From NCBI RefSeq assembly GCF_024298905.1, contig NZ_CP101154.1:1736001-1800000 (forward strand): a DNA stretch of 64,000 bases, given 5' to 3'. Source of the stretch: Natronomonas marina. Its GTDB lineage: Archaea; Halobacteriota; Halobacteria; Halobacteriales; Haloarculaceae. A model generated the notes under the pieces. It was not told the DNA's origin. It saw only the letters and a program-made list of their open reading frames with translations, and did not search any database. Within the stretch, counting starts at the first letter, position 1. The number at the start of each line of letters is the position of its first letter. Position numbers and translations under genes: made by a program. Below, one piece after another: positions 1 through 64,000 of this stretch.

Positions 1-705
1 AACGGCGTCGACCCCGCGCCGGGCGAGGCGGCGATGGAACGGCTCGAACGCGAGGGCAAGACCGCCATGCTCGTCGCCGTCGATGGGGCCGTCGTCGGCG
101 TCGTCGCCACCGCCGACACCGTCCGGGAGAGCGCCCGCCGGACCGTCTCGGACCTGCGCGAGCGCGGCTACGAGGTCCACATGCTGACCGGCGACAACGA
201 GCGAACCGCCCGCGCCGTCGCCGATGAGGTGGGGATTCCCGAGACGAACGTCCGGGCGGGCGTCCTGCCCGACGAGAAGGCCGACGTCGTCGACGACATC
301 CAGGCCGACGGGACGCGGGCGATGATGGTTGGCGACGGCGTCAACGACGCCCCGGCGCTTGCGGCCGCCCACGTCGGCGTCGCCATCGGCTCCGGCACCG
401 ACGTCGCCATCGAGTCCGCCGACGTGACGCTGATGCGGTCGGACCCCGCCGACGTGCTGAAGGCCATCCGGCTCTCGGAGGCGACCATCTCGAAGGTGTG
501 GCAGAACCTCTTCTGGGCGTTCGCCTACAACGCGGCGCTCATCCCCATCGCCTCGCTCGGTCTGCTGAACCCGGCGCTGGCCGGCGCGGCGATGTCGGCC
601 TCCAGCGTCTCGGTGATGTCCAACAGCCTGCTGTTCGCCCGCTACGAACCGACCCGCGACTACGTTCCGCTGCCGCTGCGGCCGCTGGCCGCGCTCCGCC
701 GGTAG
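1..705 (+). CDS. copA: Copper-type P1B ATPase, C-terminal part (cut by window edge)
   Basis: The reading frame is open from base 1, so the N-terminal part (metal-binding domains, first membrane helices and the phosphorylated DKTG aspartate) lies outside the window. Visible are the end of the ATP-binding region, the TGDN motif near 187-198 and the hinge motif GDGVNDAP near 331-354, both diagnostic of P-type ATPases. The two last membrane helices follow. The first carries the YN pair (WAFAYN) and the second carries MSASSVSVMSN, close to the YN and MSxxS pairs that bind Cu(I) in CopA-type pumps. The role is therefore probably ATP-driven export of Cu(+) or Ag(+) across the membrane. The metal assignment rests on these residues only. 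It ends 49 bases before the next gene, which looks unrelated. Confidence 0.9.
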   Translation, partial: NGVDPAPGEAAMERLEREGKTAMLVAVDGAVVGVVATADTVRESARRTVSDLRERGYEVHMLTGDNERTARAVADEVGIPETNVRAGVLPDEKADVVDDIQADGTRAMMVGDGVNDAPALAAAHVGVAIGSGTDVAIESADVTLMRSDPADVLKAIRLSEATISKVWQNLFWAFAYNAALIPIASLGLLNPALAGAAMSASSVSVMSNSLLFARYEPTRDYVPLPLRPLAALRR

Positions 706-754
706 GCCCGCGCCGCTCCCGACCGCTTTTGCCCCCCGGGACCCGACGACGGGT

Positions 755-1420
755 ATGCACGTCGTCGTCAACGCCGCCGTCAGCGCCGACGGGAAACTCT
801 CCTCGCGCCGCCGCGAGCAGATAACCATCAGCGGCGAGACCGACTTCGCCCGCGTCGACCGCCTGCGGGCCGAGGCGGACGCGGTAGCCGTCGGCGTCGG
901 GACGGTGCTGGCCGACGACCCCTCGCTCGTCCGCCACGACGAGGCCCACCGGGCCGACCGCTACGGCCCGGACGCCGACCCCCCGGCCCGCGTCGCCGTC
1001 GACTCCCGCTGTCGGGCCCCGGCCGACGCCGCGATACTCGCCGACGACCCCGAGACGTACGTCCTGACGAGCGAGGCCGCCCCGCCGGACCGCCGACGGG
1101 CCCTGGCCGACGCCGGCGCGACGCTCCTGACGGCGGGCGAAGACCGGGTCGACCTGCCGGCCGCCCTCGATGACCTGGCGGCCGAGGGCGTCGAGCACCT
1201 GATGGTCGAGGGCGGCGGCGAACTCGTCTTCTCGCTGTTCGAGGCCGGCCTTGTCGACGAGCTATCGGTCTACGTCGGCAACCTCGTCGTCGGCGGGCGG
1301 GAGGCGCCGACGCTGGCCGACGGCGAGGGGTTCGTCGACGAGTTCCCCGAACTGCGTCTCGACGGCGTCGAGCGCGTCGACGACGGCGTCCTGCTGGAGT
1401 GGACCGTCGCCGGGACGTAG
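755..1420 (+). CDS. arfC: 2,5-diamino-6-ribosylamino-pyrimidinone 5'-phosphate reductase (RibD C-terminal family)
   Basis: A 221-residue single-domain member of the dihydrofolate-reductase-like RibD C-terminal family. It starts with the typical strand and loop MHVVVNAAVSADGKLS and contains the conserved VGVGTVLADDPSL segment, which shapes the substrate site. The motif VEGGGELVFSLF near residue 150 fits the NADPH-binding loop. In archaea and fungi this stand-alone enzyme reduces the ribose of the GTP-derived pyrimidine before deamination, on the way to riboflavin and F420. There is no fused deaminase domain, which fits the archaeal order of reactions. A T-rich stretch at about 725-730 lies 27 nt before the start and may be the promoter of a leaderless mRNA. 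Confidence 0.88.
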   Translation: MHVVVNAAVSADGKLSSRRREQITISGETDFARVDRLRAEADAVAVGVGTVLADDPSLVRHDEAHRADRYGPDADPPARVAVDSRCRAPADAAILADDPETYVLTSEAAPPDRRRALADAGATLLTAGEDRVDLPAALDDLAAEGVEHLMVEGGGELVFSLFEAGLVDELSVYVGNLVVGGREAPTLADGEGFVDEFPELRLDGVERVDDGVLLEWTVAGT

Positions 1421-1460
1421 CCGTCGCTGTCGGGGAAGCGAGCGGAGAACCGGGACGGCC

Positions 1461-1745
1461 TCAGTGCTGGTGGCCCGTCAACTCGGCGTAGGAGGCGCCG
1501 AAGCGCTCCTCGAACAGTTCCATCGTCGCCGCCTCGATGTCGCGGTACTGCTCGGTGTCGCCGCCCTCGGCGTGGTGGACGGTCGCGTGAATCCGCTGGG
1601 CACAGGAGAACAGCGCGAGGTCACCGACGATTTCGGCGTCCGACTCCTCCTCTTCCCGCATCAGATCGAGCATCTCGACCGGGAGCGTGACCTCGTCGTC
1701 GTCCTCCTCGCCCTCGATGTACAGCGTGACAGTGTCGTCGGCCAT
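1461..1745 (-). CDS. Conserved haloarchaeal protein of unknown function
   Basis: A 94-residue acidic protein (MADDTVTLYIEG...). I recognise it as the kind of short haloarchaeal protein kept across the class, but I can name no function. The N-terminal half begins with a possible beta hairpin and a run of acidic residues (EGEEDDDEV). The C-terminal half is helical and carries a Cys and several His residues (SCAQRIHATVHHAEGG), which might bind metal. That reading is speculative. I chose the ATG at 1745. An in-frame GTG two codons upstream is also possible. It lies 73 bases downstream of thioredoxin reductase on the same strand and could be cotranscribed with it. Confidence 0.75.
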   Translation of the reverse strand: MADDTVTLYIEGEEDDDEVTLPVEMLDLMREEEESDAEIVGDLALFSCAQRIHATVHHAEGGDTEQYRDIEAATMELFEERFGASYAELTGHQH

Positions 1746-1818
1746 GGACACGCGTTTCGCGGCTGCACGGAAGGGGTTTCCGGTCGTGGGCGACCCGGCC
1801 GCAGGACCGCGGCGGCGT

Positions 1819-2856
1819 TCAGTCGTCGGCGGCCGCGGCGTCGGCCGTCTTCTCGGCCCGCTCGCGTTCCTCGAGGTACTCGTCGGCGTCGATTGCGGCC
1901 TTGCTGCCCATCCCCCCGGCGGTGATGGCCTGCTGGTAGTGGTAGTCGACGACGTCGCCGGCGCCGAAGATGCCCGGCACGGCCGTCTCCGTCTGGCCGC
2001 CGCCGTCGCCGCCGGCCGTCTTGATGTAGCCCGTCTCGTCCATCTCGACGGCGGTGTCCTCCAGGTAGCCCGTGTTCGGCGTGTGGCCGATGGCCATGAA
2101 GACGGCGCCGACGGCCTGCTCGAAGGTGTCGGTCCCCTCCTCGTCGAGTTTCTCCGAGGGGTATCCCTCCGGATTGTGCGCCAGCGTCACGCTCTCGATG
2201 CCCTCCTCGGCCGTCCCGTGAATCTCGAGGAGTTCCGTGTTGGTCATCACCTCGACGGCGCCCTCGTCTTCGAGTTCGCGGATGCGGTCCGTCCAGTAGT
2301 CCTCGGCGCGGAACTCCTCGCGGCGGTGGGCGATGTAGACGGTGTCGGCGAACTTGGTGAGGAAGGCGGCCTCCTCGCAGGCGGCGTCGCCGCCGCCGAC
2401 GACGAGCATGTCCTCGCCGCGGAAGAAGGCGCCGTCGCAGGTGGCACACGTCGAGACGCCGTAGCCCATGAGTTCGTCCTCGCCGGGGACGCCCAGCGTC
2501 TTCGCGGAGGCGCCGGAGGCCGCGATGAGGGCGTCCGTCGTGTAGACGGTGCCGTCGCGCAACTCGACGCGGTGGGGCGGTCCCGCCTCGACGTCGACGA
2601 TGACGCCGTGTTCGATGTCGGTGCCGAACTTCTCGGCCTGCTCCTTCATGTTCTGGACGAGTTCGGTCCCGCCGATGCCGTCCGGGAATCCGGGGTAGTT
2701 GGCCACGTCGGTCGTCAGCGTCAACTGGCCGCCCGGTTCCGGTCCCTCGAGGACGAGCGGGTCGTTGTTCGAGCGGGCGGCGTAGATGGCGGCCGTCAGC
2801 CCGGCGATACCGGAGCCAGCGATCACGAGGCGACGGTGATCGGCGTCGTCGTTCAT
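1819..2856 (-). CDS. trxB: Thioredoxin reductase (NADPH, FAD)
   Basis: 345 residues, the usual size for low-molecular-weight thioredoxin reductase plus a short charged tail. The FAD-binding loop GSGIAGLTAA is near the N-terminus. The redox-active pair CATC is at residues 137-140. The second Rossmann loop VVGGGDAACEEA is followed by HRREEFR, a HRRxxxR signature that usually binds the 2'-phosphate of NADPH. A second FAD motif (GAGDV) lies near the end. The enzyme passes electrons from NADPH to thioredoxin in the cytoplasm. Thioredoxin-like genes occur far away in this window (59 kb), not next to it. The poly-Ala/Asp tail is not part of the catalytic fold. Confidence 0.93.
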   Translation of the reverse strand: MNDDADHRRLVIAGSGIAGLTAAIYAARSNNDPLVLEGPEPGGQLTLTTDVANYPGFPDGIGGTELVQNMKEQAEKFGTDIEHGVIVDVEAGPPHRVELRDGTVYTTDALIAASGASAKTLGVPGEDELMGYGVSTCATCDGAFFRGEDMLVVGGGDAACEEAAFLTKFADTVYIAHRREEFRAEDYWTDRIRELEDEGAVEVMTNTELLEIHGTAEEGIESVTLAHNPEGYPSEKLDEEGTDTFEQAVGAVFMAIGHTPNTGYLEDTAVEMDETGYIKTAGGDGGGQTETAVPGIFGAGDVVDYHYQQAITAGGMGSKAAIDADEYLEERERAEKTADAAAADD

Positions 2857-2925
2857 GTCCGAACGTAGCCGGTCACGGGCTTTGTAGCTTGTGCCCTCCG
2901 GCAGCGCCGCCGCATCGCCGCGGAC

Positions 2926-3624
2926 TCACCGCATCGTCGCGGCGAGCAGGTTCCCCACGAGCGTCGGCGCGTACCGCGCGTACATCCGGGGGGCCGTCCA
3001 GCGGGCCTCGTCGATGGCGCGCCGGAGTTCCCCGGCGGCGTCGGCGAAGACGCCCACGCCGTGGCCACAGAGGATTCGCTGGGGGTCGAGGTCGCCCAGC
3101 GTCGCCCCCGGGGGTACGGCACGACGGACGAGCGACACGCCGAGGCGCTCGCCCGGCGCCAGGAAGTAGTCGGCGGTCCCGACCGATTCCCCGACGACCA
3201 GCGTCTCGCCGTCGAAGAGCGCCCACTCCTGCCAGAACCGGGAGACCGTCACCCGCTTGAGGTAGTAGGCCGTCTCCGCCAGTCGACCCTCGAAGCGCCT
3301 GACGGGCGCGGCCACGTCGTCGTCCGACAGCGCCGTCATTCCCGCCGGCAACAGCACCGGCACGTCGTGGCGGGCGGCGATGGTACTCGCGTCCCGGCGG
3401 TGGTAGTGATAGAGGACGACCACGCCCCGGACGCTCCCCATCTCGGCGAGGCGGTCGTCCAGGCCGTCGGCGTCGACAGGGTCGACGAGCCAGACATCGC
3501 CGTCCTCGACCAGCGCGTGACTCGCCCGCTCCATCGTCTCCGCGGGGTGGGCGAGCCAGCCGACGCCGCCGTCGAAATCGTCAATCTTGTTGAAACCCCC
3601 GACTCCCGTCCCTTTGGCCGGCAT
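2926..3624 (-). CDS. MBL-fold-like protein lacking the metal-binding motif
   Basis: 232 residues. The general pattern resembles metallo-beta-lactamase-fold proteins: an early strand with WLVDPVDADGLDDRL, a later VVVLYHYHRRD and a distant CGHG. The canonical HxHxDH motif is not present. The nearest equivalent reads HYHRRD. Haloarchaea hold similar degenerate MBL-like proteins, so it may have lost hydrolase activity or bind a different ligand. The C-terminal 30 residues are Arg- and aromatic-rich (RWTAPRMYARYAP). It stands alone, 69 bases from trxB and divergent from the phosphomutase gene. The family call is moderate. No substrate can be named. Confidence 0.6.
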   Translation of the reverse strand: MPAKGTGVGGFNKIDDFDGGVGWLAHPAETMERASHALVEDGDVWLVDPVDADGLDDRLAEMGSVRGVVVLYHYHRRDASTIAARHDVPVLLPAGMTALSDDDVAAPVRRFEGRLAETAYYLKRVTVSRFWQEWALFDGETLVVGESVGTADYFLAPGERLGVSLVRRAVPPGATLGDLDPQRILCGHGVGVFADAAGELRRAIDEARWTAPRMYARYAPTLVGNLLAATMR

Positions 3625-3743
3625 ACCGGCCCGTCGTCGCGGCCCGGGTTAAAGATGCCCCGTCGCTGCCACCGGTCCCGGGCAGCGAACCGCGGTCTCC
3701 GGGACCGACCCGTTTGAAGTACACGCGCAGCACAGGGTCGCAC

Positions 3744-5102
3744 ATGGAGCTGTTCGGGACCGCGGGCATCCGCGGCGACGCCGAAAGCGAGGTGACGCCC
3801 TCCTTCGCGCTTGCGGTCGGGCGTGCCGCCGCGGCGGACGGCGAGGAGTTCGTCGTCGGCCGCGACGGCCGCGAGACCGGCCCGGCGCTGGCCGCCGCCG
3901 TCGAGGCGGGCCTGGAGAGCGGCGGCGCCGACGTGGTTCGCGTCGGGCAGGTACCGACGCCGGCGCTGGCCTTCGCGTCCCGCGGCCGACGGGGAATCAT
4001 GGTGACGGCGAGTCACAACCCGCCGGCCGACAACGGCCTGAAACTGTTCGTCGACGGCACGGAGTACGACCGCGAGACCGAGCGAGCCCTCGCCGGCCGC
4101 GTCGAGACGGGGGCCGACCCCCTCGCGTGGGACCGCTGGGGCTCGGCGACCCGCGAGGCGATACTCGACGACTACCGGGCGGCCGTCGCCGACTACGCCC
4201 GCGACCGGGTCGGCGACTGCGCCGGCGTCGACGTCGCCGTCGACTGTGGCAACGGCGTCGGGGGACTGGCGACGCCGCAGGTGCTCCGCGAACTCGGTGC
4301 CGACGTGCTCGCCCTGGAAGCCAACGTCGACGGCCACTTTCCGGCCCGGCCGTCCAAGCCGACGCCGGAGACCCTCGCGAACCTCCGCTCGTTCGTGGCC
4401 GACGGCGACTGCGAACTCGGCATCGGCCACGACGGCGACGCCGACCGCACCGTCGTGGTCGACGGCGACGGCGAGGTGGTCCACGAGGACACGGTGCTGG
4501 CGATACTCGGGTCGTTCTACGTCCGGACGAGCGACGCCGCCGACCCCGTGGTCGTCACGACGCCGAACGCCTCGGGACGCATCGACGACCGCGTCGAGGC
4601 TGCGGGCGGCCGCGTCGAGCGGGTCCGTCTCGGCGCGCTCCACGAGGGCATCGACGCCGCCGTGTCGGCCGGCGGTGACGACACCACGGTCGTCTTCGCC
4701 GGTGAGCCCTGGAAGCACGTCCACACCGCCTTCGGGCCGTGGATCGACGGCGTCACGAGCGCCGCCGTCCTCGCCGCCCTCGTCGCCCGCGATGGCCTCG
4801 ACGACCTCCGGGCCCCCGTCGCCGAACGGCCCTACCGGAAGGAGAGCGTCGACTGCCCCGACGGCCGAAAGGAGCGGGCCATGGGTCTCCTCGAACGTCG
4901 GCTCCCGGAGGCGTTCCCCGACGCCGACGTCGACACCGAGTACGGCGTCCGGCTGACGTTCGAGGACGGCGCCTGGACGCTGGTCCGGCCGAGCGGGACC
5001 GAACCCTACGTCCGCGTCTACGCCGAGAGCGACGACGTCGACGCCCTGACCCGCGAGGTGGTCGCGGTCGTCGAGGGCGCCGTCGCCGACGCCGGGGAGT
5101 AG
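3744..5102 (+). CDS. glmM: Phosphoglucomutase/phosphomannomutase family (probable phosphoglucosamine mutase)
   Basis: 452 residues with all four alpha-D-phosphohexomutase motifs. The phosphoserine loop TASHNPP has its serine at residue 90. The Mg-binding loop GHDGDADRT has Asp at 230, 232 and 234. A sugar-binding loop of the GEPWKH type lies near residue 320, and the phosphate-binding RPSGTEP starts at about 415. The start ATG at 3744 gives the usual MELFGTAGIRG beginning, and a weak TATA-like element (about 3712-3718) sits 27 nt upstream. The reaction is interconversion of hexose 6- and 1-phosphates. The GxxTAGIRG start and overall length fit GlmM best, but specificity among glucosamine, glucose and mannose cannot be read from sequence. 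Confidence 0.88.
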   Translation: MELFGTAGIRGDAESEVTPSFALAVGRAAAADGEEFVVGRDGRETGPALAAAVEAGLESGGADVVRVGQVPTPALAFASRGRRGIMVTASHNPPADNGLKLFVDGTEYDRETERALAGRVETGADPLAWDRWGSATREAILDDYRAAVADYARDRVGDCAGVDVAVDCGNGVGGLATPQVLRELGADVLALEANVDGHFPARPSKPTPETLANLRSFVADGDCELGIGHDGDADRTVVVDGDGEVVHEDTVLAILGSFYVRTSDAADPVVVTTPNASGRIDDRVEAAGGRVERVRLGALHEGIDAAVSAGGDDTTVVFAGEPWKHVHTAFGPWIDGVTSAAVLAALVARDGLDDLRAPVAERPYRKESVDCPDGRKERAMGLLERRLPEAFPDADVDTEYGVRLTFEDGAWTLVRPSGTEPYVRVYAESDDVDALTREVVAVVEGAVADAGE

Positions 5103-5132
5103 GTATTTGCGAGTCCCGGACGAGGGACCGAC

Positions 5133-5522
5133 ATGGACGACACCGAGCTACTCGACCGGGCCAGGGCAGCCGTCGACCGCTCGTACGCACCCTACTCGGA
5201 GTACCGGGTGGGCGCCGCCCTGGAGACGGCCGACGGCACCGTCTTCACCGGCTGCAACGTCGAGAACGCCAACTACTCCAACAGCGTCCACGCCGAGGAA
5301 CTGGCGCTGTCGAAGGCCGTCGAGGCCGGCCACCGCTCGTTTTCACGCATCGCCGTCAGTTCCGAGAAGCGCGACGGCGTCACCCCCTGCGGGATGTGCC
5401 GGCAGTCGCTGGTGGAGTTCTGCGAGGCGGACCTCCGGGTCGTCTGCGAGGGCGATCCCCCGGCCGTCTACACGCTCGGCGAACTCATCCCCGAGACCAT
5501 CTCGATGGAGCATCTGCAATGA
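5133..5522 (+). CDS. cdd: Cytidine deaminase
   Basis: 129 residues, the size of the tetrameric cytidine deaminase class. Zinc ligands and the catalytic Glu can be seen: H53-A-E55 in the NSVHAEE motif and C86-x-x-C89 in TPCGMCRQ. The first ligand is His, whereas most short-form enzymes have Cys there and the longer dimeric enzymes have His. It hydrolyses cytidine or deoxycytidine to uridine or deoxyuridine in pyrimidine salvage. Its stop codon overlaps the start of the uridine phosphorylase gene (ATGA at 5519-5522), so the products work in sequence: cytidine to uridine to uracil. A TATA-like gtatttg at about 5102-5108 suggests a leaderless operon mRNA. Confidence 0.93.
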   Translation: MDDTELLDRARAAVDRSYAPYSEYRVGAALETADGTVFTGCNVENANYSNSVHAEELALSKAVEAGHRSFSRIAVSSEKRDGVTPCGMCRQSLVEFCEADLRVVCEGDPPAVYTLGELIPETISMEHLQ

Positions 5523-6337
5523 CGGGCGACAGCGAGGACCCGAACGACGAGGTGCAGTACCACGTCGAACTGTCCGAGGGCGACGTCGAGGGGCCGGTAC
5601 TCCTGCCCGGCGACCCCGACCGCGTCGAGGTCATCGCCGACTGCTGGGACGAGTTCGAGGAGCGGGCCCGTCACCGCGAGTACCGAACGCTCGCCGGCAC
5701 CTACGACGGCGAACCGCTCGCCGTCACCTCGACGGGCATCGGGTCGCCCTCGACCGCCATCGCCGTCGAGGAACTGGCCCGCGTCGGCGCCGGGACCTTC
5801 CTCCGGGTCGGCTCCTGTGGCGCCATCCAGGAGGAGGCCGCCGTCGGCGACCTCGTCATCACGACCGCCGCGGTCCGTCAGAAGGGCACCAGCGACGAGT
5901 ACGTCCGCGAGGACTACCCGGCCGCGGCCGACGACGAGGTGGTGACGGCGCTGGTGACCGCCGCCGAGCGCCTCGGCCACGACTACCACCTCGGCGTCAC
6001 CTGCTCGACGGACTCCTTCTACGCGGGCCAGTCCCGCGACGGCTTCGAGGGGTTCCGGGCGGCCGGCGCCGAGGAACGCATCGCGGAACTGCAGGAGGCC
6101 GGCGTCGTCAACTTCGAGATGGAGGCCAGCGCCATCCTGACGCTGGCGAGTCTGTACGGCCTGCGGGCGGGCGCGGTCTGTACCGTCTACGCCAACCGGG
6201 TCACCGGCGAGTTCCGCACCGAGGGGGAGGCGAAGGCTGCCGAGACGGCATCGCTGGCAGCCGCGATACTGGCGCGGATGGATCGCCGCAAGGAGGAGGC
6301 AGGCGTGGAGCGGTGGACGGCCGACCTGTCGCTGTAA
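5519..6337 (+). CDS. udp: Uridine phosphorylase
   Basis: 272 residues of the nucleoside phosphorylase (PNP_UDP_1) family. The N-terminal phosphate loop reads LLPGDPDRV. Strand-loop VTSTGIGSPSTAIAVEEL and VGSCGAIQ form the nucleoside and phosphate pocket. FEMEASAILTL near residue 200 holds the Glu-Met-Glu group that binds ribose. The reaction is uridine + phosphate to uracil + ribose 1-phosphate. The start ATG overlaps the cdd stop by four bases and gives an acidic, Asp-rich N-terminus typical of haloarchaeal enzymes. A long upstream extension of the frame is out-of-frame reading through the neighbouring genes and is not part of the protein. In haloarchaea, ribose 1-phosphate from such reactions can enter the AMP/nucleoside degradation pathway. 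Confidence 0.92.
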   Translation: MTGDSEDPNDEVQYHVELSEGDVEGPVLLPGDPDRVEVIADCWDEFEERARHREYRTLAGTYDGEPLAVTSTGIGSPSTAIAVEELARVGAGTFLRVGSCGAIQEEAAVGDLVITTAAVRQKGTSDEYVREDYPAAADDEVVTALVTAAERLGHDYHLGVTCSTDSFYAGQSRDGFEGFRAAGAEERIAELQEAGVVNFEMEASAILTLASLYGLRAGAVCTVYANRVTGEFRTEGEAKAAETASLAAAILARMDRRKEEAGVERWTADLSL

Positions 6338-6396
6338 GGGCCCGAGTCGTCAGTTCGCCGAACGGAAAACCACCATGGGAGCGCGGACCGACCGCT

Positions 6397-8070
6397 TTAC
6401 AGCTCCTCGCTGGACCCGAGCGACCCGTCGAGGCGCTTCTCGACGTCCTCCTCGAGTTTGAACCGCTGGACCTTCTGGGTCGCGCTCCGCGGGAGTTCGT
6501 CCAGGAAGAACACCCGGCGGGGGTGGGCGTAGGTGGCGACGTGGTCCAGCGAGAACTCCCGGAGTTCCTCCTCGGTGACCTCGGCGCCCTCCTCTAAGAC
6601 GACGTAGGCGACGGGGGCCTCGCCCTTGATTTCGTGGGGCGCGCCGACGACGGCGGCCTCCGCGACGTCGGGGTGCTCGTAGAGGGCGTCCTCGACCTCT
6701 GCGGGGTAGATGTTCTCGCCGCCGGCGATTATCATGTCGTCGGCGCGGTCGACCATCCAGAAGTAGCCGTCCTCGTCGACGCGTGCGATGTCCTCGGTGT
6801 AGAACCAGCCCTCGTCGTCGAAGACGGCCTCGTTCTTCTCGGGGCGGTTGTAGTAGCCCTCGAACACCGTGGGGCCGTTGATGGCGATTTCGCCGGTGAC
6901 CTGCTCGTCGTCGGAGAAGTCGATGTCGTCGTCGGGGTGCGGTTCGAGGTCGGCGGCGGCGACGCGCGTCTCGCGGGTGTCGGGGTCGACGAGTTTGAGT
7001 TCGACGTTCCGCAGCGCGGGACCGATACAGCCGGCGGACTTCCGGACGCCGCGGGCGGGTTCGACACAGCCTGCCGGTCCGGTCTCGGTCATGCCCCAGC
7101 CCTCGGTCATCGGGACGCCCCACGCCTCCTCGATGGTCCGGCGTGTGTCGTCGGCCAGCGGCGCCGCCGCACAGATGACGTCCGTCAGCGAGTCCATGTC
7201 GTAGGCGTCGGGATCCTGCCGGTAGGTCTGCCACATCATGTTGTAGAGGGCGGGCACCCCGGCGAAGTTCGTCACCTCGTTCGTCGAGATGGTCTGCAGT
7301 ATCATCTCGGGATCCGGCCGCGGGATCATGTGCATCGTCGACCCGTTGTAGAGGTAGGTGCCCTGGATGGCGTTCAGCGCGTAGATGTGGAACAGCGGCA
7401 ACACGAGGACGATGCTGTCGTCGGGGTCGATGGGCAGGCCGCCCTTCTCGTAGGCCTCGATGGTCGACAGCAGGTTCTCGTGGGTCAGGAGGACGCCCTT
7501 CGGCTTGCCCGTCGTGCCGGAGGTGTAGGGCTGGCAGGCGACGTCGTCGAACGCGCGGTCGACGGTCTCGAAGGTGTCGTCGGCCTCGGCGGTCGCCTGC
7601 GAGTAGTTGACGACGCCGTCGTCGCTGACGCCGGAGACGTAGACGTTCGAGACGCCCGCTCGCTCGGCCAGTTCGGTCGGACCGATGATGCGGCCCTCCT
7701 CGGTGTCCATCCCGCCGGCGAGAAGCGGCGACCCGACCATGTGGTCGACGTCGCCGTCCTGCAGGACGAACTCCAGCGTGTTGGGGTCCATCCGGAGGTT
7801 CAGCGGGACCGGGATGGCGCCTGCCTTGTGGGCGCCGAAGTACGCCTCCGGGAACTGGTCGGTGTTGGGGATGTAGAGACCGACCCGGTCGCCCGCCTCG
7901 ACGCCGTTGTCGACGAAGACGTTGGCGACGCTGCTGGCTCTCGCCTCCAGTTCCTCGTAGGAGGTCTCCTGGCCCATGAACGTGATCGCGGTCTTGTCGC
8001 CGTAGCGGTGGGCACCCATCGACGGCAGGTCCCCCATGTGACGGAGCGGTTCGCCGTTGTAGTACTCCAT
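6397..8070 (-). CDS. AMP-dependent acyl-CoA synthetase (fatty-acid-CoA ligase)
   Basis: 557 residues of the ANL adenylating family. The P-loop YTSGTTGKPKGVLLTH lies near residue 165, and GWGMTETGP near 320 is the adenine-binding A5 motif. A later GEIAINGP/YTEDIARVDEDG block holds the hinge Asp, and the C-terminal domain has a catalytic Lys in LPRSATQKVQRFKL. It activates a carboxylic acid to the acyl-AMP and then the CoA thioester. Chain length is unknown, but medium or long is likely. I chose ATG 8070 (MEYYNGEP) because a minus-strand TATA box at 8098-8105 predicts transcription starting near 8074. The GTG at 8085 would then lie upstream of the mRNA. Confidence 0.88.
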   Translation of the reverse strand: MEYYNGEPLRHMGDLPSMGAHRYGDKTAITFMGQETSYEELEARASSVANVFVDNGVEAGDRVGLYIPNTDQFPEAYFGAHKAGAIPVPLNLRMDPNTLEFVLQDGDVDHMVGSPLLAGGMDTEEGRIIGPTELAERAGVSNVYVSGVSDDGVVNYSQATAEADDTFETVDRAFDDVACQPYTSGTTGKPKGVLLTHENLLSTIEAYEKGGLPIDPDDSIVLVLPLFHIYALNAIQGTYLYNGSTMHMIPRPDPEMILQTISTNEVTNFAGVPALYNMMWQTYRQDPDAYDMDSLTDVICAAAPLADDTRRTIEEAWGVPMTEGWGMTETGPAGCVEPARGVRKSAGCIGPALRNVELKLVDPDTRETRVAAADLEPHPDDDIDFSDDEQVTGEIAINGPTVFEGYYNRPEKNEAVFDDEGWFYTEDIARVDEDGYFWMVDRADDMIIAGGENIYPAEVEDALYEHPDVAEAAVVGAPHEIKGEAPVAYVVLEEGAEVTEEELREFSLDHVATYAHPRRVFFLDELPRSATQKVQRFKLEEDVEKRLDGSLGSSEEL

Positions 8071-8097
8071 AGTAACATATGTCACTCCGGTGGACGG

Positions 8098-8105
8098 ATA
8101 TTAAA
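8098..8105 (-). promoter_or_regulatory. TATA box of the acyl-CoA synthetase gene
   Basis: The minus strand reads tttaatat in a GC-rich surround, centred 27 nt upstream of position 8074. This puts the mRNA start 4 nt before ATG 8070 and decides the start codon. An imperfect palindrome gtaaca-ta-tgtcac (8072-8085) lies over the predicted transcription start and could bind a regulator. Confidence 0.55.
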
Positions 8106-8170
8106 GATTCGCCCGTCCAAATCCGGCACTGTTGGCGAGTTCGAGACGGTTTATCGAATCGGCGACCGGA

Positions 8171-8653
8171 CTACACGGTCCCCGCGACGTATCCGACCGC
8201 GAGACAGGCGCCGACCCCCACGACGAGGAGGCCGTAGTTCGCCAGCGGGTTCGAGGCCGTCGCCACGTTCACCGAGTAGCTGTCGCCGGACAGCGGCCAC
8301 AGGAGCGGCACGCCGGCGGGCGTCAGCGCGTCCGCGAGCAGGTGAGAACCGACGGCGACGCAGGCGACGACGACTCCCAGGGCGGCTGCACGGGTCGGAT
8401 CGACGCCGAACCCGCCGGCGGCGACGTATCCGAGACCGCCCAGTGCCGCCGCGACGACGCCGAGGAACAGTAGCGTGTGGGTGACGCCCCGGTGTTCGAG
8501 GAACGGCACCCGAAGGTCGTAGTCCGGGAGCCGAGAGAGCGCGACCGACCCCGCTCCGACGAGGAGGGCCACGGCGGGGTCGACCGACAGCAGCAGGTAG
8601 CCGACCGGCGCGTACACCAGCAGGGCCGCGCCGTAGTGGCCGGTCTTGTACAT
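8171..8653 (-). CDS. YdjM-type membrane-bound metal-dependent hydrolase-like protein
   Basis: 160 residues with about four hydrophobic segments. The signature residues of the YdjM/LexA-binding membrane hydrolase family are present: an N-terminal His (TGHYG), then SRLPDYDLRVPFLEHRGVTH, in which D-x-D and H-R-G-x-T-H are the conserved putative metal ligands, and a later SHLLADALTPAG with another His-Asp pair. The biochemical reaction of the family is not well defined. It sits in the membrane. ATG 8653 starts the protein directly before its first helix. An in-frame start further upstream would overlap the divergent small gene and its promoter, so I rejected it. Confidence 0.8.
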   Translation of the reverse strand: MYKTGHYGAALLVYAPVGYLLLSVDPAVALLVGAGSVALSRLPDYDLRVPFLEHRGVTHTLLFLGVVAAALGGLGYVAAGGFGVDPTRAAALGVVVACVAVGSHLLADALTPAGVPLLWPLSGDSYSVNVATASNPLANYGLLVVGVGACLAVGYVAGTV

Positions 8654-8683
8654 ACACGCCCGTTCGCGGCGAGAGGGAAGAAC

Positions 8684-8692
8684 CTGTATATA
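8684..8692. promoter_or_regulatory. Shared divergent TATA element (gtatatac)
   Basis: The palindromic gtatatac at about 8685-8692 is the only AT-rich stretch between two divergent genes. It lies about 24 nt before the plus-strand ATG at 8712 and about 35 nt before the minus-strand ATG at 8653. It could serve both, with a leaderless mRNA for the small plus-strand gene. Confidence 0.5.
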
Positions 8693-8711
8693 CGGCGCCC
8701 CAAGCGGCCGT

Positions 8712-8837
8712 ATGCTCGTCGACGTCTTCGGCCCGTTCCTCATCCCGGCGGTCCTCTTTCTCCTCGGGGTCCTCGGCTACGGGCTGGTGTTGCTCCTGAG
8801 CCGGCTTCGCGGCGACGAGGACTACCGCGCCCCGTAG
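8712..8837 (+). CDS. Small single-span membrane protein (41 aa)
   Basis: The 41-residue product begins MLVDVFGPFLIPAVL and consists of one clear membrane helix of about 22 residues followed by a charged cytoplasmic tail (SRLRGDEDYRAP). It has a strong TATA element 20-28 nt upstream and its own stop 44 bases before the next gene, so I think it is real. No function can be named. The positive residues just after the helix (S-R-L-R) predict N-out, C-in topology. Confidence 0.6.
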   Translation: MLVDVFGPFLIPAVLFLLGVLGYGLVLLLSRLRGDEDYRAP

Positions 8838-8881
8838 CGGCGAGGGAAACGAGTTATGCCGGTGCCGGCCGACGGAGTGGT

Positions 8882-9466
8882 ATGAGCGAGGAAGCGATGG
8901 GGCGGTTCCCCGTCCCCGACCGGGAGGAACTGCCCGACGACGTCCGCGAGCGCATCGAGACCGAGACCGAGGAGGCCGGCTTCACGCCGAACGTCTTCGA
9001 CGCTTTCGCCTACAAGCCCAGCCACTTCCGGGCGTTCTTCGACTACCACGACGCACTGACCGAGGACACGACCCTCGAACGCGAGGAGGTCGAGATGCTC
9101 GTCGTCACCGTCTCCGGCATCAACGACTGCCTGTACTGCGTCGTCGCCCACGGCGCACTGCTGCGCATCTTCGCGCAGGCGCCGAAACTGGCCGACCAGC
9201 TAGCGACGAACCACCGCAGCGCCGACCTCTCGGACGCCCACCGGACGATGCTGGACTTCGCCGTCAAACTGACCGACGAACCAGGGCGCGTCGGCGATGC
9301 GGAGGTGGCGGCGCTGCGGGAGGCCGGCTTCTCGACCGAGGAGATATGGGACATCACGAGCGTCGTCGCCGTGTTCAACCTCTCGAACCGGATGGCCACC
9401 GTCGCGGACATGCGGCCGAACGGCGAGTTCTACACGATTGGCCGCGGTGGCTCCGACGGGGAGTAG
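8882..9466 (+). CDS. Peroxidase-related protein, AhpD/carboxymuconolactone decarboxylase family
   Basis: 194 residues. The central domain carries C83-L-Y-C86-V-V-A-H90, the CxxC...H arrangement of AhpD-type alkylhydroperoxidases. It is preceded by FFDYHDALTEDTTLEREEVEML, the usual helix pair of uncharacterised peroxidase-related proteins. The C-terminus has the repeated-helix pattern EIWDITSVVAVFNLSNRMA. It probably uses the Cys pair to reduce peroxides, but the electron donor is unknown. The ATG at 8882 has a TATA-like gagttatg at 8850-8857, consistent with a leaderless mRNA. It forms no obvious operon. Confidence 0.85.
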   Translation: MSEEAMGRFPVPDREELPDDVRERIETETEEAGFTPNVFDAFAYKPSHFRAFFDYHDALTEDTTLEREEVEMLVVTVSGINDCLYCVVAHGALLRIFAQAPKLADQLATNHRSADLSDAHRTMLDFAVKLTDEPGRVGDAEVAALREAGFSTEEIWDITSVVAVFNLSNRMATVADMRPNGEFYTIGRGGSDGE

Positions 9467-9564
9467 CTGGCCCGTCGGGTGCCTTCGGCGCCCGCCGGTC
9501 GACACCCGGGACGGGCGGCCGAAAGCGCGTGTTTCATACGCCCGGGGCGGATACGTCGGAGTAG

Positions 9565-10416
9565 ATGCGCGTCGAGACGCTGGGAGACGGGGAGCCGGAG
9601 GTGGCAGTCGTCGGTGCGATACACGGCGACGAGCCGTGCGGGTCGGCGGCCGTCGAGGCGCTCGTCGACGCCGACCCGGCCGTCGAGCGGCCGGTGAAGC
9701 TCATCGTCGCCAACGAGGCGGCCCTCGAGGCCGGTGTCCGCTACGTCGAGGAGGACCTCAACCGGGCGTTCCCCGGCAGTCCCGACGCCGACACCCACGA
9801 AGGGCGACTGGCCCACGAGTTGCTCAACGAAATCCGGGGCTGTGAAATCCTCTCGCTGCACTCGACCCGGTCGTACGCCGCCCCGTTCGCCCTGGTCGAC
9901 GAGATGGACGGTCACGCCCGCTCCATCTGTCCGTATCTCTCCGTCGAGGCCGTCGTCGAGACCGGCCAGTTCAGCCAGGGCCGGCTCATCGCCACGCCGG
10001 ACGTAATCGAACTCGAGTGTGGCCTCCAGCGGTCGGCCGCCGCCGCCGAGAACGCCAAGTCGCTCGTCAGGGAGTTCCTGGTGGCGACCGGCGTGCTGGC
10101 CGGCGACGCGGAGCCGCCGCGACACCACCCGCTTTCGGTGTTCAGCCTCGACAAGCGGATTCCGAAAGAGCCCGCCGAGGAGTACGAGGTGTTCGTCGAG
10201 AACTTCGAGCGCGTCGCGGAGGGGGCGGTCTTCGCCGCCGCGGACGGCAAGCAACTCCGCGCCGACCGGCCGTTCTACCCCATCCTGCTGTCGGCCTACG
10301 GCTACGAGTCGACGTTCGGCTACGCCGGCGACCTCGTGGGGCGACTGGACGGCGACGACGTGACCGCGCCGACCGGCGAAGAGCGTTCGGCGAAAGCCGA
10401 CGGTCGGAACCGCTAG
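9565..10416 (+). CDS. Succinylglutamate desuccinylase/aspartoacylase family protein
   Basis: 283 residues of the zinc M14-like AspA/AstE family. The first zinc-binding motif is GAIHGDEPCGSAAVE (His and Glu ligands) near residue 14. RPVKLIVANE and EEDLNRAFPG carry the substrate-binding Asn-Arg pair. EILSLHSTRSY supplies the third zinc ligand His. Members deacylate N-acyl amino acids or shorten amide-linked substrates. The real substrate is unknown, and an arginine-catabolism role is not supported by neighbours. Its stop TAG and that of the convergent SDR gene share the same CTAG tetranucleotide (10413-10416). Confidence 0.85.
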   Translation: MRVETLGDGEPEVAVVGAIHGDEPCGSAAVEALVDADPAVERPVKLIVANEAALEAGVRYVEEDLNRAFPGSPDADTHEGRLAHELLNEIRGCEILSLHSTRSYAAPFALVDEMDGHARSICPYLSVEAVVETGQFSQGRLIATPDVIELECGLQRSAAAAENAKSLVREFLVATGVLAGDAEPPRHHPLSVFSLDKRIPKEPAEEYEVFVENFERVAEGAVFAAADGKQLRADRPFYPILLSAYGYESTFGYAGDLVGRLDGDDVTAPTGEERSAKADGRNR

Positions 10417-11186
10417 TACCAGGTCCCGCCGGCGTCGACGCCGATCTCCTGGGCTGTCGTCTTGCGGCCGTGCGGCCCCGCCAGGTAGGCGACCTGTTCG
10501 GCGACGTCCTCCGGCGGGACGGTGAACTCGTTCAGCGCGAAGTCGTCCGGGCCGATGCTGGCGGGGTCGGCGTTCTCGACGGCCGCGAGTTCGGCCTGCT
10601 TTTCGACGACCTCTTGGATGCGGTCGCCCTCGACGGGGCCGGGGAGGACGGCGTTGACCGTCACGTCGTCGCGGCCGAGTTCGTAGGCCAGCGTCCGCGT
10701 CAGGCCGACGAGCCCCATCTTCGAGGCGGCGTACGGCGTCCGGTTCGGGTAGGGCCGCTTGCCGCCGAGGGAAGCGATGTTGACGACGCTGCCGCGGTCG
10801 CTGTCCCGGAGGTGCGGGGCGGCGTACTTCACGCAGGACAGCGGGCCGGCGACGTTGACGGCCTGCGTCTCCATGAAGTCCTCGCGGTCGACGCGGTCGA
10901 ACGGCTGGACCGGGCCGGCGATGCCGGCGTTGTTGACGACGCAGTCGAGACCGTCGAAGGTCGCTGCGGTCTCGGCGATGGCCGCCTCGACGCTGTCCTC
11001 GTCGGTGACATCGGTCTCGACGGGCAGCGTGCGGTCTTCGTCGCCGATTCGGTCGGCCGTCTCGTAGATGTCGTCGCTGCGGGCGGCGATTGTGACGTTC
11101 GCGCCGTAGTCGGCGAAGGTCTCGGCTATCTCGCGCCCGATGCCGCCGCTTGCGCCCGTGACGAACGCCGTGGTGTCCGATAGCAC
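10413..11186 (-). CDS. SDR-family oxidoreductase
   Basis: 257 residues of the classical short-chain dehydrogenase type. The cofactor loop is TGASGGIGREIAETF, and the NNAGIAG motif is near residue 90. The catalytic Ser is in NIASLGG, and the Tyr-Lys pair is in YAASKMG near residue 160. The C-terminus VDAGGTWY replaces the usual VDGG. AARSDD after strand 2 leaves the NAD/NADP preference open. The start chosen is GTG at 11186 (VLSDTTAF), which begins just before the first strand. A TTG at 11213 is the alternative. The substrate is unknown. The last codon overlaps the convergent hydrolase by four bases. Confidence 0.87.
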   Translation of the reverse strand: MLSDTTAFVTGASGGIGREIAETFADYGANVTIAARSDDIYETADRIGDEDRTLPVETDVTDEDSVEAAIAETAATFDGLDCVVNNAGIAGPVQPFDRVDREDFMETQAVNVAGPLSCVKYAAPHLRDSDRGSVVNIASLGGKRPYPNRTPYAASKMGLVGLTRTLAYELGRDDVTVNAVLPGPVEGDRIQEVVEKQAELAAVENADPASIGPDDFALNEFTVPPEDVAEQVAYLAGPHGRKTTAQEIGVDAGGTWY

Positions 11187-11225
11187 GACGGGCCGCTCGT
11201 CCGGGCGACGCAAAACCGTTCTGCC

Positions 11226-11792
11226 CTACCCCAGGTACTCGGGGTACTCGTTCTCGTAGCCGGCGAGTCGGCCGAGCGGCGCCACGAGCCGGATTCCGAG
11301 CCGCTGGAGGGCAACCGGGACGTGCGCGAGATAGAGCATGTCGTCGTACTCCGCCAGCAGGACCGAAAGCAGGAGGGGGTTCAGCGGCATCCCGGACGGG
11401 GTTGCGGGCGCGCCGTCCCGGGGCAGCCCGTAGGTGATTCGCATGAACGCCTCGGTCCGGAGGCCAGGGTCGACGCCGCCCTCCAGGTGGAGCGGTTCGT
11501 CGCCGGCGTTCCAGAAGCGGTGGCGGACGCCCGCGGGGATGGTGACGGCCTCGTCGGGGCCGAGCGTCCGGCGGTCGCCGGCCACCGAGACGCCGAGGCG
11601 GCCCTCGACGACCTCGAGCCACTCGTCCTGTTCGGGGTGGACGTGCTCCATCGGCCCGTGCCCGTCGGCGTCGAGCCACATCTCGAACCGGAGCGGGTCA
11701 GCGTCCGGGTCCTCGGGCCGCTCGCGGAAGCGGACGCGCTTGCCGCTCCTCGGTGCGACGACGATGTCGTCGTCGGGCTGTGAGAGCTCCAT
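11226..11792 (-). CDS. Cupin-domain protein
   Basis: 188 residues. The first 110 form a cupin: GPMEHVHPEQDEWLEVVEG carries the HxH...E cupin motif 1, and IPAGVRHRFWNAGDEP carries motif 2 with its His. The remaining 70 residues hold a hydrophobic stretch (LNPLLLSVLLAEY) and a helical end, as in several haloarchaeal cupins. The fold binds a metal and a small ligand, with no recognised reaction. Its ATG lies one base after the stop of the UPF0179 gene, so the two are cotranscribed and probably translationally coupled. Confidence 0.82.
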   Translation of the reverse strand: MELSQPDDDIVVAPRSGKRVRFRERPEDPDADPLRFEMWLDADGHGPMEHVHPEQDEWLEVVEGRLGVSVAGDRRTLGPDEAVTIPAGVRHRFWNAGDEPLHLEGGVDPGLRTEAFMRITYGLPRDGAPATPSGMPLNPLLLSVLLAEYDDMLYLAHVPVALQRLGIRLVAPLGRLAGYENEYPEYLG

Positions 11793-11793
11793 C

Positions 11794-12240
11794 TCACTCC
11801 GCGTCGGCGGCGAACTCCACGAGCGTCAACTCGCGGTCGAGCATACAGTAGTCGTGTGGCGGTTCGCCGACCACCTCCGTTATCTGGTACTCCTCGTCGA
11901 AGTCCGCACCGGCGGGTTCGCAGAACTCGTGGCTCGGGCACTCGGTGTACGGACAGGGCCCGGCCAGTTCGGCCTTGCTACCGGCGTAGGCGACGTTGCT
12001 GGGGACGTTCGCCAGGACGGGCGCGGGTTCGACCTCGACGGCCGTGACGCCGGTGTCGTGGACGGCACACTCCAGCGTCCCCGACTCGCGGACGCCGGTC
12101 ACGCGGTAGCGGCGCCCTTCCGTGAGGTTGAGACACTGCTCGCGGTAGGGACAGCCCTCGCAGGCGGTCGACTCGCCGCCGTAGACGAACTCCGTGCCAA
12201 CCTCCGCGAGGCGCTCCCCGATGAGCGTGACCGTCGGCAT
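11794..12240 (-). CDS. UPF0179 family protein
   Basis: 148 residues. The start MPTVTLIGERLAEVGTEF and the cysteine pattern are those of the archaeal UPF0179 family: C-x2-C-x4-C (ACEGCPYREQC) in the first third, GPCPYTECPSHEFC in the second half, and single Cys residues between and at the end. Eight or more conserved Cys residues suggest metal or Fe-S binding. No function is established. ATG 12240 is preferred over an upstream in-frame ATG, which would add a non-conserved Thr/Pro/Lys leader. It is the first gene of a two-gene unit with the cupin gene. Confidence 0.85.
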   Translation of the reverse strand: MPTVTLIGERLAEVGTEFVYGGESTACEGCPYREQCLNLTEGRRYRVTGVRESGTLECAVHDTGVTAVEVEPAPVLANVPSNVAYAGSKAELAGPCPYTECPSHEFCEPAGADFDEEYQITEVVGEPPHDYCMLDRELTLVEFAADAE

Positions 12241-12281
12241 GGCCGTCCCTTTCGGGGGCGCTGTGTTAAGGGCGTCGGCAG

Positions 12282-12674
12282 TCACTCGCCGCGGCCGGTC
12301 AGCGCGTCGAGTTCGTCCAGGTACTCCTCGCGGGGGACCTGATAGAGCTCCCGGTAGTCCACGTCGCCGGCCGAAAAGCGGCGCGTCAGCGCCTCGGCGG
12401 CCTCGACAGCAGCCGGGAGGCCGTCGTAGGCGTCGGGGTCGCGGTTCACCTCGGGTTCGAGGTACAGCGTCACCATCCAGGGCGCGTCCGGCGGGAGGTT
12501 GCGGTTGCCCTCCGGACGCCGGTTGCGCCGCCCCCGGGTGACGTACAGCGTCGGCATGCAGGGAGCGGGGAACTCGGAGCCGTCGAACACGTCCGGCCGG
12601 AAGGCGAGGATTACACGGTCGTCCTCGGCGTTCCAGACCCGCCAGCCGTCCCCGAGAGCGGCCTCGTCGATCAT
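12282..12674 (-). CDS. Conserved haloarchaeal protein of unknown function (DUF5820-like)
   Basis: 130 residues. It begins with a compact alpha/beta segment (DGWRVWNAEDDRVILAFRPDVF), has a middle rich in Arg, Asn and Pro (GRRNRRPEGNRN), and ends in two amphipathic helices. I recognise it as a conserved short haloarchaeal family, perhaps DUF5820, without a known role. A minus-strand TATA box at 12712-12721 lies about 40 nt upstream of the ATG. It ends 42 bases before the UPF0179 gene, so readthrough into that unit is possible. Confidence 0.75.
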   Translation of the reverse strand: MIDEAALGDGWRVWNAEDDRVILAFRPDVFDGSEFPAPCMPTLYVTRGRRNRRPEGNRNLPPDAPWMVTLYLEPEVNRDPDAYDGLPAAVEAAEALTRRFSAGDVDYRELYQVPREEYLDELDALTGRGE

Positions 12675-13028
12675 ACCGGCGATAGGGGCGCCCGTCGTAT
12701 CAGTATCCCGGTTTATAAATAGGGGGCAACGTTCGCCCGGATAGCGGCGCGATTGGCCGGTGGTTCCCGGCGCAAGGACGCGTTTCTCGGGAGAACGGAT
12801 ATTGTTATTCGTTGACTATTGGCGTAAAGGCTTATGTTATCGTGGCACAAACCTATATCATAGTATCGGTGGTGGCGTCGCCGCGCGAACGTCGCGCACC
12901 CGCTCGGGTTCCGGCGGTGGGCCGTGCGGGTGGCGTGGTACGCGTCGGGTCGACTCCCCGCCGGGACGACGGCCGAGACGGCCAGCCCGGTCCCCCCGGG
13001 TGGGACGCGCGAGCGTCCCCGTGATAGA
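12675..13028 (+). other. 354-bp intergenic region with AT-rich promoter island and long GC-rich leader for prkA
   Basis: No protein-coding gene is supported here. The left end holds the promoter of the minus-strand gene. From about 12780 to 12870 base composition falls sharply and several TATA-like stretches occur on the plus strand (ttatgttat near 12831, ctatatcatag near 12852). Downstream the sequence is again GC-rich up to the prkA ATG at 13029. If transcription starts about 27 nt after those boxes, the prkA operon mRNA carries a leader of roughly 150 nt. That is unlike the leaderless pattern of most genes here. The leader can form local hairpins (for example around 12957-12991). Confidence 0.5.
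12712..12721 (-). promoter_or_regulatory. TATA box upstream of the DUF5820-like gene
   Basis: The minus strand reads atttataaac in GC-rich surroundings. Its centre predicts transcription starting near 12689, leaving a leader of about 15 nt before ATG 12674. Confidence 0.5.
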
Positions 13029-15101
13029 ATGAGTGACATGGAAACCCTCGAGGAACTCAGCAAGGAGTACAGAGACTCGATTCCCTCGGACCTCCGGGAG
13101 ACGCGGTCGTTCGACTGGTACCTGGAAGAACTGTACGAGGACCCGAAGATCGCACGCAACGCCCACCAGCGGGTCGCCGACATGTTCGACTACTACGGCA
13201 CCAGCTACGACGAGGAGGCCGGGGTCGTGGAGTACGAACTCGCCTCCGAGGATCCGCTCGGCGGCGGCGAGAACACCTTCTACGGGCGGGTCATCCACGA
13301 GGCCATCCACGAGTTCATCAACAAGGTCAAATCCGGCGCCCGCGGGCTGGGGCCGGAGAAACGCATCAAGCTCCTGCTCGGGCCGGTCGGCTCCGGGAAG
13401 TCCGACTTCGACCGCCAGATACGGCGCTACTACGAGGACTACACGACCCGCCAGGAGGGTCGGATGTACACGTTCCGCTGGACCGGGCTGTGTGACGTGC
13501 TGGTCGACCAGGACCCCGCCGACGACGTGGTCCGGTCGCCGATGAACCAGGACCCGATCGTGCTGCTGCCGGAAAAACAGCGCGAGGGCGTCCTCGAGGA
13601 CGTCAACGAGCGGCTCGACGCCCCCTACACCATCCGCAACGAGCAGGCGCTGGACCCCGCAAGCGAGTTCTACATGGACAAACTGCTGGAGTACTACGAC
13701 GACGACCTCCAGGCAGTGCTGGAGAATCACGTCGAGGTGATCCGGCTGCTCGCCGACGAGAACAAGCGACAGGCAATCGAGACGTTCGAGCCGAAGGACA
13801 AGAAGAACCAGGACGAGACGGAACTCACCGGCGACGTCAACTACTCGAAGATAGCCGTCTACGGCGAGTCGGACCCGCGGGCGTTCGACTACTCCGGGGC
13901 GTTCTGCAACGCCAACCGGGGCATCTTCTCCGGCGAGGAGCTACTGAAACTCCAGCGGGAGTTCCTCTACGACTTCCTGCACGCCACCCAGGAACAGACG
14001 ATCAAGCCGAAGAACAACCCCCGCATCGACATCGACCAGGTCATCGTCGGCCGGACGAACATGCCCGAGTACCGGGACAAGAAGGGCGACGAGAAGATGG
14101 AGGCGTTCAACGACCGGACCAAGCGCATCGACTTCCCGTACGTCCTCCAGTACGCCGAGGAAGCCCGCATCTACCGGAAGATGCTGCAGAACGCCGACGT
14201 GCCGGACATCCACGTCGAGCCCCACACCCTGGAGATGGCGGGGCTGTTCGGCGTCCTGACCCGCATCACCGAACCCGACGGCGGCACCGTCTCCATCACC
14301 CAGAAGGCCAAGGCCTACAACGGCGAAATCGACGAGGCCGAGGACATAGACGTCAAGAAGCTCCGCGACGAGGCCGACGACGTCGCCGACATCGGCGAGG
14401 GGATGGACGGCATCTCGCCGCGGTTCATCGGCGACGAGATCGCCGAAGCGATCATGGACTCGATGCACCGCGAGCGCGGCTTCCTCTCGCCTTTGACGAC
14501 GTTCAACCACCTCGAGGAGAACCTCGAGAACCACGGCTCCATCCCCGAGGAGAACTTCGAGACGTACTACCGGTACCTCGAGTTGGTCCGCGAGGAGTAC
14601 AAGGAGCGCGCCATCGAGGACGTCCGGCACGCGCTGGCCTACGACCTCGACGAGATCCAGCGGCAGGGTGAGAAGTACATGGACCACGTCATGGCGTACA
14701 TCGACGACGACACCGTCGAGGACGAGATCACGGGCCGCGAACAGGAGCCCGACGAGAAGTTCCTCCGGGCGGTCGAGGAGAAACTCGACGTCCCCGAGGA
14801 CCGCAAGGACGACTTCCGTCAGGAGGTCGCAAACTGGGTCAGCCGTCGGGCCCGCGAGGGCGAGCCCTTCGAGCCGCAGGACAACGACCGCCTGCGCCGC
14901 GCACTGGAGCGGAAGCTCTGGGAGGACAAGAAGCACAACATCAACTTCTCCGCGCTGGTGTCGTCGGGCGAACTCGACGACGACGAGCGCAACGCCTGGG
15001 TGGAGGCCCTCGAGGAGCAGGGCTACAGCACCGAGGGTGCAAAGGAGGTGCTCGAGTTCGCCGGCGCCGAGGTCGCCAAAGCCGAGATGGAAGACGAATG
15101 A
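13029..15101 (+). CDS. prkA: PrkA-family serine protein kinase, first copy
   Basis: 690 residues. The AAA-like PrkA N-domain has Walker A GPVGSGKS at residues 118-125. The central block NANRGIFSGEELLK, then LHATQEQTIKPKN and VGRTNMPEYR, matches conserved bacterial PrkA/YeaG regions around the second ATPase motif. The C-terminal third is helical and kinase-like in bacterial homologues. It is a cytoplasmic Ser kinase or AAA protein of stress and stationary-phase physiology in bacteria. Archaeal targets are unknown. ATG 13029 gives MSDMETLEELSKEY. An in-frame upstream extension reads through the GC-rich leader. The last four bases overlap the second prkA gene (ATGA). First gene of the six-gene operon. 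Confidence 0.92.
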   Translation: MSDMETLEELSKEYRDSIPSDLRETRSFDWYLEELYEDPKIARNAHQRVADMFDYYGTSYDEEAGVVEYELASEDPLGGGENTFYGRVIHEAIHEFINKVKSGARGLGPEKRIKLLLGPVGSGKSDFDRQIRRYYEDYTTRQEGRMYTFRWTGLCDVLVDQDPADDVVRSPMNQDPIVLLPEKQREGVLEDVNERLDAPYTIRNEQALDPASEFYMDKLLEYYDDDLQAVLENHVEVIRLLADENKRQAIETFEPKDKKNQDETELTGDVNYSKIAVYGESDPRAFDYSGAFCNANRGIFSGEELLKLQREFLYDFLHATQEQTIKPKNNPRIDIDQVIVGRTNMPEYRDKKGDEKMEAFNDRTKRIDFPYVLQYAEEARIYRKMLQNADVPDIHVEPHTLEMAGLFGVLTRITEPDGGTVSITQKAKAYNGEIDEAEDIDVKKLRDEADDVADIGEGMDGISPRFIGDEIAEAIMDSMHRERGFLSPLTTFNHLEENLENHGSIPEENFETYYRYLELVREEYKERAIEDVRHALAYDLDEIQRQGEKYMDHVMAYIDDDTVEDEITGREQEPDEKFLRAVEEKLDVPEDRKDDFRQEVANWVSRRAREGEPFEPQDNDRLRRALERKLWEDKKHNINFSALVSSGELDDDERNAWVEALEEQGYSTEGAKEVLEFAGAEVAKAEMEDE

Positions 15102-17374
15102 CCGGCGAGGAGTACATCGACCGCGCCGACGACTCCCTGCAGGAGACCTACGAGCCGCCGATGCCGCTGTCGGCGTACGTCGAGGAGGTACTCGAGAACC
15201 CCGCGTCGGCGGCCCACGCCTCGAAGTACCTGCTGGCGGCCATCGAGGACGCCGGCACCAGGACCGTCGTCGAGGAGGGCGAACGGAAGGAGCGGTACCG
15301 CTTCTTCGACGACCCCCACAACGACGGCGAGCACGCCATCCTGGGGAACACGGAGGTGCTCAACAGTTTCGTCGACGACCTCCGCTCGATAGCCGCCCGC
15401 CGGGGCAAGGAGGAGAAGATACTCTGGCTCGACGGCCCGACCGCCACCGGCAAGTCCGAACTGAAGCGCTGTCTGGTCAACGGTCTCCGGGAGTACTCCA
15501 AGACCGAGGCCGGCCGCCGCTACACCGTCGAGTGGAACGTCTCCGGCGTCGGGAGCGGATCGGGGATGACCTACGGCGAGGAGCCGACCCCCGACGAGGA
15601 CGACTGGTACGAGTCGCCCGTCCAGACGCACCCGCTTTCGGTGTTTCCCCAGGCGGTCCGCGAGGACATCGTCGCCGACCTCAACGAGCGGCTGGACGAC
15701 CACATCCCCATCCACCTGGAGACGGAACTGGACCCGTTCAGCCGGGAGGCCTACGACCACCTCGAGGAGCAGTACCGCCGGCAGGGCGTCGAGGACCTCT
15801 TCTCGGCCATCACCGACGAGCGGCACCTCCGGGTGAAGAACTTCGTCGTCGACGTCGGGCGGGGCATCGGCGTCCTCCACAGCGAGGACGACGGCACTCC
15901 CAAGGAGCGACTCGTCGGCTCCTGGATGGCCGGGATGCTCCAGCAACTCGACTCCCGGGGCCGGAAGAACCCCCAGGCGTTCAGCTACGACGGCGTCCTC
16001 TCGCAGGGCAACGGCCTGCTGACCATCGTCGAGGACGCCGCCCAGCACGCCGACCTGCTGCAGAAGCTGCTGAACGTCCCCGACGAGGGGGCGGTGAAAC
16101 TGGACAAGGGCATCGGGATGGACGTCGACACCCAGATGGTCATCATCTCGAACCCCGACCTGGAGGCCCAGCTGAACAAGCACGCCGAGATGGAGGGGTC
16201 GGACCCGCTGAAAGCGCTGAAGCGCCGGCTGGACAAACACGAGTTCACCTACCTCCTGAACCTCTCGCTGGAGGCCGAACTCGTCCGCCGGGAGCTGACC
16301 AACGAGACCGAAATCTGGGAGGCCGACAGCTACGAGGCCCTCGAGGAGCGCATCCGCGAGCCGGTGACCATCGCGGTCCGTGCGGGCGACGGCGAGGTGC
16401 GCGAGCGGGAACTGGCGCCCCACGCCATCGAGGCGGCGGCGCTGTACGCGGTCGTCTCGCGGCTGGACGCCGAATCGCTGCCGCCCGGCCTGGACCTGGT
16501 GGACAAGGCGCTGGTCTACGACCGGGGCTACCTCCAGGACGGCGACGAGCGCCGCTACAAGGAGGAGTTCGACTTCGCCGATGTCGAGGAGGGCGGCGGT
16601 GGCATCCCGGTGACGTACACCCGCGACGTCATCGCCGACCTGCTGCACGAGGAGACCGACCGCCACCACGCCGACCTCGACGTCGAGGGCGTCATCATGC
16701 CGCGGGACCTGCTGAACGCGATGGCCGAGGGGCTGGACGAGGCGCCCGTCTTCTCGGGCACCGAGCGGACGGAGTACGAGAACCGGCTCGTCCCGGTGAA
16801 GAACCACGTCTTCGGCCGCCAGGAGGACGACGTCATCGACGCCATCATGCGGGACAAGCGGGTCGACGAGGAGACGGTCGAGGAGTACATCGAGCACGTC
16901 TACGCGGCCGTCGAGGGCGAGCAGATCGCCAACGAGCGGGGCGAACTCGAAGAGCCCGACCCGCTGAAGATGAAGGTGTTCGAGATCGAGCACCTGGGCC
17001 GGTTCGACGAGAGCGATTACGACGGTGCCGAGGCCGAGGAGGGTCCGCGGACGTTCCGCGAACAGAAGGTCATCACGGCGCTGAACCGCCACGCCTGGCG
17101 GAACCGCGACGCCGACTTCCGGGTCTCGGACGTCGACCCCCGCGAGATACCCGTCATCGAGACGGTACTGGGGAGCCACGACTGGGACGACGTCGGCCGG
17201 ACCTACGAGGACCTTGAACCGAGCCAGTGGGACGACCCGCCCTCGGGCACCGAGACCGAGCGCCTCAAGGAGAAGACGCTCGCGAACCTCCAAGAGATGT
17301 TCGGCTACTCGCCGGCCTCCGCGGAGCTGACGAGCCGACACGTCATGGGACAGGTGAGTTACAGATGGGACTGA
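15098..17374 (+). CDS. PrkA-family protein, second divergent copy
   Basis: 758 residues, overlapping the previous gene by four bases and the next by ten. It shares the PrkA architecture: a helical N-terminus with [14 protein letters not shown], Walker A GPTATGKS at residues 113-120, and [19 protein letters not shown], equivalent to the conserved glycine-rich/acidic block. In the first copy, motifs follow the bacterial pattern closely. Here the region after Walker A is expanded ([21 protein letters not shown]), and the TNMPEYR sensor segment becomes [11 protein letters not shown]. The pair probably forms a hetero-oligomer, as an inference from coupling and divergence. No catalytic activity can be assigned to this copy from sequence alone. 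Confidence 0.88.
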
Positions 17375-18693
17375 GAGACGACCTCGACCGCTACCGGGAG
17401 GTCGGCGAGGCCAAACGCCAGGACCTCTCGGAGTTCATCCAGTACGGCGACCTGGGTCAGTCGCGGCCCGACGAGGTGAAGATACCGATCAAGATCGTCG
17501 ACCTGCCGGAGTTCGTCTACGACCCCCGCGACCAGGGCGGCGTCGGCCAGGGCCAGGGCGGGACGCCCGACGTGGGCGACCCCGTCGGCGAGCCACAGCC
17601 CCAGCCGGGCGACGGCGACGACGAGGGCGACGGCGACGAGCCCGGCGAGGAGGGTGGCGACCACGAGTACTACGAGATGGACCCCAAGGAGTTCGCCAAG
17701 GAACTCGACGAGGAACTCGGCCTCGACCTCGAACCGAAGGGCAAGAAGGTGATCGAGGAAAAGGAGGGCGACTTCACGGACATGACCCGAACGGGTCCGG
17801 CGAGCACGCTGGACTTCGAGCGGCTGTTCAAGCAGGGTCTCAAGCGCAAACTGGCGATGGACTTCGACGGCGAGTACGTCCGGGAGGCGCTGCGGGTCGA
17901 CGGCTGGGGACCCTCGCGGGTCTTCGAGTGGGCCCGCAGTGAGCACATCCCGGTCTCGCGGGCCTGGATTCAGGACGCCTACGACTCGCTGCCGGCCGAG
18001 GAGATGGATCGCTGGGACTCCATCGAGGAGATGCAACGAGAGGTCGACCGCGAGTCGACGGCCGCGCGCATCCGCCGGGAGGGCATCGACGAGATCCCGT
18101 TCCGGCGGGAGGACGAGCGGTACCGCTACCCCGAAATCATCGAGGAGCGGGAGAAGAACGTCGTCGTCGTCAACATCCGCGACGTGTCGGGGTCGATGCG
18201 GCAGGCAAAGCGCGAACTGGTCGAGCGGACCTTCACGCCGCTGGACTGGTACCTGACCGGCAAGTACGACAACGCCGAGTTCGTCTACATCGCCCACGAC
18301 GCCGACGCCTGGGAGGTCGACCGCGAGGAGTTCTTCGGCATCCGGTCGGGCGGCGGCACCCGCATCTCCAGCGCCTACGAACTGGCGGCGGAACTGCTGG
18401 AGGAGCGGTACCCCTGGAGCGAGTGGAACCGCTACGTCTTCGCGGCCGGGGACTCGGAGAACTCCTCGAACGACACCGACAAGAACGTCATCCCGCTGAT
18501 GGAGGAGATACCGGCGAACCTCCACGCCTACGTGGAGACCCAGCCGTCGGGCAACGCCATCAACGCGACCCACGCCAAGGAGGTCGACGACCACTTCGAC
18601 GACGCCGGAAACGTCGCTGTCGCCTACGTCAACGGCCCCGAGGACGTGGTCGACGCCATCTACACCATCCTCAGCACGGAGGACGAATCATGA
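17365..18693 (+). CDS. yeaH: YeaH/YhbH family VWA-like protein (DUF444)
   Basis: 442 residues. ATG 17365 overlaps the preceding gene by ten bases. The N-terminal part holds the family's Gly/Pro/Asp-rich linker (GGVGQGQGG...GDGDDEG, residues 50-95). The C-terminal half is a von Willebrand A-like domain with a complete MIDAS: D273-V-S275-G-S277 in RDVSGSM, T332 in GGGTRIS, and D363 in AAGDSENS. Bacterial YeaH is encoded with the kinase YeaG and interacts in the same stress pathway. The stop overlaps spoVR by four bases. The MIDAS implies Mg-dependent ligand or partner binding. The partner is presumably PrkA or SpoVR. Confidence 0.92.
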
Positions 18694-20675
18694 GCACCGA
18701 CGACCGTTTCAGAAAGCAGCGCATCGCCGACGAACTCGAAGAGCCCGCCCGGGAGGCCCGGGCGCTGGCCGAGAAACTCGGTCTCCGGCCGTTCGACGTC
18801 AACTACTGGGTCGTCGACTACGACGAGATGAACGAGCTCATCGCCTACGGCGGCTTCCAGCACCGCTACCCCCACTGGCGGTGGGGGATGGGCTACGACC
18901 GCCAGCAGAAACAGACCCAGTTCCTCGGCGGGAAGGCCTTCGAGATCGTCAACAACGACGACCCCTCGAACGCCTTCCTGCAGGAGTCCAACGAGATGGC
19001 CGATCAGAAGGCGGTCATCACGCACGTCGAGGCCCACGCAGACTTCTTCCGGAACAACGAGTGGTTCCGGATGTTCGGCACCTCGCCGGACGCCGCCGCC
19101 ATGCTCGAACGGCACAGCGAGACGGTCGCCGAGTACATGGACGACCCCGAGATCTCCCGCGAGGAGGTCGAGGCCTGGATCGACCACGTCCTCTGTCTGG
19201 AGGACAACATCGACCAGCACCGCGAGTTCTCGACGGCCAAGCAGTGGCAGGACGACGCGGCGACCCCCGAGGACTTCGCCGAGAAGCTCGAGGAGATGGA
19301 CGTCTCCGAGGAGGTCCGACGGGAGGTGTTCGACGAGGCGTTCGTCGACGCCATGACCGACGACGGCGAGGGACCGACGTTCCCGCCGGAACCCGAGAAG
19401 GACCTGCTCGCGTTCCTGGCCGCCCACGGAAAGGCCTACGACGACGAGACGGGGAAGGCCGCCGACTACGAGGAGTGGCAGCGGGAGATACTGGAGATCC
19501 TCCGCAAGGAGGCGTACTACTTCGCCCCCCAGAAGATGACGAAGGTGATGAACGAGGGCCACGCCGCGTACTGGGAATCGAAGATGATGGCCGACGAGCG
19601 GTTCGCGGCCGCCGACGAGTTCGTCTCCTACGCCGACCACATGGCGCAGGTGCTCGGCTCGCCGGGGCTGAACCCCTACAAGCTCGGCTTCGAGCTGTGG
19701 CAGTACGTCGAGAACCGGCGGAACCGCCGGGAGGTCGTCGAGCACCTCCTCCGCGTCGAGGGAGTCACCTGGCGGAACTTCGCCGACACGGTCGACCTCG
19801 ATGCGGTGATGGAACTGCTCGAGCCGGACCCGGTGGTCGCCGACCCCGTCGCCCACCTCGATTCGCTGGATCCGGAGGACCCTCGCGTGGACGCCGAGGC
19901 GCTCGATGCTGCCCGCGACGGCGATATCGACCTCGAGACCTACCCCTGGAAGCTGTTGACCTACGAGGGGCTGGCCGAGCGGCACTACTCGCTGACCAAG
20001 GCGCAGAACCGTGGCTTCCTCAAGCGGGTCAGCCAGGCGGAACTGGAGCAGGTCTCGCGGTACCTCTTCGACACCGAGCGGTACGGCTCCGTCGAGGCGG
20101 CGATTGCCGACGTCGACCGGGCGGCCGGCTGGGACCGCATGCGGGAGGTCCGGGAGAGCCACAACGACGTGACGTTCCTCGACGAGTTCCTCACCCCCGA
20201 GTTCGTCGACGAGAACGACTACTTCACCTACGAGTACACCCACACGACGCGGGACTTCCGGGTGACCTCCTCTGAGGCCGCCGACGTCAAGAAGAAGCTG
20301 ATGTTGCAGTTCACCAACTTCGGGAAGCCGACCATCGCGGTTCAGGACGGCAACTTCCGCAACCGCAACGAGCTACTCCTGGCGCACCACTACAACGGCG
20401 TCCAGCTCGACGTCCGGGAGGCCAAACAGACCCTGGAACGGGTGTTCGAGCTGTGGGGTCGGCCGGTCGCCCTGAAGACCGTCGTCAAGGAACTGGACGA
20501 ACACGACATCGAGGTGGCCCGCCGCCGGGACAAGGAGCCGGAACCGACCGAGCGGGGCAAGCTCATCCGCTTCGACGGCGAGTCCTTCGAGGAGGAGGAC
20601 CTCCCGGACGAGGAGATCGAGGACATCGCCGCCACGGATGTCGACTACGACACGAAACCGGACGAGTGGCTCTGA
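18690..20675 (+). CDS. spoVR: SpoVR family protein
   Basis: 661 residues. It begins [24 protein letters not shown] and has the family's typical aromatic block ([23 protein letters not shown]). [13 protein letters not shown] lies in the middle with its conserved His and Glu. [16 protein letters not shown] precedes a C-terminal alpha/beta domain. In Bacillus, SpoVR acts in spore cortex formation. In E. coli, YcgB is part of the YeaG/YeaH stationary-phase system. Since archaea do not sporulate and have no peptidoglycan, the role must be different here. It is the fourth gene of the operon, coupled by an ATGA overlap. Confidence 0.93.
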
Positions 20676-20716
20676 GCGGAGGTAGTTTCTTGTCGTCGCG
20701 TCCGCTACTGGAGGTC

Positions 20717-21259
20717 GTGTCGACCACGGTGGAGGAGGCCGAACCGGACCTCGAGGAGCGGGAGATCCACGAGATCCTCCGGAACGACCGCCGGCGCCTG
20801 GCGCTGGAGACGCTGCGGCAGCACGGCGGGGAGGCGACGGTCCGGGAGCTCTCGGAACGCATCGGGACCCACGAGACCGGCGAGGACCCGCCGCCGCGGA
20901 ACAAGCGCCAGTCGGTGTACGTCTCGCTGCACCAGACGCACCTCCCGAAACTCGACGAACTCGGCATCGTCGAGTACGATCCCGACGAGAAGGACGTCGC
21001 CCTCACCAACCGGGTCCAGCAGGTCGAGGTGTACATGGAGGTGGTCCCGGAGTACGGACTCTCCTGGGGGGAGCTGTACTTCGGCCTGGGACTGCTGGGA
21101 ATATCGACCGTCGTCGCGGCCCTGGTCGGCGTGCCCGGCGTCTCCTCGATCAGCCTCGCGTACCTCGTCGCCGGGTACTTCCTCCTCCAGATGGTCGCCG
21201 CCGCCTACCACGTCTACACGCAGCAGGACCGGATCGTCTTCCAGCGACTCCTACGATGA
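20717..21259 (+). CDS. Winged-helix protein with C-terminal membrane anchor (DUF7344-like)
   Basis: 180 residues from the GTG at 20717 (no ATG is available upstream; TTG 20690 is possible). Residues 15-100 look like a winged-helix DNA-binding domain: EIHEILRNDRRRLALETLRQHGG...TVRELSERIG, then KRQSVYVSLHQTHLPKLDELGIVEYD. This resembles the haloarchaeal DUF7344 family. Two hydrophobic helices follow (LYFGLGLLGISTVVAALVG and a second LAYLVAGYFLLQMVAAA), so the regulator is probably tethered to the membrane. It lies 41 bases after spoVR and overlaps the yjbQ gene by four bases, placing it in the PrkA operon, and it could control it. Confidence 0.75.
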   Translation: MSTTVEEAEPDLEEREIHEILRNDRRRLALETLRQHGGEATVRELSERIGTHETGEDPPPRNKRQSVYVSLHQTHLPKLDELGIVEYDPDEKDVALTNRVQQVEVYMEVVPEYGLSWGELYFGLGLLGISTVVAALVGVPGVSSISLAYLVAGYFLLQMVAAAYHVYTQQDRIVFQRLLR

Positions 21260-21636
21260 CCACCTTCGACGTCGACACCGACCGGCGGACGCAAGTGATC
21301 GACGTCACCGACCGCGTCGAGGCGGCGCTGCCCGACGGTGCCTCGGGGACGGCGACGGTGTTCGTCCGTCACACCACGGCGGGCGTCCGCGTCAACGAGG
21401 CCGAACCGCGGCTGCTCGGCGACGTCGAGGCGTTCCTCGAGACCGTCGTCAACGACGAGGGATGGGACCACGACCGACTCGACGGCAACGCTGATTCGCA
21501 CCTCCGGGCGCTCTTGGTGGGCGCCTCCGCAACCGTCCCGGTTTCGGGCGGCTCCCTCGAGTTGGGAACCTGGCAGTCGGTGCTCCTCGTCGAGTGTGAC
21601 GGCCCCCGGACCAGAACCGTCGACGTGCGGGTCTGA
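21256..21636 (+). CDS. YjbQ family protein (UPF0047)
   Basis: 126 residues. It has the family signature HTTAGVRVNEAEPRLLGDVEAFL followed by GNADSHLRALLVGAS and LGTWQSVLLVECDGPR. The His of HTT, the DSH pair and the W-Q strand form the likely active site. E. coli YjbQ shows weak thiamine-phosphate synthase activity, so the family is annotated as secondary thiamine-phosphate synthase. The physiological reaction is unsettled. It ends the six-gene PrkA operon with an ATGA overlap. Some family members have Glu-Asn before the loop, whereas this one has NEAEPR, a modest change. Confidence 0.88.
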   Translation: MTTFDVDTDRRTQVIDVTDRVEAALPDGASGTATVFVRHTTAGVRVNEAEPRLLGDVEAFLETVVNDEGWDHDRLDGNADSHLRALLVGASATVPVSGGSLELGTWQSVLLVECDGPRTRTVDVRV

Positions 21637-21730
21637 GGGCGTGCTGCCGTCGTCGACCGCGACCTCGGGCCCTGCGTCGGGGTCGGTCTCGTCGTTGAGT
21701 CATCCGAAAGGTCTAAACGCCAATAAGTGG

Positions 21731-21738
21731 TTTATTAT
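21731..21738 (+). promoter_or_regulatory. TATA box of the Bat-like regulator gene
   Basis: tttattat centred 26-27 nt upstream of ATG 21761 in otherwise GC-rich DNA. It predicts a leaderless mRNA beginning at or beside the ATG, and argues against the in-frame GTG at 21740. Confidence 0.6.
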
Positions 21739-21760
21739 CGTGACAGACTCTCCTCCCAGA

Positions 21761-22414
21761 ATGCGATACTTCGATTTGACCTTGACCCCCGAGGACGGCG
21801 CGATTCACCCGGTAGACCGGGCCATCGCGGCCAACGCCGCCGTCGACCGGGAGGCGATCATGCACTTCGACGGGCTGGGGGACGGCTCCGCGATACTGCT
21901 CTATCGGCTGGTGGGCGATTCGGATCGACTGCTCGACGCGCTGTCGGATCACCCCGACCTGTATGCCCACGACCTGATGGACCTCGACGAGGAGGCCTTT
22001 CACCTCTACGTCCACGTCACGCCGGGGGACCCGGCGCGAAAGCTGATGGACCTGGCCGAGAAGTACGCCCTCATCATCGAGACGCCCATCGAGTTCATCC
22101 ACAGTAACTCGGTTCGGATGACCGTCATCGGCGACCACGAGATGCTCCGGGGCGCCATCGACGAGATGCCCGACTCGCTGACCCTCTCGCTCGATCAGGT
22201 CGGCACCTACGCGCCGGACCGCCGCGATATGCTCTCCTCGCTCACCGACCGACAACTGGAGGTGTTCCGGGCGGCCGTCGACCTCGGCTACTACGAGATT
22301 CCGCGGCGGGCGACCCACGAGGAGATCGCCGACCACCTCGAGTGTGCGCCCTCGACGGTCGACGAGCACCTCCGAAAAGCCGAATCGCGGGTGCTGCAGT
22401 CGCTAGTTGGCTGA
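21761..22414 (+). CDS. Bat-like HTH-10 transcriptional regulator
   Basis: 217 residues. The last 55 are the HTH_10 DNA-binding domain of bacterio-opsin activator-type regulators: LTDRQLEVFRAAVDLGYYEIPRR, then HEEIADHLECAPSTVDEHLRKAE, ending in QSLVG. The N-terminal 150 residues form an alpha/beta sensor-like region that is usual in the haloarchaeal HTH-10 group, with no recognisable PAS or GAF domain. The start is fixed by the TATA box at 21731. The signal and targets are unknown. The 124-bp gap upstream separates it from the PrkA operon, so it is probably a unit of its own. The convergent small gene follows 11 bases after its stop. Confidence 0.87.
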   Translation: MRYFDLTLTPEDGAIHPVDRAIAANAAVDREAIMHFDGLGDGSAILLYRLVGDSDRLLDALSDHPDLYAHDLMDLDEEAFHLYVHVTPGDPARKLMDLAEKYALIIETPIEFIHSNSVRMTVIGDHEMLRGAIDEMPDSLTLSLDQVGTYAPDRRDMLSSLTDRQLEVFRAAVDLGYYEIPRRATHEEIADHLECAPSTVDEHLRKAESRVLQSLVG

Positions 22415-22425
22415 CCGCCCGCCGG

Positions 22426-22611
22426 CTACGCCGGGTCGGTCGCCTCGTCACCGAGTTTCACGTACAGTCCGACGGCGAATCCGATCCCGAGGACCGTGCC
22501 GACGAGCACCGGTCCGACGCCGGTCGGGTCGGGGCTGAGGAGCAATCCGAGACCGAACCCGGCCACGAGTCCCACCACGAGCGAGACGACCGCACGGAGG
22601 GCGCGATGCAT
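22426..22611 (-). CDS. Small membrane protein with two helices (61 aa)
   Basis: 61 residues starting MHRALRAVVSLVVGLVAGFGL. Two hydrophobic, glycine-rich helices are separated by LSPDPTGVGP, and the C-terminus is charged (KLGDEATDPA). No family is recognised. The short loop and Gly-rich helices suggest a tight hairpin in the membrane. It is convergent with the regulator gene. It lies 75 bases downstream of the acyl-CoA carboxylase on the same strand and may be expressed with it. The in-frame start 11 codons further upstream would put a non-hydrophobic leader in front, so I chose ATG 22611. Confidence 0.65.
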   Translation of the reverse strand: MHRALRAVVSLVVGLVAGFGLGLLLSPDPTGVGPVLVGTVLGIGFAVGLYVKLGDEATDPA

Positions 22612-22686
22612 ACCGTTCGGATCACACGGGACGTAAATAAGCACTGTGCGACCTCGACGACACGGCGGTCGACCCGTCCCGGCCGA

Positions 22687-24384
22687 TCAGAAGAAGACGG
22701 TGCCGTGGTGACGGGGTCGGTCGTCGCGCTGCTTGGTCCGGTAGGTGTCCAGCCGGACCTCCAGTTGCTCGCGGAGGTCGCCGGCGGGGACGAGTTCGTC
22801 GACCTGCATCTGGCCGGCCTGCTTTTCGATGTCGATGTACTTGTCGAACTCCTGTTTGGCCGACTCGATGAAGGCGTCCTTGGCCTCCTCGTCCATGTCC
22901 TCGATCTGGCCGCCGAACAGCGCGTGAACGGCGGCGTCGGGCCCCATGACCGAGATTTCGGCCGACGGGAGCGCCAGCGTCGCGTCCGGGCCGAAGGAGG
23001 GACCGGCCATCGCGTAGATGCCGGCGCCGTAGGCCTTCCGCGTGATGACGCAGAACTTCGGCACCTGGGCGTTGGAGGTGGCGTAGATGAACTTCCGGCC
23101 CTTCCGGAGGACGCCCTCCTTTTCGACCTGCGAGCCAATCATGTAGCCCGGCGTGTCACAGAGGTAAACGAGCGGGATGTTGTAGGCGTCGCAGGTCCAC
23201 ACGAAGCCAGCGCCCTTGTCGGCCGAATCGGGGAAGATGGCGCCGGAGACGTGCTCGGGGTTGTTGGCGACGACGCCGACGACCTGGCCGTCGATGCGGC
23301 CGAGACCGGTGACGAGTTCGGGGGCGAACTCGGGCTTTACCTCGATGAACGAGTCCCGGTCGACGACGCGGTCGATGACCTCGCCGACGTCGTAGGCCTT
23401 GTTCGGTTCGTCGGGGATGACGCCGTCGAGGCTGTAGGGGTTCTTCTTCGGCGGCTTCGCGGGTTCCTCGGGCGGTGTCTCGGAGTAGTTCTGCGGGAGC
23501 AGGCGGAGGATTTCCTTGGCCTTCTCGGCGGCCGTCTCCTCGTCGGGCACGACGAGGTCGGCGCTGCCGGAGTGTCTGGCGTGGACCTCCGGGCCGCCGA
23601 GTTGCTGCATGTCGGTCTGTTCGCCGGTCATCGCCTCGACGATGCGCGGGGAGGCGATGGCCATGCCGGCGATGTCCTCGACCATGATGAGGTAGTCACA
23701 GAAGACGGGCGTGTACGCCGAGCCCGCGACGTCGGGACCGTACAGGACGCCGATCTGGGGGATCTCGCCGGACATCCGACACTGGTTGTAGAACATCTTG
23801 CCGCCCCGGTAGCGGTCCATGTGGGTGTCGCCGGGTTCCCGCTCGTCGGCGTTGAGGCGGGCGCCCGTCGAGTCGACGAGTCGGAGCATCGGGATACCCA
23901 GGTCCATCGCACGCTCCTGGATTCGGATGACCTTCTCGACGCCCATCTGCCCGAGCGACCCCGCCTTGACGGTGTAGTCGTTGGCGGTGAAGGCGACCTT
24001 CCGGCCGTCGATGGTGCCGACCCCGGTTATGAGGCCGTCGGCCGGGAGTTCGTCGTCGTCGCCGTGGCGGGCGAAGGTGCCGTCCTCGTACTCGATACGG
24101 TCGAATATCATGTCCAGGCGGTCCCGGACGAACACCTTCCCGAGGTCCTCTATCTTGTCGAAGCCGCGCTCGGGACCGCCCGAGAGGATGCCCTCGACCT
24201 CCTCGCGGATGGCCTCCTCGCGCTCGGTGACGACGGCGCCCTCCTCGCTCCAGTTCTCGCCGGCCTCCGCCAGCGTCTCGCCCTCGTCGACCAGTTGCAC
24301 GCCCCGGCCCAGGTGTTCGGAAACGGCCGTCGCGATGGCCTGTGCGACCTCCTCGTCGGTCTCGTTGTCGATTTTTATCTCCAT
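22687..24384 (-). CDS. Acyl-CoA carboxylase, carboxyltransferase (beta) subunit
   Basis: 565 residues with the two crotonase-like halves of PccB/AccD5-type carboxyltransferases. The N half holds VKAGSLGQMGVEKVIRIQE and VDSTGAR. After a proline-rich linker (PPEEPAKPPKKNP, near residue 320) the C half carries LVYLCDTPGYMIG and KAYGAGIYAM, which form oxyanion holes and the biotin-binding groove. It transfers CO2 from carboxybiotin to propionyl- or acetyl-CoA in the cytoplasm. The first 85 residues are longer than in bacterial PccB. The biotin carboxylase and carrier genes are not nearby. A perfect inverted repeat lies over its promoter (24394-24421). Confidence 0.88.
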   Translation of the reverse strand: MEIKIDNETDEEVAQAIATAVSEHLGRGVQLVDEGETLAEAGENWSEEGAVVTEREEAIREEVEGILSGGPERGFDKIEDLGKVFVRDRLDMIFDRIEYEDGTFARHGDDDELPADGLITGVGTIDGRKVAFTANDYTVKAGSLGQMGVEKVIRIQERAMDLGIPMLRLVDSTGARLNADEREPGDTHMDRYRGGKMFYNQCRMSGEIPQIGVLYGPDVAGSAYTPVFCDYLIMVEDIAGMAIASPRIVEAMTGEQTDMQQLGGPEVHARHSGSADLVVPDEETAAEKAKEILRLLPQNYSETPPEEPAKPPKKNPYSLDGVIPDEPNKAYDVGEVIDRVVDRDSFIEVKPEFAPELVTGLGRIDGQVVGVVANNPEHVSGAIFPDSADKGAGFVWTCDAYNIPLVYLCDTPGYMIGSQVEKEGVLRKGRKFIYATSNAQVPKFCVITRKAYGAGIYAMAGPSFGPDATLALPSAEISVMGPDAAVHALFGGQIEDMDEEAKDAFIESAKQEFDKYIDIEKQAGQMQVDELVPAGDLREQLEVRLDTYRTKQRDDRPRHHGTVFF

Positions 24385-24393
24385 GGTATCTCG

Positions 24394-24421
24394 GGAAACT
24401 CACAGTGGGTTTAGAGTTTCC
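24394..24421 (-). promoter_or_regulatory. Inverted repeat over the acyl-CoA carboxylase promoter
   Basis: Perfect 8-bp arms ggaaactc (24394-24401) and gagtttcc (24414-24421) separated by 12 bases. The repeat spans from 10 to 37 bases upstream of the ATG at 24384, so the likely core promoter (minus-strand tctaaa at about 24410-24415) lies within it. A bound dimeric regulator would compete with TBP. This is inference from position and symmetry. Confidence 0.5.
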
Positions 24422-24567
24422 AGCGTTCGCGTATGCCGTGATATACCAACGCAGCGTAAAAACATTGTGGGTGCGGTCTCGGCACCCGGCGGGAAAAGCT
24501 TCGGTCCCGCGGCAGCGACTGCCGGCCACCGACCGGCTTTAGCCCCTGGGTCCCGAACGGCCGAGAC

Positions 24568-25248
24568 ATGACGGCCGCGCTGTTCGTCGTGAGCGAGCAC
24601 GGCTACTGGGGCGAGGAGTGTATCGAGCCGCTGACGACGCTGGAGTCGGCCGACATCGACGTGACGGTGGCGACGCCGACCGGGTCGCCGCCGGTCGTCG
24701 ACGAGCGGTCCGTCGACCCCGACAACGTCGGCGAGGAGACCGCCGCGGAGGTCCGCGAGGTCGACGAGAGCCACCCCGAACTGAACGACCCGATTCGACT
24801 CGCGGCGGCGTCGCCCGGCGAGTACGACGCCGTCGTCTTCCCCGGCGGCCACGGTACCGAGTGGGACGTGAACCAGGACCGCCACGCTCGACAGCTACTG
24901 CTCGACGCCGTCGCCGGCGAGGACGGCGTCGCGCTGGTGGTGTGTCACGCCGTGGGCATCCTCGCGTTCACCCGCGAGGCCGACGGTTCCTTCCTCGCGG
25001 AGGGCCGCCCGGTGACCGGCTTCCCGAACGACTGGGAGGAGGGCATCGTCGACGAGGACGATCTGATGCCGGACGGCCGGAAACTGCCCTACTGGGTCGA
25101 GGACGAGGTGAAGGCGGCCGGCGCCGACTGGGACGCGGAACTGGACGACGACACCAGCGTCACCGTCGACGGCGACCTCATCACGGCGCGCGGACCGGGG
25201 TCGTCGGCGGCGGCCGCCGAGACGCTGCTTGACGCGCTGGACATCTGA
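24568..25248 (+). CDS. DJ-1/PfpI family type 1 glutamine amidotransferase-like protein
   Basis: 226 residues. It has the PfpI/DJ-1 fold: YDAVVFPGGHGTEWD near residue 90 and the nucleophile elbow VVCHAVGIL near residue 128, where Cys-His makes the catalytic pair. It is longer than small PfpI proteases and resembles the Hsp31-like/ThiJ group with FPNDWEEGIVDEDDLMP near the end. Members act as glyoxalase III, chaperone or deglycase. Which one applies cannot be told. A TATA-like gctttag at about 24535-24541 suggests a leaderless mRNA. Confidence 0.85.
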   Translation: MTAALFVVSEHGYWGEECIEPLTTLESADIDVTVATPTGSPPVVDERSVDPDNVGEETAAEVREVDESHPELNDPIRLAAASPGEYDAVVFPGGHGTEWDVNQDRHARQLLLDAVAGEDGVALVVCHAVGILAFTREADGSFLAEGRPVTGFPNDWEEGIVDEDDLMPDGRKLPYWVEDEVKAAGADWDAELDDDTSVTVDGDLITARGPGSSAAAAETLLDALDI

Positions 25249-25258
25249 ACGGTACCCG

Positions 25259-25579
25259 TTACCGCCGGAAGTCGAAGCGGACCTCCTCGACGGCGACGTT
25301 CGGCTCGACCTCGCGGCCCTCGTCGAACTTCACGAAACTGAGGTAGTACGGTTCGCCACAGCCGTCGCCGTCGGTCTCGGCGGCGCCGCAGACGATGACG
25401 ACCCCCTCGCTGTCGGCGTAGGGGTCCCCGTCCGGGTCGGCGTCGGCTGCCTCGTGGGCGTCGGCGTACGTCCAGCCGTCGAGGGGGTCGGGCGTGACGC
25501 ACTTGTCGTCGAGGTAGGCGCCGCGCTGGAGTTCGGCGACGGCGCCGCAGCGCGGGCAGTGATAGGAGACGGTGACCAT
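25259..25579 (-). CDS. Zinc-ribbon-like haloarchaeal protein
   Basis: 106 residues. It opens with a half zinc ribbon (YHCPRCGAVAEL) and has further Cys at KCVTPD, VIVCGA and GDGCGEPYYLSF, enough to complete a metal site. The middle is highly acidic (AADADPDGDPYADSEG). No family name or function can be given with confidence. It faces the DJ-1-like gene tail to tail with only 10 bases between, and lies 80 bases from the divergent eIF-2B-like gene. Confidence 0.65.
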   Translation of the reverse strand: MVTVSYHCPRCGAVAELQRGAYLDDKCVTPDPLDGWTYADAHEAADADPDGDPYADSEGVVIVCGAAETDGDGCGEPYYLSFVKFDEGREVEPNVAVEEVRFDFRR

Positions 25580-25659
25580 ACCGGACGTTGGGTCCGAACC
25601 GCAATAGGGCCGTCGGACGGCCCGAAGGGGTTATGAAGCCGCCGGTCGTCGGTTCCCGC

Positions 25660-26514
25660 ATGATAGACGAGACGGTCGAAGAGATAGAGGAGATGCAGAC
25701 CCACTCGTCGTCGACGGTCGCCATCAAGGCCGCCGAAGCCCTCCGGGAACTGCTCGACCGGGAGTTCGCCACGACCGAGGAGTACCTCCAGTCGCTCGAA
25801 CAGAACAGCAACGCGCTGCGCCGGGCCAACACCTCCCACGCCTCGCTCTTTACCACCCAGCGGGAGATCGTCGGCCGGGTCCGGGAGACCGACCCCGACT
25901 CCGTCGAGGCGGCGAAGGCGGCGACGGAAGCCGCCATCGACGAGGCCGTCGAGTCCGTCGAGCGGGCCAAACACGAGGCCGCAAAGGAGGCCGTCGACCT
26001 GCTCGAGGACGGCACCACCCTCCTCACGCACGACTTCTCCTCGACCGTGATGGAGGCCATCGAACTGGCCGCACAGGCCGGCCGGCACCTGGAGGTGTAC
26101 GTCACGGAGGCGCGGCCGCGGTTCATCGGCCGGAAGGCCGCCCGCGCGCTGGCCGGGATCGACCGCGTCGAACCGACGCTCGTCGTCGACAGCGCGGCCG
26201 GCCACTACCTCGACGACTGCGACCGGGTCGTCGTCGGCATGGACTGCATCGTCGACGACGTCCTCTACAACCGGGTCGGCACCTTCCCCATCGCGGCGAC
26301 GGCGGCGGAACTGGCCGTGCCGGTGTCGGTGCTGGGCTCGAGCGCGAAGCTCATCGACGAGGGGTTCGCCTTCGAAAACGAGTTCCGCTCGCCGAGCGAG
26401 GTGATGCGGGAGCCCGCGGAGGGGTTTTCGGTCGCCAACCCGGCCTACGACGCGACCCCGACCCACCTCCTACAGAACGTCGTGACGGACGAGGGCGTTC
26501 ACAAACTGGAGTAG
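25660..26514 (+). CDS. eIF-2B alpha/beta/delta family protein (aIF-2B-like or ribose-1,5-bisphosphate isomerase-like)
   Basis: 284 residues. The N-terminal helical domain starts MIDETVEEIEEMQTHSSS. The C-terminal Rossmann-like domain has VYVTEARPRFIGRKAAR, VVVGMDCIVDDVLYNRVG and PVSVLGSSAKL, typical of the eIF2B alpha/beta/delta superfamily. In archaea this group includes true eIF2B-like proteins and R15P isomerase of the AMP degradation pathway. The shorter helical domain and the sequence do not let me decide between them. ATG 25660 has a TATA-like ggttatg at about 25628-25634, supporting it over ATG 25633. Its last 45 bases overlap the convergent zinc-ribbon gene. Confidence 0.82.
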   Translation: MIDETVEEIEEMQTHSSSTVAIKAAEALRELLDREFATTEEYLQSLEQNSNALRRANTSHASLFTTQREIVGRVRETDPDSVEAAKAATEAAIDEAVESVERAKHEAAKEAVDLLEDGTTLLTHDFSSTVMEAIELAAQAGRHLEVYVTEARPRFIGRKAARALAGIDRVEPTLVVDSAAGHYLDDCDRVVVGMDCIVDDVLYNRVGTFPIAATAAELAVPVSVLGSSAKLIDEGFAFENEFRSPSEVMREPAEGFSVANPAYDATPTHLLQNVVTDEGVHKLE

Positions 26515-26736
26515 GGGTCTGATACCGGCGAAGGGGTTCCAGCGGCTCGGCGCGTCGAACCGGGGCTGGCTGACGACGAGTTCACCGCACTCGGGACACT
26601 CGACGTCCGTCCGGTCGCCGTCGGTCCTGGCCACGGACCAGCCCCCGTCGACGGGGGCGTCGTGCCCGCAGGCCGGACAGAACAGGACCGCCTTCCTGTC
26701 CGTCCGGGCCGTCGGGTGCGTTTTTCTGTCGGCCAT
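26470..26736 (-). CDS. Small zinc-ribbon protein
   Basis: 88 residues. The first Cys pair is in FCPACGHDAPVDGGW and the second in VECPECGELVVSQP, so it is a four-Cys zinc ribbon of the kind common in haloarchaea (possibly DUF8106). The C-terminal helix (FAGIRPLLQFVNALVRH) is hydrophobic on one side. ATG 26736 is supported by a minus-strand TATA-like tttatcc at 26761-26769. The C-terminus overlaps the eIF-2B-like gene by 45 bases in antisense, a long overlap for this chromosome. A role in protein or nucleic-acid binding is possible but unproven. Confidence 0.7.
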   Translation of the reverse strand: MADRKTHPTARTDRKAVLFCPACGHDAPVDGGWSVARTDGDRTDVECPECGELVVSQPRFDAPSRWNPFAGIRPLLQFVNALVRHDVL

Positions 26737-26771
26737 CAAGTAACGTGATGGTACTGTAACGGATAAACCTG

Positions 26772-26791
26772 CTGCCTGTCAATGTAGGCAG
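26772..26791 (-). terminator. Short hairpin between cdc48 and the zinc-ribbon gene
   Basis: ctgcct and aggcag form 6-bp arms with an 8-base loop, 39 bases downstream of the cdc48 stop on the minus strand. There is no clear T-run after it on that strand, so a terminator role is uncertain. It could also be an operator for the zinc-ribbon promoter beside it. Confidence 0.3.
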
Positions 26792-26829
26792 ACGGTGTAT
26801 GATGGATTTTGATGGGGAATACGGCCGAC

Positions 26830-29103
26830 TTACTGGAACGTCCGGCTGATCTCGGGTTCGTCCGGTTCGCCGCCGGGCGTGAACTTCTCCTCCATCTCCT
26901 CGTAGCGTTCGCGGGCGTCCTCGTCGACGCTGGCGCCGACCTCGTCGAGGGCCTCCTCGAAGTGCGCTGCGGTCACGCGGACGTTCCCGACGCTCTGGGC
27001 GGCCTCCTCCGGATCGACGCTGTTGATGAACTCGCGTGTGGCCGCCATCGAGGCCTCCCGACAGACCGCCTCGAGATCCGCACCGACGTAGCCGTCGGTC
27101 TTCCGGGCCAGTTCCTCGAGGTCGACATCGTCGGCCAGCGGCTTGTTGCGGGTGTGGACCGCCAGGATCTTCCGGCGGGCCTCTTCGTCGGGCACGGGGA
27201 CGTGGACGTGGCGGTCCAGCCGACCGGGCCGCAGCAGCGCCGAGTCGATGAGGTCCGGGCGGTTGGTCGTGGCGATGACCACGACGTCCTCCAGTTCCTC
27301 GAGACCGTCCAGTTCGGTCAGCAACTGGGAGACGACGCGCTCACCGACGCCGCTGTCGCCCATGCGCTTGCCGCGCTCGCCCGCGATGGAGTCTATCTCG
27401 TCGAAGAAGACGACGGTCGGGGCGTTGGAACGGGCCTTCTCGAACACCTCGCGGACGCCCTTCTCGGACTCGCCGACGTACTTGTTCAGTAGTTCGGGAC
27501 CCTTGATCGAGATGAAGTTCGACTGGGCCTCGTTGGCGACGGCCTTGGCCATCAGGGTCTTGCCGGTCCCCGGCGGGCCGTACAGCAACACGCCCTTGGC
27601 GGCGTCGACGTCCATCGTCTCGAAGACCTCGGGGTACTCCAGCGGCCACTGGATGGTCTCCCGGAGCCGTTCCTGGGTATCGTCGAGCCCGCCGACGTCG
27701 TTCCAGGTGACGTCGGGGACCTCGACGAACACCTCCCGGAGCGCGGAGGGCTCGATGCCCTTCAGCGCCTCCTTGAAGTCCTCGCGGGTGACCTGCATCG
27801 ACTCCAGCATCTCGGCGTCGATCTCCTCGGCCTCCAGGTCGAGTTCGGGCCGGAGGCGACGCAGCGCGTTCATCGCGGCCTCCTTCGCGAGGCTCTCGAG
27901 GTCGGCGCCGACGAAGCCGTGGGTGTTGTCGGCGTACTGCTCGAGATCGATGCCGTCGACCAGCGGCATCCCGCGGGTGTGGACCTGCAGGATCTCCTTG
28001 CGGCCCTCCTTGTCCGGGACGCCGATCTCGATCTCGCGGTCGAAGCGGCCGCCCCGCCGCAGCGCCGGGTCGATGGCGTCGACGCGGTTGGTCGCGCCGA
28101 TGACGATGACGTCACCGCGCTCGTCGAGTCCGTCCATCAGCGAGAGCAACTGGGCGACGACGCGGCGCTCGACGTCGCCGCTCGTCTCGCCGCGCTTCGG
28201 GGCGATGGAGTCGAGTTCGTCGACGAAGATGATCGCGGGGGCGTTCTCCTCGGCCTCCTCGAACACCTCCCGGAGTTGCTCTTCGCTCTCGCCGTAGTAC
28301 TTCGACATGATCTCCGGGCCGGAGATGTTGGTGAAGTAGGCGTCGATCTCGCTGGCGACTGCCTTGGCCATCAGGGTCTTGCCGGTCCCCGGCGGGCCGT
28401 GCAGCAGCACGCCCTTGGGCGGCTCGATACCGAGCTGCTGGAACAGCTCGGGGTGTCGCATCGGCAGCTCGATCATCTCGCGGACCTGCTCGAGTTCGTC
28501 GTCGAGACCGCCGATGTCCTCGTAGGTAACGGAGGGGGTGCCGCCGGCGGCACCGGTCGCGGAACCGCCGCCCTGCTGGGCGATCTGTTCGGCGGGCTGT
28601 TCGCTGATCTCGATTTCCGTCGAGTCGGTGACGACGACCGTCCCGCTGGGGTCGGTGTCGGCTATCTTCAGCGGGATGCGCTGGCCGCTGCGCGAGGACA
28701 GCGGGCCCAGTCCCAGCGAGAAGGGGACGTTCTGGCCCTTCGTGACGGCCTGGCCGCTCAGCTTGTCGCGGATGTGCGGCCCGATGTTCCCCCGGATGCG
28801 GAGGTTCTGGGGCAGCGCCACCGTCACCTGCTTGGCCGGGTTGACGTCGGCGGCCTCGACGATCACGCTGTCGTCGATGCCGACGTCGGCCTCCTGGCGG
28901 AGGCGTCCGTCGATGCGGATGACGCCCTCGCCCTCGTCTTCGGGGTAGCCGGGCCACACCCGGGCGACCGCACGGGAGTCACTGCTGTCGATGACGATGT
29001 AGTCGCCGTTCTCTAAGTCGAGATCGGCCATCGCGCTGCGGTCGATGGCGGCCAACCCGCGACCCGCGTCCTTCTGCTTGAGGGGCTTGACGGTGAGCTT
29101 CAT
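26830..29103 (-). CDS. cdc48: CDC48/VAT-type AAA+ ATPase
   Basis: 757 residues. The N-domain begins [20 protein letters not shown] (double-psi barrel plus linker up to residue 200). Two AAA modules follow, with Walker A GPPGTGKT at 236-243 and 509-516. Each is followed by a Walker B (IIFVDELDS and VVFFDEIDS) and arginine fingers in the second region of homology. A Gly/Gln-rich linker ([13 protein letters not shown]) joins N and D1. The C-terminus ends in a short acidic/hydrophobic tail. It unfolds proteins using ATP, feeding the proteasome and remodelling complexes. It sits 3 bases behind the Hsp20-like gene and is the second gene of that unit. Confidence 0.96.
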
Positions 29104-29106
29104 GCG

Positions 29107-29343
29107 TTATCGCTCCACCTCGATACTGACGATTCCGTTGTTCATAACTGCACGGGACGCGCCCGCCGGAACCTCGAACTCGTGTTGCTCGTCGCCGACG
29201 ACCACGATGGCCGTCCCGTCGACGATGTCGACGGTGCCGTCGACGTGTCCGAGGTCGACGGCGACGACCGACTCCGCTTCGTAGTCAAACTGCCGGACGA
29301 CGCCGTCGACGTCGCCGCGGATCGACTGGGTGTAGTCGCTCAT
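29107..29343 (-). CDS. Hsp20-like small protein cotranscribed with cdc48 (DUF7127-like)
   Basis: 78 residues of mainly beta strands: VVAVDLGHVDGTVDIVDGTAIVVV, then HEFEVPAGASRAVMNNG and a last IVSIEVER. The end NNGIVSIEVE resembles the last strand of alpha-crystallin domains (NNGVLxVxx). It is therefore a short Hsp20/CS-like fold, possibly DUF7127. It lacks the usual IxI tail. It ends 3 bases before cdc48, and both share the TATA box at 29368, so it is probably a partner or substrate adaptor of CDC48. That is inference from position. I chose ATG 29343 rather than 29352 because the predicted transcript starts near 29347. Confidence 0.72.
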   Translation of the reverse strand: MSDYTQSIRGDVDGVVRQFDYEAESVVAVDLGHVDGTVDIVDGTAIVVVGDEQHEFEVPAGASRAVMNNGIVSIEVER

Positions 29344-29367
29344 ACTAACCATGAGTTAGTGTTCAAA

Positions 29368-29380
29368 GTATATAAATATT
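29368..29380 (-). promoter_or_regulatory. TATA box of the Hsp20-like/cdc48 operon
   Basis: The minus strand reads aatatttatatac, the most AT-rich stretch of the region. Its centre predicts transcription starting at about 29347, four bases before ATG 29343. Confidence 0.65.
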
Positions 29381-29510
29381 TCTACCAAAACCCACATACG
29401 GTGTCGAATAGTATCGATCCAGTACAATTGCGGTTCACACCATTGGCTGCCGTCCAATCGCGGGGGCGTTCGTTCGTGGCGTTTATCGCCCGACCGGACC
29501 TGGGACCGGC

Positions 29511-30272
29511 ATGGAGACGGTCACACACCACGGCCGGACGACCGCTTACCGAGCGACCGACTTCGGCGAGGGACCACGGGTCTGTTACGTCCACGGCGCC
29601 GGCGGGGCCCACGACGTCTGGGTCGAGCAGTACGGCGACCGCGAGGGCCCGCCCGCGGTCGCGGTCGACCTCTCGGGACACGGCGACAGCGACGACGTCG
29701 AGACCGATCCCGGAGTCGAGACGCTGGACGCCTACGCCGAGGACGTGGTGGCCGTCTGCGAGGCGACCGGCGCGACGGTCCTGTGCGGCAACTCGATGGG
29801 CGGGGCCGTCGCGCTGTGGGTCGCCCTCGAGTACGACCTCGACGTCGAGGCGCTGGTACTGGCCGACACCGGCGCGAAACTCGGCGTCGACGACGGCCTT
29901 CTGGAGGCGCTGGACCGGAACTTCGAGAGCGCCGTCGCCTCGCTGCACGTCCCCGACACGCTGTTTCACGACCCCGACGACGACCTCGTGGAAGTGTCCA
30001 AGCGCGGCCTGCTGTCGACGGGACGGGCCGTCACACTGCGTGACTTCCGGACCTGCGACGCCTTCGACGTCCGGGACCGACTCGGGGAAATCGAGATTCC
30101 GGGGCTGGCGCTCTGTGGCGAACACGACCCCATGACGCCGCCCCGGTTCGCCGAGTACCTGGCCGACGAGATGCCCGACTGCGAGTACGTGGAGATAGCG
30201 GCGGCCGCACACATGCCGATGCTCGAGCGACCCGACGTCTTCGACGACGCCGTCCGCTCGTTTTTACTCTAG
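29511..30272 (+). CDS. Alpha/beta-fold hydrolase
   Basis: 253 residues of the alpha/beta hydrolase superfamily. The oxyanion strand reads YVHGAGGAHDVW. The nucleophile elbow is CGNSMGGAVAL with Ser near residue 100. The later catalytic Asp is in GEHDPMTPP and the His in AAAAHMPMLERPD. Such enzymes hydrolyse esters or related bonds, and the substrate is unknown. A TATA-like gtttatcg at about 29480-29487 lies 27 nt before the ATG (leaderless). The last nine bases overlap the convergent Gins51 gene. Confidence 0.88.
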   Translation: METVTHHGRTTAYRATDFGEGPRVCYVHGAGGAHDVWVEQYGDREGPPAVAVDLSGHGDSDDVETDPGVETLDAYAEDVVAVCEATGATVLCGNSMGGAVALWVALEYDLDVEALVLADTGAKLGVDDGLLEALDRNFESAVASLHVPDTLFHDPDDDLVEVSKRGLLSTGRAVTLRDFRTCDAFDVRDRLGEIEIPGLALCGEHDPMTPPRFAEYLADEMPDCEYVEIAAAAHMPMLERPDVFDDAVRSFLL

Positions 30273-31253
30273 CCGTTCGGCGGCGTCCTTGTCGACGAGG
30301 ACGTCGGCGTTCGGTTCGGGCAGCGTGACGACATCCTCGGCGCCGAGGTCGTAGTCGCGGTCGTCGGCGCCGACGACCTCGCCCACGTCCGCGGTGACCC
30401 GGACCGTCGTCCGCGGCATACCGGGCAGGTCGGACCCCGACTCCGTGGTTGACCCGCCGTTCGAGGCCTCCTCGGCGGTCTCCACCGTGTCGTCGGTGGC
30501 CGGGGCCTCGTCCGTCGCCGGCGGCGTCGGCTCGGTCTCGGGGGGCGCGTCCGTGCGGTCGGGGCCTGCGACGGCCTCCGCCGGGGATTTCGTCGCCGAC
30601 TCGGTGGCGTGGTCGGACGGCGACTCGGGCGGTTGCTGGGCGGGCGTCTCGCTGACGGTCTCCGGCGATTCCCCCGAGGCCTGCGTCGATTCCGGCAGCG
30701 CCTCCTCCGGGGCCTCGCCCATCAGGTCGGCGGCGCTGACCCCCTCGGGAGCCGGGTCGTCGGCGTCGGCCGTCGGGGGCTCGCGGTCGGCGTCCGACGC
30801 CACGCTCGGGTCCGCCGGGGCCGCGTCGGCCGTCTCCTCGTCGATGGAACAGGAGACCGACGGCCCCTCGCCGTCCATCGCCGAGAGAACGGTCTCGCGG
30901 TTGGCCTCGATGCGGGCGACCAGGTCCTCGAAGAGGTCGGCCTCCTCGTCGGTGAGGCCGTCGTCGTCGACCGGCATTCCCGCCGCGGCGATGGATGCCT
31001 TCTTGACCACCTTGCCGACGCGGCGCTCGTAGATGGCCTCGACGGTCTGTTCGGCCGTCTCGATGTCGTCGGAGAGCTTCCTGACCTCCGGCGACGAGAA
31101 GGGATCGTCGGCGTCCTCGACGACGCTGGCGCGCTGTTCGGTGAGTTCGCGGATGTACTCGCCGACCTCTCGGTAGAACGACGAACGCAGGTGCTGGAGG
31201 TCGCTCGACTGGCGTTCGCGTGCTTGCACCGACTGGAGTTCGTCGAGGTTCAT
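30264..31253 (-). CDS. gins51: GINS complex subunit Gins51
   Basis: 329 residues. The N-terminal A domain (1-130) is helical (MNLDELQSVQARERQSSDLQHL). The last 55 residues form the small beta B domain (TTVRVTADVGEVVGADDRDYDL, then TLPEPNADVLVDKDAAERL). Between them lies a Ser/Thr/Pro/Glu-rich linker of about 140 residues with no predicted fold, much longer than in other archaea and typical of haloarchaea. GINS is part of the CMG replicative helicase with MCM and RecJ/Cdc45. Its ATG overlaps the stop of priS by four bases, so helicase and primase subunits are made together. Confidence 0.9.
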   Translation of the reverse strand: MNLDELQSVQARERQSSDLQHLRSSFYREVGEYIRELTEQRASVVEDADDPFSSPEVRKLSDDIETAEQTVEAIYERRVGKVVKKASIAAAGMPVDDDGLTDEEADLFEDLVARIEANRETVLSAMDGEGPSVSCSIDEETADAAPADPSVASDADREPPTADADDPAPEGVSAADLMGEAPEEALPESTQASGESPETVSETPAQQPPESPSDHATESATKSPAEAVAGPDRTDAPPETEPTPPATDEAPATDDTVETAEEASNGGSTTESGSDLPGMPRTTVRVTADVGEVVGADDRDYDLGAEDVVTLPEPNADVLVDKDAAERLE

Positions 31254-32431
31254 TCTCCGGCTTTCGTTGCGTGGCCGCGGGCCATGGCGAAGACGCCCGC
31301 GTACTCTGGCAGCGAATGGACTCCCTCCGAGAGCCTAAATGTTTCGCCGCGGAGTTCGACCGTCGTCGACTCGCGGACGTAGACGGCGATGTCGTTGCCG
31401 ACGAACGTCTCCGGGACGGCGTCGACGAGCGGGTCGAACGACTCGACCTCCGACCGGTCGATGCGCCTGACCGCGAGACCGCTGCCGCCGTGGAGGCTCC
31501 CCGGCAGCCGGATGAGCCGGTTGATGTCCGTGGTCACCGGTTCGTCTATCGGGGCCGTCTCCGCCTCGCGGACCTCCTCGAAGAGTCTGGCAGCGACGGT
31601 GTAGACTGCCGAATGGACGTCCACGTTGCCCGTCGCCAGCTCCTCGCGGTTCTGTCGGGCGGCGTTCAGCGCCGCCGTCGCTTTCCCCTCGCCGATGTTT
31701 TCGAAACGCTGGAGCCGTTCGAGCGCCTCGTCGTCGTCCATCGAGAGCAGTTCTTCGACGAACGTTTCGAGCCGTTCCCGCGTCCGGCCGGCCCACCCGC
31801 CCGCCGGAAGCGACCGTTTCTGTGCCGGCGAGGAGCGGCCGGCACTGCCCGCGACGGCCTCTGTCCGCACGATGTCGTCGAAGGTGACGCCCTCGCCGAG
31901 GACGTAGTCGACTATCTCGCGTCGCGCCGTCCGGTCCAGCTCGAGGACGCCGGGGTCGCGTACGTGTACGTGGTAGCCGCGGCCGCCCGAGAAGACGACG
32001 GTCAACTCCTCGAAGCCGAAGTCCGATTCCAGCAGATCGAGCAACCGGAGCAGCGCACCCTTGCACTCGGCCAGCATCTCGGCGTAGGCGTCCGCCCCGG
32101 GGTCGACCCCCGGGAGGTGGTCGGCGTCCAAGTCGAACACGAGGTCCGACCCCCGCCACCCCTTCGCGCCCATGCTGTCGGCGCCCGGGTCGTCGTAGCG
32201 GCCCGCCGAGAAGTAGACGTGCCGTGGCCGCTCGCCCGCGAGGAAGTCCCCGAGGTCGCCGCCGCCGACAAGGTCGAGGTGCGAGTGGTGCCGCACCATC
32301 GTCGTCCCGCCCTCGCTCCAGGTAATGTAGCCCCACTCGCGTTCGTTGCCCGCGGGCGGCGGCGACACCGAGGTTCGCCGGTAGTGGTCGCCGAACCGGC
32401 CTCGCAGGTACTCGCGGGTGCGGCCGTCCAT
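31250..32431 (-). CDS. priS: DNA primase small (catalytic) subunit PriS
   Basis: 393 residues. It begins REYLRGRFGDHYRR, then WGYITWSEGGTTMVRH. The catalytic acidic pair lies in LVFDLDADHL (near residue 95). VVFSGGRGYHVHV (near 130) supplies the conserved Ser-Gly-Gly-Arg-Gly and His residues, and PVTTDINRLIRLPGSLHGG forms the nucleotide site. It synthesises RNA/DNA primers with PriL, which is not in this window. The start ATG 32431 gives the conserved N-terminus. Longer in-frame readings run into the GNAT gene's antisense. It is followed by gins51 in a two-gene replication operon. Confidence 0.94.
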   Translation of the reverse strand: MDGRTREYLRGRFGDHYRRTSVSPPPAGNEREWGYITWSEGGTTMVRHHSHLDLVGGGDLGDFLAGERPRHVYFSAGRYDDPGADSMGAKGWRGSDLVFDLDADHLPGVDPGADAYAEMLAECKGALLRLLDLLESDFGFEELTVVFSGGRGYHVHVRDPGVLELDRTARREIVDYVLGEGVTFDDIVRTEAVAGSAGRSSPAQKRSLPAGGWAGRTRERLETFVEELLSMDDDEALERLQRFENIGEGKATAALNAARQNREELATGNVDVHSAVYTVAARLFEEVREAETAPIDEPVTTDINRLIRLPGSLHGGSGLAVRRIDRSEVESFDPLVDAVPETFVGNDIAVYVRESTTVELRGETFRLSEGVHSLPEYAGVFAMARGHATKAGE

Positions 32432-32475
32432 GCCCCGGGGTTCGAGACTCGGGTGAAAAAGCGTTGCTCTCCGCG

Positions 32476-32964
32476 TCAGCCACCGGGCATGAACCGCGAG
32501 AGCGTCTCCGTGATGCCGCCGTCGCCCAGGCGGAGGTAGTAGGCGTCGCCGTCGTCCTCGTAGTAGTTGTCGACCCGGCGCTGGACCTCGAAGCCGAGGT
32601 GTTCGTAGAACGACAGCGCCTCGTCGTTGGTCGCCCGGGCGTGACAGGTCACCGTCCCGTGGTCGTCGACGACGGCGGCCACGAGCCGTCTGCCGAACCC
32701 CTCGCCGCGGTAGTCGGGATGTACGGCCAGAAAGAGGATGTAACCGTCCCGGCGCGTGGCCGCGAAGCCGACGACGCTGTCGCCGTCGTAGCCCGGTTCG
32801 ACGAGGAGGTACACCTTCGAGCGGCGGTAGGCGTCGGTGAAGAAGCCGTGGCGCTGTTTGAGGACGCCCTCCTCGCGCCGGATTCGCTCCTTCAGCGCCC
32901 ACGCCTCCTCGACGAGTTCGTCGTCTCCCGTGTCGATGAGGCGGGTATCGACGGTGACGCTCAC
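32476..32964 (-). CDS. GNAT family N-acetyltransferase
   Basis: 162 residues. The acetyl-CoA-binding motif A reads LAVHPDYRGEGFGRRLVAAV, and motif B is NDEALSFYEHLGFEV. It resembles ribosomal-protein RimI-like and small-molecule acetyltransferases. The acceptor is unknown. The start is a GTG (32964). It lies 44 bases upstream of priS in the same direction and could be cotranscribed. The tail ends in GITETLSRFMPGG, unusually hydrophobic. Confidence 0.87.
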   Translation of the reverse strand: MSVTVDTRLIDTGDDELVEEAWALKERIRREEGVLKQRHGFFTDAYRRSKVYLLVEPGYDGDSVVGFAATRRDGYILFLAVHPDYRGEGFGRRLVAAVVDDHGTVTCHARATNDEALSFYEHLGFEVQRRVDNYYEDDGDAYYLRLGDGGITETLSRFMPGG

Positions 32965-33049
32965 TGGCTACGCGTACGGAGGGACCGAATATAACTCCAC
33001 CGCCGGCCTCCCGTAACCCTTTCGGCCGTCCGGTGGTAGGGAGTCGTCA

Positions 33050-33139
33050 ATGCCGCCAGCGCCGGCCGGAAACGACCCCGAACGCTCGACCGCCGCTTCC
33101 GTCGACGGAACGAACGGACCCGAGAACGATGACAGGTGA
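33050..33139 (+). CDS. Possible 29-aa upstream ORF overlapping the archease start
   Basis: ATG 33050 opens a 29-codon frame ending in TGA at 33137-33139, 11 bases inside the archease gene. A TATA-like ctttcgg at about 33018-33024 lies 27 nt before it, so a leaderless mRNA could start here, and the product could couple translation to archease. The peptide is Asp/Asn/Pro-rich, without recognised motifs. Chance is a reasonable alternative, because short open frames are common in GC-rich DNA. Confidence 0.25.
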   Translation: MPPAPAGNDPERSTAASVDGTNGPENDDR

Positions 33140-33545
33140 GTTCGCCCTCCGGGAACACACCGCAGACGTCGCTATCGAGGCGACCGGCGACACCCTCGGA
33201 GCGGTCTTTGCCGCCGTCGCGGACGGCCTGACCGCCGCCCACTGCGAGTCGGTGCCCGCCGAGGGCGGCGACACCTTCGGCTTCGGCGTCGCCGCCGCCT
33301 CCCGGGAGGCGCTGCTCTTCGACTACCTCGACGAAATCATCTATCAGCGGGATGTCCGCGGCGTCCTCCCGACCGACCACGAGGTGGACGTCCACTGGAA
33401 CGGCGAGTGGGTCGCCGAGGCCTACGCCCGCGGCGTCCCCTTCGAGGCCGTCGACGCCCGCGAAATCAAGGCCGTCACCTACTCCGAGATGGAACTGGTC
33501 GAGACCGACGACGGCTGGCGGGCCTACGTCGTCCTCGACGTTTAG
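33129..33545 (+). CDS. Archease
   Basis: 138 residues. It begins EFALREHTADVAIEATGDTLG, which carries the conserved His and Asp of the archease metal site. LLFDYLDEIIYQRDV and the C-terminal YSEMELVETDDGWRAYVVLDV complete the pattern. Archease activates the RtcB RNA ligase for multiple turnover in tRNA splicing and repair. rtcB often lies beside it in archaea but is not here. The ATG at 33129 is used as the start. The stop overlaps the last codon of the convergent XapX gene. The protein is relevant to the spliced tRNA-Glu at 38 kb. Confidence 0.92.
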   Translation: MTGEFALREHTADVAIEATGDTLGAVFAAVADGLTAAHCESVPAEGGDTFGFGVAAASREALLFDYLDEIIYQRDVRGVLPTDHEVDVHWNGEWVAEAYARGVPFEAVDAREIKAVTYSEMELVETDDGWRAYVVLDV

Positions 33546-33736
33546 CCGAGCGACCCCAGCAGGTCGACGCCGACGTCGAAGTACTCGACGGTCTTGAAGC
33601 CCAGATAGATGCCGACGATACCGAGCAGACCCGCCAGTTCCGGCGGCGCGGGGATGGGAACGCCGACGAAGGCGAAGGCGGCGCCTGCGATGAAACCGGT
33701 CAGAAGCGCAAGCACAGCGACGGCCGGTCCGTTCAT
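33542..33736 (-). CDS. XapX domain-containing membrane protein
   Basis: 64 residues, two hydrophobic helices. The central PIPAPPELAGLLGIVGIYLGF is the XapX signature. Family function is unknown, and bacterial members occur near purine nucleoside genes. It converges with archease, with four bases of overlap, and is 84 bases from cysE. A Pro-rich loop between the helices is kept, so the protein is a membrane hairpin. Confidence 0.82.
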   Translation of the reverse strand: MNGPAVAVLALLTGFIAGAAFAFVGVPIPAPPELAGLLGIVGIYLGFKTVEYFDVGVDLLGSLG

Positions 33737-33820
33737 ACCAGCTACCCCGGCGGGTGCAGATAAATCGGTTGCGGTCCCGGGGGTCGGCGGGCGGGGAGTC
33801 GAGAGCGCGCCCGGGCGCGC

Positions 33821-34378
33821 TCACTCGGGGCCGCACTCCTGGGAGACCGCACGCTCGGCGCCGGTCCCCGACACCTGCTCGGCGGGCGACCCGGCGACGG
33901 TCGTCTCGGGCGGGACGGACTCGACGACGACCGACCCGGCCCCGACCGTCGCGTTCTCGCCGACGGTGATGTCGCCGAGCAGCGTCGCGTTGGCGCCGAC
34001 GGTGACGCCGTCTTCGAGCGTCGGGTGTCGTTTCTCGCGGCGCATCGAGTCGCCGCCCAGCGTGACGCCGTGGTACATCAGCACGTCGTCACCGATTTCG
34101 GCAGTCTCGCCGATCACGACGGCGGCGCCGTGGTCGACGAACAGCCGTCGGCCGACGTCGGCGGCCGGGTGTATCTCGACGCCGGTGAACAGTCGGACCG
34201 CCTGCGAGAGCAGGCGAGCGGTGAACGTGAACCCCCGCTCCCACAGGGCGTGTGCGACGCGGTATCCCCAGACGGCGTGCAGGCCAGGGTAGAGCAGCGC
34301 GACGGTGACGGCACTGGTCGCTGCCGGGTCCTTTGCGAGCGCGGCGCGGACGTCCTCTCTGAGTCTGTCGAGTATCAT
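33821..34378 (-). CDS. cysE: Serine O-acetyltransferase
   Basis: 185 residues. The helical N-terminus (REDVRAALAKDPAATSAVTVALLYPG) leads to the left-handed beta-helix with hexapeptide repeats. GVEIHPAADVGRRLFVDHGAAVVIGE holds the conserved His-Gly-Asp pocket, and VLMYHGVTLGG carries the catalytic His. It makes O-acetylserine from L-serine and acetyl-CoA. The partner enzyme is CysK at 61.2 kb, 27 kb away. The first part is shorter than in the bacterial enzyme (about 270), as usual for the short archaeal/plant-like class. The 218-bp region in front holds no recognisable gene or clear TATA box. Confidence 0.9.
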   Translation of the reverse strand: MILDRLREDVRAALAKDPAATSAVTVALLYPGLHAVWGYRVAHALWERGFTFTARLLSQAVRLFTGVEIHPAADVGRRLFVDHGAAVVIGETAEIGDDVLMYHGVTLGGDSMRREKRHPTLEDGVTVGANATLLGDITVGENATVGAGSVVVESVPPETTVAGSPAEQVSGTGAERAVSQECGPE

Positions 34379-34596
34379 GTCGTGGTGTGAGCCGGTCGGT
34401 CGGAGACGGGACGGGCAGCCGAAAGTCGGCCGTCACTGGCAGCGACGGCCGAAAAGAGCCTCAACAGCGACAGCGACACGCCGCACGGGAGAGCGAACGG
34501 GCAGTGTGCGAACCGACACCCGCGGCCGCGACGTGGTCGTGCGCCATACTATCACGTAGTTCCCCGACGAGCGGCTAAAACCTGTCGGTCGTGGGG

Positions 34597-36552
34597 CTAC
34601 TGGGAGTAGTCCTCGCCGTAGATGTCCCGGACCTGCTCCTCGAAGCGATCGACGACCTTCCGGCGCTTGATCTTCATGGACGGCGTCAGCAGTTCGTTGT
34701 CGGCGGTCCACTCGAGAGGGACCAGTCGGAACTCCTTGATCTTCTCCGACTTCGAGAGCTGTTCGTTGACGGCGTCGACCTCCCTCTGGACGAACTCACG
34801 GACGCGGTCGTCGGCGCAGATGGCCGCCTGGTCGTCGGGCAGGTCGATGCCCTCGGCGTCGGCCCACGCCTCGATGGCCTCGAAGTTCGGGACGAAGAGC
34901 GCCGCGATGAACTTCTGGTTGTCGCCGATGACCATCGCCTGGTCGATCCGCTCGGAGGTGGCGAACTCGTCCTCGATGGGCTGTGGGGCGATGTTCTTGC
35001 CCGTGTCCAGGACGATGAGCTGTTTGAGGCGGTCGTGATAGATCAGGTAGCCGTCGGAGGTCTGCTCTATGATGTCGCCGCTGCGGAACCAGCCGTCCTC
35101 GGTGAACGCCTCCTCGGTCGCGCCCGGCCGGTTCCAGTAGCCCGGCGTGACGTTCGGCCCCTTGATGTGGAGTTCGCCGATGTCGCCCTCGACCTCCGCG
35201 CGGCGCTCGTCGTCGACGACCGACTCGTCGAGGCGGACGTCGACGTTGACGAGCGGCGGCCCGAGCGTCCCCGCACGGGAGTCCTCCGGGGGGTTGACCG
35301 AAACGACGGGCGACGTCTCGGTGAGACCGTAGCCCTCGTAGATGGGCAGTCCCATCCCCTCGAAGAGCTGCGAGAGCCGCTTCGAGAGGCTGCCGCCGCC
35401 GCTGATGAACGCCTCGATGTTGCCGCCCATCTGGTCGCGGACCTTCGAGAACACCAGCCGGTCGTAGACGGCGTGGCGAAGCCGGAGGATCGGTCCCGGC
35501 CTCTCGGTGGTGGCGTACTCGCGGGCGACGGCGACCGCCCGGTCGAAGATGGCGTCCGGCGCCTCAGAGCGCATGTTGTCGAAGATTCGCTCGTATACGC
35601 GAGGCACCGAGGAGGCGCCGGTCGGCTGGACGATCTGGATGTCGTCGGCGACCGTGTCCGGCGATTCGGCGTACGCGACCGTCGACCCCGCCCCGAACAT
35701 CAGGAAGTGGCCGGCAACGCGCTCGAAGACGTGCGCGAGCGGGAGGAAGGACAGCGTCCGGTCGGTCTCGTCGAAGACCGGGAGGTCGGCGGGCTTGTCC
35801 GGGCGGGGACCGACCCGCTTGCGGATGCCGTTGATGTTCGACCGGAAGTTCCTGTGGGTCAGTTGGACCCCCTTCGGCTTGCCCGTCGTCCCCGAGGTGT
35901 AGATGAGCGACGCGAGGTCGTCGATGTCGCGCTCGGCGAGCCAGGACTCGTAGGAATCGATGTCGAAGGACTCCTGTCCGCGCTCGTAGAGTTCACGCAG
36001 CGTGAGCACGTCCTCGCGGTCGTCGTGGCCCTCGAACTCGTCCATGACCACGATGAACTCCAGTTCGAGATCGTCCTCGACTTCGAGGAGGCCATCGAGC
36101 AGTTCGCCGTTCTCGACGACGACCCCCTCTGCACCGGGGTCGTCCAGCAGGTACTGTGCACGACTCGGCGAGGACTCGGTGTAGACGGTCGTCACGACCG
36201 CCCCCGCGGCGAGCAGCCCGAAGTCCGCCTGGGCCCACTCCATGCGCGTGTTGGCGAAGATGCCGACTCGCGTGCCGCTCTCGACGCCGAGTTCGCGGAA
36301 GCCGGCCGCGAGGTTGTGGACGATGTCCTGCATCTCGGCGTAGGTCAGCGCCGCGAACTTGCCGGTCGGCGCCTCCGGCACCACCTCGGGTGCCAGCGAC
36401 CGGTCGTAGACGCCCCCCTTGTACCACTGTGCCTCGCGGCTGGCGTGCCGCGAGGCGCTGGCCTCGAACATCCGCGACAGCGTGTTCTCGCCGATCACCT
36501 CGTCCTCGTACTCCGCCTCGGCCCGCAGCCAGTCCGGTTTTCTCGTGGACAT
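34597..36552 (-). CDS. Long-chain fatty-acid-CoA ligase (AMP-binding)
   Basis: 651 residues of the ANL family, the size of long-chain acyl-CoA synthetases (FAA type). The P-loop is IYTSGTTGKPKGVQLTH near residue 215. YEGYGLTETSPV near 400 binds adenine. The hinge block WFRSGDIIEQTSDGYL lies near 490, and the Lys-bearing LTPSMKIKRRKV is near the end. It activates long-chain acids to CoA esters. In archaea, whose lipids are ethers, this serves fatty-acid use or protein acylation. It shares the adenylation pattern with the shorter ligase at 6.4-8.1 kb, but the two are only distantly related in length and N-terminus. Confidence 0.9.
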   Translation of the reverse strand: MSTRKPDWLRAEAEYEDEVIGENTLSRMFEASASRHASREAQWYKGGVYDRSLAPEVVPEAPTGKFAALTYAEMQDIVHNLAAGFRELGVESGTRVGIFANTRMEWAQADFGLLAAGAVVTTVYTESSPSRAQYLLDDPGAEGVVVENGELLDGLLEVEDDLELEFIVVMDEFEGHDDREDVLTLRELYERGQESFDIDSYESWLAERDIDDLASLIYTSGTTGKPKGVQLTHRNFRSNINGIRKRVGPRPDKPADLPVFDETDRTLSFLPLAHVFERVAGHFLMFGAGSTVAYAESPDTVADDIQIVQPTGASSVPRVYERIFDNMRSEAPDAIFDRAVAVAREYATTERPGPILRLRHAVYDRLVFSKVRDQMGGNIEAFISGGGSLSKRLSQLFEGMGLPIYEGYGLTETSPVVSVNPPEDSRAGTLGPPLVNVDVRLDESVVDDERRAEVEGDIGELHIKGPNVTPGYWNRPGATEEAFTEDGWFRSGDIIEQTSDGYLIYHDRLKQLIVLDTGKNIAPQPIEDEFATSERIDQAMVIGDNQKFIAALFVPNFEAIEAWADAEGIDLPDDQAAICADDRVREFVQREVDAVNEQLSKSEKIKEFRLVPLEWTADNELLTPSMKIKRRKVVDRFEEQVRDIYGEDYSQ

Positions 36553-36670
36553 GTCTACCTATGGGGCCAGTGACGAGCCACCTACATTAATGGGGAGGCT
36601 ACGAAGGCACACGATACCGCTGGAACGCGTCTCTTTGATAATAAGCGGGTAATAGCGGGTACTGTCCGGT

Positions 36671-36680
36671 TATTTAAAAT
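36671..36680 (+). promoter_or_regulatory. TATA box upstream of the archaetidylserine decarboxylase gene
   Basis: tatttaaaat, a clear AT island. It predicts transcription starting near 36703, so the GTG start at 36730 has a leader of about 27 nt, unlike most genes here. Confidence 0.55.
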
Positions 36681-36729
36681 ACCGCGTCGACAAGGAAACC
36701 CCCTTGGTGGTGGCCGAAAACGTCTACCC

Positions 36730-37329
36730 GTGTTCCCCTCCCTCCCCGACGTCGCACCCGGCGGGTGGCGCTACGCCGGCGTCGCCTTCGCCCTCGCCGT
36801 CCCTGCACTGCTAGTCGCGCTCCCGCTCGGCGTCGCGTGTCTCCTGGCCGGCGTCGCCGCGCTGTGGTTCCACCGCGACCCCGAACGGTCGCCCCCGCCC
36901 TCGGGCGTCGTCGCCCCCGCCGACGGCCGCGTCTCCGTCGTCCGCGAGGAGGGCAAGCGGGTCCGCGTCGCCGTCTTCATGAACGTCACCGACGTCCACG
37001 TCAACCGCGCGCCGGTCCCCTGTACCGTCGAATCCGTCACCCACACCCCCGGCGGCCACATGCCGGCCTTCTCCAAGGAATCCGAGCGCAACGAGCGGGT
37101 CACCTTCGACTGCGGCGACGTCGAGGTGACGCTCGTCGCCGGCGCCGTCGCCCGCCGCATCCACCCCTACGTCTCGCCCGGCGACGAACTCGACCGCGGG
37201 CAGCGACTCGGCCACATCTCCTTCGGGTCTCGGGCCGACGTCCTCCTTCCCCCCGAGTACGACCTCGACGACGTCCGGGTCGGCGAGGGCCAGCACGTCC
37301 GCGCCGGCGAGACCGTCATCGCCCCCTGA
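36730..37329 (+). CDS. Archaetidylserine decarboxylase (PssD type)
   Basis: 199 residues starting at GTG. A hydrophobic first segment (FALAVPALLVALPLGVACLLAGVAALWF) anchors it. WFHRDPERSPPP and VAPADGRVSVV then match phosphatidylserine decarboxylase. The self-cleavage region is SFGSRADVLLP near residue 165, where Gly-Ser makes the pyruvoyl group. FMNVTDVHVNRAPV is the other conserved stretch. It decarboxylates archaetidylserine to archaetidylethanolamine. In Haloferax, PssD is required for archaeosortase-dependent anchoring of surface proteins. The partner PssA is not in the window. The gene is followed by a membrane protein at a 40-base distance. Confidence 0.88.
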   Translation: MFPSLPDVAPGGWRYAGVAFALAVPALLVALPLGVACLLAGVAALWFHRDPERSPPPSGVVAPADGRVSVVREEGKRVRVAVFMNVTDVHVNRAPVPCTVESVTHTPGGHMPAFSKESERNERVTFDCGDVEVTLVAGAVARRIHPYVSPGDELDRGQRLGHISFGSRADVLLPPEYDLDDVRVGEGQHVRAGETVIAP

Positions 37330-37369
37330 CGGCGCAGGATTTTCTACGGCGTACCGCGTACACGGGACC

Positions 37370-38038
37370 GTGTCGTCCCGGGAAGCCACCGTCCAGGGGG
37401 AGTTCCACGCCGGCGCGACCGACGCCCGCGCGCTGCTCGAACGCGACGGCGGCCTCGAGTCCTACGACGCCGTCCTCGTCGAGGGGCGCTCGCCGACACT
37501 CGTCGTCCGGGAACTGACGCTCGGCTACGCGGCCTTCCTGATGGGGTACGTGACGCTCATGTGGGTCCAGGCCGCCGTCGCCCGCGTCCGGGGTCGGACC
37601 GAGGCCGGCGCCACCCTCCGGGAGGCCGCCGACCGCGCCGACGCCGCCTTCCACGACCGCATCGACGCCGACACCGCCACCGTCTACGAGATGGTGCCGA
37701 CACCCGCCCGATACCTCTTCGGCGCCTGGCTGGTGAGCCTGCTCGCGGTGGCCGTCGTCGCCGGCCTCAACCGCCCGCTGCTCGTCGTCCTCTCGCTTTC
37801 GGTGCCGTACCTCTACACGACGCTGGCCATCGTCTTCGTCAAGGTCTCGGCCGACGCCAGGGCCAGTTACATGGCCGACCGCATCGACGACCTTGCGGCG
37901 GAACGCTCCTACGACCGCGTGGCCGTCCTCTGTGGCGACGCCCACCGCACCGCCGTCGGCGAGGCCCTCGAAGAACGGGAGTGGTCGGTCACGACCCACC
38001 GGACACGGCACCCGCTCGGGCGACTGTTCCGGTGGTGA
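37370..38038 (+). CDS. Membrane protein of unknown function with TraB-like ends
   Basis: 222 residues from GTG 37370. The N-terminus GEFHAGATDARALLERDGG, then YDAVLVEGR, and the C-terminus YDRVAVLCGDAHRTAVGEALEER, resemble the edges of the TraB/PrgY/GumN fold. Two to four hydrophobic helices lie between them (LTLGYAAFLMGYVTLMWV, YLFGAWLVSLLAVAVVAGL). This is weak similarity only. It follows pssD after 40 bases on the same strand and precedes the tRNA gene. It may be a membrane-inserted TraB-like protein, and its job is unknown. Confidence 0.6.
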   Translation: MSSREATVQGEFHAGATDARALLERDGGLESYDAVLVEGRSPTLVVRELTLGYAAFLMGYVTLMWVQAAVARVRGRTEAGATLREAADRADAAFHDRIDADTATVYEMVPTPARYLFGAWLVSLLAVAVVAGLNRPLLVVLSLSVPYLYTTLAIVFVKVSADARASYMADRIDDLAAERSYDRVAVLCGDAHRTAVGEALEEREWSVTTHRTRHPLGRLFRW

Positions 38039-38049
38039 CCGCGAAGAAT

Positions 38050-38158
38050 GCTCGCTAGGGGATTTGAACCCCTGTCATCGGCTGTCCTCGTCTCAAAGGG
38101 CCGTCCCTTTTAAGCACTCGAAAGGCCGATATGATTGGCCGGGCTACACCAAGCGAGC
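38050..38158 (-). tRNA. tRNA-Glu(UUC), with intron
   Basis: On the minus strand the 109-base gene folds as a cloverleaf: acceptor GCTCGCT/AGCGAGC, D arm GTGTAGCCCGGCCAATCAT, anticodon stem TCGGC/GCCGA, and T arm AGGGG-TTCAAAT-CCCCT. No CCA is encoded, and the base after the acceptor is A (discriminator). The loop CTTTCGA gives anticodon TTC once the 35-base intron (38084-38118) between G37 and A38 is removed. The mature length is 74. G at position 37 is unusual for tRNA-Glu, where A is common. A TATA-like box lies about 33 bases upstream (38187-38195). Confidence 0.92.
38084..38118 (-). other. tRNA-Glu intron with bulge-helix-bulge splice motif
   Basis: The minus-strand sequence fits an archaeal BHB. 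Anticodon-loop CTTT pairs with GAGG of the intron as a 4-bp helix (C-G, U.G, U-A, U.G). The 3-base bulge CG|A marks the 5' splice and AC|A the 3' splice. Inside the intron AAAGGG and CCCTTT form a hairpin around ACGG. The splice endonuclease is not in this window. Archease, which stimulates the RtcB ligase, is encoded at 33.1 kb. Confidence 0.8.
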
Positions 38159-38186
38159 CTGTACCCGGATTTCTGCGTCGGCGTCG

Positions 38187-38195
38187 TATAAATCC
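38187..38195 (-). promoter_or_regulatory. TATA-like element of the tRNA-Glu gene
   Basis: The minus strand reads ggatttata, about 33 bases before the mature 5' end. It is the only AT-rich stretch between the tRNA and the HNH gene, so the tRNA appears to have its own promoter. Confidence 0.45.
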
Positions 38196-38236
38196 TGCTC
38201 TTTGCGCCGCACCCCGTGAGGGAGCGTCACGGTGCA

Positions 38237-38911
38237 CTACGGCGGTTCGAGCCCGGACTCGAAGGAGAGGTCGCCGTGGTCGGCCTTCGGGTGACACCGC
38301 TCACAGAGCGTCACGAGGTTGGATTCGTCGTGGGCGTCGCTCACGTCGGCGTCGGCTGCCTCGCGGAACTCCCGAACCGGGACGATGTGGTGGACTTCGA
38401 GCGTCGTCTCCCCGTCGCCTCGCCCGCAGTGCCGACACGCCTCGTCGCGTTCCAGCACCCGCTCCCGTGCCGTCGCCCACCCGGACCCGTACCGCTGGCT
38501 GTAGCCGCCCTGCCAGTTCGGGTTGTCCGGGCCGGCGGTGGACTCGCTCATGCGACGCCGGGTCTCCTCGGAGCGGGTGTGCCCACGTAAGGATTCGGCG
38601 ATCTCCCGCCTGGTCGACTCGTCCACGGTCCGGCCCCGGTTCGCCTCGGCTATCCGCCGGCGGGTCTCCTCGGAGAACTCCCGCCCACTCATCGTCTCCG
38701 CGATCCGTTCTCTGACCCCCTCGTTCCTCGACTCCCCGTACAGCGGGTGGGTCTCGCCCTCCAGGTCCCGCGTCTCGACGTCGTGTCGGTGCATCCAGGT
38801 GCGGATGGTCCGCGGCGAGACGTCGCAGGCGTCGGCCATCTCCCGCTGGGTCCAGCCGTCCCCGTGGTAGCGGGCGACCAGCCACTCGGGGTCGCGGTAG
38901 TCCGGCGGCAC
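38237..38911 (-). CDS. HNH endonuclease with NUMOD3-like repeats
   Basis: 224 residues from GTG 38911. Residues 18-45 look like a helix-turn-helix (GWTQREMADACDVSPRTIRTW). Then come three to four copies of a Gly-Arg/Ser-Glu-Glu-Thr-Arg-Arg motif (GREFSEETRRRIAEANRG, GRTVDESTRREIAESLRG, GHTRSEETRRRMSES), which match NUMOD3 modules of homing-type nucleases. The C-terminus has the HNH core: CRHCGRGDGET, EVHHIVPVREF and NLVTLCERCH. It cuts DNA with a metal. The gene is 78 bases upstream of the tRNA-Glu gene, on the same strand. NUMOD3 with HNH is typical of intron- or phage-encoded nucleases. Confidence 0.85.
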   Translation of the reverse strand: MPPDYRDPEWLVARYHGDGWTQREMADACDVSPRTIRTWMHRHDVETRDLEGETHPLYGESRNEGVRERIAETMSGREFSEETRRRIAEANRGRTVDESTRREIAESLRGHTRSEETRRRMSESTAGPDNPNWQGGYSQRYGSGWATARERVLERDEACRHCGRGDGETTLEVHHIVPVREFREAADADVSDAHDESNLVTLCERCHPKADHGDLSFESGLEPP

Positions 38912-38990
38912 GGTCGGGGGTAACGCCCGGCCGGATAAAAACTATTGCCGAACGGAGCGAAACTAAGTCTCACGAATCGTCGGAGGAATC

Positions 38991-39617
38991 CTACGCGATG
39001 TCGCGGCTGGTGTCGATGTCGACCTCGTCGGACAGTTCGAGTTTGATGATATCGGAGAGGGCCTGTCCGCCGCGGAACTTCGGGACGGCGAGGTGGTTCT
39101 CGATGCGGTCGCCCTTGACGGAGGTATCAAGTTGGAAGACGATGTCGGCCATGTGCTCGGTCGTGTCCCGGAGTTCGGGGACGCTGTGGCCGTCCAGACA
39201 GTGCAGGAGTGCGAGGCCGCCGGTGTTGTAGATGTGGTTCTGGAGTTCGTTGAGGAAGTTGCGGTAGCGGGTCGGCTCCTGTCGTTCGAGGACGTCGACG
39301 GGATCGATTATCAGGTTGGAGTCTTCGGGGAGCGCGGAGACGAGTTTGGCGGCGTTGTCCAGCGGCGCCTCGCCGGTGACGTCCCTGACGGTGGGGTCGC
39401 CGGTCTTCGTCTCGGCGTCGTCGATGCTGTTGGAGACGAAGTCGCCGGACCGGTCCAAAGAGAGGTACAGCGTGCCGCGGGTAGCGGTGAGTTCGTAGAG
39501 GAACAGTTCGGCCTGGCTGGCGGGATTGGCGGCGAGCACGACCACGCTTCCCGGCGGGATGCCTCCGTCGAGCTTCCGGTCGAGGACCTCGATGCCGGTA
39601 CGGAGGCGGTCGCTCAT
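38991..39617 (-). CDS. RAD55/KaiC-like protein lacking the P-loop
   Basis: 208 residues. It starts [31 protein letters not shown], the usual entry of RecA-superfamily RAD55-like proteins, but the Walker A that should follow is [13 protein letters not shown] without GKT/S. The Walker B strand is [10 protein letters not shown]. The last part reads [10 protein letters not shown]. It may be a regulator that no longer binds ATP in the normal way. Haloarchaea keep many such proteins. It is divergent from pyrB with 154 bases between. ATG 39617 is the start, because the longer frame adds a low-complexity leader. Confidence 0.78.
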
Positions 39618-39771
39618 CGGTGATTCCTCGGGACCGGAGCCGTTAAAGGTTTCTGGCGAGTCGGGTCCGGAAACTGTCTTTTTGCGGCGGCCGTCCGACG
39701 GTACGACGCCGGCTGTCACACGCGGTGAGCGGTCGGGGGATTCAAGAGCGTCCGTCGCGGGTGTTCCCCTA

Positions 39772-40674
39772 ATGCGTCACGACCACCTGCTCAGCGCGAA
39801 ACAGCTGTCGCGTGGCGACATCGAGGCGGTGCTGGACCGCGCCGCCGAGATGGCCGCCGACCCCGGTGCAGTCGCGGAGGCCCACGACGACCGGTTGCTG
39901 GGGCTGTGCTTCTTCGAGCCGAGCACCCGGACGAAGATGTCGTTCGACGCCGCGATGAAGCGGCTCGGTGGTGACACCATCGACATGGGCAGCGTCGAGT
40001 CCTCCTCGGTCAAGAAGGGCGAGAGCCTCGCCGACACCGTCCGGGTCATCGAGGGGTACGCCGACGCCCTGGTCCTCCGGCATCCGTCGGAGGGGTCGGC
40101 CAAACTCGCCAGCGAGTTCGTCGACGTGCCGGTGTTGAACGCGGGTGACGGCGCGGGCCAGCACCCGACACAGACGCTCTTGGACCTCTACACCATCCGC
40201 GAGAACGCGGGCTTCGAGGACCTCACGGTCGGCATCATGGGCGACCTGAAGTACGGTCGGACGGTCCACTCGCTGGCGCACGCGCTGACGAACTTCGACG
40301 CCAGCCAGCACTTCGTCAGCCCCGAGAGCCTCCGGCTGCCCCGGAGCGTCCGCTACGACCTCCACGAGGCGGGTGCGCAGGTCCGCGAGCACACCGACAT
40401 CGAGGAGGTGCTGGAGACGCTGGACGTCCTCTACGTCACGCGCATCCAGCGCGAGCGGTTCCCCGACGAGAACGAGTACCGCCAGGTCGCCGGCGAGTAC
40501 CGGATCGACGCCGAGTTGCTCGAGTCGGCCAGGGACGATCTGACCGTGATGCACCCGCTGCCCCGGGTCGACGAGATCGCGCCGGACGTCGACGAGACCG
40601 ACCACGCGAGATACTTCGAACAGGCGCACAACGGCGTTCCCGTCCGAATGGCGCTGCTGGATCTGATGCTATGA
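39772..40674 (+). CDS. pyrB: Aspartate carbamoyltransferase catalytic subunit
   Basis: 300 residues with all conserved ATCase motifs: [12 protein letters not shown], whose STRT binds carbamoyl phosphate, [27 protein letters not shown] and HPLPRVDEI. It makes N-carbamoyl-aspartate in pyrimidine synthesis. ATG 39772 has a TATA-like ttcaaga at about 39741-39747. Its last four bases overlap pyrI (ATGA), so the catalytic and regulatory chains are coupled, as in other archaea with allosteric ATCase. Confidence 0.95.
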
Positions 40675-41132
40675 CAGACACAGAGCTCCGCGTTTCCAAG
40701 ATCGAGAACGGCACCGTCATCGACCACATCACCGGCGGACAGGCGCTGAACGTCCTCGCCATTCTGGGCATCGACGGCACGTCCGGCGAGGAGGTCTCCG
40801 TGGGGATGAACGTCCCCTCCGACCGGCTGGGCCGCAAGGACATCGTGAAGGTCGAGGGCCGCGAGTTGAGCCAAAACGAGGTGGACGTCCTCTCGCTCAT
40901 CGCGCCCGCCGCCACCATCAACATCGTCCGGGACTTCGACGTCGTCGAGAAACACCGCGTCTCCCGTCCCAGCGAGGTGACGGGCGTGCTGTCGTGCCCG
41001 AACGCAAACTGCATCACGACCGAGAGCGAGCCCGTCGAGTCCCGGTTCGAGGTGCTCGAGGAGGGGGTCCGCTGTACTTACTGCGACACCATCATCCGGG
41101 AGTCGATCGCGGCCCACATCAGCGTCGAGTAA
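40671..41132 (+). CDS. pyrI: Aspartate carbamoyltransferase regulatory subunit
   Basis: 153 residues. The allosteric domain begins [22 protein letters not shown]. The C-terminal zinc domain has CPNANC and CTYC, the C-x4-C and C-x2-C pattern that holds zinc against PyrB. The nucleotide-binding residues (Lys in VSKI and VKVEGREL) are kept. It confers CTP/ATP control on the catalytic trimers. The last 14 bases overlap the convergent protease gene. Confidence 0.95.
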
Positions 41133-42609
41133 CACCCACTCGGTGACGGCCGGTAGTGACGGGCCCTCCCTGTCGCAGCGAGACGGGGACCCGCACCCTG
41201 ACGCCGTCGCCCCTGACGGTCGTGCCGTCGTCGAACTCCGCGAGCGCACGGACCCGGTAGGTGAGGAGTCGGCGGAGCCGGACCGTGGCCTCGAACCGGC
41301 CCGAGCGGGTCAGCCGGCGCGCCGGCGTCGTCCGCCACCGCCGCCCGAACCGCCAGCGGTACTCGAAGCGGACGGTCGCGGCCTCGCCCTCGATGCGGGG
41401 TACCTGGCCCCGGAACGTCACTCGGCGGCCGTTCCGCTCCGGCGGGAGCGTCCGGACGGTCGGAACGAGCGCCGCCGCGGCGTCCACCAGGCCGCTGCCC
41501 TGCTCGTCGGCCGAAAGCGTTAGCGTCTCGGCGGTTTCGGCCAGCAGCGCCCGCGTCGCTGCCGCCGAGTGGCCGGCGCCGCGACACAGCGCCGCGGCGC
41601 CCGCGACGTGCGGCGCCGAGAAGGAGGTCCCGTTGACGGTGACGTACTGGCCGAGGCCGGTCGTGGTAATGGCAGCGCCCGGCGCCGCCAGTTCGGCCTC
41701 CGGCCCGGTCGCCGAGAACCGCGCGAAGTCGTCCTCTCTGGTGGTCGCGGTGACGGCGACCACCTCGGGGTGGGTCGACAGCGGGTTCAGACAGTCGGAA
41801 CACGGCCCGACGTTGCCTGCGGAGGCGACGACGAGGACGTCGTGCTCGGCGGCGTGTCGGACCGCGTCCTCGTAGGCGCGGATGATCGGCCCGCTGATGG
41901 AGAGGTTGACGACCGAACAGCCGCGGTCGACGGCCCACCGGATGCCGGCAGCGACCAGCGAGACGCGGCCCGCCTTCTCGGCGTCGAGCACCTTCACCGG
42001 GTGGACGGTCGCACCGGGGGCGACGCCGAGGAGGTCGCCGGCGGCGGCGATGACGCCGGCACAGCCGGTCCCGTGGCCGGCATCGTCGGTCCACGGCGCC
42101 GAACAGCCATCGGTACAGTCGACGAAGGCGATCCCGTCGGCGAGGTTCGGCGCGATGTCTGGATGGGTTGCGACGCCGCTGTCGATGACGGCGACCCGGA
42201 CGCCCTCACCGCGGTGGCCGGCCTCGTGGGCCGCCGGGGCGTCGATGCGATCCAGCGCCCACTGCCTGCGGCGCTGTCCTAGCGGGGCCGGGCGCCGCCC
42301 CGCGTCCGCGGCCGCGACCGGCAGGTCCGGTTCGACGTAGTCGACGGCCTCTGCCGTCGCCAGGTCGGCGGCCGCCGCCTCGTCCAGCGGTCCGACCACG
42401 AGCGTCCGCTGGGCCTCGAGGTCGATGACCCGCTCGTCGCCCGCGACCGCCTCGCAGGCCTCCGAGACTGCCGCCTCGTCTCTCGTCCCGACGATCCGCC
42501 GTTTCGGTTCTCCGTCCCGTCGCGCCCCCAACCCGAGGAGGCCGCCCGCGAGGAATCCGGCGGCGACGCCGCCGCCGAGCGCGAGCGTCTCCCGACGCGA
42601 GTAGTCCAT
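41119..42609 (-). CDS. Exported subtilisin-like (S8) serine protease with C-terminal beta domain
   Basis: 496 residues. The N-terminus MDYSRRETLALGGGVAAGFLAG is a twin-arginine signal. The S8 catalytic triad is complete: D143 in VIDSGV, H179 in GHGTGCAGVIAA and S329 in GTSFSAPHVAG, with the oxyanion Asn in ASAGN. After residue 390 comes an Arg-rich beta domain (VRFEYRWRFGRRWRTTPARR...). A prodomain-like segment lies before residue 130. It resembles halolysins and is likely exported folded by Tat. It converges with pyrI and overlaps it by 14 bases. Confidence 0.9.
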   Translation of the reverse strand: MDYSRRETLALGGGVAAGFLAGGLLGLGARRDGEPKRRIVGTRDEAAVSEACEAVAGDERVIDLEAQRTLVVGPLDEAAAADLATAEAVDYVEPDLPVAAADAGRRPAPLGQRRRQWALDRIDAPAAHEAGHRGEGVRVAVIDSGVATHPDIAPNLADGIAFVDCTDGCSAPWTDDAGHGTGCAGVIAAAGDLLGVAPGATVHPVKVLDAEKAGRVSLVAAGIRWAVDRGCSVVNLSISGPIIRAYEDAVRHAAEHDVLVVASAGNVGPCSDCLNPLSTHPEVVAVTATTREDDFARFSATGPEAELAAPGAAITTTGLGQYVTVNGTSFSAPHVAGAAALCRGAGHSAAATRALLAETAETLTLSADEQGSGLVDAAAALVPTVRTLPPERNGRRVTFRGQVPRIEGEAATVRFEYRWRFGRRWRTTPARRLTRSGRFEATVRLRRLLTYRVRALAEFDDGTTVRGDGVRVRVPVSLRQGGPVTTGRHRVGVTRR

Positions 42610-42690
42610 AGCGTAAACTGGCGTCGCCGAGCGGAAAAATCTCGGGACCGGGGGAAAGGTTATGCCACCGGCGGCCGACGTATACGGCGT

Positions 42691-42759
42691 ATGTCGAAGA
42701 AAGCAATCGCGGTTGTCCTCGTCGTCGTGGCAGTCCTGCTGTACGCGAAGAAACGGTAA
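42691..42759 (+). CDS. Possible 22-aa membrane microprotein
   Basis: The frame is MSKKAIAVVLVVVAVLLYAKKR followed by TAA. It is one transmembrane helix flanked by KK on both sides. It lies alone in the 235-bp gap between the divergent protease gene and the next plus-strand gene, and no other reading of the gap looks coding. It has no clear TATA box at -27. The codon bias matches neighbouring genes. Haloarchaeal microproteins of this size are known, but chance cannot be excluded. Confidence 0.4.
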   Translation: MSKKAIAVVLVVVAVLLYAKKR

Positions 42760-42844
42760 CCGCAGCGACCGTCAGGTACCGACCCCGAACCACTCCCCGC
42801 CGCCCTTCCGAACGACTTACGCTCGCGGAGTCCCGACTCCGGGT

Positions 42845-43711
42845 ATGTACGGCGTCGTCACGCGCAACGAGGAGGAGACGCGGTGGCCGGAGTTCGACCG
42901 CGCGTTCTTCGAGGTCAAGGACGTCTCCGGGCGCTCGGCCGAACCCACCGAGACGGCGGTGAGCATGGTCTCCTGTTTCGGCGACAACGCCGCCGCCGAG
43001 GAGAACCCCGACATCGTTCCCGTGAACCCGGACGGACAGCCCGCCACCCGCGAGCGGACGTACTTCGACTGGGCCTACGTCTGTCCCACCCACGACGGCT
43101 ACCGCGAGGGATTGCTGGAGATAATCGAGGACTGTGCGGCCGTCAACCCCGACGTTCGCCTCGACGACGTTGGCTTTCCCCGCCCGGAGTACTGCTACTG
43201 CCAGCGGTGCAACGAGCGATTCGAGACGTGGGTGGAGACCCGCCACGACGCCGGCGAGGGGGCGCCGCCCGACGAGACGGGCGTCGAGGACCGCCACGAG
43301 TGGCGCGCCGAGGTCATCACCGACTTCCTCGCCGAGGCCGCCGACCGGATTCCCGGCCGGACCTACATGACGCTGTACCCCGACCCCTACGAGGGCCACC
43401 TCTACGAGCGGGCCGGCATCGACCTCGAGGCGGTCGAACAGTTCGTCGACGAGTTCGTCGTCCCGCTGTACGACACCCACTACGGGACGACCTACTGGCT
43501 GGAGACCATCGCCAGCGGCTTCGAAGACCGGCTGGAGACGCCGGTCAGCGTCGAACTGTACGCCGTCGACGTCGACATCGACGACCTGATTCACGCGGCC
43601 GACGTCGCCGAGGCGTACGCCGAGTCGGTGCTGTTCGGCTACGAGGCGTCGAACGCGCGGGCGGCGCTGCGCCGGATGGACGCCGACGAACGGGACGGCG
43701 TCGAGTGGTAG
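42845..43711 (+). CDS. Conserved haloarchaeal protein with CYCQRC motif, unknown function
   Basis: 288 residues. It starts MYGVVTRNEEETRWPEFDRAFFEVKD. Two Cys-rich motifs, AYVCPTHDGY and PEYCYCQRCNERFE, could bind zinc. The pattern of strands and helices (NPDVRLDDVGFPRPEY, DRIPGRTYMTLYPDPY, TPVSVELYAVDVDID) suggests a TIM-barrel-like fold such as glycosidase- or radical-SAM-like enzymes, without their catalytic motifs. I cannot assign a role. It has a start codon and spacing typical of independent genes, and is convergent with the Nudix gene, 3 bases apart. Confidence 0.7.
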   Translation: MYGVVTRNEEETRWPEFDRAFFEVKDVSGRSAEPTETAVSMVSCFGDNAAAEENPDIVPVNPDGQPATRERTYFDWAYVCPTHDGYREGLLEIIEDCAAVNPDVRLDDVGFPRPEYCYCQRCNERFETWVETRHDAGEGAPPDETGVEDRHEWRAEVITDFLAEAADRIPGRTYMTLYPDPYEGHLYERAGIDLEAVEQFVDEFVVPLYDTHYGTTYWLETIASGFEDRLETPVSVELYAVDVDIDDLIHAADVAEAYAESVLFGYEASNARAALRRMDADERDGVEW

Positions 43712-43714
43712 GCC

Positions 43715-44281
43715 TCAGGCGACGGCGTTCGCGGCGGCGATGATGTCCTCGCGGTCCCGGGTGTCCTCGGGGACCGACTCGGGGGCGAACCAGCGCGCGG
43801 CGCCTATCTCATCGTCGGGGTCGGCGACGGTCAACTCGACCGCCTCCGCACGCGCCAGGAACACCGGCATCACGCCCCAGGTCTCGTGGTCGTCACAGGC
43901 GATCTCCACGCGGACGAGCATCGCCAGTCCCTCGTAACTGGCGCCGATGCCGGTCTCCTCGCGGAGTTCGCGGCGGGCGGCCTCGTGGAACGTCTCCGAT
44001 CCCTCGAGGTCGCCGCCGGGGAGGACCCACTTGCCGACGCCCTCGTGGCGGACGAGGAGGAGTTCGCCGGAGGGTCGATAGACCAGCGTGTGGGCGCCGT
44101 AGGGGGCGCCGCTGTCGGTGATGCGCTCGGTGAGCGTCCGGAACCGGCCCCGGGAGACGTACTTCCGGTAGGTGCGCTCGAGGTACCCGCCGTCGTGGCG
44201 GTCGACGGTCCGATGGTAGGCCCGTTCGGCCCGCCGGGTCGCCTCGTCGGCGAGGTACCACAGGCCGTCGAAGGTCGTCAT
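43715..44281 (-). CDS. Nudix hydrolase
   Basis: 188 residues. The Nudix box GGDLEGSETFHEAARRELREETGI-like segment (Gx5Ex7REUxEExGU) is complete near residue 100. A helical N-terminal part of about 55 residues (LWYLADEATRRAERAYHRT) precedes it. Substrates are nucleoside diphosphates linked to another moiety, and which one is unknown. ATG 44281 avoids a long leader that has no codon bias. It is divergent from the small KOW-like gene. Confidence 0.87.
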   Translation of the reverse strand: MTTFDGLWYLADEATRRAERAYHRTVDRHDGGYLERTYRKYVSRGRFRTLTERITDSGAPYGAHTLVYRPSGELLLVRHEGVGKWVLPGGDLEGSETFHEAARRELREETGIGASYEGLAMLVRVEIACDDHETWGVMPVFLARAEAVELTVADPDDEIGAARWFAPESVPEDTRDREDIIAAANAVA

Positions 44282-44422
44282 GCTGACACCGGCGGCGAGT
44301 CCGTCGGTCGGGGCGCACAGCGGGCGAAAGCGTCGGTCATGGCCGCTGATTGGTGCCGGTGGCGCAAAAAGCGTTCGAAGGCGAAACGACGGGCTTTTTT
44401 CCGGCGGGCGAAAAGCGCTGCC

Positions 44423-44602
44423 ATGGCATTCGAGAAGGGAGACGCCGTTGTTCTCCACGACCAGCACAGCGAATACGACGGCGAGACGGGCGAGGTCACG
44501 CAGGTCTCCGAGACCATGTTCGGCGACAGCACCTACATCGTCCAGTTCGAGGAGGGCCAGGAGGCCGGCATCCCCGAGGACTCGCTGGAAGCCGCGGAGT
44601 GA
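44423..44602 (+). CDS. Small SH3/KOW-like protein (59 aa)
   Basis: 59 residues: FEKGDAVVLHDQHSEYDGETGEVTQ, then FGDSTYIVQFEEGQEAGIPEDSLE. The strand pattern and GDxVxxxGEV motif suggest a small SH3-like barrel of the DUF1918 type, as in haloarchaeal short proteins. A T-rich cttttttcc (44393-44400) lies 27 nt before ATG 44423 (leaderless). It is followed after 4 bases by the COG1325-like gene, so it is in a two-gene unit. Confidence 0.75.
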   Translation: MAFEKGDAVVLHDQHSEYDGETGEVTQVSETMFGDSTYIVQFEEGQEAGIPEDSLEAAE

Positions 44603-44606
44603 GCGG

Positions 44607-45050
44607 ATGAGCGCCGTCCCGTTCCACTACGTCGACCTCCGGACCTTCTGTTACGCGACGGAGGACGAAAAACGGGTCGAGGCGGCGCTGCGGACGTTCC
44701 TGCCCGAGGACGCCGAAATCGAGCGTCAGGAGACCGAGGGCCACAACGGCGACCGGATACTCGTCCTCTCGGTCCGTCTGGAGCGGGCCGATGAGGTCAG
44801 ACACGTCCTTTCTCGACTGGCCGAAATCGACGACTTCGAGGGGCTTCTCGCGGAACTCGACCAGCGCATCGACGACAACTGCGCGTTCTTCCTCGGCCTC
44901 GACAAGCAGGCCGCCTACAAGGGGACGGTCGAACTCGGCGACGGCCTGATGCTGCGCGGGAAGGTCGAGGCCTACCCCGCCGACAGGGAGCGCGCCATCG
45001 AGACGGCCGAGGCGGCCCTCGAGGACCTCCACGCCGGCGAGACCCCGTAA
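44607..45050 (+). CDS. RNA-binding protein, exosome-associated COG1325-like
   Basis: 147 residues. It starts VPFHYVDLRTFCYATEDEKRVEAALRTFL. Later it has ETEGHNGDRILVLSVRLERADEVRHVL and IDDNCAFFLGLDKQAAYKG, typical of the archaeal RNA-binding family placed near exosome genes. It is thought to help RNA degradation or processing. No partner gene is beside it here. The ATG is 4 bases after the previous stop. Confidence 0.8.
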   Translation: MSAVPFHYVDLRTFCYATEDEKRVEAALRTFLPEDAEIERQETEGHNGDRILVLSVRLERADEVRHVLSRLAEIDDFEGLLAELDQRIDDNCAFFLGLDKQAAYKGTVELGDGLMLRGKVEAYPADRERAIETAEAALEDLHAGETP

Positions 45051-45710
45051 TCAATCGGCCTCGACCGTCGCCGCCATCGCCGCCCGTTCGGCCTTCCGGA
45101 GGTGCTCGGAGGCGGTCCCGGGCGCACAGTCCAGCCGTCGGGCGACCGCCTCGACGGAGCCCTGCCTCGGCACCTCGTAGTAGCCCACCTCCAGGGCCGC
45201 GGCCACCGCCTCCCGCTGTCTGTCCGTGAGGTCGACGCCCGGCGACGCCGGCGGGCCGCCGTACTCGCGGACCTTCTCGACGTCGGCCCGTGCGGCGGCC
45301 GGCACCGACTCCAGCGCCGTCTGCAGGGCGTCGGCCTCGCCGACGACGGTCAGTCGTGCGGTCCCGTCGCTGCGGAACTCCACCGGCGGCACCACGAGCA
45401 GGCCCGGCAACTCGAAGGCGCCCTGGAGTTCGGCGTCGAAGTCGCTGGCGTGCTCTCGGACGTAGGCGTAACAGGCCTCCTCGGTCAGCGGCGTCACCTC
45501 GTAGTCGACGACCCGGTCCGTCGACTCCAGCGCGTCGACGTAGGCCTCGCGGTCGCCCTCGACGTAGAACATGAGCGTGTCCGGCCCGTCGCCGGCCCGG
45601 TGGCCGTGCAACAGCGCGTCCCGGACCAGCGCGTCGTCGTTCGTCAGTCGCCGGTGGACGGGGTGCATCGCCGACTCGTCGATGTGGACGGTACAGCGGA
45701 GGGACTTCAT
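45051..45710 (-). CDS. Bat-like HTH-10 transcriptional regulator
   Basis: 219 residues. The last 55 hold the HTH_10 domain: LTDRQREAVAAALEVGYYEVPRQ, then VEAVARRLDCAPGTASEHLRKAE. The N-terminal part (RCTVHIDESAMHPVHRRLTN) is an alpha/beta sensor-like region. It resembles the other Bat-like regulator at 21.8 kb (HTH motif EYYEVP-like), and neither has a PAS domain. It is divergent from nuoCD with 61 bases between, so it may regulate that gene. The stop is directly adjacent to the COG1325-like gene. Confidence 0.87.
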   Translation of the reverse strand: MKSLRCTVHIDESAMHPVHRRLTNDDALVRDALLHGHRAGDGPDTLMFYVEGDREAYVDALESTDRVVDYEVTPLTEEACYAYVREHASDFDAELQGAFELPGLLVVPPVEFRSDGTARLTVVGEADALQTALESVPAAARADVEKVREYGGPPASPGVDLTDRQREAVAAALEVGYYEVPRQGSVEAVARRLDCAPGTASEHLRKAERAAMAATVEAD

Positions 45711-45771
45711 ACGACGGCGTTCGCCCGCATTTCATAAAAGACCTAGCTCGTGAGGCGACATTCACGGCCCG

Positions 45772-47433
45772 ATGGCGGTTCACCTCCCGCGTATGTCGAC
45801 CGACGCCGTCTACGAGGAGCGACCGGACCTGGGGGTACCGGAGGAACTCGCGGCCTTCGCCGTCGAGTACGAGGAGCACCTGAACGCGCCGGGGGTGGTC
45901 GTGCGCGCCGACGAGGTGGCCGACGCCCTCCGGGTGGCCCGCGACGAGCTGGGCTACGACCACTGCGCCTGCGTCACCGCCCAGGACTACGGGGACCGCT
46001 ACGAGACGATTTACCACCTCCGGGCATACGACGACCCGACGGACGAGTTGAGCGTCGTCGTGCCGGTGCCGGCGTCCGACCCGACCAGCGAGTCGGCGGC
46101 GGGCGTCTACCGGACGGCCGACTGGCACGAGCGGGAGGCCTACGACCTCGTCGGCATCGAGTACGAGGGGCACCCCGACCCCCGGCGCATCCTCCTGCCC
46201 GAGACGTGGCAGGGCCACCCACTCTCGCAGGACTACGACCCCGAGAAGTCGCAGGTGGTCCCCTACCGGGAGCACGCCAACCCCCTGCAGGACGACCAGC
46301 GGCGCGGGGACACGATGCTCGTCAACATCGGCCCGCACCACCCGGCGACCCACGGCGTCCTGCACCTCCGGGTGACGCTCGACGGCGAGCAGACCGCCGA
46401 CGTCGACCCGGACATCGGCTACATCCACCGCTGCGAGGAGCAGATGTGCCAGCAGGGCACCTACCGGCACCAGATCATGCCCTACCCCGACCGGTGGGAC
46501 TGGGGCGGCGGCGGCATCCTCAACGAGTGGGCCTACGCCCGCACCGCCGAGGACCTCGCCGACATCGAGGTGCCCGAGTACGCGAAGGTCGTCCGGACGA
46601 TGGCCGCCGAGTTGAGCCGCATCCTCTCGCACATGCTCGCGGTCGGCGCCTACGCCCTCGACGTCGTCGGCGACTTCAACGCCACCTGGCAGTACGCCTT
46701 CCGGGACCGCGAACTCGTCCAGGAAATCCTCGAGGACCTCACTGGCCAGCGGCTGATGTTCAACTACTTCCGTCTCGGTGGTGTCTCGTGGGACATCCCC
46801 GAACCGCGCGAGGAGTTCTTCGAGAAGGTGCGCTCGTTCGTCGACGGTCTCCCGCCGAAGATGGTCGAGTACCACGACCTGCTGACCTCCAACGAGATAC
46901 TCCAGACCCGGACCGTCGGCGTCGGGGAACTGCCGCCCGAGACGGCCAAGCAGCACGGCTGCACCGGTCCCGTCGCCCGCGGGTCCGGCGTCGACTACGA
47001 CCTCCGGCGGGACGACCCCTACGGCTACTACCCCGAACTCGACTGGGACGTCGTCACCGAGGACGGCTGTGACAACTTCGCCCGACTGCTGGTCCGGTTG
47101 CGCGAGGTCGAGGAGTCCGCGAAGATAATCGAGCAGTGCGTCGACCTGCTGGCCGAGTGGCCCGAGGACGACCGGACCATCCAGGCCAACGTCCCGCGGA
47201 CGCTGAAGCCCGACCCCGACACCGAGATTTACCGCGCCGTCGAGGCCGCCAAGGGCGAACTCGGCATCTACATCCGCTCGGACGGCACGGACAAGCCCGC
47301 CCGGTTCAAGATTCGGGGACCCTCCTTCTCGCACGTCGGGGCGCTGCCGGCGATAGCCGAAGGCGAGTACATCCCCGACCTCATCGCGTCGCTGGGCAGC
47401 CTCGACACCATCATGGGCGAGGTCGACCGCTGA
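45772..47433 (+). CDS. nuoCD: NADH-quinone oxidoreductase subunits C and D fused (nuoCD), isolated copy
   Basis: 553 residues. Residues 1-170 form the NuoC part (YDHCACVTAQDYGDRYETIYHLR, HEREAYDLVGIEYEGHPDPRRILLPE). Residues 180-553 form the NuoD part: GPHHPATHGVLHL, YIHRCEEQMCQQGTYRHQI, and near the end ARFKIRGPSFSHVGALPAIAEG. The D domain helps form the quinone cavity of complex I. The other complex I genes (A, B, H, I...) normally adjoin it in haloarchaea but are absent here. TATA-like ttcataaaag (45731-45740) precedes ATG 45772. MSTDAVYEER at 45793 is an alternative start. Confidence 0.87.
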   Translation: MAVHLPRMSTDAVYEERPDLGVPEELAAFAVEYEEHLNAPGVVVRADEVADALRVARDELGYDHCACVTAQDYGDRYETIYHLRAYDDPTDELSVVVPVPASDPTSESAAGVYRTADWHEREAYDLVGIEYEGHPDPRRILLPETWQGHPLSQDYDPEKSQVVPYREHANPLQDDQRRGDTMLVNIGPHHPATHGVLHLRVTLDGEQTADVDPDIGYIHRCEEQMCQQGTYRHQIMPYPDRWDWGGGGILNEWAYARTAEDLADIEVPEYAKVVRTMAAELSRILSHMLAVGAYALDVVGDFNATWQYAFRDRELVQEILEDLTGQRLMFNYFRLGGVSWDIPEPREEFFEKVRSFVDGLPPKMVEYHDLLTSNEILQTRTVGVGELPPETAKQHGCTGPVARGSGVDYDLRRDDPYGYYPELDWDVVTEDGCDNFARLLVRLREVEESAKIIEQCVDLLAEWPEDDRTIQANVPRTLKPDPDTEIYRAVEAAKGELGIYIRSDGTDKPARFKIRGPSFSHVGALPAIAEGEYIPDLIASLGSLDTIMGEVDR

Positions 47434-47466
47434 CCTCCACCGGAGCGGACGAGCGCCCCCAGTACG

Positions 47467-50400
47467 TCACTCGACCGGGTCGCCGGACCGCCAGTACTCG
47501 ATGACGTTCCGGAGCAGGTCGGTGTCGATTTCGCCGCCGCGCCAGTCGTCGACGGCCCGCCGGAGGCCGTCGGTGTCGACGACGCCGCTCGCGTCGGTGT
47601 AGGCGGCCGCCCCGGTGACGAGCGTCCCCGGCAGCACCGCCTCGACGTCCGTCTCGACGCCCAACGCTTTGGTCTCGCGGCTGCCGAACGCCGGTTCGAC
47701 GACGACCCGGACCGCGTCCCCCTCCGTGAGGCCCGGCGTGGCGACCTGGCACGTCTCGAACGTCGCCGCCTCGGGCGCACCCGGCGGCACCGCCACGTCG
47801 CTGCTCCCGAGCGCCTCCCCGCTCGCCGCGTCGAGTACCCGGACGGTGCCGCGCCCCTCGCCGGGACCGCGGTTCGACAGCACCGCCTCCACGAACGTTT
47901 CGTCGTCGCGTCGGAAGCGCACCTCGCCGATTGCCAGCGACGGCCGGACCAGGTGGACCCGCCGCGTTCGGGTCGAGACGGCCGCCTCGGCGACCCCGCC
48001 GTCGGGTGCAATCGTCACCGTCTGTGGCTCGCTGCGGTCCAGCGCCGTCGGGTCCACCGTCGCCGTCACCGCCGTCTCCCCGCTGGCCGGCACGACGGCC
48101 GCGGTCGACTCGGCGATCCGACCGCCGGCGTCAGCGACCGCGACGGGCACGTCCTCGGCCGGCACGCCGCCCTCGTTGCGGACCCGGATTTCGACGGTCG
48201 CCTCGGTCTCGCTCTGGCGGGTGGCGGTCGTCTCGCCGACGGAGAGTGCCGGGCGTGCCGCGACCACCTCCGTCCGCGAGTCGGCCGCCGAGAGCGTCGG
48301 CTCGGCGGCCTCGACGGCCACCTCGAAGCGACCCGTCTCGTCGACCGCGACGGCCACGCTGTCGGTGCGGGACCCCGCGACTGCGAGCGGGTCGTAGCTT
48401 CGGCTGGCGACCGTCTCGCCGCCGCCGTTCCGCACCGCGACGGTCACGGACTCGGACCCCGCCGTGTCGCCCCGGTTCGCGAGGGTGTACTCGACGGTGC
48501 TCTCCTCGCCGACCGCCGCCTGCGTCGCCGTCGCCTCGACGGTGTAGGCGGGCGCGAACGGCTGGCGGGTGACGAACACGTCGTCGGTCGCACCGGGGTC
48601 CGGTTCGCCGACGGCGTAGGCCGTCAGGAACGTCTCGGCCGACGCGAACCGGGTCTCGGAGTACCACAGGTTCAGGTCCGTGGCCGGCCCGCCGGCGATG
48701 CGCCGGTCCCGAATCCAGCCGTCGCCCCGGTCGAGTCGGTAGACGAGGTCCCGGTTCGGGCTGTCGCGCCACTTCGCCCGGTAGGACAGCACGTAGTCGC
48801 CGGCGGCGCTGGACAGCGACAGTTCCGAGACGGTCGTCACGTCGTCGCGGACGGTCAACGCCGTTTTCGAGCCACCGCTCGCGGCCACGACCGTCGGGTC
48901 GCTCTCGCCGCTGCCGAGCGTCCACGCCAGTCGACCGTCGGCCGCCACGACGTCCCGGACGCCCGCGGCCGCGTACTGGTCGGTGCCGACGACGGTGCCG
49001 TCGTCGATGCGCTCGTGGGTGACGCCGGTGGTCGTCCCCGAGTCGACGGTGCAGTACGCGAGGTCGACGGCGCCGTCTTGGCGGGCCGCCACGTCGGGGT
49101 TGGCCGCGGCGGTCCTGGCGTCCAGTTCCGTCGTCGACCCGTCCGGGCGGACCCGTGCGACGCGGACGTCGGTCGCGGGCGCGTCGTCGTCGATCGACTG
49201 CCAGGCCAGCACCCACTCGTCGCCGGCGGCCGCGACGGTGGGGCGCTGCTGGGTCCGGGCCGTGTCGGTGAGCCGCTGGGGGTCGCTCCAGCCGTCGCCG
49301 TCGAAGACGCTGAAGGCGATCTCCGCCGAGTCGAAGAAGGCGTCGGCGTCGAACGCCTGTTCGGTCGCGTCGAAGGTGAACGTCGACCACGCCAGCAGGA
49401 TGCGGCCGTCCGCCAGTGCGGTGGCGACGGGCGCGACGTCGGCGGTCGTGTCGTCGGTGATCCGGGTCGTCGAGACGGCCGACCCGCCCTCGAAGCGGCG
49501 CACGACGACGTCGCGGCCCGCCTCGGCGCTCTTGGCGTCGTCCTGGCTGCTCCAGGCGACGACGTGGGCGTTCTCGCCGAGCGGCGCGACCGTCGGCTGG
49601 GTGTCCTCGTAGGGCCGGTCGGTGAGCCGCGTGGTGGTCCGGACGTCGCCCTCCGCGAGGGCGGCAGCAGCCTCGCCGGACGGATTGGGTCCGCCGAACG
49701 GGGCCGCCTCGCCGGTGAGCGTCGCGCCCGTCGACTCGGCGTCGACGCCCTCGCCGAACTCCTCGTCGAGGAGGGTCCCGTCGAGGCTGAGGACGCCGAC
49801 GACTGCGTCGAGGACGACCTCGCCGCTGAGGACGATTTCGCCCCCCAGGTTCCGGTCGGCGGTCCCGACGTCGAACTCCGCGGTGAAGTCGCCGGACCCG
49901 GTCACCTCCAGGCCGGCGCTGACGTAGCCGACGAAGGGGTCCTCTATCATGAGTCCGACGGTCACGTCGAGGTCGACGCTGGGCGTGACCGTGCCGTTCT
50001 GGAAGTCGAGTTCGTCGTCGAAGTTGAACTGGGCGGCGATTCCGGGCGCGACGGTGGGGACGATACCGATGGTCGAGTCGGTGCCCGGAACCGGGATGCT
50101 CAGTGGAATCGGCCCGACGCTCGGGATGTCGACCTCGGCGTCGGCGTCGAGACTGCCCGACGCGGCCACGAGTTCGAGGTCGGTCTCGACGGTGCCCGTA
50201 ATCGTCGCGTCGGCGGTGACGGCCGCACGCATCAGGTCCGCCGAAACCTCGCCCTCGGCCTCGACGTCGGCCGTCCGGGCGCTCGGGTCGTAGCTGGCAC
50301 CGAACCCGAGGTCGAACTCGGTCGATTGCTCCTGGTCTTTCTGGTCGGTCCCGCCGCCGAGTGCGTCGCTCGGCAACTGGAAACTGACGAGCAGGTCCTC

Positions 50401-52680
50401 CAGCGGGTCGTACACGAGCGAGACGTCGCCGCTCCGCAGCGAGACGTCGAGGCCGAGACCGCCGTTGACGAGGAAGTCGAGCCAGGCGGGCAGCGACAGC
50501 ACGTCGACGTGGCGGGTGACCTCCCGGGTGGCACCGCTCTCGGTGACGGCCCGGACACGGAGCGTCCCGCCCGGCGCCGACAGCCCCTCCGTCCCGAAGG
50601 TGGCCGGATAGCTGCCGTCCTGCGGGGTGGTGACCGTCCGCTCGGTCCCGTCGAGGTCGAACTCGACGCGGTCGACGGCGCTGTCGCCATCCGTGGACAC
50701 CTCCGCCTCGAAGGCCTCCTCCAGGGGGACGTTCGGGAGGAGCGTCCCGCCGATGTCGCGGTCGACGGCGTCGACGTCGACGGGGGCCGCCTCGACGGTC
50801 AGTTCCTGCTGGGAGTTGCCGGCCCCGCTGTCGAGAGTGACCGTGTAGGTGCCGGCATCGGCGTACTCGTGGGTGACCTGAAAGCCACTCGCGGTCCCGC
50901 CGTCCCCGAAGTTCCACTCCGGCGGGGTGTCGACGTCCGACGGGCCGAGACCGGTCGAGAACGACACCGAATCGCCCGCCGTCGGGGTCGAGGGGTTGGT
51001 GCCGATGGACGGGCCGGTCGAATCGTCGGCGTAGACGTCGAGGGTCGCCTCGATGACGTCGACGGTGTCCGCCCCCTGGTCGGCCACCCGCAGTTCGACC
51101 TCGTAGGTGCCGGCCGCGTCGAAGGCGTGGGTGACGGTCCGGCCCGTGGCGGTGGTACCGTCGTCGAACTCCCACTCGTAGCTGTCGATGGCGCCGCTGG
51201 CGAGGCCGGCGTCGAAGGTGACCGTCTCCTCGGGAGTCGGAATCGCGGGCGCGTAGTCGAAGGCCGCGGTGACGCCGGCGTCGCCGTCGTCGTCGTACTC
51301 GGCGACCGACACCGTCCGGCTGACCTGTTCGGCTTCACCACCGGATTCGACGGTGAGGACGACGTCGTAGTCGCCGACGGCGGCGTAGGTGTGGTCGACG
51401 GTCGACCCCGTGGCGGTGGTGCCGTCCCCGAACTCCCACTGGTAGCTGTCGCCGGCCGTCGCGGCGGCGTCGAAGGTGACCGTCTCGTTGATACGGGGCG
51501 TCGTCGGGGTCAGCGTGAACGCGGTCCCGCCGCCGGCCTCGTTGGCCCAGTCCCGGTGGTGTCCGAGCGTTCCGAGCGAGACCCGGGAGCCGTCGCTGGC
51601 GTCGGGGACGCCGGCGCCTATCGCGTAGAGACCGCCGTCGTTGCTCCCGACGAAGACGGTGCCGTCGACGACGGTCGGCGAGGAGTCGACGCGTCTGCCG
51701 GTCTCGAAGCGCCACTTCTCGTCGCCCGTCGCCGCGTCCAGGGCGTACACGTTGTCGTCGCCGCTCCCGTAGAAGACGGTGTCGTCGGCCACCGTCGGCG
51801 ACGAACTCGTGAAGTAGTTCGAGCCCCCGCTCCACTGTTCGGTGCCGTCGTCGGCGTCGAGCGCGTGCACCGAGGTGTCCGCGACGTAGAGGGTGCCGTC
51901 GAGGACGGTCGGCGACGACCGGACGAGGTAGCCCACGCCGGAGCGCCACTGTTCCTCCCCGGTGGCCGCGTCCACCGCGTAGACGTTGCGGTCGTCGCTG
52001 CCGACGAAGACGGTGCCGTCGGCCACCGTCGGCGAGGAGATGACCTCGCCGTCGGTCCCGAGGCGCCACAGTTCGTCGCCGGTGGCCGCGTCCACCGCGT
52101 AGAGTCGACCGTCGTTGCTCCCGACGAAGACGGTGCCGTCGGCCACCGTCGGCGACGACCGGACGGTGTCACCCGTCTCGAAGCGCCACTGCTCGTCGCC
52201 GAAGGCCGCGTCCACCGCGTAGAGGTTGTCGTCCCAGCTCCCGACGAAGACCAGGCCGTCGGAGACCGTCGGTGCGGACTCGATCTGTGCCCCGGTCTCG
52301 AATCGCCACAGTTCGTCGCCGGTGGCCGCGTCCAGGGCGTACAGGCGGCTGTCGTTGCTCCCGACGAAGACGACCCCCTCGACGACCGTCGGCGAGGAGC
52401 TGACCTCGCCGTCGGTCGAGAAGCGCCACTGCTCGTCGCCCGTGGCCACATCGACGGCGTAGACGTTGTTGTCCCAGCTACCGACGAAGGCGGTGCCGTC
52501 GACGACCGTCGGCGACGACTGCACCCCGCTGGACGTGTCGTCGGTCTGGAACCGCCAGCGCTGCTCGCCGGCGGCGGTCCCCGCGGCCGCCCGGTCCGCG
52601 AGCGCCGGCGTGCCCAGGACGCCGGCACCGGTCGTCCGCAGGACGGTACGGCGGTCCAGCGGCCACTCGCGGTCGGTCAC
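47467..52680 (-). CDS. Large exported protein with PQQ-like propeller, PKD, CARDB and dockerin-like end
   Basis: 1737 residues from GTG 52680. A twin-arginine signal (RRTVLRTTGAGVLG) comes first. Residues 45-365 are eight 40-residue PQQ-like propeller repeats (SSPTV.DGTVFVGS..). PKD-like domains lie at about 385-640 (WEFGDGTTATG, WEFDDGTTATG, WNFGDGGTASG). A long beta-rich region (650-960) has repeated DLDV/DVDA strands. A second propeller-like region spans 1010-1320. Two to three CARDB-like domains (about 1340-1660) lead to a dockerin-like end with DTDGLRRAVDDW and DTDLLRNVIEYW. It is presumably a surface or secreted adhesin/scaffold. Binding partners are unknown. Confidence 0.85.
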   Translation of the reverse strand: MTDREWPLDRRTVLRTTGAGVLGTPALADRAAAGTAAGEQRWRFQTDDTSSGVQSSPTVVDGTAFVGSWDNNVYAVDVATGDEQWRFSTDGEVSSSPTVVEGVVFVGSNDSRLYALDAATGDELWRFETGAQIESAPTVSDGLVFVGSWDDNLYAVDAAFGDEQWRFETGDTVRSSPTVADGTVFVGSNDGRLYAVDAATGDELWRLGTDGEVISSPTVADGTVFVGSDDRNVYAVDAATGEEQWRSGVGYLVRSSPTVLDGTLYVADTSVHALDADDGTEQWSGGSNYFTSSSPTVADDTVFYGSGDDNVYALDAATGDEKWRFETGRRVDSSPTVVDGTVFVGSNDGGLYAIGAGVPDASDGSRVSLGTLGHHRDWANEAGGGTAFTLTPTTPRINETVTFDAAATAGDSYQWEFGDGTTATGSTVDHTYAAVGDYDVVLTVESGGEAEQVSRTVSVAEYDDDGDAGVTAAFDYAPAIPTPEETVTFDAGLASGAIDSYEWEFDDGTTATGRTVTHAFDAAGTYEVELRVADQGADTVDVIEATLDVYADDSTGPSIGTNPSTPTAGDSVSFSTGLGPSDVDTPPEWNFGDGGTASGFQVTHEYADAGTYTVTLDSGAGNSQQELTVEAAPVDVDAVDRDIGGTLLPNVPLEEAFEAEVSTDGDSAVDRVEFDLDGTERTVTTPQDGSYPATFGTEGLSAPGGTLRVRAVTESGATREVTRHVDVLSLPAWLDFLVNGGLGLDVSLRSGDVSLVYDPLEDLLVSFQLPSDALGGGTDQKDQEQSTEFDLGFGASYDPSARTADVEAEGEVSADLMRAAVTADATITGTVETDLELVAASGSLDADAEVDIPSVGPIPLSIPVPGTDSTIGIVPTVAPGIAAQFNFDDELDFQNGTVTPSVDLDVTVGLMIEDPFVGYVSAGLEVTGSGDFTAEFDVGTADRNLGGEIVLSGEVVLDAVVGVLSLDGTLLDEEFGEGVDAESTGATLTGEAAPFGGPNPSGEAAAALAEGDVRTTTRLTDRPYEDTQPTVAPLGENAHVVAWSSQDDAKSAEAGRDVVVRRFEGGSAVSTTRITDDTTADVAPVATALADGRILLAWSTFTFDATEQAFDADAFFDSAEIAFSVFDGDGWSDPQRLTDTARTQQRPTVAAAGDEWVLAWQSIDDDAPATDVRVARVRPDGSTTELDARTAAANPDVAARQDGAVDLAYCTVDSGTTTGVTHERIDDGTVVGTDQYAAAGVRDVVAADGRLAWTLGSGESDPTVVAASGGSKTALTVRDDVTTVSELSLSSAAGDYVLSYRAKWRDSPNRDLVYRLDRGDGWIRDRRIAGGPATDLNLWYSETRFASAETFLTAYAVGEPDPGATDDVFVTRQPFAPAYTVEATATQAAVGEESTVEYTLANRGDTAGSESVTVAVRNGGGETVASRSYDPLAVAGSRTDSVAVAVDETGRFEVAVEAAEPTLSAADSRTEVVAARPALSVGETTATRQSETEATVEIRVRNEGGVPAEDVPVAVADAGGRIAESTAAVVPASGETAVTATVDPTALDRSEPQTVTIAPDGGVAEAAVSTRTRRVHLVRPSLAIGEVRFRRDDETFVEAVLSNRGPGEGRGTVRVLDAASGEALGSSDVAVPPGAPEAATFETCQVATPGLTEGDAVRVVVEPAFGSRETKALGVETDVEAVLPGTLVTGAAAYTDASGVVDTDGLRRAVDDWRGGEIDTDLLRNVIEYWRSGDPVE
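51604..52520 (-). repeat. Eight tandem 120-bp repeats coding for a PQQ-like beta-propeller
   Basis: Within the large gene, units of 40 codons repeat eight times. They share the core SSPTV..G..FVGS...LYAVDAATGDE.WR at protein level and long runs of identical DNA such as gtggccgcgtccaccgcgta near 51962 and 52082. One unit is shortened by two codons. The count fits an eight-bladed propeller. Recent duplication or conversion is likely, because some units differ by few bases. Confidence 0.85.
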
Positions 52681-52939
52681 GCCCCGACCACGCCTCCCGG
52701 AACGGAGGGCCGCCCCGACGACCGGGGCAGCCGGCCGGTGAGACCGTGGTGTCGCGTTCCGTTCCGTCCGCCGTCGCGTCCTGCCTGTCGAGTCCTCTGT
52801 CGAGGTGTCGCGCGTCGCCCCCCACTCATGTTGCCCGTGGACGACTCCTGGGTCGCGGACACAGTTACAAATACCGGTCGCTTCAGGTGATGTCGGGTGG
52901 GGACGCGTTTATGTGTCCGCGGCGACCTACTGGAACCGA

Positions 52940-53824
52940 ATGACCGACGAGGAGGCCACGGCAGAGGGGCTGACCGCCGAGGACGCCTTCGGACTGCTGG
53001 GCAACGAACTCCGCGCCGAGATAATGCGGGTGCTCGGAGAGTCGCCACACGAGGGACTCTCCTTCTCGGAACTGCGGACCCGCGTCGACGAGGGCGTCGA
53101 CAGCGGCCAGTTCAACTACCACCTCCAGAAGCTCGTCGGCCCGTTCGTCGAGAACACCGATGACGGATACGTGCTGCGTGCGCCGGGGCTGGCGCTGTAC
53201 CGCGCCATCCGCTCGGGCGCGTTCAACCGCCGGGTCACGGTCGAGCCGTTCGATGCCGGCTTCGACTGCTACTTCTGTTCGACCCCTGTGGAGGCGTCCT
53301 ACGACGACGGCTCCTTCCGGCTGGTCTGTCCCGGCTGCGACCACCTCTTTGCGAGCACGATGCTGCCGCCGAGTGCTGTCTCGGAGGCCGACGAGACGGA
53401 ACTGCTGGCCCGGGTCGACCAGTACAACCGCCACCAGATGCTGGTCGCCTCCCGCGGGGTCTGTCCGATCTGCGTCAACCCGATGGAACTGGAGTTCGTG
53501 CCGTCCGAGGAAGTGTGGTCGGAGGGATCCGAACGGCTCGACGTCTTCGTCCACTGGGGGTGTGACCACTGCGGCCGGCAACAGTACATGACCGTCGGGC
53601 TCGCGCTTCTGTACCACCCCGCGTTGATCTCCTTTTTCTACGAGCACGGCGTCGATCTGACCTCCGTCAACCACTGGGAACTGGAGTTCGTCCTCTCGGA
53701 CGAACACACGACGGTCCGCTCGCGGGATCCCTGGGAGGTCGCCGTCGCGGTCACGCTCGAGGGGCTGACGCTGGAACTCGTCGTCGACGAGGAACTGAAC
53801 GTGATCGAGACGAACCGGTACTGA
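52940..53824 (+). CDS. Winged-helix ArsR-like regulator with zinc-binding C-terminal domain
   Basis: 294 residues. The N-terminal wHTH (GLLGNELRAEIMRVLGESPHEGLSFSELRTRV, then NYHLQKLVGPFVENTDDGYV) is followed by a Cys-rich region: CYFCSTPV, LVCPGCDHLF, VCPICVNPME and CDHCGRQ, making probably two zinc sites. This arrangement is common in haloarchaeal regulators of the DUF7351 type. It begins next to the divergent large exported protein gene and may control it. A TATA-like tttatg (52906-52911) lies 27-30 nt before ATG 52940. The 259-bp gap holds nothing else recognised. Confidence 0.8.
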   Translation: MTDEEATAEGLTAEDAFGLLGNELRAEIMRVLGESPHEGLSFSELRTRVDEGVDSGQFNYHLQKLVGPFVENTDDGYVLRAPGLALYRAIRSGAFNRRVTVEPFDAGFDCYFCSTPVEASYDDGSFRLVCPGCDHLFASTMLPPSAVSEADETELLARVDQYNRHQMLVASRGVCPICVNPMELEFVPSEEVWSEGSERLDVFVHWGCDHCGRQQYMTVGLALLYHPALISFFYEHGVDLTSVNHWELEFVLSDEHTTVRSRDPWEVAVAVTLEGLTLELVVDEELNVIETNRY

Positions 53825-53842
53825 CGGTGGTCGCCGGGGACG

Positions 53843-54541
53843 CTACAGGAGGTCGACCGTCCGCTTGACGCGCCGGTGCACCTGCCGCTCCAGCAGCGAG
53901 CGACCCCGCATCGCCGTGTCCAGCACCGGCTGCGAGGGCGTCTCCTCCGCGGGGAACAGGTGGGTCGTCTCCACGTCGGCGGCGGCGTCGCCCAACATTC
54001 CGAACATCGGGGCGTAGCGGAGCCGTCGCACGCGGTTGCCCTCGAAGGCGAGGTCGCCGCTCAGGACGGCCGACGATGACGGCCGGCCGTCGACTATCGA
54101 CCGCCAGACGTCGTAGGAGCCACGGAGGACGAACCCCGCCTCGCGCTCGTCGGGCGATTCGAGTACCTCGACGTCGGTACAGCGGCCGTCCTCCAGGCCG
54201 ACGTGGGCGTGCACCGTCCCGTCGACGGCGTACCGTTCCAGCTGGTCGAGCCTGTCGACCACGTCGTCGGGCAGCCCCTCCCGGATGGGGTCGAACGCGG
54301 CCGGCGCCTCCGCCAGCGGAACGTCGGCGACCCGCTCGCGGACGTGGTCGGGCAGTCCATCGAGGACGCCCGGCGGGAGGTCCCCGAGCGTCGTCGTCTC
54401 GACCGGCAGGTCGGTGATGACGTAGCGGACGTCGCCGTCGAAGCCGCGGGCCCACCCGGCCCCGAGGTCGGCGAACGCCTCGCTGTCGTTCAGTCGTCGC
54501 CTGTACGCCTCCAGCCACGCCTCGGTCGGGAAGTACGGCAT
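53843..54541 (-). CDS. SCP2-like sterol-carrier domain protein
   Basis: 232 residues. It starts MPYFPTEAWLEAYRRRLNDSE, the usual beginning of haloarchaeal SCP2-like proteins. VRYVITDLPVETTTLGDLP, then VVDRLDQLERYAVDGTVHAH, VLRGSYDVWRSIVDGRP and LAFEGNRVRRLRYAP match the sterol carrier fold that binds hydrophobic ligands. In archaea the ligand is unknown and could be an acyl-CoA or isoprenoid. It is not in an operon. The C-terminal 40 residues, Arg-rich (GRSLLERQVHRRVKRTV), are extra. Confidence 0.82.
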   Translation of the reverse strand: MPYFPTEAWLEAYRRRLNDSEAFADLGAGWARGFDGDVRYVITDLPVETTTLGDLPPGVLDGLPDHVRERVADVPLAEAPAAFDPIREGLPDDVVDRLDQLERYAVDGTVHAHVGLEDGRCTDVEVLESPDEREAGFVLRGSYDVWRSIVDGRPSSSAVLSGDLAFEGNRVRRLRYAPMFGMLGDAAADVETTHLFPAEETPSQPVLDTAMRGRSLLERQVHRRVKRTVDLL

Positions 54542-54633
54542 CGGTTCTGTCGGTACCCTCGTGGTGGGTCAGAATAAGCCGGCTGCCTCGTATGGGCGGC
54601 CGGTGGGGGCCGACGGACGCGTCCGTTCGTCCC

Positions 54634-55929
54634 TCAGTCGCCGCGCAGTTCGTTCATGTGGTCGATGCGGGCCTGCAGCAGTTCGGCCGTCCCGATGTCG
54701 TGACGGACGCGAAGCCCCTCCTCGCCGGCCCGCTGCAGCGCGTCCTCGGCGATGGCCTCCGCCTCGGTGATGGTCCCGGCGCGGCCGACGACGGCGAAGG
54801 AGCGGGAGGTGGTCGTGTAGACGCCGTCCTCGCGAGCGTCGACGCTGGCGTAGAACAGGAGCGCCTCGCCCGCCGAGTCGGGGTCGATGTTCACCCTCGC
54901 GCCGGCGGTGGGGTCGGTCGGGTAGCCGTCGGGGACGGCGTACTTGCAGACGGTCGCCTGATTCGAGAACTCCAGTTCCGGCAGGTCCTCGCCCTCACGG
55001 GCCGCCCGCAGCACCGACACGAAGTCCGTCTCCAGGACGGGCAGCGTGTTCATCGCCTCGGGGTCACCGAAGCGGGCGTTGAACTCGACGACCTTCGGTC
55101 CCTCGGCGGTCAGCATGAACTGGCCGTAGAGGATGCCCTTGTAGTCGTCCATCGCCCCGACGACGGCGTCGATAATCTCGACGGCCGCGGTGTAGTCGTC
55201 CTCGGTCATGAACGGCAACTCGAAGGTGGCGTCCGAGTACGACCCCATCCCGCCGGTGTTGGGGCCCTCGTCGCCCTCGTAGGCGCGCTTGTGGTCCTGG
55301 ACGGCCGGCGAGACGCGGTACTGGCCGTCGGCGACGAAGGCCTGAATCGTGAACTCCTCGCCGACGAGTCGCTCCTCGAGGACGTACTCCTCGTAGTCGC
55401 TCTCGAGGACGTACTCGACACCCTCCTCGGCCGTAATCTGGTCGCCGATGACGCGGACGCCCTTGCCGCCGGTGAGTCCGCGCGGCTTGATGGCCAGGTC
55501 GCCGTCGTACTCGCGGATGTAGTCGGCGGCGGCCTCCGGGTCGTCGAAAATCTCGTAGTCGGGACAGCCGGGAATCGCGTTGTCGGCCATGAACTCCCGC
55601 TGGAAGGCCTTGTCGGTCTCGATGCGTGCCTGTTCGGCGCGCGGGCCGAAGGCGTAGACGCCGGCGTCGTCGAGGGCGTCGGCGACGCCGGCCTCCAGCG
55701 CCGACTCGGGACCGATGACCGCAAGCGTCGCGCCGACCGCCTCGGCGTAGGCGACGATTGCGTCGGCGTCGGTCTCCTCGACCGTCTCGAAGCCCTCGGC
55801 CAGCGAGTCGATGCCGGGATTGCGGTTCGAGGCGCAGGCGTACAGTTCCGCGTCGGCCGAATCGTCAACCGCGCGGGCGATGGCGTGCTCCCGTCCGCCG
55901 CCGCCCACGAGGAGAACCGTCTCGGTCAT
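54634..55929 (-). CDS. purD: Phosphoribosylamine-glycine ligase
   Basis: 431 residues of the ATP-grasp family. The N-domain has VLLVGGGGREHAIARAV. The ATP-grasp core has GLTGGKGVRVIG, GEEFTIQAFVADG and EFNARFGDPEAMN, which carries the metal-binding Asn/Asp. The B domain follows (PTAGARVNIDPDSAGEALLF). It makes glycinamide ribonucleotide in purine synthesis. No other pur genes are beside it. It is 85 bases upstream of nothing but the SCP2-like gene on the same strand, so the two may be cotranscribed. Confidence 0.95.
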   Translation of the reverse strand: MTETVLLVGGGGREHAIARAVDDSADAELYACASNRNPGIDSLAEGFETVEETDADAIVAYAEAVGATLAVIGPESALEAGVADALDDAGVYAFGPRAEQARIETDKAFQREFMADNAIPGCPDYEIFDDPEAAADYIREYDGDLAIKPRGLTGGKGVRVIGDQITAEEGVEYVLESDYEEYVLEERLVGEEFTIQAFVADGQYRVSPAVQDHKRAYEGDEGPNTGGMGSYSDATFELPFMTEDDYTAAVEIIDAVVGAMDDYKGILYGQFMLTAEGPKVVEFNARFGDPEAMNTLPVLETDFVSVLRAAREGEDLPELEFSNQATVCKYAVPDGYPTDPTAGARVNIDPDSAGEALLFYASVDAREDGVYTTTSRSFAVVGRAGTITEAEAIAEDALQRAGEEGLRVRHDIGTAELLQARIDHMNELRGD

Positions 55930-56014
55930 ACGCGAGTTCGGGACGCAAGGATGCCTAAACGTTGCCCTTCCGGGGGGAAAGCGTGTACACGAACGTGGTT
56001 ACACTGGGTCGGTT

Positions 56015-56842
56015 TCACACCCGGTCGACGCGCCGGTAGCCGCCCCCGACGCTCCAGCCGAGGTCGTACTCGCCGGACCGTTCGACCTCGCAGACGCCGT
56101 TGGCCGACTGGACGCCGTCGACGCCGCCGGACCACTCGACGACGTAGTGGCCGTCGGCCTCGGTCCGGGCGGCGGTCCCGACCGAATCCGTCGTCTCGTA
56201 GAGCGGGAACCGGCCGACGGTCTCCGTGTCGCCCCCATCGACGGGAACGTCGACGGTCGCTATACCCCCGTCCCAGTTTCCGGTCGGGGTGGCGTCGCCG
56301 TCCCTGGCGACGGCCGCGGCCCTCGTGACCGTCCCGTCGCGGACGGAGACGCCCGTCGAGAGCACCGTCGCGTCGGCGTCGGTCGGGAAGGTGTCGTTGC
56401 GCACGTCGACGGCGGCCCACAGCCAGTAGCGGTACGTCGAGTCGCCGAGGCCGTACATCGAGACGGCCGCGTCGAGGATCGGGTGCCCGTCCTCGCGGTC
56501 GATCTCGTCGGGCGACAGCGTCGGCTGGTCGCCGCCCGGCTGGCCCGACGACTCCCGGACGATCGGGAGCCGCTGGGCGTAGGCGGCCTCGAAGTCGGCG
56601 GCTTCGGGGTCGACGAGTCCCCAGACGCCGCTGTCGCCGTAGACGTTGGCCATCTCCTCGACGTAGGCTTCGAACGCCGAGGCGTCGAGTTCCTCGCCGG
56701 CCCCGGGGTCGAGGTCCCAGGTGGTCGAGCTTTCGACGTTGGTTTCCCGCCGCGTCACCCGGCGTTCGACACAGCCCGCCAGCCCGCCGCCGGCGAGCAG
56801 TCCACCGGCGGCACGGAGGGCGCCCCTTCGGGAGAGCTTCAT
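56015..56842 (-). CDS. Tat lipoprotein of unknown function
   Basis: 275 residues. The N-terminus MKLSRRGALRAAGGLLAGGGLAGC has twin Arg and a lipobox (LAGC), so Tat export followed by lipid anchoring at Cys is predicted. The rest (TWDLDPGAGEELDASAFEAYVEEM..., WLWAAVDVRNDTFPTD) is beta-rich, without a recognised domain. The C-terminus has WSGGVDGVQSANGV and WSVGGGYRRV. Haloarchaeal surface lipoproteins with unknown ligands are frequent. It is divergent from the DUF255 gene. Confidence 0.8.
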   Translation of the reverse strand: MKLSRRGALRAAGGLLAGGGLAGCVERRVTRRETNVESSTTWDLDPGAGEELDASAFEAYVEEMANVYGDSGVWGLVDPEAADFEAAYAQRLPIVRESSGQPGGDQPTLSPDEIDREDGHPILDAAVSMYGLGDSTYRYWLWAAVDVRNDTFPTDADATVLSTGVSVRDGTVTRAAAVARDGDATPTGNWDGGIATVDVPVDGGDTETVGRFPLYETTDSVGTAARTEADGHYVVEWSGGVDGVQSANGVCEVERSGEYDLGWSVGGGYRRVDRV

Positions 56843-56947
56843 GGTGGATCACTCCAGCGGACCCCTCAAATAACCCGCTATCACGATCCGCGAGACCGGC
56901 GTCGGGGGCGGGACGGGCGTTAAGACCGTGGCGGTCCCACGTCGGGT

Positions 56948-59053
56948 ATGGAGAACCGCCTCGACGAGGCCGCCTCGCCGTACCTCGCCCAGCACGCCGA
57001 CAACCCCGTCGCCTGGCAGCCCTGGGACGAGGCCGCCCTCGAACTCGCACGGGAGCGCGACGTGCCGATATTCCTCTCTATCGGCTACGCCGCCTGCCAC
57101 TGGTGTCACGTAATGGAGGAAGAGAGCTTCGAGGACCCCGCAGTCGCCGAACGGCTCAACGAGAACTTCGTCCCCATCAAGGTCGACCGCGAGGAGCGGC
57201 CGGACGTCGACAGCGTCTACATGAGCGTCTGTCAGATGGTCCGCGGACAGGGCGGGTGGCCGCTGTCGGTGTTCCTCACGCCCGAGGGCGAGCCGTTCCA
57301 CGTCGGCACCTACTTCCCGCCGGAACCGAAGCGGGGCATGCCCGGGTTCGGGGGGCTGCTGGACGACATCGCCGCCTCCTGGAACGACCCCGAGGAGCGC
57401 GCCGAAATCGAGCAGCGCGCCGAGCAGTGGACCGACGCCGTGACCGGCGAACTCGAGGACACCCCGGAGACGCCGGGCGAGGCGCCCGACGCCGAGTTCC
57501 TCGACGCCGCCGCGTCGTCGGCGCTCCGGGGCGCCGACCGCGAGCACGGCGGCTGGGGTCGCGGCCAGAAGTTCCCACAGCCCGGCCGGATTCACGTCCT
57601 CCTGCGCGCCCACGACCGGACCGGCCGCGATGAGTACCTCGACGTGGCGACGACGACGCTCGACGCCATGTGTGCCGGCGGTCTCTACGACCACGTCGGC
57701 GGCGGCTTCCACCGCTACTGCGTCGACCGCGACTGGACCGTCCCGCACTTCGAGAAGATGCTGTACGACAACGCCGAGATTCCGCGGGCGCTGCTGGCGG
57801 GCTACCAGGTCACCGGCGAGAAGCGGTACGCCGACGCCGTCCGGGGCACCTTCGCGTTCGTCGAGCGCGAGATGACCCACCCCGACGGGGGCTTCTACTC
57901 GACGCTCGACGCCGAGAGCGAGACGGCCGACGGCGAGCGCGAGGAGGGCGCCTTCTACGTGTGGACGCCCGAGGAGGTCCACGAGGCCGTCGACGACGCG
58001 GACGCCGACCTGTTCTGCGACCGCTACGGCGTCACCGCGGCCGGCAACTTCGAGAACGGGACGACGGTCCTCACCGAATCGACGAGTATCGAGGCACTGG
58101 CCGACGAGTACGGCGAGTCCGTGACGTCGGTCGAGGAACGTCTCGAACGCGCCCGCGAGCGGGCCTTCGAGGCCCGTAGCGAGCGCCCCCGGCCGCCGCG
58201 CGACGAGAAGGTGCTTGCCGGCTGGAACGGCCTGATGGTGTCGGCGCTGGCCGAGGGTGCGCTCGTCCTCGATTCGTCGTACGCCGACGCCGCGACCGAG
58301 GCGCTGGACTTCTGTCGGCAGCACCTCTGGGACGCCGACGAGCGCCGGCTGAACCGCCGGTTCAAGGACGGCGATGTCGGCATCCCGGGCTACCTCGAGG
58401 ACTACGCCTTCCTCGGGCGCGGCGCCATCCACCTCTACGAGGCGACCGGCGACGTCGAGCACCTGGCGTTCGCGCTGGAACTCGGCCGGGTCGTCCGGGA
58501 CGCCTTCTTCGACGAGAGCGAGGGGACGCTGTACTTCACGCCCGCGGACGGCGAGAAGCTGCTGGCGAGGCCACAGGAACTGACGGACGCCTCGACGCCG
58601 GCCAGCACCGGCGTCGCCGTCCAGTTGCTCTCGACGCTGGACGCCGTCGCGCCCGACGAGGGGTTCGGCGACGTCGCGGAGACGGTGCTGGAGACCCACG
58701 CCGGGACGCTGGAGTCGAACCCGCTGTCGCACGCCTCGCTTTCGCTCGCGGCCGACGACCGGGCCGTCGGTCACCTGGAATTGACGGTGGCCGCCGACGG
58801 CCTGCCCGAGGCCGTCCGCGCCGAGGTGGGGTCGACGTACCTGCCGACGCGGTTTCTGAGCGTCCGGCCGCCCGAGGAGGCCGGCGTCGAGGAGTGGGCC
58901 GGGCGCCTGGGGCTGGACGAAGTGCCGCCCGTCTGGGCGAACCGCGAGGTCCGGGACGGCGAGCCGACCGTCTACGCGTGCCGGGACTTCACCTGCTCGC
59001 CACCGAAGCACGACGTGAGCGAGGCGCTGGCGTGGGCTCGCTCGGAGTTCTGA
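56948..59053 (+). CDS. DUF255 thioredoxin-domain protein (YyaL/spermatogenesis-associated 20-like)
   Basis: 701 residues. The first 160 are a thioredoxin-like domain with YAACHWCHVMEEESFED and its CxxC-type centre CHWC, then GWPLSVFLTPEGEPF. The rest is an (alpha/alpha)6 barrel related to GlcNAc 2-epimerase and glycosidases: YDHVGGGFHRYCVDRDW, HFEKMLYDNAEIPRALL, and WNGLMVSALAEGALV. The family is wide-spread but its reaction is not established. A TATA-like cgttaag at about 56917-56923 lies 27 nt before the ATG. It meets a small thioredoxin-like gene tail to tail. Confidence 0.9.
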   Translation: MENRLDEAASPYLAQHADNPVAWQPWDEAALELARERDVPIFLSIGYAACHWCHVMEEESFEDPAVAERLNENFVPIKVDREERPDVDSVYMSVCQMVRGQGGWPLSVFLTPEGEPFHVGTYFPPEPKRGMPGFGGLLDDIAASWNDPEERAEIEQRAEQWTDAVTGELEDTPETPGEAPDAEFLDAAASSALRGADREHGGWGRGQKFPQPGRIHVLLRAHDRTGRDEYLDVATTTLDAMCAGGLYDHVGGGFHRYCVDRDWTVPHFEKMLYDNAEIPRALLAGYQVTGEKRYADAVRGTFAFVEREMTHPDGGFYSTLDAESETADGEREEGAFYVWTPEEVHEAVDDADADLFCDRYGVTAAGNFENGTTVLTESTSIEALADEYGESVTSVEERLERARERAFEARSERPRPPRDEKVLAGWNGLMVSALAEGALVLDSSYADAATEALDFCRQHLWDADERRLNRRFKDGDVGIPGYLEDYAFLGRGAIHLYEATGDVEHLAFALELGRVVRDAFFDESEGTLYFTPADGEKLLARPQELTDASTPASTGVAVQLLSTLDAVAPDEGFGDVAETVLETHAGTLESNPLSHASLSLAADDRAVGHLELTVAADGLPEAVRAEVGSTYLPTRFLSVRPPEEAGVEEWAGRLGLDEVPPVWANREVRDGEPTVYACRDFTCSPPKHDVSEALAWARSEF

Positions 59054-59059
59054 GCGGCG

Positions 59060-59443
59060 CTACTCGGCGCGCGACGCCAGCCGCTCGGCGAGGTAGACGG
59101 CGATCGGAACGTCCTCCTCCTCGACGAACCGGGCGAGTTCCTCGCCGGTGGCGGCGTCCTCGACGACGACGGTCGGGATGAGTTCGATGCCGTACTCGTC
59201 GACCTTCGGGCCGACCTTCGAGCCGTCGTCGGCCTTCTCGACGGGGTAGTGCTCGACGGCGTCGACGCCGGCGGCGTCGAGCGCCGCCCCGAAGTCCGGC
59301 AACTGCGAGCGGCAGTCCTTGCACCAGTCGCCGCCCCACACCTTGACGACGATGTCGTCGGCCAGCGACTCGAAGACGGCGACGGCGTCGTCGTAGGATT
59401 CGGCGTCGAAGACCGGGTTGGGCCGCATCGTCTCCAGTTCCAT
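59060..59443 (-). CDS. Thioredoxin-like protein with CKDC centre
   Basis: 127 residues. After DDIVVKVWGGDWCKDCRSQLPDF comes the conserved cis-Pro in IPTVVVED. The redox centre is C-K-D-C, unlike CGPC of thioredoxin, which suggests a different redox potential or partner. The C-terminus is acidic (EEEDVPIAVYLAERLASRAE). It is convergent with the DUF255 gene (6 bases apart). The electron donor could be TrxB encoded at 1.8 kb. Confidence 0.85.
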   Translation of the reverse strand: MELETMRPNPVFDAESYDDAVAVFESLADDIVVKVWGGDWCKDCRSQLPDFGAALDAAGVDAVEHYPVEKADDGSKVGPKVDEYGIELIPTVVVEDAATGEELARFVEEEDVPIAVYLAERLASRAE

Positions 59444-59510
59444 GCCAGTGGGTTCGGTGCGAGCGGCTTAAACGTGGTCGGTGTGCGGGCGTCGGGCAGG
59501 CTTCGTCGCG

Positions 59511-60983
59511 TCAGTCCACGACCGGACACCGGTAGCGGCCGAGACGGCGCCGTTCCGTCGGGGTCGGGCCCTCGAAGCGGACCGATTCGGTGACGTACTC
59601 GATGTCGACCGTCTCGACGCGCTCGCCGTAGCGGTCCTCCCCCCACCGACAGAGGTAGTCGGCGAAGTACCGCCGAACCAGCGGGTCCCGCCGGACCTCG
59701 GTGAGGTACTTGCGCCACCGCGTCGTGGGATACGTTGCCGCGCTGTCCGCCGGTGGCCCGTCGCTCGTGTTCGCGTGCAGGTAGAGGTCGACGGTCGCTC
59801 CCGACGAGAGACCGCCGGTGACGACGAACCAGCCGTCGGCCGTCGGTGGGTGCGGCGCGAACAGTTTCCAGCTATGTTCGGCCGGGTCGACGGGCGTCTC
59901 GGCGGGCGCGGCGACGTAGCCGACCGCCACACCCTGCCAGAGGAGTCCGACGACCAGCACCGTCGCCGTCACGGCCGGGGCGAGGCGGGCCGCCACATCC
60001 CGGACCCCCAGAGGCAGCAACGGTCCCGAGTGGACGAACGGCGAGTTCCCGACTCGCGCCCGCAGCGACCGCTCGACCGGTGCGACGGCCCGCTCCGTGC
60101 GGTCCCAGACGGACGGCGGCACGAAGAGGAGCAGGCAGGCCACCATGGCGTGCGGGAAGAGACCGAGGTCCATCGTCAGCCACATCCCGAGGTGTGCGGT
60201 CCCGAAGGCCGCCACGAGGGCCGTCCGGGCGCGGCCCGTCGCAACCACGAGCAGCGGCGAGGCGACGAGCATGGCGAGCCACGTCCAGTTGACGGCGACC
60301 AGAAGCGCCGGCACCTCCGCCAGCAGGTCGCCGAAGCGGACGGTAAAGCGGTCGACGGCGAAGACGTACCGGACCGCCGTGCCGTTCGTCCAGGCGTCGC
60401 TGCGGAGCTTGAACACCGCGTTCGTCGCGTAGATGAGCGTCACCTGCGACAGCAGCGCGGCCGACGCGAAGCCGGCGACCCGCGAGCGGGGCCGACCCTC
60501 GCGCCGGTCGGCCACGGCGTCCAGCGACCACCGCTCGCCGAGGGGCAGAAACAGCGCGAGGAACAGCGCGACGAGCAGGACGGTGTCGCCGCCGTTGAGG
60601 ACGACGTAGTTGCGGAACTGCAACGACGCGAGCAGGACCCACGAGCCGGCGGCGGTGATGCGGGTCCGGTAGCCGACGGTCAGCAGGACGGCCAGGGTGC
60701 CGCCGACGGCGAAGAGGAGCCACTGGAGCCACGCCGCCCCCGACAGGCCGTGAATCGACAGCGCCGACAGCGTCGGGTACAGTTCGGCGCTGGCGGCCCG
60801 CGGCAGGACGCCCCCGTCGGTGTAGAAGACGCCGAGGTTCCGGCTCCGGTACAGCAGGTCGACGACGAGGAGACTGCCGACCGCGATGCGGAAGGCCGCG
60901 AGCGCGCGGGCGTCGATACCGAGCCGTCGTCGGAGCGCGGCCCGGGCCGACGGAAGGAGGGCGGTGTCGCGTCCGGGGACCAT
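59511..60983 (-). CDS. HTTM domain membrane protein (gamma-carboxylase-like)
   Basis: 490 residues, eight or more hydrophobic segments. The start RLGIDARALAAFRIAVGSLLVVDLLYRSRNLGVFYTDGG is the usual HTTM entry. FRNYVVLNGGDTVLLVALFLALFLPLG follows and holds the loop between the 3rd and 4th helices. The last 120 residues are extramembrane (HSWKLFAPHPPTADGWFVVTG). HTTM is related to vitamin-K gamma-glutamyl carboxylase, but the archaeal substrate is unknown. It is divergent from cysK. ATG 60983 is preferred, since the longer frame starts in the intergenic region. Confidence 0.88.
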   Translation of the reverse strand: MVPGRDTALLPSARAALRRRLGIDARALAAFRIAVGSLLVVDLLYRSRNLGVFYTDGGVLPRAASAELYPTLSALSIHGLSGAAWLQWLLFAVGGTLAVLLTVGYRTRITAAGSWVLLASLQFRNYVVLNGGDTVLLVALFLALFLPLGERWSLDAVADRREGRPRSRVAGFASAALLSQVTLIYATNAVFKLRSDAWTNGTAVRYVFAVDRFTVRFGDLLAEVPALLVAVNWTWLAMLVASPLLVVATGRARTALVAAFGTAHLGMWLTMDLGLFPHAMVACLLLFVPPSVWDRTERAVAPVERSLRARVGNSPFVHSGPLLPLGVRDVAARLAPAVTATVLVVGLLWQGVAVGYVAAPAETPVDPAEHSWKLFAPHPPTADGWFVVTGGLSSGATVDLYLHANTSDGPPADSAATYPTTRWRKYLTEVRRDPLVRRYFADYLCRWGEDRYGERVETVDIEYVTESVRFEGPTPTERRRLGRYRCPVVD

Positions 60984-61167
60984 ATCTAAACCCGATCCGC
61001 CGGCCGCCGTAAATGTCTTGTCGAGCGACGCGACCACCGTCGTGAGGAAAATCACGACGGCCGAACCGACGGTGCGACGATCGGAACGAGGAGACCGGCT
61101 CCCCCGCCGGGGCGACTCCCCGGGCGGTCGACACCGGCCGCGGCATTCCCTCCCGCCTCCAGCGGGG

Positions 61168-61174
61168 TTTTATA
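61168..61174 (+). promoter_or_regulatory. TATA box of cysK
   Basis: ttttata centred 27 nt before ATG 61198 in GC-rich DNA, which suggests a leaderless cysK mRNA. Confidence 0.6.
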
Positions 61175-61197
61175 CCACCGCGCACAACCCACCGCCA

Positions 61198-62184
61198 ATG
61201 GAACGGGGCATCCTCGGAACCCTCGGGTCGCCACTCGTGCAGGTCGAGTCGCCCCGTGGGTCGGTCGTCGCGGCGAAGGTGGAGTCGAAGAACCCCGGCG
61301 GGTCCGCGAAGGACCGGCCGGCGGTGGCGATGGTCGAGGCCGCAGAGCGGTCCGGCGAACTCGGTCCCGGCGACCGCATCGTCGAGCCTACGTCCGGCAA
61401 CACCGGCATCGGGCTCTCCATGGTCGCCGCCGCGAAGGGCTACGACATCACGGTCGTCATGCCAGCCTCGAAGTCGCCCGAGCGACGGCGGATAATGGAG
61501 GCCTACGGCGCGGACCTGGAACTCGTCGAGGGGGACATCTCCGACGCCAAAGAGCGCGCCGACGAACTGACCGACTCGGAGGGGGCGGTCCAGGTCCGGC
61601 AGTTCGAGAACCCGGCCAACCCCGAATCGCACTACCGGACGACCGGTTCGGAGATACTCGAGGCGGTCGGCGACCGGACGGTCGACGCCCTGGTGGCCGG
61701 CATCGGCACCGGCGGCACGATAACCGGCGTCGGCCGCCGCCTCCGGGAGGCGTTCCCCGAGATAGAGGTCGTCGGCGTCGAACCCGAGGGCAACGAGGTG
61801 CTGACGGGCGGCGAGACGGGCGAGGACGCCTTCCAGGGGATGGGGCCCGGGTTCGTCTCGCCGAACCTCGACCGCGAACTGCTCGACGACGTGGAGGTGG
61901 TCGGTCTCGACGCCGCGGAGACGGCGTGTCGCCGCCTCGCCCGCGAGGAGGGCGTCCTCGTCGGCCAGTCCTCGGGGGCGTCGCTGGTCGCCGCCAGACG
62001 GGTCGCCGAGCGCCTCGTCGAGGAGCGCGGCGTCGACGCCGAGGCCCCCACGCCGGACAACAAGGTGGGAATCCTCGACGACGAGCCGCCGGCACGCGAG
62101 CCGATTCCCGAGGAGTGTCCGCTCGTCGTCACGGTCTTCTGGGACTCCGGGGAGCGCTACATGTCGACCGGGATGTTCGATTGA
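61198..62184 (+). CDS. cysK: Cysteine synthase (O-acetylserine sulfhydrylase)
   Basis: 328 residues. It begins ERGILGTLGSPLVQVESPRG. The PLP lysine is K38 in GGSAKDRPA, the Asn loop is PTSGNTGIGLS near residue 63, the phosphate loop is GIGTGGTITGVG near 168, and the C-terminal Ser is in GQSSGASLVAARR. The reaction is O-acetylserine + sulfide to cysteine. The C-terminal extension with EECPLVVTVFWDSGERYMSTG is the usual archaeal end. It pairs with cysE (33.8 kb). The TATA box at 61168 predicts leaderless mRNA. Confidence 0.93.
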   Translation: MERGILGTLGSPLVQVESPRGSVVAAKVESKNPGGSAKDRPAVAMVEAAERSGELGPGDRIVEPTSGNTGIGLSMVAAAKGYDITVVMPASKSPERRRIMEAYGADLELVEGDISDAKERADELTDSEGAVQVRQFENPANPESHYRTTGSEILEAVGDRTVDALVAGIGTGGTITGVGRRLREAFPEIEVVGVEPEGNEVLTGGETGEDAFQGMGPGFVSPNLDRELLDDVEVVGLDAAETACRRLAREEGVLVGQSSGASLVAARRVAERLVEERGVDAEAPTPDNKVGILDDEPPAREPIPEECPLVVTVFWDSGERYMSTGMFD

Positions 62185-62235
62185 GGCGGTGACGGCGGAG
62201 CCGTCGATACCCCTCAGCGTCATTCGAGGTGGAGC

Positions 62236-62331
62236 CTCCGACCTCAAGGAGCGAGCGTAGCGAGCGAGCAGGTCGGAGAGGACAGCGAGGCGCTACGCGC
62301 CTCGGGCCGTGCAAACGGGCCTTCGGCCCGT
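62236..62331. repeat. Three consecutive stem-loops between cysK and the TnpB element
   Basis: Perfect arms ctccgacct (62236-62244) and aggtcggag (62270-62278) enclose 25 bases that contain repeated gcgagcg. A second has gaggcgc/gcgcctc (62287-62303, 3-base loop), and the third acgggcc/ggcccgt (62315-62331, 3-base loop). No coding is supported in 62185-62410. They may be terminator-like or a structured element linked to the IS. Confidence 0.65.
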
Positions 62332-62410
62332 GAGCAGAAACCGACACGGTCCTACACCAACCACGCTCGATGGCTGGTCGACTCCCCCACCTAACCATTA
62401 CTAATTTGAG

Positions 62411-63664
<1,254 letters not shown>

Positions 63665-63749
63665 ATCTTATATGTAGCTTGGGATATTATTAAAAATTGG
63701 GGGCGGCCTGCTACTGTAGCGTGGTTTGCTTTCCAGTTGTCGGCTTCAT

Positions 63750-63769
63750 CCCACGGCTAAAGCCGTGGG
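63750..63769 (+). repeat. 20-nt palindrome, copy 2
   Basis: The same 20 bases in the same orientation as copy 1, 51 bases before the ATG of the second tnpB. On the minus strand the flank could read THGFSRG, as at the end of a TnpB, so it is either a 3' remnant of another copy or the left end of the second element. Confidence 0.8.
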
Positions 63770-63819
63770 TTTTCGCCTCGTACTTTCTATAAAGACATGA
63801 ATCTACATCTGAAACACGG

Positions 63820-64000
63820 ATGGAGGTACGTCGCACCATCCCCGTCAAACTCGACGTAGCCGACAGCGACGCTGACCTCCTCCACGAAACCATCTCCGAG
63901 TTCCTCTGGGCCGCCAACTACGTCGTAGACCACGCGTGGCAAGGTGAGTACAAGACCACAAGAAAATCCAAACTTCAACGCGAAACCTACGACGACGTGC
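63820..64000 (+). CDS. TnpB (IS200/IS605 family), N-terminal part, cut by window edge
   Basis: From ATG 63820 the frame reads EVRRTIPVKLDVADSDADLL, then TISEFLWAANYVVDHAWQGEY, clearly related to the N-terminus of the first TnpB ([31 protein letters not shown]) but not identical. A TATA-like tataaa at about 63789-63794 is 27-30 nt upstream. The RuvC and zinc residues lie beyond the window. It is divergent from the first tnpB, 155 bases between their starts. Confidence 0.88.
   Translation, partial: MEVRRTIPVKLDVADSDADLLHETISEFLWAANYVVDHAWQGEYKTTRKSKLQRETYDDV

Follow-up and report, generated by a model that had tools for sequence, protein, structure and literature searches.

Within 96 nucleotides of Natronomonas marina DNA, three perfect stem-loops stand in tandem between a cysteine-synthase-like gene and genes for TnpB, raising the question of what such a cluster is. 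The original prediction, made from the letters of the window (the whole stretch of 64,000 nucleotides analysed here), offered a structured RNA, a REP-like family or a transposon-linked element; it proposed a genome-wide count of the motif and a search for co-occurrence with IS elements, for covariation and for transcripts, and expected a simple terminator should the sequence be single-copy and untranscribed. Our reading, to which we give a probability of about 85%, is that hairpin 1 is the left palindrome of an IS605-type element while hairpins 2 and 3 form an independent, non-autonomous element of 54-56 nt that is dispersed in haloarchaea and often lies in genes.

Results

Geometry and fold of the cluster

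The stem-loops have the place and number originally given, with arms of 9, 8 and 7 bp rather than 9, 7 and 7 (Table 1). The loop of hairpin 1 does hold the gcgagcg-type repeats described for it (GAGCGAGCGTAGCGAGCGAGC). The neighbours of the cluster, called cysK and TnpB, are as described: a cysteine-synthase-like ORF, recognized by eye from sequence motifs without a family search, ends before the cluster, and two TnpB genes follow it. Beyond its perfect inner stem hairpin 3 continues into a longer helix, P3, whose 2x2 internal loop is GA/GA in most copies and AA/GA in the window copy.

Table 1. Features of the locus, in window coordinates.
Feature	Position	Strand	Remarks
Cysteine-synthase-like ORF	61198..62184	+	Host gene, outside the element
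TCAGC, probable target motif	62214..62218	+	Directly 5' of the IS left end; by eye against other left ends
Left-end region of the outer IS200/IS605-type (IS1341-like) TnpB element	62219..62405	+	Other tnpB genes have related left ends on their 5' side
Hairpin 1	62236..62278	+	Arms 9, loop 25; probable left subterminal palindrome of the outer IS
Double-hairpin element (hairpins 2 and 3)	62283..62338	+	56 nt, after GA at 62281-62282; empty site in L102 and L103
Hairpin 2 (helix P2)	62286..62304	+	CGAGGCGC TAC GCGCCTCG; arms 8, loop 3
Helix P3 (whole hairpin 3)	62310..62336	+	Outer TGC..GCA pairs, 2x2 internal loop, inner ACGGGCC..GGCCCGT stem
Hairpin 3, perfect inner stem	62315..62331	+	Arms 7, loop 3
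Nested TnpB element	62406..63788	-	Ends inferred from the uninterrupted relatives L102, L103 and L107
Right-end hairpin of the nested element	62414..62433	-
Left-end hairpin of the nested element	63750..63769	-	Foot GATGA^AGCCGACA
Start of the outer tnpB	63820..64000	+	444 aa, runs to window-equivalent 65154; PF07282 6.4e-23, PF01385 2e-07

In this GC-rich window three hairpins in 96 nt are unremarkable by chance, and geometry alone is weak evidence. At least three such hairpins within 96 nt are found at two places in the window, and one or more places of this kind turn up in 15 of 40 dinucleotide shuffles (mean 0.4). The other place, 4185-4280, resembles GC-rich coding sequence. The fold energy of 62184-62345 (162 nt) has a z of -2.59, with 3 of 200 shuffles folding equally well or better. 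The cluster stands above chance because of homology, not geometry: a model of hairpins 2 and 3, R1, matches the window copy at 62277-62346 with 88.6 bits (E 1.7e-20), a score to be read in the light of this copy being one of the 16 sequences from which R1 was built. The next match in the window, on the opposite strand of the same palindrome, reaches 16.5 bits.

Hairpin 1 and the two TnpB elements

We read hairpin 1 as the left subterminal palindrome belonging to a TnpB element of the IS200/IS605 type (IS1341-like), because TCAGC-like motifs precede the left ends of its relatives and nearly all right ends close with TT[T/C/G]AC and have a trinucleotide to match. A 156-nt query run as DNA against the host genome returned 43 matches at E<=10; apart from the window the best were two copies with 72% identity over query positions 34-156, the rest being shorter. 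Fourteen loci with the hairpin-1 motif were examined there (L031-L044). A right-end motif is present in 13, all except L033, and a motif search flagged a TnpB-like ORF between or beside the ends in 12. L033, with no TnpB-like ORF flagged by this search, has a TnpB zinc-domain match downstream; in L039 only about 300 nt separate the two ends, as in a PATE. By eye, the part shared by the other left ends is preceded by TCAGC, TCACC, TCAAC, TTAGC or TTAAC, and in L035 by CGAGC. Thirteen of the 14 right ends, several of them copies of one another, finish by eye at TT[T/C/G]AC with the matching trinucleotide 5' of the hairpin foot. AAAG goes with TTTAC, GAAG with TTCAC and CAAG with TTGAC in 13 of 14 right ends by eye, L039 being the misfit, and such guide-like pairings are less clear at the left ends. 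An end motif with a matching trinucleotide at the hairpin foot resembles the IS608 scheme (PMC5934647).

The right end of the outer element falls at window-equivalent 65177, past the window edge. Both ends of the element carry subterminal palindromes, hairpin 1 on the left and a right-end one seen in L031. Seven ORFs that were scanned, the outer one included, score above the cut-off for PF07282; they also match PF01385 at E<=1e-5, with two falling short of the cut-off for that family. Y1 transposases bind single-strand hairpins such as subterminal palindromes. The host genome has 37 PF07282 matches versus one PF01797 (Y1 transposase) match, at C1:2768405-2768761 and with an internal TGA; no Y1 tnpA lies within the outer element, which is therefore termed IS1341-like. 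The likeness to an IS200/IS605 (IS1341-type) left end lies in the subterminal palindrome, the TnpB gene and the target-like motif at the border; the window's left end differs in carrying an inserted module and a nested second element, with the only Y1 match elsewhere in the genome. Near-terminal palindromes and nesting of IS605-type elements in haloarchaea have already been described (PMC3119063). The outer element's right end (L118, G000:C1:1801085-1801154), just past the window, has its own double-hairpin copy inside the loop of the right-end stem, and so does a second right end in this genome (L117, C1:1079226-1079295).

The nested element lies on the opposite strand, between the left end and the outer tnpB. 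Where the window reads TAAT, then 62406-63788, then ATAAAGA, the uninterrupted relatives L102, L103 and L107 read GTATAAAGG or GATATAAAGG. The nested tnpB is split by one in-frame stop, and both pieces, scanned separately, match Pfam; the foot of its left-end hairpin is the unoccupied form of a site that is filled in L181. The uninterrupted relatives have, by eye, a TATA-like box between the hairpins and the start of tnpB, and since they keep this stretch whole, the nested element entered the TATA-like box of the outer tnpB. Judged by eye in these relatives, the hairpins lie upstream of the likely tnpB promoter.

Hairpins 2 and 3 as a separate element

Hairpins 2 and 3 also occur apart from the IS end. 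In a search of 79 genomes, the host included, 41 gave a match, and many matches cover only the query from about position 60 onward, that is, hairpins 2 and 3. Conversely, two left ends from the same genus (L102 and L103), 93-94% identical over the first 70 nt of the window's left end, are without the module. The empty site reads GGTCGGAGAGGA^AACCGACATGG, as against GGTCGGAGAGGA[CAGCG...GCAGA]AACCGACACGG when filled. The element has the consensus YAGCG-P2-GGRCCRTKCGA-P3-GAGMAGA, 54-56 nt long. Its borders were followed in 62 copies from 60 loci at the top of the ranked order-wide list, mostly one per genome. The left junction is GA in all three empty-site pairs but in 37 of the 62 copies, with AG in 16, and in most copies (48/62) the bases leading into the first stem are GATAG, AGTAG or GACAG.

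The helices covary. In an alignment of 16 copies all cells of the 17 pairs are standard, and P2 changed on both sides in 4 of 8 pairs; these 16 were chosen for R1 by eye, not blindly, from 29 sequences for equal length of hairpin 2, with P2 complementarity not demanded, and the 29 had been picked by a pattern demanding P3 pairing, so that P3 covariation in this first alignment is partly built in. In the alignment of 62 copies, which was fitted to the R1 structure and leans towards it, 10 of 17 pairs changed on both sides and 99.7% of cells are paired versus 89.1% in shuffles. None of 500 shuffles reaches the observed value on any of five measures, and sliding the partners abolishes the signal. 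A comparison of the site with Rfam gave no family at gathering score and two sub-threshold matches (E 1.1 and 3.1).

The element is multi-copy and IS-linked. In the host genome R1 has 13 matches at E<=0.1, of which 10 have an E below 0.001, and the six best lie at four left ends and two right ends of IS605-type elements. Across the host's order 217 of 243 genomes have a match at E<=0.001 and 193 reach 1e-6; at most 20 candidates were scored per genome, making copy numbers lower bounds. Among 196 genomes drawn from the phylum 29 match, 28 of the host's order (its own included) and one other, weakly (3.8e-4), a contrast that may be favoured by many other orders probably being less GC-rich. An exact pattern run against a collection of species genomes found 53 stretches, 52 under haloarchaeal titles and one titled only 'Euryarchaeota archaeon'. 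A single 68-nt query gave no match in phage records, nor did one exact pattern in viral contigs. The double-hairpin element is dispersed through most haloarchaeal genomes searched.

Copies occupy sites of three kinds: some sit in the feet or loops of the end hairpins of IS605-type elements, some elsewhere between genes, and some within protein-coding genes. The loci opened correspondingly lie in intergenic DNA, at IS ends and in open reading frames, with some copies nested or tandem; by eye, L077, L082, L204, L213 and L214 appear to be nested in, or tandem with, other double-hairpin copies. In the metagenome-assembled genome QS_8_65_32 nine loci (L294, L307, L321, L332, L334, L335, L339, L340 and L342) join hairpin 3 to a different flank outside any clear CDS, as does L331 in QS_3_64_16; the nine or so copies in QS_8_65_32 are perhaps a variant family.

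Copies inside protein-coding genes

Coding copies were defined by a three-position GC test on the flanks, asking for the sense strand, the peptide frame and an open frame. A codon test on GC3 only, over 200-nt flanks, had called 17 of the 62 copies CDS; it confused strands and was replaced. By the GC test both flanks are coding, sense and open in the peptide frame in 35 of the 62 copies and antisense in none; 2 have different frames on the two flanks, 9 have one coding flank in the peptide frame, and 16 are non-coding or mixed. L158, which passed, was dropped for its TnpB hit and 99-aa frame, leaving 34 gene copies out of 62, a share that leans high because loci already fetched, among them the IS-end copies of the host genome, G005, G017, G020 and G037, were excluded from the 60. 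The 2-kb loci of the 34 gene copies contain no TnpB-like hit. A span of 68 nt (54-nt element) is seen in 33 of these 34 versus 1 of 9 copies at IS ends (Fisher p 5e-7); of the nine, eight were assigned through a TnpB hit and L187 through the motif at its end.

Two further samples, which overlap with each other and with the 62 copies, are less affected by the selection of loci. In two genomes, taking all listed copies including weak ones (33 of the 37 counted), 13 are sense CDS in the peptide frame, 2 have the peptide shifted by an indel, 1 is antisense and 17 are unclear or non-coding. Of the 53 exact-pattern stretches 26 are sense CDS with the peptide frame open, none is in another sense frame, 1 is antisense, 4 are at contig edges and 22 are other. 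Across the samples the codon test places two gene copies on the antisense strand, and roughly half of the copies lie outside clear CDS.

In genes the insert adds about 18 amino acids without breaking the frame. The peptide is hydrophilic, for example DSAERSSADRSSGQSPRE or DSEARSASGRASGRSPRAE; it is the Ser-, Asp- and Glu-rich frame that is kept, and the other frames read like RGAKLRGPFERAEPARR. Filled and empty forms of the same gene were found twice. In a gene that we take from its sequence to encode an ArgB/LysZ-like kinase, L219 and L218 read GGTGAAGACGTGG where L247 has 54 nt more; in another species of that genus (L220) the insert is present without the first GAAGAC. In a TrpB-like gene L250 reads TTCGTCGACGACGAG and L248 has 54 nt more, the insert being present in 2 of 7 genomes of the genus. 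Ten host proteins were scanned with Pfam, and in six of them a domain continues across the insert: a class I tRNA synthetase, a SufBD core protein, a PALP enzyme, an AMP-binding enzyme, CobN and an AAA protein (L165, where AAA_19 and AAA_30 do so); in the other four the insert falls between domains or outside the best stretch. Plasmid records gave 10 matches: one record is without annotation, and in the nine annotated ones one match lies outside a listed gene and eight in a named CDS, those of CobN, merA (5), a mismatch-repair protein and enolase. Three of these were opened, and each has its copy on the sense strand. A single insertion inherited by descent may account for the five merA copies. 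In the window's own genome a degenerate in-frame copy (L123, G000:C1:3420998-3421062, minus strand) lies in what is presumably the gene for a dihydrolipoamide acyltransferase (E2), its product reading like the catalytic domain, and L125 (C1:1684753, plus strand) is another in-frame candidate.

Discussion

Two different things make up the cluster: the left-end palindrome of an IS605-type element and an independent double-hairpin element. A competing explanation would make all three hairpins one extended IS605-type left end, hairpins 2 and 3 being its second hairpin. All three do occur together in four left ends of the host genome (L031, L032, L033 and L037), and IS608, ISDra2 and IS605 have a second hairpin 3' of the main palindrome (PMC5934647). 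Against it, hairpins 2 and 3 are missing as a clean indel from five related left ends (L034, L035, L036, L038 and L039), the 93-94% identical left ends are without them, and the module recurs in right-end loops and in the 34 gene copies free of a TnpB-like hit. This alternative is unlikely and already largely refuted by the gene-internal copies; one form of it survives, in which the IS end has taken over the module as its second hairpin.

The guide RNA of TnpB elements is expected at the right end, and a copy of the module does lie within the right-end stem of L031 and L045. Together with the stable fold and the covariation, this would suit a structured RNA or leader regulating tnpB, or a copy of the guide-RNA scaffold. 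We regard this as very unlikely: the TATA-like box seen by eye in the uninterrupted relatives is 3' of the hairpins, which would leave them outside the transcript from the tnpB promoter; no Rfam family reaches its gathering score; and the gene-internal copies have no tnpB nearby. An intrinsic terminator of the cysK-like gene, with the hairpins some 50-150 nt past its stop codon, is the least likely of the explanations: a scan for terminators and sigma-70 promoters (the latter not archaeal) found nothing at the hairpin site, and the element is dispersed in unrelated contexts. The single-copy simple terminator of the original prediction falls with the 13 matches in the host genome. The three broader options were partly right in that the sequence is multi-copy, IS-linked, covarying and loosely REP-like; its two-part nature and the in-frame gene copies were unforeseen.

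Among known repeats the closest in kind are the Rickettsia palindromic elements, bacterial palindromic repeats of about 150 bp that lie in frame in unrelated genes and each encode a conserved peptide (PMC10969869). The double-hairpin element shares with them the palindromes, the in-frame gene copies and the conserved peptide; compared by description, it differs in being archaeal, a double hairpin of 54-56 nt, and present in IS605-type end hairpins as well. Also comparable are small transposase-free repeats of Haloquadratum, SMR-A and PATEs. SMR-A inserts without duplicating its target, in palindromes near the ends of PATEs and of IS605-type elements (PMC3119063). The double-hairpin element is likewise a small transposase-free haloarchaeal repeat inserted in such palindromes. 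SMR-A, again by description, is about 110 bp long with terminal inverted repeats, none of which is seen by eye in the 54-56 nt element, and the passages of PMC3119063 consulted do not describe in-frame gene copies, which the double-hairpin element has. REP sequences are short dispersed palindromes of 20-40 bp with a GTAG or CGTC tag, some inside genes (PMC3733652), and to this extent similar. Unlike what the extragenic criterion for REPs implies, 34 of 62 double-hairpin copies are in CDS; GTAG precedes the first stem in 17 of 62 (AGTAG 14, GGTAG 2, CGTAG 1), the others having ATAG, ACAG and so on, and, where REPs go with RAYT transposases, no association with the presence of PF01797 was seen. 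Mitochondrial double-hairpin or repetitive hairpin elements (for example PMC2800124) share small hairpin-forming repeats and differ in belonging to organelle genomes. A search of the open PMC literature, with subscription journals mostly outside its scope, found no description of such double-hairpin elements in haloarchaea among the best-ranked papers.

For the independent double-hairpin element we observe presence or absence as a unit at empty sites, a covarying double hairpin, a wide distribution and a preferred frame. At this locus the insertion point would be the 3' foot of hairpin 1, directly following a GA. Presence and absence as a unit, the conserved double hairpin and the placement in IS ends, which act as single strands, together suggest movement as folded ssDNA, with the enzyme presumably supplied in trans. 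The genome comparisons identified no transposase as mobilizer and recorded no transposition. A Y1 transposase was set aside as the obvious candidate, although one could still serve: PF01797 occurs in 159 of the 243 genomes of the order, and its presence does not follow the element. It is found in 12 of 20 listed model-negative genomes (6 further negatives fall outside the list), while G005, G050 and G164 have strong element copies and no PF01797 match.

The strand and frame bias is most simply explained by selection, given the abundance of Ser, Asp and Glu in the frame that is kept and the kind of peptide, shown above, that the others give; insertions in genes that were out of frame or antisense would have been lost. 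It may well be that a haloarchaea-wide selfish double hairpin has been invading genes with a single orientation and frame, often at the GA of an Asp or Glu codon, and has given 18 extra amino acids to several enzymes, among them a TrpB-like protein, an ArgB/LysZ-like kinase, a class I tRNA synthetase, SufBD and CobN. Protein-coding palindromes would in that case extend to a second domain of life, and the end hairpins of IS605-type elements would be among their non-coding sites. In the boldest form of this proposal the insertion machinery, acting on mRNA or the sense strand, would set frame and strand, rather than selection alone.

Protein-coding palindromes are best known from Rickettsia; to meet them again throughout an archaeal order would mean that very short selfish DNA is able to seed new peptide segments in core enzymes repeatedly. 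As genetics is available in haloarchaea, mobility, translation of the insert and its cost are directly testable. For annotation, the same double-hairpin unit in genes, TnpB left ends and right-end stems can mislead calls of repeats, non-coding RNAs and protein families.

Elsewhere in the window, Rfam and not ARAGORN calls a 110-nt tRNA at 38049-38158 (minus strand), and ARAGORN and not Rfam calls a 97-nt tRNA-Trp at 55659-55755 (plus strand); both are perhaps intron-containing genes.
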